Source: Bacteroidales bacterium
GTDB taxonomy: Bacteria > Bacteroidota > Bacteroidia > Bacteroidales > P3
Direction: 5' to 3'
Assembly (NCBI GenBank): GCA_016283175.1
Contig: JAEEMK010000076.1
Span: 1-32,064, forward strand
Length of the DNA: 32,064 nucleotides
Shown here: one piece after another, positions 1-32,064 of the stretch
Numbering within the stretch: position 1 is the stretch's first letter
Layout of the letters: each line of letters opens with the position of its first letter
The notes under the pieces: model-generated
Seen by the model: the letters and a program-made list of their open reading frames with translations, nothing else
Told to the model about the DNA's origin: nothing
Database searches by the model: none
Program-made: the position numbers and the translations under genes

Positions 1-30
1 CCTCTATTCTATCCATTGAACTACAGGAGC
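1..30 (-). tRNA. Partial tRNA gene (5' part only), possibly tRNA-Arg
   Basis: Read on the minus strand, the end of the window gives a tRNA 5' half: a seven-base acceptor strand GCTCCTG, then TA at positions 8-9, a D-stem GTTC, an A/G-rich D-loop containing GG, and the closing D-stem GAAT. The anticodon arm lies outside the window, so the isotype cannot be read. From memory the sequence resembles Bacteroides tRNA-Arg genes, which is only a suggestion. It sits downstream of infB in the same direction and may be co-transcribed or separately promoted. Confidence 0.8.
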
Positions 31-131
31 CTTGATTGTGGTTGCTTGATTGTGTGAATGTTTGATTGTTTGAGTATTTGATGCGACAGCCACTCATGCA
101 TTCATGCAATCAAGCATTCAAGCAATCATAA
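31..131. repeat. Octamer-periodic imperfect palindrome at the infB 3' end
   Basis: The left half (about 31-86) is a run of 8-bp units such as TGATTGTG, TGAATGTT, TGATTGTT and TGAGTATT. The right half (about 92-131) is a run of 8-bp units such as ATTCATGC, AATCAAGC and ATTCAAGC, roughly the reverse complement of the left units. Positions 47-68 and 107-128 pair as a 22-bp imperfect inverted repeat with a few mismatches. The infB stop codon (126-128) lies inside the right arm. The fold could end or protect the infB transcript, but there is no T-run for a standard terminator. Confidence 0.6.
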
Positions 132-3092
132 TTTCCTCTTGATTTCAATCACCTCGTAGGCTTCGACGATGTCGCCGACCTTGATGTCGTTGAAGTTCTC
201 GATGTTCAAGCCGCAATCCTGGCCGCTGACAACCTCTTTGACATCGTCCTTGAAGCGTTTGAGTGATGCCAGTTTGCCGGTGTAGACAACGATACCGTCG
301 CGGATGATGCGGATGTTGCTCTGGCGGTTGATCTTGCCGTCCAAGCACATACATCCTGCGATGGTTCCGACCTTGCTGATTTTGAAGGTCTCGCGAATCT
401 CAAGGTTGGCCACAATCTTCTCCTGCTTCTCAGGCGAAAGCATACCTTCAATAGCATCCTTGAGTTCGTTGATGGCATCGTAGATGATGCTGTAAAGGCG
501 AATGTCGATATGCTCTGTCTCGGCCATTTTGCGGGCTCCAACACTGGGGCGCACCTGGAAACCGATGATGATAGCGTCTGACGATTCGGCCAGCAGCACG
601 TCGTTCTCGGTAATCTGTCCAACGGCCTTGTGGATGACATTGACCTGAACCTCGTCGGTAGAGAGTTTCAGCAGCGAGTCGCTGAGTGCTTCGACAGATC
701 CGTCGACATCGGCCTTGACGATGATATTCAGTTCCTTGAAGTTGCCTAAAGCAATACGGCGTCCAATCTCGTCGAGAGTCATATGCTTCTGTGTGCGAAG
801 ACCCAGTTCGCGTTGCAGCTGAGTGCGGCGGTTGGCAATATCCTTGGCCTCTTTCTCATTTTCGGTGACGTTGAATGTGTCGCCTGCCTGGCAGGCACCT
901 GCAAGGCCAAGCAACAGCACAGGCTGTGAGGGACCGGCCGACATAACCTCCTGGTTGCGCTCGTTGTACATAGCACGAACGCGGCCACTGATGGCTCCTG
1001 CCACAACGGGGTCTCCCTTGCGGATGGTACCGTCCTCGACAAGGATTTTTGCCACATAGCCGCGGCCCTTGTCCAGCGAACTTTCGATGACGGTACCTTT
1101 TGCACGTTTGTTGGGATTGCCTTTCAACTCCATAATGTCAGCCTGCAGAATGACTTTTTCCAGCAGTTCATCGACATTGATGCCCTTTTTGGCGCTGATA
1201 TCCTGGCTTTGGTATTTACCGCCCCATTCCTCGACCAGCAAGTTCATATTGGCCAGCTCGGTCTTGATGCGGTCGGGGTCGGCACCGGGTTTGTCAATCT
1301 TGTTGATGGCAAAAACGATGGGAACACCTGCTGCCTGGGCGTGGTTGATAGCCTCGACGGTCTGCGGCATTATCTTGTCGTCTGCGGCTATAACGATGAT
1401 GGCGATGTCGGTCATCTTTGCACCACGGGCACGCATAGCCGTGAAAGCTTCGTGACCAGGGGTATCGAGGAAGGTGATTTTGCGGCCGTCGGCAGTGGTC
1501 ACCTCGTAGGCACCGATGTGCTGTGTGATACCACCGGCCTCGCCGGCAATGACGTTGGTTTTGCGGATATAGTCGAGCAACGATGTCTTACCGTGGTCGA
1601 CGTGACCCATAACGGTTACGATGGGGTTGCGCGGCACCAGGTCGTCGGGATTGTCCTCTTCCTCAATCTTGTGCAGTGTGTCGACAACTTCCGAGCTGGC
1701 GAAACTGATTTCGTAGCCGAATTCGTCGGCGATAAGGCGGATGGTCTCTGCGTCGAGGCGCTGGTTGATGCTGACAAAGATGCCCACCTGCATACAGGTG
1801 GCAATGATTTGCGTCACGGGGATGTTCATCATTGTTGCCAGCTCGTTGGCGGTGACAAACTCCGTCACCTGCAGCGTCTTCTGGCTCTCCATCTCGCGCA
1901 TCTGCTCTTCCTCTATTTGCTGATGCACCTTCTGGCGTTTCTCGCGGTTGTGTTTCGATGTTTTCGACTTGCCCATTGGGCTCAAACGGGCCAGGGTCTC
2001 CTTTATCTGCTTCTCGATTTCAGCATCGTCAACTTCGGGTTTCTTCTTCTCGACGGCTTTCTTTTTGTTCTTTTCGCTCTTCTTGTCCTTGTTCTTCGAG
2101 GCGTTTTTCGAGTCTTTGCCCTGGTCGATATTGCCAATCTGCGGGTTGTTCTCGTCGACCTTCACGCCGTCTTTCTTTATGCGTTTACGTTTCTTTTTCT
2201 TCTCCTCTTCGCGTTTTGGCTTGGGTTTGTCGAATTGCGATAGATCAATTTTAGAAACGACCTTTGGCCCTTCAAGCTTTTGATACTGAGTCTCGATGAA
2301 CTCGATTTCCTTCTCAGGAACCTTTTCCACAGGCTTTTCGGTCTCCGTTGCTACGGGTTGCACCGGAGCCTGTTCGACTTTCGGTTTCTCGGTCTCGGCC
2401 GCTTTCTTCTTCTCTTTCTTCTCGCTCTTTGCAGTTTCGGCACCCTCTTTGGCTTTCTTTTTCTCCTTGGCCTTGCGTTCCTCTTTCTCTATTTTGGTCT
2501 GTTTTGCAGGAGGACGCATACGGGTGTTTATTGCCGAAAGGTCGATTTTGTCCACTATGCGCACTTCGGCGTCGAAAGCGTTCTTGCCCTCTTTGACACC
2601 AGCCACAGAGCTGCGCAACACTTTGGTCTCGAATTTGGGCTGCTCGGGCTCTTCCTGCTGACTTGCATCTTCTTTCGCTTCGTTGTCGCTGGCGGTCGTT
2701 TCATTGATGTCGACGTTTGCAGTTTCGTCGTCAGCCTCTTCGGTTGCGGCTTTCTCCTTTTTCGGTGCCTCTTGGGCTTTGGGAGTGTTGAAGTTCTTTA
2801 TGATTACTTCGTCGCTATAATCGTGTGCCTCGTCACCGCTGCCCGTGTTGGTGGCTTCGATGACTACGCTGCTGCCGGTGCTGATTTCTATGCGGTCAGC
2901 ATTCTCCTTCACCTGGCGTTCCGCCTGGAACGCGGTTTCCAACAAAGCATACTGCTCAGGTGTGATTCTGGCGTTGGGATTCGCATCGACCTTGTGGCCT
3001 TTCTTGGCAAGGTATTCCACGAGGGTGGGAATGCCGACGTTCAGTTCTTTGGCGGCTTTGTTGAGTCTTATGTTTTTCGGTTCTTCTGACAT
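126..3092 (-). CDS. infB: Translation initiation factor IF-2
   Basis: IF-2 is the GTPase that brings initiator fMet-tRNA to the 30S subunit and promotes subunit joining in the cytoplasm. The 988-residue product starts with an IF2_N-like helical domain (about 5-55), followed by a very long Lys/Glu-rich linker (about 70-400). A second IF2_N-like segment (about 410-465) precedes the GTPase domain, which begins near residue 490 with G1 motif [10 protein letters not shown]3 DTPGHEAF and G4 NKID. The C-terminal half has the usual beta-barrel and fMet-tRNA-binding regions. The length is normal for Bacteroidetes IF-2. It is the last protein gene of rimP-nusA-infB, 91 bp after nusA. Unlike every other gene here, its ATG is preceded by a strong AGGAGG sequence at ideal spacing, which supports the start and suggests special translational control. 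Confidence 0.98.
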
Positions 3093-3096
3093 TACA

Positions 3097-3105
3097 CTCC
3101 TCCTT
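3097..3105 (-). promoter_or_regulatory. Strong Shine-Dalgarno sequence of infB
   Basis: The minus strand reads AAGGAGGAG, with the AGGAGG core ending 6 nt before the infB ATG. The upstream regions of the other complete protein genes in this window show A-rich or unremarkable sequence and no comparable purine box. Bacteroidetes generally do not rely on Shine-Dalgarno pairing, so this site is conspicuous. Confidence 0.8.
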
Positions 3106-3183
3106 CTTTTTAGTTGGACAAATCGTTGTTTTTTGTTTGGCGTTGTTTCTTGTTGCGTTGTCGTTAATCACGCGTGGGGGCGC

Positions 3184-4605
3184 CTACTCTTCTTCAAATT
3201 CAGCCTTCAGCACTTCGATGACGTGGTCGATGGTGGCCTCGTCAAGACCGGTGCGGCTTATAAGTTTATCTCTCGGTATGGCCAGTACGCTCTTGGCTGT
3301 CTCGCAGCCTATGTTCATCAGCGAACTGATGACGTGCTGATCCAATTCGTCGTTGAATTCTTTCAGGTCGACGTCGAACATAGCTTTGAGCACATCGATG
3401 ACGTGGTCGATGGTCTCCTCTTCGAGGTCGGTGCGGTTGATGAGTTCGTCTTTAGACAGTGCCAGTACACTCTTGGCGGTGTCGCAGCCTATCTTGATAA
3501 GCTCGTCGACAATCCAGTCGTCGATTTCGCCCTTGAGGCTCTTCAGGTCGATGTCGTCAAGGTCTTCGTCGGTGTTGCGGTAAATCTCTATTTCATAGCC
3601 ACACAGCTTGCTTGCAAGCTTGATGTTGTGGCCGCCTTTGCCGATGGCCATCGACACTTGGTCGGGTTCCATAAAGACTTCGGCGGTCTTGGTGTCCTCG
3701 TTGATGACAATCTTTGTGATTTCCGCCGGGCTCAGCGAACGGCGTATCATCAGTTCGGGACGGTTCGAATAGTTGATGACGTCGATGTTCTCATTCTTCA
3801 GCTCGCGGACAATGCCGTGAATACGGTTGCCTTTCATACCCACGCACGAACCCACGGGGTCGATGCGGTCGTCGTACGACTCGACAGCCACCTTGGCTCT
3901 CTCGCCGGGCACACGGACAATGTTGCGGATGGTGATGAGACCGTCGTAGATTTCTGGCACCTCGGCCTCCAGCAGACGCTCAAGGAAGATGGGCGACGTA
4001 CGCGACAGGATGATGACAGGATTGTTGTTTTTCAGTTCCACTTTCAGCACGATGGCGCGCACCGTGTCGCCTTTGCGGAAACGGTCCGAAGGTATCTGTT
4101 CGGCCTTGGGCAGAACCAGCTCTATCTTCTCCTCGTCGAGGACAAGGATTTCCTTGTTCCACGGCTGGTAGACTTCGCCGATGACGATTTCGCCCACTTT
4201 GTCTTTGTATTTCTGGAAGATAAGCGATTTCTCATAGTCTTGAATCTTGCCTACCAGGTTCTGGTGGATGGCAAGAATCTCGCGACGGCCGAACTCAGTC
4301 AGAGGCACAGGTTCCGACAGTTCTTCGCCCACCTCGAAGTCGGCCTCTATCTTGATGGCCTCGGAGTACTCTATTTCACGTTTGCTGTCGGTCAGCTTGC
4401 CGTCCTCGACAATGAGGCGGTTGCGGTAGATTTCCAAGTCACCTTTGTCGATGTTGACGATGATGTCGAAATTGTCCTCCGTGCCGTATTTTTTTGACAG
4501 GGCGGTGCGGAACACTTCCTCCAGAATGTGCATCAATGTCTCACGGTCAATGTTCTTGAAATCTTTAAATTCCGAAAAGGAATCGATAAGGTCTGACGTC
4601 TTCAT
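3184..4605 (-). CDS. nusA: Transcription termination/antitermination factor NusA
   Basis: NusA binds RNA polymerase and nascent RNA and modulates pausing, termination and antitermination. The 473-residue protein has the NusA N-terminal domain (about 1-130), an S1-like RNA-binding segment, and KH domains. The second KH carries a clear GxxG-type loop in 'MAIGKGGHNIKLA'. The C-terminus contains two related helical repeats about 60 residues apart (roughly 367-413 and 427-473), each with an IGC-TAKSVLA core and an ID-HVI-VLKA end. The gene lies 29 bp after rimP and 91 bp before infB, the conserved operon order. The start is supported by the conserved N-terminal sequence. Stop is TAG. No Shine-Dalgarno box precedes it. 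Confidence 0.98.
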   Translation of the reverse strand: MKTSDLIDSFSEFKDFKNIDRETLMHILEEVFRTALSKKYGTEDNFDIIVNIDKGDLEIYRNRLIVEDGKLTDSKREIEYSEAIKIEADFEVGEELSEPVPLTEFGRREILAIHQNLVGKIQDYEKSLIFQKYKDKVGEIVIGEVYQPWNKEILVLDEEKIELVLPKAEQIPSDRFRKGDTVRAIVLKVELKNNNPVIILSRTSPIFLERLLEAEVPEIYDGLITIRNIVRVPGERAKVAVESYDDRIDPVGSCVGMKGNRIHGIVRELKNENIDVINYSNRPELMIRRSLSPAEITKIVINEDTKTAEVFMEPDQVSMAIGKGGHNIKLASKLCGYEIEIYRNTDEDLDDIDLKSLKGEIDDWIVDELIKIGCDTAKSVLALSKDELINRTDLEEETIDHVIDVLKAMFDVDLKEFNDELDQHVISSLMNIGCETAKSVLAIPRDKLISRTGLDEATIDHVIEVLKAEFEEE

Positions 4606-4634
4606 TTCTAATTGGGTATTGAGAAAATATCGTG

Positions 4635-5075
4635 CTAAAAATTTATTACTATCTTTGCTGTCTTGATGTCGCTGTATTCAAACGACACCGGCTCGGCCGG
4701 AGCTTTCTTCTTGCCGGCGGGCTGCACGACGATGTGTGTCTCGTCGGCCTCGGTCAGGCGGCCTGTGACGTTCTCGCCGTCGAAGGTCGTCACCGACAAC
4801 TCGCGGCCTATATTCTTGCGGTACTGGCGTTTGAGCTTGAGGGGCGAGTCGAGGCCTGCCGAGGCTACATTGAGTTCGAAATCCTCCTCGTCGCGGTCCA
4901 GGCTGCCCTCTATGGCGCGGCTCAACTCTATGCAGTCGTCGATGGTGATGCCGTTGTCGCCGTCGATGGCCACGTTGATGCGGTTGTCGGTCGATATCTT
5001 CAAGTCGACCAGAAACTTGTCGCTGCCTGCCAAAGCAGTGTCTATGACGTTCAGTACGTGCAGTTTGTCAATCAT
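4635..5075 (-). CDS. rimP: Ribosome maturation factor RimP
   Basis: RimP is a cytoplasmic assembly factor needed for maturation of the 30S ribosomal subunit. The 146-residue product has the two-domain pattern of the family: an N-terminal alpha/beta domain containing 'DCIELSRAIEGSLD' and the 'ASAGLDSPLK' segment (equivalent to the SPGxDRPL motif), then a C-terminal Sm-like beta domain. I chose the ATG at 5073-5075, which gives a normal family length. A longer in-frame reading to 5291 runs through the promoter and leader and adds 72 unconvincing residues. It is the first gene of rimP-nusA-infB and has the promoter and a leader hairpin directly upstream. Confidence 0.95.
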   Translation of the reverse strand: MIDKLHVLNVIDTALAGSDKFLVDLKISTDNRINVAIDGDNGITIDDCIELSRAIEGSLDRDEEDFELNVASAGLDSPLKLKRQYRKNIGRELSVTTFDGENVTGRLTEADETHIVVQPAGKKKAPAEPVSFEYSDIKTAKIVINF

Positions 5076-5125
5076 AACTGTTGTGTTGGGTTCTTTTTGT
5101 TGTTGCGGGTAGTGTAATAAAAGAG

Positions 5126-5141
5126 GGGACTTGCGTCCCCA
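5126..5141 (-). promoter_or_regulatory. GNRA-capped hairpin in the rimP leader
   Basis: On the minus strand the stem GGGGAC / GTCCCC (6 perfect bp) closes a GCAA tetraloop, and TCTTTTATT follows. With transcription starting near 5153 this hairpin would be at the very 5' end of the rimP-nusA-infB mRNA. It could stabilise the 5' end, act as a weak attenuator (short stem plus broken T-run), or bind a protein. NusA autoregulation at the leader of this operon is known in Escherichia coli, but the link here is inference. Confidence 0.55.
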
Positions 5142-5159
5142 CTTCACTGTTTCCGGCTG

Positions 5160-5167
5160 CAAAAATA
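5160..5167 (-). promoter_or_regulatory. Candidate promoter -7 box for rimP-nusA-infB
   Basis: The minus strand reads TATTTTTG, matching the Bacteroidetes TAnnTTTG -7 element, about 85 nt before the rimP ATG. I do not see a good TTTG -33 box at the usual 19-nt spacing, so the assignment rests on the -7 box, the AT-rich surroundings and position. Confidence 0.5.
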
Positions 5168-5330
5168 CAAAGAATATTTTGATTTTGGCCTTTTTTTGAA
5201 AAAAACATTTATTATTATGGCGTATCGGGTTGATAGACAGCGGTGTGGTATTTAAGCAAAAACACTCTTCCACGCCCTCTCCCGCCTGCATTTCAGCCTC
5301 TTTCCATTCCCAACCTGCAAAAATCGGACA

Positions 5331-5365
5331 CCCTTTCCCTCACACCCTTCCACCCCCTGTTTCCC
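5331..5365 (-). other. Putative G-quadruplex motif
   Basis: The minus strand has five G-tracts of lengths 3, 5, 3, 3 and 3, separated by loops of 5, 5, 5 and 3 nt, which satisfies the usual G3+N1-7 rule. It lies in a roughly 100-bp stretch (about 5265-5370) whose plus strand is strongly C/T-rich, and ends 1 bp before the palindromic element. It is upstream of the rimP promoter. No coding signal explains the strand asymmetry. Confidence 0.6.
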
Positions 5366-5366
5366 T

Positions 5367-5503
5367 GCCACCAGCATAGGCATATGTACAGTATTTGTAC
5401 AGTATATGTACAGTATTTGTACGCTTCTAAAGCGTACAAATACTGTACATATACTGTACAAATACTGTACATATGCCGAAGAATGTATACCGAAAGCAGC
5501 ACT
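5367..5503. repeat. 137-bp palindromic element, copy 1
   Basis: The core at 5379-5477 is a perfect palindrome with 48-bp arms and a 3-nt loop (CTA, 5427-5429). Each arm contains three and a half tandem 11-bp units of the form TGTACAGTATW, so the units are spaced by about one helical turn and run head to head. The flanks GCCACCAGCATAG (left) and GAATGTATACCGAAA followed by AGCACT (right) are shared with the second copy at 15907-16043, giving two equal-length 137-bp elements differing at 6 positions. It sits in the divergent rimP/feoAB spacer, where a terminator would not be expected. No transposase or terminal inverted repeat is visible. Confidence 0.92.
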
Positions 5504-5623
5504 ATGTGCATTGAATGAAACAGATGAAACCGTGTAAAAAACAAACGGCTGTGATGTTCTGGTTGTCAAAAAGATGTGTCTCTTTTTTTGCCAAAAAGCG
5601 CCCCTGTTGCCTCCCGATTCGAA

Positions 5624-5645
5624 AAATCACTACTTTTAGTGATTT
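5624..5645. promoter_or_regulatory. Operator-like inverted repeat upstream of feoAB
   Basis: A perfect 9-bp inverted repeat, AAATCACTA and its complement, is separated by CTTT. It overlaps the -33 region of the candidate feoAB promoter, a typical repressor position. It does not match a canonical Fur box or FNR site that I can recall. Binding of an iron- or redox-responsive regulator is inference from position. Confidence 0.5.
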
Positions 5646-5673
5646 CACGGTTTGTCGACTATTGTTAATTTTG
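5643..5673 (+). promoter_or_regulatory. Candidate promoter of feoAB
   Basis: A -7 box TAATTTTG (5666-5673) matches TAnnTTTG. A TTTC (5643-5646) lies exactly 19 nt upstream in place of TTTG. The predicted start leaves a leader of only about 20 nt before the ATG at 5700. The same TTTC-N19-TAnnTTTG layout occurs at 14734-14764. Confidence 0.6.
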
Positions 5674-5699
5674 CAAAACGAAATAAACTATGTGAACTA

Positions 5700-8162
5700 A
5701 TGTTACTTTCTGAATTACAAACTGGTAAGCGGGGTGTTGTGGTCCGTGTGGCGGGTCACGGAGCCTTTCGCAAGCGCATTATAGAGATGGGTTTCATTAA
5801 AGGTGTCACGGTTGAGTCGATACTTAACGCCCCTTTGAAGGATCCTATCAAATACCGTATTATGAATTTTGAGGTGTCTTTGCGCCGCAGCGATGCCGAA
5901 AAGGTTGAGATTGTCGGCGAGGACGAGGCTGAACGCGAGATTGTTAACCACAGCGACTACGAGCCTATCGATGCTCCCGAGTGTGACGCTATGCACCATA
6001 TCGCCGCCGAGCGCGGCAAGACTATCAATGTGGCCCTTGTGGGCAATCCCAACTGCGGCAAGACCAGTATATTCAACATTGCCGCCCACGCCCACGAACG
6101 TGTGGGAAACTACAGCGGTGTGACTGTCGACGAAAAGGTGGGCACGTTCCAGTATGGCGGCTACACGTTCAATCTTATAGACCTTCCGGGCACTTACTCG
6201 CTCAGTGCCTATTCGCCTGAGGAACTTTATGTCCGCAAGCATATCATAGAAAAAAATCCCGACATCATCCTCAATGTCGTAGACGGCAGCAATCTGCAGC
6301 GCAACCTATACCTCACCACGCAGCTTATCGATATGGATATCACGATGGTGATGGCCCTGAATATGTACGACGAACTGCAGAAAAGCGGCGACAAACTTGA
6401 TATCGGCCAACTCAGCACTCTGCTGGGTATGCCCATCGTACCCACCACGGGACGCAGCGGCGACGGTATCAACAGGCTTTTCGACAAGATTATCGAGGTC
6501 TTCGAGGGTGCCGTAAGCGGTGAGCACAGGGCAGCGAACGGCGAGCCGTTGTATAGGCACATCCACGTCAACCACGGTCGCGAGCTGGAGCGTTGCATCA
6601 AGCAGTTGCGCACCGAACTCTACGAACACGGGTTCAGCGATTCGCTTTCAACGCGTTTCTTGGCCATCAAACTCCTTGAGAACGACCGTCAGCTGGAGCA
6701 ATATGTCGCCGAGCGGGATCCCGACGGCAGCGTGCTGAGGATGCGCGACCAGATTGCTGACAAATTCAAGAAAGAGATTGGCCGCCGACTTGTGGACAAG
6801 GACATAAGCAAAGGCCACCAAGTGACAGTGGAAGAGGAACCGCAGGACATTGAAAGTGCCATTACCGACGCCAAATACGCGTTTGTCCGCGGTGCCCTTG
6901 CAGAATGTTATGTGAAGAACGAAAAAAGCACCCTCCACGCCCATACCGACAAGATTGACGCCATAGTCACCCACCGCTGGCTTGGCTATCCGGTGTTTCT
7001 CATTTTTATGTTCATCACATTCTATTGCACATTTGCCCTCGGTGCCTACCCGATGGACTGGATAGACGCTCTCTTTGGATGGCTTGGTGGATTGGTGACC
7101 GACAATATGGCCGAGGGTCCGCTGCGTTCGCTGCTTGCCGACGGCATCATTGCCGGCGTGGGCAGTGTCATTGTGTTCCTGCCGAACATTCTGATACTGT
7201 ATCTTTTCATTTCCTTTATGGAAGACAGCGGATATATGGCACGTGCAGCGTTCATTATGGACAAGCTGATGCACAAGATGGGGCTGCACGGCAAGAGTTT
7301 CATCCCGATGATTATGGGTTTTGGCTGCAATGTGCCGGCCATTATGGCCACGCGCACCATCGAGGACCGCAAGTCGAGACTGTTGACGATGCTGGTCATC
7401 CCGATGATGAGCTGCTCGGCAAGAATTCCGGTGTATGTGATTCTTGTTTCGGCTTTTTTCAGCAAATACGCAGCCCTGGTGCTGACGGGCCTCTATCTGC
7501 TTGGAATGATTATGGCGGTTCTGATGGCCAAGTTGTTCAGCCGCTTTGTTGTGAAGGGCGACAGCCTGCCGTTCGTGATGGAACTGCCTCCATACCGTAT
7601 GCCTACTGCCAAGGCCGTTTTGCGCCACACCTGGGAGAAAGGCAAGGAGTACCTTAAAAAAATGGGTACCATCATTCTTGGTGCCAGCATTATTGTCTGG
7701 GCGTTGAGTTATTTCCCCACCAACGACGACCGCAAAGTGCAAGCCGAAAACTCGTATATGGCCAAGATTGGCAAGACCATTGAACCTGTGATGACACCTT
7801 GCGGCTTTGACTGGAAACAGAGTGTGTCGCTGCTCAGCGGTGTCTTTGCCAAAGAGGTGGTTGCCAGTACTATGACTGTGGTCTATGCAACCAGCAGCGA
7901 GGAAGCCGACGAGCTTGAGGATTTCGAGGACGAAGAGAACGGCAGCCGTATCTCGCAGCTGATACAGCAGAATATGTCACCGCTGTCGGCAGCATCGATG
8001 CTGTTGTTCATACTGCTCTATATGCCTTGCCTTTCGACAATAGTCGCCATCAAGAATGAGAGTGGCAAATGGCGCTGGGCTTTCTTTACGATGGCCTATA
8101 CTATAGGCCTCGCCTGGCTGGCTTCGACGCTGTTGTTCCAACTCGGCTCGCTGTTCGTATGA
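5700..8162 (+). CDS. feoB: Ferrous iron transporter FeoAB fusion
   Basis: This inner-membrane protein imports Fe2+. The product of about 820 residues starts with a FeoA-like SH3 domain (about 1-75, with 'RIIEMGFIKG' and 'YRIMNFEVSLRR'), then a linker. The FeoB GTPase domain follows, with G1 GNPNCGKTS near residue 114, G3 DLPGTYSL and G4 NMYD. The C-terminal part has multiple hydrophobic segments from about residue 420, including the Gate regions with conserved 'GFGCNVPAIMATRT' and 'MMSCSARIPVY'. I chose ATG 5700: an upstream TTG at 5652 would add 16 residues and overlap the promoter. It is followed 36 bp later by its small Cys-rich partner. FeoA-FeoB fusions are common in Bacteroidetes. Confidence 0.97.
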   Translation: MLLSELQTGKRGVVVRVAGHGAFRKRIIEMGFIKGVTVESILNAPLKDPIKYRIMNFEVSLRRSDAEKVEIVGEDEAEREIVNHSDYEPIDAPECDAMHHIAAERGKTINVALVGNPNCGKTSIFNIAAHAHERVGNYSGVTVDEKVGTFQYGGYTFNLIDLPGTYSLSAYSPEELYVRKHIIEKNPDIILNVVDGSNLQRNLYLTTQLIDMDITMVMALNMYDELQKSGDKLDIGQLSTLLGMPIVPTTGRSGDGINRLFDKIIEVFEGAVSGEHRAANGEPLYRHIHVNHGRELERCIKQLRTELYEHGFSDSLSTRFLAIKLLENDRQLEQYVAERDPDGSVLRMRDQIADKFKKEIGRRLVDKDISKGHQVTVEEEPQDIESAITDAKYAFVRGALAECYVKNEKSTLHAHTDKIDAIVTHRWLGYPVFLIFMFITFYCTFALGAYPMDWIDALFGWLGGLVTDNMAEGPLRSLLADGIIAGVGSVIVFLPNILILYLFISFMEDSGYMARAAFIMDKLMHKMGLHGKSFIPMIMGFGCNVPAIMATRTIEDRKSRLLTMLVIPMMSCSARIPVYVILVSAFFSKYAALVLTGLYLLGMIMAVLMAKLFSRFVVKGDSLPFVMELPPYRMPTAKAVLRHTWEKGKEYLKKMGTIILGASIIVWALSYFPTNDDRKVQAENSYMAKIGKTIEPVMTPCGFDWKQSVSLLSGVFAKEVVASTMTVVYATSSEEADELEDFEDEENGSRISQLIQQNMSPLSAASMLLFILLYMPCLSTIVAIKNESGKWRWAFFTMAYTIGLAWLASTLLFQLGSLFV

Positions 8163-8198
8163 TTAATTGGTCTGACTGATATTAAAAAAGCTTGTAAA

Positions 8199-8381
8199 AT
8201 GCAGAATGTCATAGTTGTACTGGTGCTTGTGGTTACCGCAGTGTTTGTGGTGCGGTGGGTGGTGCGTTCCGTCAAAGGCAACGGTGGCGGATGCGGCTGT
8301 GGCTGTGGGAATTGTCCGATGAAAGGCGGCGAGTGCCACTGTGACAATTCGACAGAACTGCCGGAAATAAATGTTGATTGA
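8199..8381 (+). CDS. FeoB-associated Cys-rich membrane protein
   Basis: This 60-residue protein has one N-terminal membrane segment (about 3-23, very rich in Val/Leu), a basic stretch, then a Gly/Cys cluster with CGCGCGNC, a further CH-C pattern and an acidic tail. Proteins of this type are found directly after feoB in many bacteria (FeoB-associated Cys-rich family) and may help Fe2+ handling by metal binding at the membrane. The 36-bp spacing indicates co-transcription with feoAB. The function is inferred from family and position; the cysteines could also bind another metal. Confidence 0.9.
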   Translation: MQNVIVVLVLVVTAVFVVRWVVRSVKGNGGGCGCGCGNCPMKGGECHCDNSTELPEINVD

Positions 8382-8447
8382 TTTTTTTTTAAATAAAGAA
8401 TACAAGTTTTCCCCCACTTGCAATACTAATGAGAAACAGATTATTTT

Positions 8448-9743
8448 ATGCAGAAGTTTTTCAGGTTTATAGTATTGGCTGGGGTACTGTTGTTGGCCAG
8501 CTGCAACAAGGACGAGATTACAACTGTTGTTGCCGGCGATGGCGAGAACACCGAAAACTATGACATCGATACCACGGCCGATCGCACGGTGACTGTGGCT
8601 TTTTCGACCAGTGGTGACGCTGTGGTTGGTGGTGCTGGCAACGGCATCACAGCAACTGTCGACGGCAACGATGTGACTATAACAAACACTGGATCCCAAA
8701 AGGTGTTTTATTCTCTGAGCGGATCGACCAACGACGGTTTCCTGAAGATATACAGCGGGCGCAAGCAGAGTATAGAGCTGAACGGAGTCAGTATTACAAA
8801 TACCCGTGGTGCGGCAATCAATGTGCAAGGACTGCCGGATACGCCAAACAAGGGGAAGCGTGTTGACCTGATTCTCAACGGCAGCAGTACTCTTGCCGAT
8901 GGTGCGACCTACAGTCTCACCCCAAGCGATGAAGACGAGAAGGCTGCGCTGTTCAGCGAAGGACAGATTGTTGTGAGCGGCAGTGGTTCACTCACGGTGT
9001 CGGCCAGTGGTAAGAGTGGTATTGCCACTGACGACTGGCTTTGCATAAACGACGGCACAATCACTGTCAATTCGTCCAGCAAGACTTTTGTTTCGAATGG
9101 AGACACTACGAAGGTGTCGGGTGTGAAGGCAAAAGATGCATTCATCATAAGCGGCGGTGCACTAAACATTACCTGCAGCGGCATTGGTGCCAAGGGCATC
9201 AGTGGCGACAGTATTGCCACCTTTGCCGGCGGTACCGTGAATATTACTGTGACGGGTTCCAACTTTGGCTCGTCGGGTGGCGGTTGGCCAGGAGGCGGCG
9301 GCCACGGGGGTGGCAACAACGACAACAGTGTGGCTGCCAAAGGAATAAAGTTTGACGGCAACATTGAGATTGTGGGTGGCAAAATCACTGTTGTAGCCTC
9401 CAACCACGAAGGAATAGAGAGCAAAGGCACGTTGACTGTCGCTGGCGGCGAGGTGTATAGCCAGTCGTCGGACGATGCCATCAATTCGGCGGGCGATATG
9501 ACCATCAGCGGAGGCTATGTCTGTGCCTATTCAACAGGCAACGATGGCATTGACGCTAACGGAAACATATATTTACAAGGCGGTGTGGTGTACGCCATTG
9601 GCAAAACCTCGCCCGAAATGGCAATAGATGCCAACACCGAAGGAGGCAAGAAACTCTATATTCAAGGGGGAACTATCATCGCTTTGGGCAATCTTGAGAG
9701 CGGAGCCCAATTGTCGCAAGCTTGCTACCAGGCTTCATCGTAG
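8448..9743 (+). CDS. Cthe_2159-type carbohydrate-binding lipoprotein, cut short by a TAG codon
   Basis: The product has a lipoprotein signal (hydrophobic core, then LLASC at about 16-20), so it should be anchored at the cell surface or outer membrane. The body consists of beta-helix-like repeats with many short G-x-I-x-V strands, for example 'AAKGIKFDGNIEIVGG' and 'GNDGIDANGNIYLQGG', interrupted by a Gly-rich loop near residue 285. This matches the carbohydrate-binding Cthe_2159/DUF4353 family, whose founding member binds polygalacturonate. Translation stops at TAG 9741-9743 after 431 residues, but the same frame stays open for 77 further codons to 9977 and looks like the natural C-terminus. 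It heads a co-directional gene run with DUF2490, VTC and DUF4956 genes, a recurring association for this family. Confidence 0.85.
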   Translation: MQKFFRFIVLAGVLLLASCNKDEITTVVAGDGENTENYDIDTTADRTVTVAFSTSGDAVVGGAGNGITATVDGNDVTITNTGSQKVFYSLSGSTNDGFLKIYSGRKQSIELNGVSITNTRGAAINVQGLPDTPNKGKRVDLILNGSSTLADGATYSLTPSDEDEKAALFSEGQIVVSGSGSLTVSASGKSGIATDDWLCINDGTITVNSSSKTFVSNGDTTKVSGVKAKDAFIISGGALNITCSGIGAKGISGDSIATFAGGTVNITVTGSNFGSSGGGWPGGGGHGGGNNDNSVAAKGIKFDGNIEIVGGKITVVASNHEGIESKGTLTVAGGEVYSQSSDDAINSAGDMTISGGYVCAYSTGNDGIDANGNIYLQGGVVYAIGKTSPEMAIDANTEGGKKLYIQGGTIIALGNLESGAQLSQACYQASS

Positions 9744-9977
9744 ACCAAAAATGTGTGGTATTCCATCGTCGTTGGCGACAATACCTACGCTTTCAAGACT
9801 CCTTCCAGTGGAGGTCAGAAATTGGTCGTATCGGGTTCGTCGCAGCCCGCTGTGAAGAGCAGTGTCAGCGTCAGTGGCGGTACCGAACGATGTAACGCTA
9901 TGCTTATCGAAGCTCCGGAGGTGAGCGGCGGCAACAACGTATCGTTGTCGACATACACGGGTGGTGGATGGCACTAA
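9744..9977 (+). pseudogene. Separated C-terminal tail of the Cthe_2159-type gene
   Basis: This stretch is in the same frame as the preceding CDS and continues after the in-frame TAG without a frameshift. It encodes 'VWYSIVVGDNTYAFKTPSS' and ends with a Gly-rich 'TYTGGGWH', a plausible closing strand and tail of the lipoprotein. A single substitution (TGG to TAG or CAG to TAG) would explain the break. TAG is used as a normal stop elsewhere in the window (rimP, nusA, the DUF4956 gene), which argues against genome-wide recoding. It could be a recent nonsense mutation, a population variant or a sequencing error. Confidence 0.75.
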
Positions 9978-9992
9978 TAAAGCAAATAAGAA

Positions 9993-10820
9993 ATGAGAAT
10001 AACTGTAGGTATACTTTTATTACTGTTTGTTGTCTGTATTCCGTCATTGCATAGCCAGACGGATGTGGCAATCGACCCCGATTTTGGTACTCGCTTTTCT
10101 CTGTCGGTTGACAAAAAGCTTGCCAAAGGACTTCACCTTCAACTGGAGGAAGAGGTGCGAATGGACGACTGGGGCCGCTCATTCGATCGTCTTCACACCA
10201 CATTAGGCCTCACCTATAAGGTGAACCAATATTTCAAGTTGGGCATTGGCTATGCATTGATTAATCCATACAGTAGTGTGAGCAGTGCCTTTAAGAGCAG
10301 TCGTCACCGTCTGATGGTCGACGCTACAGGTAACTTGCGCTTTGGTGACTGGCGGCTCTCGCTAAAAGAACGTTTCCAAGCCACATACCGAACTGGAGAT
10401 ATGAACGAATACCAGAATCCACGCACGGCATTGACACTCAAGAGTCGCCTGAAAGTGTCGTACAAAGGTTTGCGGCGCCTCGAACCATATGCCTACTTCG
10501 AGTTGCGCAATACGCTCAATGCACCGGTCATCAAAGCCAATTATGACGGTGCCAATTATGTGACCGATGACCTTTCACAGAGTGGTGAGCCTGGCTGGTT
10601 TATCAACAGCTGGAACGGTGTTTATGTCAACCGTTTGCGTGGTTCGCTTGGAGCCGAATACAGACTGGGCAGTCGCAGTACGCTGGATGTCGCCCTTATG
10701 GCCGACCGCACAATCGACAAAGTAGTAGATGCCAATGCTGAAGGCACAAAGCTCAAGTCATACACTCGTGAGAAGACTTTTATGTATTGGCTAACTGTTG
10801 GCTATAAATATTCATTTTAA
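9993..10820 (+). CDS. DUF2490 outer-membrane beta-barrel protein
   Basis: The 275-residue product has a signal peptide (about 1-21, ending LHSQ). Alternating hydrophobic strands follow, such as 'FSLSVDKKLAKGLHLQLEEEV', 'YFKLGIGYALI' and 'LEPYAYFELRNTL', and it ends in an aromatic residue (YKYSF), the usual mark of an outer-membrane barrel. The pattern of strand, WGRSFDRLHTTLGLTY and central 'RHRLMVDATGNLRFGDWRLSLKERFQ' fits DUF2490. It begins 15 bp after the reading frame of the preceding lipoprotein and is followed 9 bp later by a small secreted protein. The function of the family is not established; a surface or export role alongside the VTC cluster is inference. Confidence 0.85.
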   Translation: MRITVGILLLLFVVCIPSLHSQTDVAIDPDFGTRFSLSVDKKLAKGLHLQLEEEVRMDDWGRSFDRLHTTLGLTYKVNQYFKLGIGYALINPYSSVSSAFKSSRHRLMVDATGNLRFGDWRLSLKERFQATYRTGDMNEYQNPRTALTLKSRLKVSYKGLRRLEPYAYFELRNTLNAPVIKANYDGANYVTDDLSQSGEPGWFINSWNGVYVNRLRGSLGAEYRLGSRSTLDVALMADRTIDKVVDANAEGTKLKSYTREKTFMYWLTVGYKYSF

Positions 10821-10829
10821 ACGAAGTAT

Positions 10830-11240
10830 ATGAAAAAACAGATTCTGATAGTATTGCTTCTTTGTCTCGTGGGAGGCGTCGTCTGGGGCCAGGACAAACA
10901 GGTCAAACGCGAGCGCAAGAAAAACCTTATCGTCAGGGAATGGAACACCAAGGCTGGCTCCAAAACGCCCTATCTCGACAATACCGTTACTTATGACGAG
11001 TATGGTCGCAAAGTGGAGGAAATAGAATACGCTTCGTATGGCCAGAAGCGACGCACCACATACAGCTACGAAGGTGTCAGCACCAAATGCAAGGAGCAGG
11101 TGGAATATGATGACAAGAACAAGCCTGTTCGTATCAAGCAGTTCGAATACAACTCGGATGGCACCAGAAAAGTTCAGCGCAACTACAAGCCAAACGGCAA
11201 GTTGGAGAGTACCAAAACATTCGAATATAGCTACAAGTAA
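10830..11240 (+). CDS. Small secreted protein with YD-like repeats
   Basis: This 136-residue product has a signal peptide (about 1-20, cleavage near VWGQ). The body is made of short strand motifs such as 'TVTYDEYGRKVEEIEY', 'QVEYDDKNKPVRIKQFEY' and 'KPNGKLESTKTFEYSYK', which resemble the Tyr-Asp repeats of Rhs- or MORN-like proteins. I do not recognise a precise family. It starts 9 bp after the DUF2490 gene, and its TAA stop overlaps the ATG of the VTC gene by one base (TAATG), so translational coupling with the VTC protein is likely. Confidence 0.75.
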   Translation: MKKQILIVLLLCLVGGVVWGQDKQVKRERKKNLIVREWNTKAGSKTPYLDNTVTYDEYGRKVEEIEYASYGQKRRTTYSYEGVSTKCKEQVEYDDKNKPVRIKQFEYNSDGTRKVQRNYKPNGKLESTKTFEYSYK

Positions 11241-11998
11241 TGGGTGTTATAGACCAGATGATACCTATAGGATTGGACGATATGAAGGCTGTTCGGCTGA
11301 TGAACCGTATGGATCAGAAGTACATTGCTTCGTCCGACCAGTTGGAAATGCTGTTGGCGCGCATTGCCGATGGCTACTATGTCCAGCACATTGATGGCAA
11401 TCCTTTGGCACCTTATCGCACACTCTATTTCGACACCGACGGTTTGGCGATGTATACGATGCACCACAACAAGAAACTCAACCGTCAGAAGCTGCGTGTC
11501 CGCACCTATCGTTCTACCAATACTACCTTCTTTGAAATCAAGAATAAAGACAATAAAAAGAAAACACACAAGGTCCGCATACCAATCAGCGTGCAACAGT
11601 TTAACTGCTGTCTTGATGTACCGGAGGTGGCAGAGTTCGTAAATGAGAATACGCCATTCCCCGTTTCTACGCTCCACGAATGTTTAGAGAATAGTTTTGA
11701 ACGCATTACCTTGGTTGACAAGTCTATGACTGAACGCGTAACCATCGATAGCAATATTGTCTTTCATAACCGTGCAACCGGAATTGATGCCAACATAAGC
11801 AAATTGCTGGTCATCGAGGTGAAGCACGAAGTGAGTGCACCTATGTCCGACATTGAGCGTGCATTGCACGATATGCACATCATTCCGCGCCGGATGAGCA
11901 AATATTGCATTGGTACGGCCCTCACAGATATGGCAGCTAAGCGCAACCGGTTCAAGTCCAAGTTGCTATATATAGACAAAATCATCAATTCAAGGTGA
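11240..11998 (+). CDS. VTC-domain protein (polyphosphate polymerase-like)
   Basis: The 252-residue protein matches the VTC domain, the tunnel-fold catalytic domain that in yeast Vtc4 makes inorganic polyphosphate from ATP. Visible family features are 'RMDQKYIA' near the start, 'TLYFDTDGLAMY', 'KLNRQKLRVRTYR' supplying basic residues of the tunnel wall, 'FFEIKNKDNKK' and a late 'LLVIEVKHEV' strand with acidic and basic residues. There is no signal peptide, so it should act in the cytoplasm. Its start overlaps the preceding stop. The DUF4956 membrane protein follows after 51 bp; the two families are often neighbours and may act together. Whether the bacterial enzyme makes polyphosphate has to be taken from family knowledge. 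Confidence 0.9.
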   Translation: MGVIDQMIPIGLDDMKAVRLMNRMDQKYIASSDQLEMLLARIADGYYVQHIDGNPLAPYRTLYFDTDGLAMYTMHHNKKLNRQKLRVRTYRSTNTTFFEIKNKDNKKKTHKVRIPISVQQFNCCLDVPEVAEFVNENTPFPVSTLHECLENSFERITLVDKSMTERVTIDSNIVFHNRATGIDANISKLLVIEVKHEVSAPMSDIERALHDMHIIPRRMSKYCIGTALTDMAAKRNRFKSKLLYIDKIINSR

Positions 11999-12015
11999 CT
12001 ATGAAAATATGTAAT

Positions 12016-12023
12016 TAATTTTG
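12016..12023 (+). promoter_or_regulatory. Possible internal promoter -7 box
   Basis: TAATTTTG matches TAnnTTTG in the 51-bp, AT-rich gap before the DUF4956 gene. No -33 box is visible at the normal spacing. It might give extra transcription of the last two genes of the cluster, but a chance match is quite possible. Confidence 0.25.
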
Positions 12024-12049
12024 TTAAACCTTAAACCATAAACTCTACA

Positions 12050-12763
12050 ATGATACAAAGCGAAGAATTCAACACAGATATTGCTGCCCGTTTCGGCAAT
12101 GCCGAAGAAACAGGTGCCGACTTTTTGGGACTTCCTTTCTTTGATGCCCCCGGTCTCTGGAAAATGCTCATTCTCTTCGGCATAAATCTACTTGTATGCT
12201 GGATAATCACCCATTTCTTCTATTATCGCAAAAGCCATCGTCGCGACTACTATTTCACATACATACTTTTCAGCACGGCAATATTCTTTATCCTTTACCA
12301 ACTGCAGAATATGAAGATTGAGGTTGGCATCGCCCTGGGCCTATTCGGCATCTTCAGTATGATCCGCTACCGTACCGAGCAGCTGCCCATTCGCGAGATG
12401 ACCTATCTCTTTGTCCTTATCGCCATCAGCATAGTCAATGGCGCCGGTATGGCTTCCAGCTATGTGTCGTTTATCGCCACCAATGTTCTCTTTATCGCCA
12501 TCATTTGGATACTTGAGGCTGTGGGAATGACCAACCGAAAGACGCAGAAACTAATCAACTACGAGAAAATAGACCTCATCAAGCCTGAATGCCGAGACGA
12601 ACTGCTTGCCGACCTCCGTGCTCGCACAGGGCTCGACATCGTCAAAGTGCAGGTGGGCGGCATCGACTTCCTCAAGGATACGGTCGTCCTCAAGGTGACC
12701 TATATCCCCGACGACCAGGATCCCAACGATATTGAAATGGTCACAAAAATCAAGATAAAGTAG
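12050..12763 (+). CDS. DUF4956 integral membrane protein
   Basis: The 237-residue product has a short N-terminal cytoplasmic part. Four or five hydrophobic segments follow (about 38-57, 70-85, 95-108, 120-140 and 143-160), then a soluble C-terminal domain of about 75 residues with an alternating strand/helix pattern ending in 'DIEMVTKIKIK'. Characteristic DUF4956 parts are 'GIALGLFGIFSMIRYRTE', 'PIREMTYLF' and the following 'AISIVNGAG'. The family is regularly found next to VTC-domain genes, as here, which suggests a membrane partner of the polyphosphate polymerase-like protein. That role is inferred from context only. Stop is TAG. Confidence 0.88.
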   Translation: MIQSEEFNTDIAARFGNAEETGADFLGLPFFDAPGLWKMLILFGINLLVCWIITHFFYYRKSHRRDYYFTYILFSTAIFFILYQLQNMKIEVGIALGLFGIFSMIRYRTEQLPIREMTYLFVLIAISIVNGAGMASSYVSFIATNVLFIAIIWILEAVGMTNRKTQKLINYEKIDLIKPECRDELLADLRARTGLDIVKVQVGGIDFLKDTVVLKVTYIPDDQDPNDIEMVTKIKIK

Positions 12764-12782
12764 CCATTGATACCTAATACCG

Positions 12783-13265
12783 ATGAAAAGCAATATAACG
12801 AAGCCATTCTTTGCGTTTGTGCTGCTTCTTTTGATCCTTGCACCGCGGATGCAGGCGCAAAAACGAGTGAATTATAAAGATTTTGACAGCATCAATGTAT
12901 CGTACATTGCCTTTCTTGGCATCATTGCCGATATACATTATTGTCGAGACAGCACCACTATGACGTTTTCTTCTTTCGTTGACGGTGACACCGTCGTAAA
13001 ATTTGACGACACGACCACAGCGCGTTTCCTGCAACGGCTCCAAAACGGGGTGTTTGACGACGAGTCTTTGAAAAAATATAAAGATATGATTATCACTGAT
13101 TGCCCGTGTGTCAGTGTCTCCTGTTATAGAAAAGGCAAATTAAAGTATTCAAAATATATCGACTACGGAATGGGAGAACTGACACCGAAATACAAACGTT
13201 TTAACGACTGGCTTACCGATATTTTTGACCAACTTGGCAACGACAAACAGCAACAACGGCGGTGA
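12783..13265 (+). CDS. Secreted protein of unknown function
   Basis: The 160-residue product has an N-terminal signal peptide (basic start, hydrophobic 'FFAFVLLLLILAP', cleavage near MQAQ). The mature part is mixed alpha/beta with 'ISYIAFLG'-like strands, a CPC pair in 'DCPCVSVSCYRKGKL' and a hydrophilic Gln/Arg tail. I do not recognise a family. It lies 19 bp after the DUF4956 gene and is the last gene of the plus-strand run. It converges on the glycosylase gene with only 3 bp between the two stop codons. Confidence 0.75.
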   Translation: MKSNITKPFFAFVLLLLILAPRMQAQKRVNYKDFDSINVSYIAFLGIIADIHYCRDSTTMTFSSFVDGDTVVKFDDTTTARFLQRLQNGVFDDESLKKYKDMIITDCPCVSVSCYRKGKLKYSKYIDYGMGELTPKYKRFNDWLTDIFDQLGNDKQQQRR

Positions 13266-13268
13266 CAG

Positions 13269-13862
13269 TCAAACCAAGCCTATGGTTTGCATCATTGTGC
13301 GGTAGTAGGCCGCCTTCTCCGGAAGTTTCATCGGGAATGCGCGCGACGACGACGGCATTCGCCACAGCCGCATCGTTCGGTCGCCAATTGCCAATTCATT
13401 GTATTCTCCCATTGCGGGAACCGCAGCGCCATAGTCTTCGGTGAGGACCGAAAAGCTTTTCTGGCCGGTGCATACGATGTCGTTGCACAGCGGTATGTGG
13501 GAAAGAAGCTGCGGTATTTCTGTCTTCTCTACTATTTCAAGGTCTTTGTCCGAAGCGTTGCCACTGAGGCGACGTATTGCCGTTGCGGTGTCGAAGATGG
13601 CTATCCCGCGTTCGTTAAGCAGACTGACGATGTCGTCGAGGCGGAACGTCTTGTTGTCGGCATCAACCAGCCGTTGACTGTCGCCGAAGAAGACGAGTCC
13701 GAAGATTTCCCACATCATATTGGTTCGGTTGGGGTAGAAAAAGTCCATAGCCCAGCGTTTGCGCGGCGGTGGGAAGCTGCCGAGCATCAGAAGCCGGGCG
13801 TTCGGTGGCAGAAAGGGCTTGAGAGGATGGTGCTCGATATTTATCGTTTCCAAGTCTGGCAT
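13269..13862 (-). CDS. Uracil-DNA glycosylase superfamily protein
   Basis: The 197-residue protein has the two hallmark loops of the uracil/hypoxanthine-DNA glycosylase superfamily. The first is an N-terminal 'LLMLGSFPPPRKRW' motif (about 24-37), followed by 'FFYPNRTNMMWEIFG' with the base-pocket Asn. The second is a C-terminal 'LWRMPSSSRAFP' motif corresponding to the DNA-intercalation loop. It should remove damaged (deaminated) bases in the cytoplasm. The PPPRKRW part differs from the classical families, so substrate specificity (U, hypoxanthine or other) cannot be stated. It lies 9 bp downstream of the SDR gene on the same strand, so they are probably co-transcribed. Confidence 0.8.
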   Translation of the reverse strand: MPDLETINIEHHPLKPFLPPNARLLMLGSFPPPRKRWAMDFFYPNRTNMMWEIFGLVFFGDSQRLVDADNKTFRLDDIVSLLNERGIAIFDTATAIRRLSGNASDKDLEIVEKTEIPQLLSHIPLCNDIVCTGQKSFSVLTEDYGAAVPAMGEYNELAIGDRTMRLWRMPSSSRAFPMKLPEKAAYYRTMMQTIGLV

Positions 13863-13871
13863 AACATTGGT

Positions 13872-14702
13872 TCAGAGTCTTATCTTGCTGAAGCCGCGCA
13901 TCAGTGCATCCCACCAGCGCGAGGGGAGCAGCCAGTGGAGGAAAACGCCGGAATGGGCAAATGTACCGGTGCGGTAGCGTGCGCGAGGGCGACGGCTGTT
14001 GACGGCGCGCGATATGGCACGGGTGATGACGTGCGGTGACGAAAGCCATCGGCTTGAGTAAGCTTTATGCAACGTGTCGGCCTCGGCAGTGGCACTGGCT
14101 TCGTAGGGTGTGTTGGCAGCAGATTCCTTCAAATGGCGTGCTGCTATGATGCCCCAATCGGTGTGGATGCCGCCTGGCTCAATAATCGACACGTCGATGC
14201 CAAATGGCTTCAACTCCATTCGCAGGGCGTCGCTCAGTGCTTCGACCGAGAACTTTGACACGTGGTACCAACCGCCATACAGCAGTACGATTTTTCCAGC
14301 AATAGAGGCTGTGTTGATAATGCGCCCTTTGCCCTGTGCGCGCATCGTGGGAAGCACCAGCTGGCACATACGCGCCAGGCCGAAGACGTTGACCTCCTGC
14401 TGTCGGCGGGCCTCGCTCATCGGCACTGTCTCGACAGCTCCGAAGAAACCGTAGCCTGCATTGTTGACCAGCACGTCGATACGTCCTTCGGCATCCAGGA
14501 CGGCTTGCACGCAGCGTTGCATCGAGTCTTCGTCGGTGACATCGAGCTGCAGTGGCGTGATGCCGTCGGCTTTGAGAGGTTCCATCAATTCTGTGCGGCG
14601 TGCGGCGGCATATACCTTGTGGCCTTGACGTGCCAGCGCCTGTGCTGCATCGAATCCTATGCCGCTACTGGCGCCTGTTATGAGTATAACTTTCTTATTC
14701 AT
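13872..14702 (-). CDS. SDR family oxidoreductase
   Basis: This 276-residue enzyme is a classical short-chain dehydrogenase/reductase. It has the cofactor-binding TGASSGIG (9-16), the acidic 'LDVTD' segment, NNAG (80-83), and the catalytic Ser133, Tyr146 and Lys150 in 'YHVSK'. The 'AAARR' after beta-strand 2 suggests NADP(H) preference. The substrate cannot be deduced. The C-terminus carries an amphipathic to hydrophobic 'HWLLPSRWWDALMRG' segment that may touch membrane or lipid. It is first in a two-gene minus-strand unit with the glycosylase gene; no shared pathway is obvious. Confidence 0.93.
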   Translation of the reverse strand: MNKKVILITGASSGIGFDAAQALARQGHKVYAAARRTELMEPLKADGITPLQLDVTDEDSMQRCVQAVLDAEGRIDVLVNNAGYGFFGAVETVPMSEARRQQEVNVFGLARMCQLVLPTMRAQGKGRIINTASIAGKIVLLYGGWYHVSKFSVEALSDALRMELKPFGIDVSIIEPGGIHTDWGIIAARHLKESAANTPYEASATAEADTLHKAYSSRWLSSPHVITRAISRAVNSRRPRARYRTGTFAHSGVFLHWLLPSRWWDALMRGFSKIRL

Positions 14703-14733
14703 ATCTTTTTTAACGCAAAAAAGGCAAATAAAT

Positions 14734-14764
14734 TTTCCCGATTGTGAGAAAAATAATATCTTTG
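14734..14764 (+). promoter_or_regulatory. Candidate promoter of the 14883 gene
   Basis: A -7 box TATCTTTG (14757-14764) fits TAnnTTTG and is preceded, 19 nt upstream, by TTTC (14734-14737), a near match to the TTTG -33 box. The surroundings are AT-rich and the site lies between divergent genes. The predicted leader to the ATG at 14883 is about 110 nt, in which I see no clear structured element. Confidence 0.65.
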
Positions 14765-14882
14765 CGTCACAGGAACGTTGGAAGCGTTAAATGCGGTGTT
14801 GGTCTAAATAGTTGACAATCATCAATGTCGCGGACAACGAGCAACCATTTGAAACATTCTAAAACAATAAAATACACCTGTT

Positions 14883-15866
14883 ATGAAGAAACTGATAATT
14901 GTGGCCGTGGTGGCCCTGATGCTTCCCGCTGTCGCCAATGCACAGCTTGGCGGAGTGCTTGAAAAAGCAGCCCGCAAAACAGCGAACAAACTGATAGACA
15001 AGGCCAGCAACAGTGCTGCCGAGCGTGCCAACAAGGCCATTGATGCCGAAATCGACAAACAGCTCGACGAGGACGGCAGGCCCGTAAAATCCGCAGAAGA
15101 AGGCACTGTGACGTGCGAGTCGCTGATGCGTCAGATGCCCGAACTGCCAACGGCCGACCAACTGGTGAAACACAAAGAGGCCGAGCTTGGCGGCAAGACG
15201 CTGAAACTCGTCGCCAGCAAGGTGACGGCGTTCAACGCCAAAGTATTAGAGTTGTCGTCGCGACTCTCAATTGTAGGCTACGAAAGTATGGATTCCGCGC
15301 AAATCAGCGAGTCCGCTTACCGCTATGCCGAGTTGACCACTGGAATGAGCCGCGAGGAGCTTGAAAAACTATCCGCGATGAGCGAGGATGAGCAGGAAGC
15401 CTATATCAAACAGCGCTACGAATCGGGCCAGTTCCAGGCTGAGGCTGCAAAGCATACTTTGGAGACTGGCGAATGGCTTGAATCGCTGCAGCCTCTGATT
15501 GAACAGTGGAGTGCCGCTGGCGACAAGGCCGACAAGGCGTATGAAGAGATGAACGCAGAACTGCGCCCCATCTACAAAAAATACGCCGATAAACTGTCGA
15601 AGGCGACCAGCGCCGAGCGCAACAACATCCTTCTTAGCTACTATACCGAGGCCTTGCCGTACATCAGCGCTGCCGTGCAGAAAGCTCTCGCCATCCGCCT
15701 TGATGAACAGCTTCCCGTTGCGGAAAAGATTGAAGCCGAGATGGTTAATATCCGTGCCGAGCATCCCGATGCCATCAGTCAATTGCTCAACTATCCCAAG
15801 CTCACAGCAACACAGTATTTTGCCGAAGTGTCGCGATTGCTTGAGATACCTGAGTTTTCGAACTAA
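14883..15866 (+). CDS. Secreted alpha-helical protein of unknown function
   Basis: The 327-residue product starts with a clear signal peptide (MKKL, hydrophobic core, cleavage at ANAQ about residue 21). The rest is almost entirely charged helix, with Ala/Lys/Glu-rich stretches such as 'LEKAARKTANKLIDKASNS' and 'RPIYKKYADKLSKATSAERN'. There are no recognisable catalytic motifs and only one Cys after the signal. It probably stays in the periplasm. I know no function for it. It has its own promoter and is followed 40 bp later by palindromic element copy 2. Confidence 0.8.
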   Translation: MKKLIIVAVVALMLPAVANAQLGGVLEKAARKTANKLIDKASNSAAERANKAIDAEIDKQLDEDGRPVKSAEEGTVTCESLMRQMPELPTADQLVKHKEAELGGKTLKLVASKVTAFNAKVLELSSRLSIVGYESMDSAQISESAYRYAELTTGMSREELEKLSAMSEDEQEAYIKQRYESGQFQAEAAKHTLETGEWLESLQPLIEQWSAAGDKADKAYEEMNAELRPIYKKYADKLSKATSAERNNILLSYYTEALPYISAAVQKALAIRLDEQLPVAEKIEAEMVNIRAEHPDAISQLLNYPKLTATQYFAEVSRLLEIPEFSN

Positions 15867-15906
15867 ATACCAGTGTTTTGACTGGCTATAAAACAATGCC
15901 TTCTAA

Positions 15907-16043
15907 GCCACCAGCATAGGCATATGTACAGTATTTGTACAGTATATGTACAGTATATGTACGCTTCTGAAGCGTACATATACTGTACATATACTGTACA
16001 AATACTGTACATATGCCGGAGAATGTATACCGAAAAAAGCACT
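15907..16043. repeat. 137-bp palindromic element, copy 2
   Basis: Same length, flanks and orientation as the element at 5367-5503, with 131 of 137 positions identical by my alignment. The core 15919-16017 is again a perfect palindrome with 48-bp arms and a 3-nt loop (CTG). Relative to copy 1, position 15957 is A instead of T and the partner position 15979 is T instead of A, so the change in one arm is matched in the other. It sits between two co-directional genes, 40 bp after one stop and 45 bp before the next start. Confidence 0.92.
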
Positions 16044-16088
16044 TTAGGCCATAAAAGAGCATAGTGAAACACAAAAAACAATGAACCT

Positions 16089-16871
16089 ATGGTTGTGATT
16101 GATTTGCAGAAATATAAAAAGGCGGACAACAGGCTGTTGCGCGAAATTACCGCTTTGCGCGACGACGAGAAGGCCGTCGGGTTGTCGCGATTCTTCAAAA
16201 CAGGTCCCGGACAGTATGGCGAGGGCGATGTCTTCCTTGGTGTCAAAGTGCCCGACACGCGCCGCGTGGTGAAGGATTGCTGGCACGAGTGTTCGTTCGG
16301 AGATCTGGACGAATGTCTGGCTTCGCCTTTCCACGAGGTGCGTCTTGCGGCGCTGTTGGCACTGGTGCAGATGTTCCAACACAGCAAACACGATGTCGGT
16401 CGGCAGCGCGAATGCATCGAGTTCTATCTTGCCCACCTCGCCGCGGTCAACAATTGGGATTTGGTTGACCTGAGCTGCTATGAGCTGCTTGGCCGTTGGC
16501 TGCTGGACAAAGATGCCTCGCTCCTGCGAACGTTGGCACGCGACGGCAAAACCATATGGGAGCAGCGCATAGGCATAGTCAGTACGATGTGGTTTCTCCG
16601 CAACGGCCGTCTTGACGATACTTACGTTATTGCCGACATATTGCTGCAGCATCCCCACGACCTGATTCACAAGGCCGTAGGCTGGCTACTGCGCGAGGCA
16701 GGCAAACGTGACAAGGAGCGTTTGGTGCGCTTTCTCGACACGCCTGCCGATGGCGCTGCTTTGCTGTCGCGCTGTCAGCTTATGCCACGCACGATGTTGC
16801 GCTATGCAATTGAGAAGTTTCCCGAAACAGAGCGAAAAAAATACTTCGAAAAACAGAAAGACGGCCGCTGA
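16089..16871 (+). CDS. AlkD-like DNA alkylation repair protein
   Basis: This 260-residue protein belongs to the AlkD family of HEAT-repeat DNA glycosylases, which release cationic 3- and 7-alkylpurines without base flipping. The residues that line the AlkD active-site cleft in Bacillus cereus (Trp109, Asp113, Arg148, Trp187) have good counterparts here: Trp123 and Asp127 in 'NNWDLVD', Arg160 in 'WEQRIGIV' and Trp199 in 'AVGWLLRE'. The helical repeats and overall length fit the family. It should act on DNA in the cytoplasm. No own promoter is obvious, and the upstream spacer is occupied by palindromic element copy 2. Confidence 0.92.
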   Translation: MVVIDLQKYKKADNRLLREITALRDDEKAVGLSRFFKTGPGQYGEGDVFLGVKVPDTRRVVKDCWHECSFGDLDECLASPFHEVRLAALLALVQMFQHSKHDVGRQRECIEFYLAHLAAVNNWDLVDLSCYELLGRWLLDKDASLLRTLARDGKTIWEQRIGIVSTMWFLRNGRLDDTYVIADILLQHPHDLIHKAVGWLLREAGKRDKERLVRFLDTPADGAALLSRCQLMPRTMLRYAIEKFPETERKKYFEKQKDGR

Positions 16872-16959
16872 AAAACGTTTTTGTTTGGTGGTGCGATGTG
16901 TTTTATGGGTAATAATATATTTGATTATCAGTTTGTTTGATAAAATATTCAAAATAAAT

Positions 16960-16990
16960 TTTGCAGGTTTGCAAAAAAGTAGTACTTTTG
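16960..16990 (+). promoter_or_regulatory. Promoter of tRNA-His
   Basis: A perfect Bacteroidetes promoter: TTTG at 16960-16963, a 19-nt spacer and TACTTTTG at 16983-16990. Transcription would begin a few bases later, about 15-20 nt before the tRNA. Confidence 0.85.
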
Positions 16991-17013
16991 CAAATCTTTT
17001 CGAAGATAAGATG

Positions 17014-17087
17014 GTGGGCGTAGTTCAGCTGGTTAGAGCGCCAGATTGTGGATCTGGAGGTCGTGGGTTCGAGCCCCACCTCCCACC
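17014..17087 (+). tRNA. tRNA-His (anticodon GTG)
   Basis: All arms can be folded: acceptor GTGGGCG with CTCCCAC, D-stem GTTC/GAGC, anticodon stem CCAGA/TCTGG with loop TTGTGGA (anticodon GTG) and T-stem GTGGG/CCCAC with loop TTCGAGC. A G at 17013 lies opposite the discriminator C (17087), as expected for the extra G-1 of tRNA-His. CCA is not encoded. Acceptor pair 6:67 reads C with T, a mismatch. It has its own promoter upstream and a terminator downstream. Confidence 0.97.
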
Positions 17088-17092
17088 CTGGG

Positions 17093-17128
17093 AAGCACTT
17101 CCAACACATAGTTGAAGTGCTTTTCTTG
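17093..17128 (+). terminator. Intrinsic terminator of tRNA-His
   Basis: The stem AAGCACTT / AAGTGCTT is extended by CAAC/GTTG past a single bulged C, with a 5-nt loop, and is followed by TTTCTTGT. It begins 6 nt after the tRNA and separates it from trpS. Confidence 0.8.
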
Positions 17129-17155
17129 TATACAAAACATCGAAGACAGTCATAG

Positions 17156-18157
17156 ATGATGGAAACCAAGAAGAAAAGATTATTGTCAGGCTTGCAGCCA
17201 AGCGGCGAACTGACTATAGGCAATTATTGCGGCGGTATACGTCAATTTCTGGAATATCAGAAAGAATACGACTCCTTTCTGTTTGTTCCCGATATGCACA
17301 CCATCACCGTTCCGCAGGGCGATCCGCGCCTGATACAGGAGCGCATACGCCGCTTCGCAAATCTCTATCTGGCTTGCGGTCTTGATCCTGTCAACTGCAC
17401 GTTCTATATCCAGAGCGAGGTGCCGGCAGTAAACCAACTGGCCTGGATTCTGGAATGCCATACCTATATGGGCGAGCTGAGCCGTATGACGCAGTTCAAG
17501 GCCAAAAGTGAAAAGCAGACCAACGTAGGCTGTGGCTTGTTTACTTATCCCGTGCTGATGGCTGCCGACATAATTCTGTATGACAGCAATGTAGTGCCTG
17601 TTGGTGCCGACCAGAAGCAGCACGTCGAACTGGCTCGCGACATTGCCGAGCGAATGAACCACAAGTACGGCGACCTTTTCGTTGTTCCCGAGCCTATCAT
17701 TCCAAAAGTCGGTGCAAAAATCAAGGACCTGCAGGATCCTACGAAGAAGATGAGCAAGTCGGCTGAGGACACTTCGGGCATTATATTTCTGCTTGACAGC
17801 GAGTCGACCATAAAGAAAAAGGTCAACCGTGCAGTCACCGACAATGACGGCTATGTGGCCTTCGACGAAGAAAAGAAACCCGGCATATCGAATCTTATCA
17901 CCCTCTATTCCGCTTTGAGCGGCACACCGCTGCAGGAGGCTATCGACCACTTTACGGGTATGGAACGCTATGGCGACTTCAAGAAAGAGGTTTTGGAGGT
18001 GATATACGAAACCTTGCGTCCCGTACAGGCTGAATATGAGCGCCTGTCGCAGAGTGACTACGTCGACGAGGTGCTGAACCGCGGCCGCGACCGCGCCAAC
18101 GAGATTGCCAACCGCAAATACGACCTCGTCCGCCGCGCCGTAGGCTTCGGAAGATAA
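17156..18157 (+). CDS. trpS: Tryptophanyl-tRNA synthetase
   Basis: This cytoplasmic class I aminoacyl-tRNA synthetase charges tRNA-Trp. The 333-residue product is full length. It has the HIGH-equivalent 'PSGELTIGNYCGG' near residues 15-27, the 'AADIILYDSNVVPVGADQKQH' segment that forms the Trp/ATP pocket, and the KMSKS loop 'KKMSKS' near residue 195. Two ATG codons follow each other at 17156 and 17159; either could be the start. It follows the tRNA-His terminator by about 30 bp. I see no separate consensus promoter, so some read-through or a non-consensus promoter must serve it. Confidence 0.97.
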   Translation: MMETKKKRLLSGLQPSGELTIGNYCGGIRQFLEYQKEYDSFLFVPDMHTITVPQGDPRLIQERIRRFANLYLACGLDPVNCTFYIQSEVPAVNQLAWILECHTYMGELSRMTQFKAKSEKQTNVGCGLFTYPVLMAADIILYDSNVVPVGADQKQHVELARDIAERMNHKYGDLFVVPEPIIPKVGAKIKDLQDPTKKMSKSAEDTSGIIFLLDSESTIKKKVNRAVTDNDGYVAFDEEKKPGISNLITLYSALSGTPLQEAIDHFTGMERYGDFKKEVLEVIYETLRPVQAEYERLSQSDYVDEVLNRGRDRANEIANRKYDLVRRAVGFGR

Positions 18158-18171
18158 ACGGAAAGCTGGTA

Positions 18172-18190
18172 CGCAGGTGCCTCGCCTGCG
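18172..18190. repeat. REP-like GC-rich hairpin after trpS
   Basis: CGCAGGTG and CGCCTGCG form an 8-bp stem (one T-G wobble) with a CCT loop, 14 bp after the trpS stop. It is followed by A8, not T, on the plus strand, so it is a poor intrinsic terminator. Its GC-rich compact form resembles repetitive extragenic palindromes, but I see only one copy here. Confidence 0.4.
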
Positions 18191-18232
18191 AAAAAAAAGA
18201 AAGTGAAAGTCCTGTTTCTCACAATATAAACC

Positions 18233-18268
18233 CGTTTGGCTCGTTATAGCTGGAACGAAACCCAAACG
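18233..18268 (+). promoter_or_regulatory. Leader stem-loop before the macroglobulin gene
   Basis: CGTTTGG (18233-18239) pairs with CCAAACG (18262-18268), and after a small internal loop TCGTT (18241-18245) pairs with AACGA (18254-18258), leaving an 8-nt loop. It ends 8 nt before the ATG at 18277, so it could limit ribosome access. This is a fold read by eye, without energy calculation. Confidence 0.45.
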
Positions 18269-18276
18269 TTCGAACT

Positions 18277-21200
18277 ATGAAATTCAGAAATATTACAGTT
18301 TTTGTCATCTCGCTGTTGGTGGCAACACTTTCCGCCTATAGCCAGGAAGACTTTGGACACAGCCGGATAGACACCCTGATAGGAAAGATGGAGTACGCCA
18401 GTGCATACAAGCTGGCGCAGGAGCAATGGCGGCAGTCACAGCAGTCGGACGGTGCGGCGCAGCTGAAGGCTGCATTCTACCTTACCGCCATCGACTACGC
18501 CTACAGCAAAACACCTGAGGATTCGGCCCTGATGCGCTACAGCAGCCTGGCGCATCGGCTGGAAGGTGTGGAACAGGCAGTGGCATACGTATTCCTGTTC
18601 CAGACCTACAAATGGCTCTATGCCGCAAGGGGATACGCTCTGGCATACAACAAGCCATCGGACGACAAGGCGTTAGGATGGCCGCAGTGGCACACGCAAA
18701 GGATGGTGGACAGCCTGACGGCCTGCGTCGACAGCATAATGGCCAAAGCCGACCTGCTGCGGACGACGAGCGCCAAGGGCTACCGCTGGCTGAGCAGCGG
18801 AGAAGACCAGATACAACCGATGGATACAAGCCTGATGGGTATGATGGTGCAAATGCTGATAGGAACGGAACGATACTATGCAAACAGCGACTTGCTGAAC
18901 GAATCGCAACGGGCAGCAATACAGCAACCCCTTACGCTATTTCTGAAAAACACCTCAGATGGCCTGCCCTACCCCTTTTCGATACACCGGCTTGTGGCCA
19001 GCGCGTTTGCCGAATCGGCTGCCGACCAGCAGCTGTGGCTCGACCTGCGGCGTCTTGAGACGTTCGACTTCGACTCGTCGCTGACAGAATCTGTCGAAAA
19101 TCTGGAACACCATTATTGGCCGCTGCTGAAGAGCGACGAGATGAAAGCCTGGTTGAAGCTTTGCCGCGCAATTTGTCTTTATAAGGCAGAAAGGCGGGTG
19201 GAGTCCGAGCAGCTGTGCCTGGAAACAGAGCGGCTGTATCCCGACACGTGGGGCGCCGACGAATGCCGTAAGCTGCGTGACGACATCTGCAGGGCCGAAA
19301 TCAAGGTCAGCTACAACACCGTCGAGTCGTCGCGCCGCAGCCGGTTGGCCTGTGTTGAAGCACGCAACGTAGACACGCTGACTTTCAGAATAGTACCCAA
19401 AGAGAGCGTTCCCGACAGCCTGATACGCAACAGAAAGACCGACACCCTGCGCGTGATTCCCGCCATAGCGGAATGGCGTCAGGCATTGCCCGGGTCGTCT
19501 GACCGCCTTATGCACCGCCACCTGATGGCTCTGCCTCCCGTGCCTCAAGGCGACTACTATCTGGTGGCGCTGTCGGACAGCAGCTACAGCCACAACGAAC
19601 TGCAATCGGCCGACGCGGCATTTATAACCTACAGCGACCAGCCTTCGGGCAAAAGGCATACACAGATGGCAAACTCGTCAGGATACCTGATAGACCGAGT
19701 GACCGGACAGCCGCTGCCCAACCGTCGCGTGACGCTGCACCTCGAGGGCCTTTTTGGTTCACGCGACTACAAACGCCGTTACCGCACCGACAGCGAAGGC
19801 TATTTCAGTTTTCCCACCTCAAAGGCACGCTATTTATTAAAAAATCCCCATTCCATCTCAGCCGACATTGACGGCTATGAATATGAATATCCAGACAGAT
19901 ACGGATTCAGGATGCTAATCCACAACGAATCGAGAAGAAAATCGAAACTTCTGGACATCATAATGACCGACCGCCCCATCTACCGTTTGGGCGACACGGT
20001 GCGCTTCGCCTGCATAGCCTACAGCAAAAAAAGGACTGGCGACACGAGGCGCGAAACATTAAAGCCCAAGGCAAAACTGAAACTGGTGGCCTGTCTGGAA
20101 CAGGACTACACCGACACCGAGGACACCATTATGCTGACCACCGACCAGTACGGCCGCTGCTGGGGCGAGTTTGTGATCCCCACGGATGGCCACAATGGAG
20201 AATATACACTATCGCTGTATGAACCCAGCCGCGGAAGTGAGGCTCTGGACTCATACACAGACAGCCGCACGATTACGGTGAGCGCCTACAAACCGCCCCG
20301 TTTTGCGGTGACACTTTCCAACACCGCAGCAGATGCCGACAGCACAGCAAATACCGTCCGACGCTTTGGTAAGCCCATAACCATATATGGCACAGCGATA
20401 AGCTACAGCGGCGCACCTATGACCGGAGCGCGGGTGAAATGGGAAGTGTCGCGCGAGAAGATGCGGAACCCCTTCCAGGCCTACTCGGTAGCCGACGAAT
20501 ACCCGTTCTGCGACAGCCTCGAGGTGGACAGCAACGGACTGTTCCAATTCACTTTCACGCCCGAGAGGACTAAGGCAGACAAAAACGAAGACTATATATA
20601 CACAGCATACGTGCTCGTGCTGGACGCCGACGGCGAGCAGAGGGAGCAGCAGTTCGCGTTCCACGTCAGCGATGCCGACGGCTACTGCAGCCTCGGCAGC
20701 GACGACCTGAGTCACCTCGCTTTCGCCTACAACAACTTCGACCACCAGCCCCTGAAAGGAGCCGTGCGAGTGCAGCTGTACCAACTGCGCCAACCCGACA
20801 CGCTGCGGATGCTCGACCCGATAATGCAGGAATATCCCGACGCGAAGTGGGTGGGCACACGCGAGGAATTCCGCCGGACATTCCCGCATCTAGCATACAC
20901 AGCCGAAGAGGCCGACAAACGCCGCTGGCCGACAGTGGCCACACGCTGCGACCAGACGACCGAAGAGCGGCAAATCGACATTGCAGGACTGCCCTCGAGC
21001 CTCTACCGGCTATGTTTCACAGCCCCCGACGGCAGGCAATACGACACGCTGGTGAACTACGTGGCCCCCGGCGGACGCGTAACCGGCGACGACATCGTCT
21101 GGGTTCGCTCGACGCCGAAGAGACGATATGAATATGAGGCCGTTGGCGTAAAGATAGGTGACACCATCCGCTTAGAGCTTGGCAGCCCATTCGGCAACCA

Positions 21201-24200
21201 GCCTCTCTACTACAGCGTCAGCAGCGTCGCCAAAGTCTACAGGAGGGGGATGATGGTTCTTGACAGCAGCCACACATCCACGCTGGTCATCCCCGTCATC
21301 GGCGAGATGGAGAACGGCATCACGGTGACACTTACGGCGATGCGCAACGGCAGAGTCTTCAACCATCACTACCGCTACATCGTTGCACGGCCCGACCGCT
21401 GGCTGAACGTCGGCATCGAGACATTTCGCGACCACCTTCATCCTGGAGAGAAAGAGCAGTGGCATCTGCAAATCAGCAATGCCGACACCAGCCACGGGAA
21501 AACAGCCAAAGGCGTAGAGGCCAACCTGTGCCTCACGATGTTCGACAAGTCGCTGGACGAACTTGCCCGCGACAGCTACCTCTTCTGGCCGTGGGGCATC
21601 AACTACGCAGGCACACGGGCCACGTTGACGGGCTCCAGAATGAACAAAATAAATTTCAACAGCCCACTCGTCAGCTTCAAGGCCTCCGCCAACAATTCCA
21701 GACCCGAATTCGGCCCTATGCTGCCAGTTTCACGATTCTATTGCCACCAGATGAGACTCGGTTTCAATCCTGGAAGACTCAACGGCACCGTCGTCGACAG
21801 CCGTGACGGCGAGCCGCTTCTCAGCGCCAATATTGTGTTGAGGAAAAAAGGTGAAATAGTGACCGGCGCGCGTACCGACTTCGATGGGAATTTCAGCATA
21901 ATAAACGTTCCCGAAGGCAGTTACGACCTGGAGGTTTCCTATATGGGATACAACACACAAAGACAGCGCATAACCATCAGGCGCGACGAAAGGCTGCGCC
22001 TGCACATAGCACTGACGCGATCGGGAGCAACACTCAAGACAGTCCAAATCAAAACCAGCAAGATTCCTGTCTTGGACGTCAGCGCACCCGAACACGGAAG
22101 GCGGTTAGAGGCGAGCGACATAGCCCGTATGCCAGGCAGCAGTGACGAGATAGTAGCCGCTGTGGCCGGCGTTGGCTATGCCCGCGGCGAAGAGGGGATG
22201 GTCTCACAGCAAGGCAACGTGCGCAAACGCACCGGCGTGAATGTGCCCAAGGAAGCCATCGCCGAAATACAACCGCTCCTGCAGTTCGACGGCAGCACAG
22301 GCGAACGGCCGATGGCGTTGAGGAAGAATCTGTCGACACTTGCCTTTTTCAAGCCCGACCTGCGCAGCGACAAAGAGGGCAGCATCCATCTGACGTTCAC
22401 TATGCCCGACGCTCTCGCCCAGTGGCATCTGTGCGGCACGGCCTGGACCGAACGGTTCCAAACAGGCAACATAGACCGCACACTCTGGACCCAGAAAGAG
22501 CTGATGGTGCAGCCGTTGCTGCCACGATTCCTGCGCCAAGGCGACACCACCGAAATCCGCGCCAAAGTCTCGAACCTGACCGACAGTGCAATCCAAGTGG
22601 AAGTGACCCTCGAAATAGGCGACCCCGCTGCGAAGGCCAGCGTAGCACCGCTTTCCGCCATCACAGTCGAAGGCCACAGCAGCGCCATCGCAAAATGGCG
22701 GGTGCCAGTCGACGACGAGTGGCACACGGCCGAATACAAAATCTACGCCCGCACGGTGCGCCACACCGGTGGCCACCTCAGCGACGGCGAACAAGGTGTG
22801 CTGCCCGTACTGCCGCGGCGCGAGCGCATTGTCGTCAGCCATCCGCTCTATGTTGCAGGATGCAAGGATTCATCGCAAAATGCAACGGCATCGTTCAGCA
22901 TACCCATAGGCGGAGCCGATTCGGTCGACATAGCATTCAATGCCAGCCCGATACAATACGTCATAGAGGCCCTACCCCACTTCGAACGGCACCGTATGCC
23001 CGGCAACCTCTATTTGGCCAACAGCATCTACGTCAACAACCTTAAGGCAACGCTGGGCCAACTTACGGACAAAGAGCGCAAACGCATCAGCAGCCGCGCC
23101 CGCGGCGACCTGCAAAAGCTGCTCGAGTCGCAGACCTCAGAGCAGGGATGGAGCTGGATGCCCGGCGGCAAAAAGACCAACCTCAACATCACAGCCTCAA
23201 TACTGGAACGCATAGTTCCCTACACACTGCAATTGGATGGCTACTACAAACGCCAACTGAAAAAAGCCCTGTCGGCACTTGACAAGGCCATCGTCAAACA
23301 GTACAGCGACCAGATTCAAACAGCAACGAATTCACGCATTAACACATTCTCGCATTTTCGTAATAACACAATCTCAATCCTCTATGCCCGAAGTCTTTAC
23401 TTCGGCAGCGAGCCGTTGTCGAAATGCGACAGCGCAACCCGCGAGGCATACGACCACTACTACCGCCAGTGCCTAACGACAATTGACGACGACATTCCGC
23501 TTATGTGCCAGGGGCAGCTGGCGCTGCTGATGCAGCATTGGGGAGATACGGCCAGTGCCAAAAAGGTGGCACACCGACTGAAAGAATCGGCACACGTCGA
23601 CCCGCAGCAAGGTATGTATTGGGTGAAGAACACGAGCGGCTACGGCTGGTACCAGCGTCCTGTGGAGACGGCGTCGCTGCTTGTCGATGTCTTTGCCGAT
23701 GTGCTGCACGACTGGGAATCGGCGAACCGCATACAGCAATGGATACTCTCCGCCAAACAGGGCACCACGTGGAAGAGCGATATGGCCACAGCCTACGCCC
23801 TCTCCGCCCTGCTGCGCCAGCCCACCGGCAGCGTCCGTCAGGGCAAGGCAACAATCGCCATCGACACACTAACGAATTCCCAAATTAACACATTGACAAA
23901 TTCCAAAATTAACGAATTAACCCTCAATGTAAAACTGGAAAACCCGACCCCCTACCCAGCTTGGGGAGCCGTGTTCTGCAGCAGCGAGCTGCCGATCGAC
24001 AGCATCCCTGCCAACGGCAGCGGCATCAGCCTGCGCAAGACCATCAGCATCGTCGCCCCCGATGGCAGCCAGCACCTGCTGCAACCTGGGATGGCGCTTC
24101 GCATCGGCGACCGCGTTCGCGTGCATATCGACATCCATTGCCAGCGCGACCTCGACAATATGGTGCTGGCCGACCAGCGTGCCGCTGCCTTCGAGCCCGT

Positions 24201-24453
24201 GAGCACCGCCAGCGGCTGGCGCTGGTGCCACGGTGACGGAGGCACCAAAGGATTCCACTATTACACCGATGTCCGCGACGATGCGCTGAACTGCTATATC
24301 GACCACCTGGCGGAGGGGCACTACTATGTGGAGTACGACCTATGGGTGCGCAATGCCGGCACCTTTGCCGGCGGCATCGGGAGCCTGCGCAGCGTCTATG
24401 CACCCGAATTCAGAGCCAACACAACGTCGGCGACAATCCGCATAGTGGATTGA
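18277..24453 (+). CDS. Alpha-2-macroglobulin family protein with a carboxypeptidase-regulatory and plug-like insert
   Basis: This 2058-residue exported protein has a signal peptide (about 1-22, ending AYSQ). A Bacteroidetes-specific helical N-terminal region of about 300 residues precedes a first Ig-like region. The MG2 signature 'TDRPIYRLGDTVRFACIAY' lies near residue 566, followed by further macroglobulin domains. At about 1168-1250 there is a CarboxypepD_reg-like domain ('NGTVVDSRDGEPLLSANIVL', 'NVPEGSYDLEVSYMGY'), then about 70 residues resembling the start of a TonB-receptor plug ('LEASDIARMPGSSDEIVAAV'). The A2M domain starts near 1348 and the toroid-like helical part near 1565. The CxEQ thioester is absent at its expected place ('PHFERHRMPGN'), so covalent protease trapping is unlikely. 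Bacterial members are thought to guard the envelope; the role here is unknown. It contains two in-frame octamer arrays. Confidence 0.92.
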   Translation: MKFRNITVFVISLLVATLSAYSQEDFGHSRIDTLIGKMEYASAYKLAQEQWRQSQQSDGAAQLKAAFYLTAIDYAYSKTPEDSALMRYSSLAHRLEGVEQAVAYVFLFQTYKWLYAARGYALAYNKPSDDKALGWPQWHTQRMVDSLTACVDSIMAKADLLRTTSAKGYRWLSSGEDQIQPMDTSLMGMMVQMLIGTERYYANSDLLNESQRAAIQQPLTLFLKNTSDGLPYPFSIHRLVASAFAESAADQQLWLDLRRLETFDFDSSLTESVENLEHHYWPLLKSDEMKAWLKLCRAICLYKAERRVESEQLCLETERLYPDTWGADECRKLRDDICRAEIKVSYNTVESSRRSRLACVEARNVDTLTFRIVPKESVPDSLIRNRKTDTLRVIPAIAEWRQALPGSSDRLMHRHLMALPPVPQGDYYLVALSDSSYSHNELQSADAAFITYSDQPSGKRHTQMANSSGYLIDRVTGQPLPNRRVTLHLEGLFGSRDYKRRYRTDSEGYFSFPTSKARYLLKNPHSISADIDGYEYEYPDRYGFRMLIHNESRRKSKLLDIIMTDRPIYRLGDTVRFACIAYSKKRTGDTRRETLKPKAKLKLVACLEQDYTDTEDTIMLTTDQYGRCWGEFVIPTDGHNGEYTLSLYEPSRGSEALDSYTDSRTITVSAYKPPRFAVTLSNTAADADSTANTVRRFGKPITIYGTAISYSGAPMTGARVKWEVSREKMRNPFQAYSVADEYPFCDSLEVDSNGLFQFTFTPERTKADKNEDYIYTAYVLVLDADGEQREQQFAFHVSDADGYCSLGSDDLSHLAFAYNNFDHQPLKGAVRVQLYQLRQPDTLRMLDPIMQEYPDAKWVGTREEFRRTFPHLAYTAEEADKRRWPTVATRCDQTTEERQIDIAGLPSSLYRLCFTAPDGRQYDTLVNYVAPGGRVTGDDIVWVRSTPKRRYEYEAVGVKIGDTIRLELGSPFGNQPLYYSVSSVAKVYRRGMMVLDSSHTSTLVIPVIGEMENGITVTLTAMRNGRVFNHHYRYIVARPDRWLNVGIETFRDHLHPGEKEQWHLQISNADTSHGKTAKGVEANLCLTMFDKSLDELARDSYLFWPWGINYAGTRATLTGSRMNKINFNSPLVSFKASANNSRPEFGPMLPVSRFYCHQMRLGFNPGRLNGTVVDSRDGEPLLSANIVLRKKGEIVTGARTDFDGNFSIINVPEGSYDLEVSYMGYNTQRQRITIRRDERLRLHIALTRSGATLKTVQIKTSKIPVLDVSAPEHGRRLEASDIARMPGSSDEIVAAVAGVGYARGEEGMVSQQGNVRKRTGVNVPKEAIAEIQPLLQFDGSTGERPMALRKNLSTLAFFKPDLRSDKEGSIHLTFTMPDALAQWHLCGTAWTERFQTGNIDRTLWTQKELMVQPLLPRFLRQGDTTEIRAKVSNLTDSAIQVEVTLEIGDPAAKASVAPLSAITVEGHSSAIAKWRVPVDDEWHTAEYKIYARTVRHTGGHLSDGEQGVLPVLPRRERIVVSHPLYVAGCKDSSQNATASFSIPIGGADSVDIAFNASPIQYVIEALPHFERHRMPGNLYLANSIYVNNLKATLGQLTDKERKRISSRARGDLQKLLESQTSEQGWSWMPGGKKTNLNITASILERIVPYTLQLDGYYKRQLKKALSALDKAIVKQYSDQIQTATNSRINTFSHFRNNTISILYARSLYFGSEPLSKCDSATREAYDHYYRQCLTTIDDDIPLMCQGQLALLMQHWGDTASAKKVAHRLKESAHVDPQQGMYWVKNTSGYGWYQRPVETASLLVDVFADVLHDWESANRIQQWILSAKQGTTWKSDMATAYALSALLRQPTGSVRQGKATIAIDTLTNSQINTLTNSKINELTLNVKLENPTPYPAWGAVFCSSELPIDSIPANGSGISLRKTISIVAPDGSQHLLQPGMALRIGDRVRVHIDIHCQRDLDNMVLADQRAAAFEPVSTASGWRWCHGDGGTKGFHYYTDVRDDALNCYIDHLAEGHYYVEYDLWVRNAGTFAGGIGSLRSVYAPEFRANTTSATIRIVD
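23328..23375 (+). repeat. In-frame octamer array 1 in the macroglobulin gene
   Basis: Six consecutive 8-bp units (GAATTCAC, GCATTAAC, ACATTCTC, GCATTTTC, GTAATAAC, ACAATCTC) span 48 bp, exactly 16 codons. The stretch is AT-rich in a GC-rich gene and encodes an Asn/Ser/Thr-rich segment. It resembles the intergenic octamer repeats at 31-131 and is probably an insertion or expansion. Confidence 0.6.
23866..23921 (+). repeat. In-frame octamer array 2 in the macroglobulin gene
   Basis: Seven consecutive 8-bp units (ACACTAAC, GAATTCCC, AAATTAAC, ACATTGAC, AAATTCCA, AAATTAAC, GAATTAAC) span 56 bp. At the protein level this gives LTNSxIN twice, because three octamers equal eight codons. It is much richer in A/T than the surrounding gene. 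Confidence 0.65.
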
Positions 24454-24585
24454 GGCAAACCAGCCGGCACAAAGCACCTGAAACGCATCACCCCGCCAAC
24501 TTTTCCCAGCCGCAAGACGCAAAAGTGACAACCTGAACCAGCGAATCACAAGCCGTTTTGCGAGCCATCCGCTCCGCCATTTCGC

Positions 24586-24680
24586 CGTTACTTCTTCGTT
24601 ACATCATCGTTACTTCTTCGTTATTTCTTCGATGCACAATCGAAGAAATAACGTTGAACTAACGTTAAACAAACGTTGAA
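24586..24680. repeat. 11-bp phased, diverged palindromic element
   Basis: The left half has four exact 11-bp steps (24586, 24597, 24608, 24619) of the type CGTTACTTCTT. The right half has 11-bp steps at 24643, 24654 and 24665, each ending in AACG. The centre, 24619-24653, is a perfect 15-bp inverted repeat with a GCACA loop. The outer units pair only partly. It lies in the 384-bp convergent spacer (24454-24837) after the macroglobulin gene; apart from this element and the terminator at 24770-24812, I see no gene in that spacer. Confidence 0.75.
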
Positions 24681-24769
24681 ATGGTGGGGCAGATGCGGCG
24701 CGGGACTAAAAAAGTGTCTGCATATAGCGCAAAACGCACAGCGCAATCTCGGTTCTGTCTTGTATGGAT

Positions 24770-24812
24770 TAAAAAACAACGGAGATGCGAAACAAACGTT
24801 CACATCTCCGTT
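24770..24812 (-). terminator. Intrinsic terminator of the coiled-coil lipoprotein gene
   Basis: A perfect 10-bp stem, AACGGAGATG / CATCTCCGTT (24778-24787 and 24803-24812), with a 15-nt loop is followed on the minus strand by G and six T. It sits 26 bp after the stop of the minus-strand gene at 24838. On the plus strand a weaker CTCTATTTT follows, so it may be partly bidirectional and also serve the macroglobulin gene. Confidence 0.85.
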
Positions 24813-24837
24813 CTCTATTTTCGGAATTATGTTGGTC

Positions 24838-25713
24838 TCACTTGGAGGAGACGACAAGGTAGTCGGTGAAGCGCCAGAAGGCGTTGACATCCTTGATGGT
24901 AAGGTAGGCTACGCTCTTGGAATCGTTCTCGTCATAGATGAGTTCGTATGAGCCTTCCGGGTGTTTCGATATGACCTGCGCCTTGCGCTGGTTGATGGCG
25001 ATGGTGGTCACCTTGGTGCGGTCAATGGTCTGGAACTTGCTTACGTCCATATTTTCCGAAGTGTTCTGTTTTTTGCCTATACCGATGAAACCACCGCTTT
25101 TGTTGACGATGCCCATTTCTTTCAGTTCTTTGAACGAGCCTACGATGTAGTATGCTTTGTTGGCTTCGTTGGTCTGGTAGGCTATGTAGTCATCCTTCTC
25201 CTGGTTGGCTTTGGTGAGGTCGGTGACGTTGTCCGACAGTTTCTTGATGGTGGCTTTGCTTATGGTTAGTTCGTTCATAAGCTCGCTGATTTGCGTCTCT
25301 TGGTCGGCAATGCGCAGGTTCAGGTTTTCGACGAACTCCTGCAGCTTGCTGTTCTCCTGTCCCAGACTGGCGATTTTGGCATTGAGGGTGGCAATCTTTT
25401 GCTTGTTCTGCGACAGCATATTGTCAATAATGGCCAGTTGGTCGGTGATTTGGCCTTTCACGCGGCTGTTCATCTCGGGATTGCCTTGTTTCAAGGTGTT
25501 GACGGTGCTGTAGCGTGACGAGATTTCGGACAGGTTTGTCTCAATCTCGTTGAGCACTTCAAACAGTGCATCGATTTCGCCATCTTTGGCGTCAATGATA
25601 GTCTGGAGCGAGTCGGCGCGTTGTATGGCAGCCGTTTTTTCGGGATCCTCGCTGTTGCAGGCGGTGAAAAACAGTGGCAGTAGTGCCAGCGTTGTCAAGA
25701 AAATCTTTTTCAT
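24838..25713 (-). CDS. Coiled-coil lipoprotein (possibly Cbp1-like)
   Basis: The 291-residue product begins with a lipoprotein signal (hydrophobic 'LTTLALLPLFF', then TACN with the lipid Cys near residue 19). From about 25 to 175 it is continuous coiled coil rich in Asn, Gln, Leu and Ile heptads, followed by a small globular C-terminal domain with 'KAYYIVGSFKELKEMGIV', 'GGFIGIGKK' and a closing strand-rich part. This layout resembles a Bacteroides family that includes the Cbp1 collagen-binding adhesin. That name is a resemblance from memory only. The protein should be membrane-anchored, perhaps on the surface. It has its own terminator and diverges from the M3 peptidase gene. Confidence 0.85.
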   Translation of the reverse strand: MKKIFLTTLALLPLFFTACNSEDPEKTAAIQRADSLQTIIDAKDGEIDALFEVLNEIETNLSEISSRYSTVNTLKQGNPEMNSRVKGQITDQLAIIDNMLSQNKQKIATLNAKIASLGQENSKLQEFVENLNLRIADQETQISELMNELTISKATIKKLSDNVTDLTKANQEKDDYIAYQTNEANKAYYIVGSFKELKEMGIVNKSGGFIGIGKKQNTSENMDVSKFQTIDRTKVTTIAINQRKAQVISKHPEGSYELIYDENDSKSVAYLTIKDVNAFWRFTDYLVVSSK

Positions 25714-25831
25714 AACAGATTGTTTTTAGTGCACAATATTATTATACAATTGCGTTATTTGCATAGGCTGAAACGCAAAAAGGCCTGAAATATTGTGAAA
25801 CGCAAAAGAATAATTCAAAAACAGATTAGTT

Positions 25832-27862
25832 ATGAGCATCAACCCCCTCAATGCAGAATGGAACACACCTCGCCAAACTCCGCCGTTCGGCACAATACGA
25901 GTCGAGCATTATTCGCCGGCCATTCGCGAAGCCATCGTCAAGGCGGAAGAGAATATTGAACGTATTGCGGAACAGTGCGAGGCACCAACATTCGCAAACA
26001 CTATTGTTCCTATGGAAACGGCGTCTGAAATACTGGATCGCGCCGTGGCTCTGCTGCTCAACTTGAATGAGTGTTCCACGACACCCGAAATGCAGCAGAC
26101 GGTGATGGACTTGATGCCTGTGATTACGCGTTTCGAGAATCGTGTATGGATGGATGAGCGTCTGTTCGGACGTGTCTCAAAGATATACGAGGGCAGGGAA
26201 GATGCAGGCTTGACCGATGAACAATGCCAGTTGACAGAGAAGTACTACCAGCGTTTCGTCGGCAACGGTGTCAATCTTGATGCCGACAGTAAGCGTCGCT
26301 TTGCTGAAATTGCCGAAGAATTGTCAACACTCACTGAACAGTTCGGCCGCAACTCGCTGGCCGACACAAACGATTTTGTACTCCATATAACTGATCCTGC
26401 CGACCTTGCCGGATTGCCGGATACTGTTGTCTCCACAGCGCGTCAGGAGGCCGAAAACCGAGATTTGCAGGGGTGGGTGTTCACCCTGCAGGCACCGTCG
26501 TACAGACCGTTCCTTGCCTATGCCGACAACCGTAAGCTGCGCGAGCAGATGTGGCGCGCCTACAATAGCCGAGGCAACCGCGGCAATGACAATGACAACA
26601 ATGCCACAGCTCGCCGTATTGCCAATTTGCGCCTTGAAAAGGTACGCTTGCTGGGATACCGTCATTTTGCTGAATACAAGTTGAGTCGCACAATGGCCCG
26701 AGAAACCAAGAATGTCACCGCATTTCTAGACAGGCTGCGCCAGGCCTGCATTGACTTTGCAAGGCGCGACCTCGACGAGGTGCGCTGCTTCGCCAAAGAA
26801 TGCGCTGCTGACTTCGAGCTGCAGAGTTGGGACTTTGCATACTACAGCGAGAAACTGAAACGGGAGCGATACGATTTCGACTCCGAACTGTTGCGACCTT
26901 ATCTGCCGCTTGACAGTGTCCGTCAGGGCATTTTTGACCTTTATCACCGTCTATATGGTCTAACCTTTGTCGAAAACAGCGCGATTGAGCTCTACGATGG
27001 GGATGTCAAGGTGTATGAAGTCTATGACGGTGATCGGTTTATGGCTGTGCTGTATCTTGATATGTTCCCTCGCGAATCAAAACGCAGCGGTGCTTGGATG
27101 ACCGAGTTCCGCGATCAGTCGAACATTGGCGACAACGAGGTTCGACCGCTGGTACAAGTGGTTTGCAATTTCTCAAAACCAACTGCCGATAAACCCGCAC
27201 TGCTTAGTTTTAACGAATTGGAGACGTTTATGCACGAAATGGGGCACGCCATTCACGGAATGTTGAGCGATATTCACTACCCATCGTTGAGCGGTACCAG
27301 CGTGCTGCGCGACTTTGTTGAGATGCCTTCACAGGTGATGGAGAATTGGTGCTACGAGACGGACTTTCTCAACACTTTTGCACGCCATTACCTGACGGGT
27401 GCACCGATGCCGGAAGAGTATATCGACAAGATACGCCGAAGCAAGAATTTCCAAGCGGGTTGGCTATGCCTGCGTCAGCTCAATTTTGGTGCCGTTGATA
27501 TGGCTTTCCATACGCTTGTCGAGCCTATGGATGGGAATGTCCGTGTCGAGGATTTCGAGCATAGCGCAATGACTGAATTATTGCCGCCAATTGAAGGTTG
27601 CTGCACCAGCACGGCGTTTACGCATATTTTTGCAGGTGGCTATGCTGCCGGTTATTACGGATATAAATGGGCAGAAGTGCTCGATGCGGATATCTTCTCG
27701 AAATTTAAGGCTGAAGGTATTTTTAACTCTGGAACTGCAAAAGAATTTCGCGACAGGATACTTTCACGTGGCGGCAGCAGCCACCCCGCTGACCTTTTCC
27801 GTGGTTTTATGCATCGTGACCCAGACCCCGATGCTTTGATGCGCCGTTGTGGATTTATATAA
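25832..27862 (+). CDS. dcp: M3 family peptidyl-dipeptidase
   Basis: This zinc metallopeptidase of the thimet oligopeptidase family (M3) probably removes C-terminal dipeptides. The 676-residue product is full length. It has the zinc motif HEMGH (His468, Glu469, His472) and the third ligand Glu497 in 'FVEMPSQVMENW'; the C-terminal 'FAGGYAAGYYGYKWAEVL' is also characteristic. There is no signal peptide, so it is probably cytoplasmic and acts in peptide turnover. The similarity to Dcp rather than oligopeptidase A is judged from the overall sequence. Its 3' end overlaps the convergent hydrolase gene by 8 bp. Confidence 0.94.
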   Translation: MSINPLNAEWNTPRQTPPFGTIRVEHYSPAIREAIVKAEENIERIAEQCEAPTFANTIVPMETASEILDRAVALLLNLNECSTTPEMQQTVMDLMPVITRFENRVWMDERLFGRVSKIYEGREDAGLTDEQCQLTEKYYQRFVGNGVNLDADSKRRFAEIAEELSTLTEQFGRNSLADTNDFVLHITDPADLAGLPDTVVSTARQEAENRDLQGWVFTLQAPSYRPFLAYADNRKLREQMWRAYNSRGNRGNDNDNNATARRIANLRLEKVRLLGYRHFAEYKLSRTMARETKNVTAFLDRLRQACIDFARRDLDEVRCFAKECAADFELQSWDFAYYSEKLKRERYDFDSELLRPYLPLDSVRQGIFDLYHRLYGLTFVENSAIELYDGDVKVYEVYDGDRFMAVLYLDMFPRESKRSGAWMTEFRDQSNIGDNEVRPLVQVVCNFSKPTADKPALLSFNELETFMHEMGHAIHGMLSDIHYPSLSGTSVLRDFVEMPSQVMENWCYETDFLNTFARHYLTGAPMPEEYIDKIRRSKNFQAGWLCLRQLNFGAVDMAFHTLVEPMDGNVRVEDFEHSAMTELLPPIEGCCTSTAFTHIFAGGYAAGYYGYKWAEVLDADIFSKFKAEGIFNSGTAKEFRDRILSRGGSSHPADLFRGFMHRDPDPDALMRRCGFI

Positions 27863-28427
27863 GATTGAGTTCTTCGAAGCGCAGGAAACGGTGACCGCAG
27901 TTGTCTTTCCAGACGACACGGTCGTGGCGGGGGAAGAGGTCGAGTAGGGGCCGGTGGTCGCCGAGCAGTTCGTCGTCGGTGCTGAGGGCGAAATTGATGG
28001 GTGTGTCGTCAGGCCAGCGACCGCTCTGGTTGAGTTGTATCTGGCTGTTGAAAATCCTGGCATTGAAATCTTTATAGATATCAAGAAAGTCGACGTCGAA
28101 ATGCGAAGAAAGCGGTGACTGTGAATTGATGAAGATGCGCCTTATGGTGGTCTCGATGTCGTGGACGGGGTTGACGACCCACACCGTACCGTGGAAGAAA
28201 GCCGTGGCACACAGAGTATGGTAGCCACCAAAACTGCTGCCGACAATCATTCGGACATCTTCTTTTTCAACTGTGTCGGATATCTGTTTCTGAATTGTCC
28301 AGGGTGTTTCGTGGTTGTAGTCGAAGGTGGGCGACACAACACGGTGCTGCGGCAGCATCTTGCGAAGCAGCTGCCCTTTCATAGCGTTGCCGTCTGAACC
28401 GTAGCCGTGGATGTACATTATGGTCAT
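27855..28427 (-). CDS. YqiA/YcfP-like alpha/beta hydrolase
   Basis: The 190-residue product belongs to the small alpha/beta-hydrolase group with YqiA and YcfP (UPF0227). It begins directly with the oxyanion-strand motif 'MYIHGYGSDGNAMKG', has the nucleophile elbow 'VGSSFGGYH' with Ser65, then 'VVNPV', and ends with a conserved 'HRFLRFEE' containing the probable catalytic His. It is likely a cytoplasmic esterase with unknown substrate. The gene is transcribed toward dcp; the two stop codons lie within an 8-bp overlap. Confidence 0.88.
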   Translation of the reverse strand: MTIMYIHGYGSDGNAMKGQLLRKMLPQHRVVSPTFDYNHETPWTIQKQISDTVEKEDVRMIVGSSFGGYHTLCATAFFHGTVWVVNPVHDIETTIRRIFINSQSPLSSHFDVDFLDIYKDFNARIFNSQIQLNQSGRWPDDTPINFALSTDDELLGDHRPLLDLFPRHDRVVWKDNCGHRFLRFEELNLI

Positions 28428-28524
28428 AGTGTTAGTGTTTTTGCATTTTAACGTGTGGTGGGTGGTTTTATTATTCTAAAAAAATACTTTATTTATCTGT
28501 GCGACGTTATATATAAAAAATGAT

Positions 28525-30090
28525 ATGTCAACACCAACTGTGGGTAGAAAAATAAGTCTGGCATCGGTTTTCTGGCTGGTGCTGATGGTTACGGTCATAG
28601 TCATTGTGGCTTTCTGTCATTTCCCCGACGGAGCTGATTGGAAGTGGTGTATCCCCCTCGAAGGCCGTTTGCATATTCCGATGATGCTTGTCGGCATTGT
28701 CTTCGTCGGGCTGGTATCGTTGATGGCTATGAAATGCTGCCGTACTGAAACGGTGCACACGGGACGGCTTTGGATGGTTACTGCTGCAATGACCCTTGTC
28801 CAGACGCTGATGGTTTACAGCTACTATGTCCACACGGACTGGGATGTGCAGCAGGTGACGGGACTGGCACAGGCAATGGCCGAAGGGCGGCCCATAGACG
28901 ATTTCAAAGAATATTTCAGTTGGAATCCAAACAATCTTTTGCTCAGTAGGGTGTATGCCTTGGTATTTTTCGTCACAGGACCGCTGTGGGGAATGAAAAC
29001 CACTCTGTTCCCACTGATTGCACTGCAAAGTGTTGGCGCAGGGCTGACGTCGCTGATGCTGTTCCAGACTGCTATGCACATCTGGCGCCGAAAAGACTGT
29101 GCCATTTTGGTTTATATTCTTTACACACTGCTTGTTTGGCTGTCGCCTTGGTGGTCGGTACCCTATTCTGACATCTGGGGTCTTATGTTGTCGGTCATCA
29201 TTCTCTGGATGGTGACAGTAGCTTCGTTCAAAAAGCTGTGGGTCAGAATATTTGCTGTCGCTTTTGTCAGTGCCCTGGGCTATTACATCAAGCCCCAGAT
29301 ACTCTTTGTCGGCTTTGCCATCGTACTTGTGCATCTGTTGGAAATGCTGCGGAAACGTGAAAGCATTAAAACGCTTCTATGCCCAGTAGGACTTGTCTTG
29401 TGTGGCATAGTTGTTGGCGTTTTGACAGCGCACCTTGCAGTGGCAGGTTGCGGACTTCACCTGCATACCTCTAAAGGATTGGGTGCGCCGCATTACCTGA
29501 TGCTAGGCGCCAATTATCAGTCGATAGGCATTTATAGCGCTCAAGATGTGGATTTTTCGCGCAGTTACCCTAAAAAGAAGGAACGCAAACGAGCCGAACT
29601 GGAGGAAACCGTGCGACGCTATAAAGATCTTGAAATGAAAGGCACATTGACGCTTTGGGGTCGCAAGAATCTGCTGAATTTCAGCGATGGGACGTTCTAC
29701 TGGGGTCGCGAAGGCTCCTTTTATAAATACATTCCTGAACGTTCTGGCTGGCTTTCCAAATTGACGCGTGGCGTCTATTATAACCGGGCATACAAAGGCC
29801 AATGGAACGATGCCTGGAGTGTTGCAGCTACTTCGATGTGGTTTGGTGTGCTTGTCTTTTCGATGCTGGCTGCATTGCCAAGAAAAAGGAAATTGGGATA
29901 CAGAGAACAAATAGATGAAAACGGGAGACGGGTAATAGAAATTGTTGTTTGGGCAGTCATTATGCTGATATTGTTCCACACGCTATGCGAGGCGCGAGCC
30001 CGCTACCTTTTCTGTTTCGTCCCATTTTTCATTCTACTTGCAGTCGATGGAGCAAGAAAAGTTATCCATACTACAAAGTCTTCAACTTGA
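28525..30090 (+). CDS. Multi-pass membrane protein, GT-C glycosyltransferase-like
   Basis: The 521-residue protein has about ten or more membrane segments, beginning at about 12-31, 50-68 and 81-98. After the third comes a loop 'HTDWDVQQVTGLAQAM' and 'YFSWNPNNLLLSRVY', resembling the first periplasmic loop of GT-C lipid-phosphate-sugar glycosyltransferases, where an Asp is catalytic. A soluble stretch (about 335-420) rich in Lys and Arg precedes the last segments. It probably transfers a sugar at the inner membrane to an envelope glycan or lipid. This assignment is by fold impression, not by a strict motif. It overlaps the convergent GH5-like gene by 20 bp. Confidence 0.65.
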   Translation: MSTPTVGRKISLASVFWLVLMVTVIVIVAFCHFPDGADWKWCIPLEGRLHIPMMLVGIVFVGLVSLMAMKCCRTETVHTGRLWMVTAAMTLVQTLMVYSYYVHTDWDVQQVTGLAQAMAEGRPIDDFKEYFSWNPNNLLLSRVYALVFFVTGPLWGMKTTLFPLIALQSVGAGLTSLMLFQTAMHIWRRKDCAILVYILYTLLVWLSPWWSVPYSDIWGLMLSVIILWMVTVASFKKLWVRIFAVAFVSALGYYIKPQILFVGFAIVLVHLLEMLRKRESIKTLLCPVGLVLCGIVVGVLTAHLAVAGCGLHLHTSKGLGAPHYLMLGANYQSIGIYSAQDVDFSRSYPKKKERKRAELEETVRRYKDLEMKGTLTLWGRKNLLNFSDGTFYWGREGSFYKYIPERSGWLSKLTRGVYYNRAYKGQWNDAWSVAATSMWFGVLVFSMLAALPRKRKLGYREQIDENGRRVIEIVVWAVIMLILFHTLCEARARYLFCFVPFFILLAVDGARKVIHTTKSST

Positions 30091-31546
30091 TTGTTCCCAG
30101 ATCGCCTTCAAGACTGTAGCGGTTGAAATGTGTTGAGTCGTAATAAGTATTGAAAGGGATTTCAGGGATGCTGGTGTTTAGATATGGTTTATAGTCTATC
30201 TGCTGGTATTCGCGTTGGCGGTCGGGCAGGTTCTTGGTGTCGATGCCCTGCGGATTTGAATACCTTATATTGCGGCGGTCAAATTTCTGCCTGCTCATTA
30301 GCGGAGCCGAGACCTCGAAATGGACGTTGTAGTCGTTGCTGTAGAGTGTGAAACGGCCGTTGCTGTCGGTATATGTGTTCATCCCCACTGACCAGTCTTC
30401 GTTCCATCCCCGCACCACAGCTCCCTCGACTGGCCTCCCGTTGCTTTCGTCCACTACTTTGCCAGTTAGTCGGATATTGCTGTATGCAAGCATATTGTAG
30501 TAGTTGACCGGCGGAACGATGTCGCTGTCCACACCAACACCCAGGCATATCTTGCCGAGATACCACACCAGGTCTACAGCAGGTTTCCGTTTGCCGTTGC
30601 GGTCGCTCAGACCTGTGTACTGCGCCTCGAAATTGACACCCTGCGGGTTGTCCTGAAACTCCCACCAGCCATACCCTATGGCACCGTGGACTTTTGCGAA
30701 GCGGTATGTGTCCCACATAAACTGTTCCTGCCACTCGTACGGCACCGAGTCGTTGTCGACCGGTAGGCTCGTCTCTCCCACCATCCACGGTTTGCCGCAG
30801 TAGCGGCTGTACCACCACATCTCTGAGAAGACCCTCAATGGGTGGTAGGTGTGCATCTCGACGAAGTCGACCGGCAGCAGGGCGGGGTCCCATTCGAAGA
30901 CCTCGATAGGCTCGGCAGTGGCGACAGTGAAGAGCTGATGTGGCGCATACTGACGCACCCAGTGGCGCCACTGAGACACCAGGCGTGCGGCATCCATCTT
31001 GTCGCGTTCGGGTTCCGGGTCGAAGTAGAGGGGCTCGTTGAAAAAGTCGTAGGCCCATAGTGCCGGTAGGTTGGCCAGATGGCGCAGAAGTCCTTTGGTG
31101 TAGCTCTGCCAATAGGGGTCGAAGGGTGTCTTGATGAGCAACATCACTTTGAGGCCGGCGCTGTCGGCCTTCTGGATGACGCGACGTGTGGCACGGAACA
31201 TAGCGCTGCTGTCCATCTCGCTGTCCAACACGTCGAGACAGATGCGTATGGCGTTGAATCCCCACGAGGCAATAGTGTCGAAATGTTCCTCAATGTAACG
31301 ACCGTGATAGTAGTCGGCAGGCACAACCTCGAGCGAGTCGCCCACCTGACGTATGAACGCCTTGTAGTTTAGCATAATCGGGAACCATTCTTCTCCGTCG
31401 AGGACAAAGTGCCCGTCCTGCAGGCCTACATAGCCTTCGGTGACTGGCGGCAGTGAATCGTTGTACATTATGCCGTTGTCTGAATGGTTGCACCCAACCA
31501 TCAAAATTGCCATTAAAGCAATATAAAGTGCGTTTTTCTTTACCAT
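30071..31546 (-). CDS. GH5-like glycoside hydrolase lipoprotein
   Basis: The 491-residue product has a lipoprotein signal ('ALMAILMVGC', Cys near 19). A (beta/alpha)8 domain of the GH5/clan GH-A type follows, with the acid/base Glu171 in 'DFFNEPLYF' and the nucleophile candidate Glu258 in 'MVGETSLP'; 'VEMHTYHP' and 'GYGWWEFQDN' are further conserved strand ends. After about residue 355 there is a CarboxypepD_reg-like beta domain ('LTGKVVDESNGRPVEGAVVRGW', 'TDSNGRFTLYS'). It probably hydrolyses a beta-glycan at the cell surface; the specific sugar is unknown. It lies 11 bp after the partial upstream gene, so they share a transcript. Confidence 0.87.
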   Translation of the reverse strand: MVKKNALYIALMAILMVGCNHSDNGIMYNDSLPPVTEGYVGLQDGHFVLDGEEWFPIMLNYKAFIRQVGDSLEVVPADYYHGRYIEEHFDTIASWGFNAIRICLDVLDSEMDSSAMFRATRRVIQKADSAGLKVMLLIKTPFDPYWQSYTKGLLRHLANLPALWAYDFFNEPLYFDPEPERDKMDAARLVSQWRHWVRQYAPHQLFTVATAEPIEVFEWDPALLPVDFVEMHTYHPLRVFSEMWWYSRYCGKPWMVGETSLPVDNDSVPYEWQEQFMWDTYRFAKVHGAIGYGWWEFQDNPQGVNFEAQYTGLSDRNGKRKPAVDLVWYLGKICLGVGVDSDIVPPVNYYNMLAYSNIRLTGKVVDESNGRPVEGAVVRGWNEDWSVGMNTYTDSNGRFTLYSNDYNVHFEVSAPLMSRQKFDRRNIRYSNPQGIDTKNLPDRQREYQQIDYKPYLNTSIPEIPFNTYYDSTHFNRYSLEGDLGTIKLKTL

Positions 31547-31557
31547 TGTTTCAGTTG

Positions 31558-32064
31558 TTAATCAATCATATCACTCACATAAAAGGACTCGGGGTCTACC
31601 GCTTCGCCTTCGACACGTATATGAATAACCTTGCGGTGCCTGTTGTTGGACACCACCGCCTCTTGTCGCCACAGGTTTCCATCCTTGTAGAACAGGTTGA
31701 AGCTTTTGACGGGCGACAGATAGAAACAGTCGGCACCACTGCTGTCGGCAACTGTGACGAGCAATCCGTTGGCTTTCTGCACCTCGCGTGCTCCAAACAG
31801 GTAACAGGGCGCCGAAGGGTATTCCGTCCGTTTCTGCTCCAGCATAGCTGAGTCGTTCGCATAGTGGAACTTGCGACCGGCACGAAGGTCAATCAGATCT
31901 TCGATGTCGTCCGTGCCTTCGCAGATAGCATTGGCTGTGCGCGATGTGGTATGCAAGGCCTCGGTATAAAGCAGGGCATCGTCGGGCAAAGCGTCAAAGA
32001 AGCCGGCACGAGACATCTCGTCGATGACAACAAAACGGTTCTGGCTCCGCTGCCATTCGCGGGA
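31558..32064 (-). CDS. C-terminal part of a CDS that leaves the window
   Basis: The frame is open from the window end to the stop at 31558; the first ATG inside (32014-32016) is preceded by 16 further in-frame codons, so the true start is outside. The visible 168 residues are soluble and mixed alpha/beta, with 'FVVIDEMSRAGFFDALPDDA', 'YLFGAREVQKANGLLV' and a strand-rich end. I do not recognise the family; it could be the exposed tail of a larger membrane protein. It is immediately upstream of the GH5-like gene, so an envelope-glycan role is possible but unproven. Confidence 0.8.
   Translation of the reverse strand, partial: SREWQRSQNRFVVIDEMSRAGFFDALPDDALLYTEALHTTSRTANAICEGTDDIEDLIDLRAGRKFHYANDSAMLEQKRTEYPSAPCYLFGAREVQKANGLLVTVADSSGADCFYLSPVKSFNLFYKDGNLWRQEAVVSNNRHRKVIHIRVEGEAVDPESFYVSDMID

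What the first reader, a model, noticed from the sequence alone, without database searches (positions are those of the whole stretch)
5367..5503. Perfect 99-bp palindrome made of 11-bp phased units inside a 137-bp element
The core 5379-5477 is an exact palindrome (48-bp arms, 3-nt loop), long enough to extrude as a cruciform and near the size range where palindromes tend to be unstable. Each arm is a tandem array of TGTACAGTATW at an 11-bp step, about one helical turn, so both the fold and a set of same-face protein sites are possible. It does not match REP, BIME, CRISPR or an insertion sequence known to me, and lies between divergent promoters, so terminator function is unlikely. Candidate roles: a non-autonomous mobile repeat, a nucleoid or segregation site, or a hairpin recognised by a recombinase.
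Basis: partly seen in the sequence, partly recalled or inferred. Interest (0 to 1): 0.9.

Follow-up and report, generated by a model that had tools for sequence, protein, structure and literature searches.

The report
Self-homogenising, spaced-out palindromic DNA repeats
A gut bacterium carries about 94 near-identical hairpin-forming DNA palindromes, built from 11-letter blocks, that sit between genes, keep at least 7.5 thousand letters apart and change sequence together from species to species, which hints at an unrecognised copying process.

Summary
The palindrome is real: 5379-5477, 48-bp perfect arms, 3-nt loop, 11-bp units. It is one of about 94 dispersed copies in this unnamed Bacteroidales draft genome. 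(1) Spacing: none of 37 neighbour intervals of this family is under 7.5 kb (14.9 expected at random); a hard exclusion of 7.5 kb suffices to explain it. RGIG5467 agrees; G023 does not (a 4.5-kb pair), and here a palindrome of another unit lies 3.6 kb from a copy. (2) Other species of the genus carry the same design, inverted arms of 11-bp units, often with quite different units (TTCTACGGTAT, TATTACGGTAG, TTCTTCGATTG, TTGTCCAGTTG). (3) Concerted evolution at old sites: 7 of 10 testable elements of the congener RGIG2655 lie in the same intergenic region as one here (4 of 25 for element-free regions), yet orthologous palindromes are 79-89% identical against about 95% within a genome. Copies therefore overwrite each other. 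The agent is inferred: hairpin breakage and templated repair (SbcD is encoded), with close pairs lost by deletion. Rivals: a protein-organised site, or a transposon with target immunity. It fits neither REP/RAYT, CRISPR, terminator nor an Rfam family; no plasmid or phage match. New variant of a known kind.

The parts
5379..5477 (.). Perfect palindrome: arms 5379-5426 / 5430-5477, loop CTA 5427-5429; 11-bp units in each arm
5367..5378 (+). Left flank module (CCACCAGCATA; its inverse TATGCTGGTGG flanks other copies)
5478..5570 (+). Right module A (consensus AGGGAATGTATAYCGAAAACAACGTTTT...TGAAACA...), right end approximate
   Evidence: 71 of 132 readable flanks resemble it at a loose cut-off; 21 of 23 DNA hits of one copy lie beside palindromes
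15919..16017 (.). Second copy of the palindrome, same family, loop CTG
16018..16108 (+). Module A of the second copy (right end approximate)
24574..24683 (.). Third, diverged 11-bp palindrome (unit near TTCTTCGTTAT), 8.7 kb from the second
4635..5072 (-). rimP, neighbour on the left (divergent)
   Evidence: NCBIfam NF002531 over cut-off
5652..8162 (+). feoB-type ferrous iron transporter, neighbour on the right (true start codon not determined, 5652 to about 5703)
   Evidence: TIGR00437 over cut-off; orthologs

Best explanation
A non-coding, dispersed palindromic repeat family that sits at old sites between genes and copies its sequence from site to site, so that the copies of a genome evolve together. 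SHOWN: about 94 copies; species-specific 11-bp units; arm-to-arm covariation; sites shared with one congener; orthologs less alike than paralogs; a minimum distance of about 7.5 kb within the family here. INFERRED: the long hairpin forms at replication and is cut (SbcCD is the known enzyme, from recalled work; SbcD is encoded here), and repair copies another palindrome into the gap, which homogenises arms and copies. Two homologous copies within reach of end resection would anneal and delete the genes between them, so only copies at least ~7.5 kb apart survive; palindromes of other units have no homology and can lie closer. No breakage, repair or deletion was observed.
For: 94 sites. Median identity of the 87-bp core: 0.954 within G000 (69 copies), 0.943 within RGIG2655 = G083 (24 copies), 0.851 between; six orthologous pairs 0.793-0.885, each below both copies' medians to their own genome (0.885-0.966); unit core GTACAGTA in 405 of 405 readings here, GTACGGTA in 83 of 95 there, units of the form GTACGCTA not counted. 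Site sharing 7 of 10 against 4 of 25, Fisher P 0.004; an eighth shared site, missed by the rule, was seen by alignment. Arms differ by 1.72 of 44 bases within a copy, 2.46 between copies; 34 of 71 copies have identical arms. In RGIG5467 45 of 46 sites found carry the same asymmetric centre, so whole copies were copied. Spacing: 0 of 37 intervals under 7.5 kb, 14.9 expected, 0 of 20,000 simulations as regular; hard-core 7.5 kb fits, P 0.21 (first test). Another-unit palindrome only 3.6 kb from a copy, as homologous deletion allows. SbcD over cut-off, with a fetched N-terminal part of SbcC.
Against: G023 shows no site sharing with G000 beyond chance (2 of 5 against 6 of 15) and has a pair of imperfect palindromes with shared units 4.5 kb apart. 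Retention of long palindromes at a median protein identity of 77% (partial data) suggests selection, which this mechanism does not supply. No clean empty site or breakage product was found. Site-sharing tests use stretches chosen around elements.
Confidence: 0.43

Rival explanations
1. Chromosome-organising sites: an unknown DNA-binding protein loads on the phased 11-bp units and bridges or anchors the nucleoid; sites are kept by selection at a minimum distance and the units co-evolve with the protein. ParR-parC of plasmid R1, with 11-bp repeats, is a recalled analogue.
For: 11-bp phase far above periods 9, 10, 12, 13 (124 against 6, 0, 3, 0 arrays here, mostly the palindromes themselves; 21 against 0, 0, 1, 0 in G023; 15 against 5, 1, 2, 0 in other congeners); sites retained between two species; exclusion in G000 and RGIG5467.
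Against: No binding protein identified; shared non-functional details (module A, the fixed asymmetric centre in RGIG5467) show copying, not site-by-site selection; gaps of 45.8 kb (C95) and 54 kb (C20) without a copy; exclusion fails across units here (3.6 kb) and in G023 (4.5 kb); 14 of 16 and 16 of 20 sampled congener stretches showed no clear 11-bp palindrome.
Confidence: 0.24
2. MITE-like element moved by a transposase with target immunity of about 7-8 kb; shared sites are old insertions and similarity within a genome reflects recent bursts.
For: Module A orientation is unrelated to genes (38 of 97 five-prime-facing sides, 15 of 35 three-prime-facing); truncated flanks; hard-core, family-specific spacing is what immunity would give.
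Against: Orthologous copies carry genome-specific units, which bursts alone do not give; no element with the same ends and a transposase turned up among the DNA hits (not exhaustive); no clear target duplication in two partial empty-site comparisons.
Confidence: 0.24
3. Regulatory or RNA element (terminator, stabiliser, promoter).
For: In long, often promoter-bearing regions (30 tandem, 24 divergent, 2 convergent of 56; regions of 150 bp or more without regard to elements: 83, 53, 13 of 149).
Against: No Rfam match, no T-run terminator at it, no preference of module A for gene starts, minimum spacing unexplained.
Confidence: 0.05

Closest known systems
REP/BIME elements with RAYT (Y1) transposases
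   Same: Dispersed palindromes between genes in high copy
   Different: REPs are 20-40 bp (abstract start of PMC3733652) with GTAG or CGTC tags (title and one passage); here 99 bp of 11-bp units, and PF01797 does not track the repeats
BrickBuilt MITE of Porphyromonas gingivalis
   Same: Bacteroidales, between genes, tandem units plus flanking modules (abstract and part 1 of 2 of section 7 of PMC4596501 read)
   Different: 23-nt direct units, IS5-type 12-nt ends, 19 copies; no central palindrome of units described in what I read
PINSR of Prevotella intermedia
   Same: Between genes, 177 and 184 copies in two strains, lineage-specific, about three quarters of regions shared between the strains (passages of PMC4755523)
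   Different: 188 bp, stated to lack terminal inverted repeats; spacing not mentioned in the passages seen
ParR-parC iterons (recalled)
   Same: 11-bp phased direct repeats
   Different: Plasmid, one locus, next to parMR; here dispersed inverted arrays; no plasmid match

Membership tests
REP/RAYT | 20-40 bp palindrome with GTAG/CGTC tag | tested here: not met
   99-bp palindrome, foot GGCATATG in most copies
REP/RAYT | Y1 transposase in the same genomes | tested here: not met
   PF01797 in 15 of 22; none found in G029, G019 and G084, which have palindromes (G019 and G084 are or may be incomplete); 7 in G001, where no palindrome was seen in 20 kb
MITE | Terminal inverted repeats | tested here: met
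   The palindrome is itself 48-bp inverted arms
MITE | Target-site duplication | tested here: inconclusive
   Flanks of the 72 extracted copies were read by eye in cut listings, no constant duplication seen; no clean empty site
MITE | Autonomous partner with the same ends | tested here: inconclusive
   None among DNA hits in own genome (one search scored 40 of 105 candidates)
CRISPR | Clustered repeats with unique spacers | tested here: not met
   Copies are kilobases apart; 60 of 60 loci of 3.0-6.0 kb around copies hold one palindrome
Intrinsic terminator | G+C-rich stem followed by a T run, downstream of genes | tested here: not met
Known structured RNA | Rfam gathering score | tested here: not met
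   only tRNA-His in the window
Concertedly evolving repeat | Orthologs less alike than paralogs | tested here: met
   six orthologous pairs of one species pair

The most novel reading that the evidence does not exclude
A chromosome-wide set of old positional slots in a Bacteroidales genus, held by palindromic arrays of phased 11-bp units that a dedicated process rewrites in concert within each genome, and read by a rapidly co-evolving DNA-binding protein that organises the nucleoid; the minimum distance belongs to the family in force, not to older units left behind.
Probability: 0.17. Interest if true: 0.95.

Novelty: new variant of a known kind. Interest (0 to 1): 0.72.

Why it matters
Long perfect palindromes are held to be fragile DNA, yet here about 94 persist, several at sites shared with another species, stay apart by a minimum distance and change in unison. 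Whichever explanation holds, it exposes a measurable rule: the range of break-induced deletion, a new immunity distance, or a spacing rule of the nucleoid. Because species use different 11-bp units in the same design, comparative tests are at hand. I found no description in the searches made (open-licence papers only).

Tried and rejected
RAYT/Y1 link: not co-distributed. Terminator or RNA family. Plasmid or phage origin: no match to window:5367-5503 at E 1e-5 (low-complexity filter on); viral contigs 0 for the three-unit pattern. Site conservation with G023: none beyond chance; a first, unscored look at neighbours of 12 G025 elements gave no usable test. Gene-facing bias of module A: none. 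Strict even spacing with an upper limit: not needed, exclusion alone fits. Exclusion across unit families: one search gave joint P 0.05, but one of its four sites (C28) proved only half a palindrome and one search showed a TTCTTATATCG-type palindrome 3.6 kb from a main copy on C111, so this is rejected; my odds for the organising-site rival and the novel case were lowered and the repair model raised slightly for that reason. Exclusion in G023: strict detection gave 11 intervals, minimum 6.8 kb, P 0.03-0.04, but looser detection shows a 4.5-kb pair, so it is not claimed. Weak 10-11 bp periodicity in module A is little above other lags and not claimed. Long gaps filled by hidden elements: only partly (two more main copies in C95, one diverged in C35, none in C20:1-54000). 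G041: direct 11-bp arrays at two loci, not palindromic, left out of counts. ParR/parC literature was seen as a listing only.

Rows dropped: one search used 81 of 94 sites (contigs of known length); one search added two C95 copies; one search added C81 and C111 (58 copies on the 21 contigs that hold two or more). Of 94 sites I can place 93; one was never listed. G025's 8.7-kb interval on C86 was left out (contig length unknown). One search placed 56 copies with genes on both sides; 13 of these overlap an ORF of 90 aa or more in my crude gene calls; the two longest (L041, L048) are upstream extensions of ORFs, the others were not checked. One search extracted 72 unique copies, one search used 71. 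In one search the G083 stretches were chosen around elements, so its P value (0.007) is biased and not used; its G025 part failed and was redone. One search was a failed script redone; one search failed on wrong coordinates, corrected.

Full report
What is there. The palindrome at 5379-5477 is exact: 48-bp arms, 3-nt loop, direct steps of 11 bp. It lies between rimP and feoB, which diverge. The same 137 bp recur at 15907-16043 with 96% identity. A third, diverged 11-bp palindrome lies at about 24574-24683. The genome is an unnamed draft of 111 contigs.

Copy number and anatomy. Ninety-four forward sites match the 21-bp centre with up to 2 mismatches; the reversed control gives 0. Seventy-two unique copies were extracted. 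Most read GGCATATG-(GTAC units)-GCTT-NNN-AAGC-(units)-CATATGCC, with two to five units per arm by my count. Loops are mostly CTA/TAG (33 of 71) and CAG/CTG (32 of 71), in both senses. Outside lie modules: a ~91-bp module A, resembled by 71 of 132 readable flanks at a loose cut-off; of 23 DNA hits of one copy, 21 lie beside palindromes and two have E above 1. The short TATGCTGGTGG module is the other frequent flank. Module A shows no preference for gene starts or ends. Of 56 placed copies 30 lie in tandem, 24 in divergent and 2 in convergent regions; regions of 150 bp or more in the same stretches are 83, 53 and 13 of 149, so this mostly follows long intergenic regions. Thirteen of the 56 overlap an ORF in my crude calls; the two longest are upstream ORF extensions.

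Spacing. On the 21 contigs with two or more copies, 58 copies give 37 intervals: minimum 7,577 bp, mean 16.6 kb, coefficient of variation 0.44. Random placement with the same counts gives 0.83 and 14.9 intervals under 7.5 kb (never fewer than 4); none of 20,000 simulations was as regular (earlier subsets). Simulated intergenic points change nothing. A hard-core model with a 7.5-kb exclusion reproduces the data (P 0.21), so exclusion suffices and evenness beyond it is not shown. All 60 loci of 3.0-6.0 kb around copies hold a single 11-bp palindrome. In RGIG5467 seven intervals have a minimum of 10.2 kb, 3.1 expected under 7.5 kb, P 0.008; RGIG2655 is too sparse to test (10 intervals, minimum 15.5 kb, P 0.13).

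Limits of the spacing rule. It is a rule of the main family. A palindrome of another unit (TTCTTATATCG type) lies 3.6 kb from a main copy on C111. Other diverged ones lie 8.7 kb (window), 9.5 kb (C35) and 19.9 kb (C24) away, and two of a second family are 7.2 kb apart. In G023 strict detection gives a minimum of 6.8 kb, but looser detection shows two imperfect palindromes with shared units 4.5 kb apart.

Relatives. By DNA similarity 3 of 60 relatives matched. Reading the matches showed why: the design persists with other units. G023 uses TTCTACGGTAT and TTCTTCAGTAG, G012 TATTACGGTAG, G029 TTCTTCGATTG, G019 TTTAACGGTTG, G069 TTGTCCAGTTG, G082 TTCAACGATAC. Of 16 other genomes sampled with 2.3-20 kb each, clear 11-bp palindromes were seen in 2; of the 20 stretches, in 4. 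RGIG2655 appears twice, as G077 and G083 (identical coordinates). Period-11 arrays outnumber periods 9, 10, 12 and 13: 124 against 6, 0, 3, 0 in G000 (mostly the palindromes), 21 against 0, 0, 1, 0 in G023, 15 against 5, 1, 2, 0 in other congeners; some are direct arrays without a palindrome.

Concerted evolution at old sites. Comparing 20 stretches of RGIG2655 with the G000 stretches, 7 of 10 testable element-bearing intergenic regions have an element in the orthologous region here, against 4 of 25 element-free ones (Fisher P 0.004). One of the three failures proved shared on alignment (L290/L046). In two pairs the DNA aligns straight through the element (73% over 920 bp, 80% over 511 bp). 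Yet six orthologous palindromes are 79-89% identical over 87 bp, while copies within a genome have medians of 95% and 94%; two of the six G000 copies have shortened arms, which lowers their scores. The unit core is GTACAGTA in 405 of 405 readings here and GTACGGTA in 83 of 95 there. At one shared site, assigned by one flanking gene, the units differ altogether (L285 against L175). The rimP-feoB region itself holds a GTACAGTAT palindrome here, a TTCAACGATAC palindrome in G082 and a TTCTTACCAAA direct array in G077. Against this, G023 shares no more sites than chance (2 of 5 against 6 of 15). Arms within a copy differ less than arms between copies (1.72 against 2.46 of 44), so homogenisation works across arms too.

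Mechanism. Copying between sites is shown; its agent is not. I favour breakage of the extruded hairpin and repair from another copy. SbcCD cutting a chromosomal palindrome in E. coli is known to me from recalled work and a title in the reference list of PMC7999016 (passages seen); SbcD is encoded beside one copy, with an N-terminal SbcC part. Close homologous pairs would be lost by annealing and deletion, which fits an exclusion that holds within the family and not across units. The rival, a protein-organised set of sites, explains retention better, but not the copying of details such as the asymmetric centre shared by 45 of 46 RGIG5467 sites, nor the 3.6-kb pair. A transposon with immunity explains spacing but not genome-specific units at shared sites.

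Comparison with the known. It fails the size, tag and transposase tests of REP/RAYT (PMC3733652, abstract start and one passage), and is no CRISPR or Rfam family. BrickBuilt (PMC4596501, abstract and part of section 7) and PINSR (PMC4755523, passages) are the nearest Bacteroidales repeats by habit, not by structure. RepRanger (PMC12306157, one passage) gave nothing specific. I found no account of this design, which cover open-licence papers only.

Noticed in passing
L066, L008, L076, L054 flanks (G000): A G+C-rich repeat of about 83 bp (...GGGCTGCCACGCACAAGGCTTCTCCACGCGCTCCACCGGAGCTTGTG...) sits beside several palindromes, sometimes in tandem with a CATATGCC remnant at the joint.
   Followed up: no
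L184:11272-11361 (G023), L117:10285-10350 (G001), L150:16211-16399 (G071): Direct 11-bp arrays with other units and no palindrome; the 11-bp phase seems a habit of the genus.
   Followed up: partly
L309:15150-15230 (C111), L277:18665, L279:2122, L219:286-401: A third unit family (TTCTTATATCG) in this genome, RGIG2655 and RGIG6188; here 3.6 kb from a main copy.
   Followed up: partly
L223, L229, L238 (Pseudidiomarina): Tandem 11-bp TACTGTA repeats near a gene whose start looks like recN; they resemble overlapping LexA boxes (recalled, not tested).
   Followed up: no
L111:6999 and L112:7519 (G041, another family): Two loci with direct arrays of TGTACATATAC-like 11-bp units, between ordinary genes.
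   Followed up: partly
L206, L245, L254, L259, L261 (UBA3724): Contigs or scaffold gaps end inside or next to the palindromes, so short-read assemblies may undercount them.
   Followed up: no
L057:1-210 (G000 contig C34 start): Palindrome arms extend to 103 bp because the contig start mirrors itself; probably an assembly artefact.
   Followed up: no
window 24841-25713: Gene next to the third element matches the Cbp1 family glycoprotein adhesin model (NF052320).
   Followed up: no
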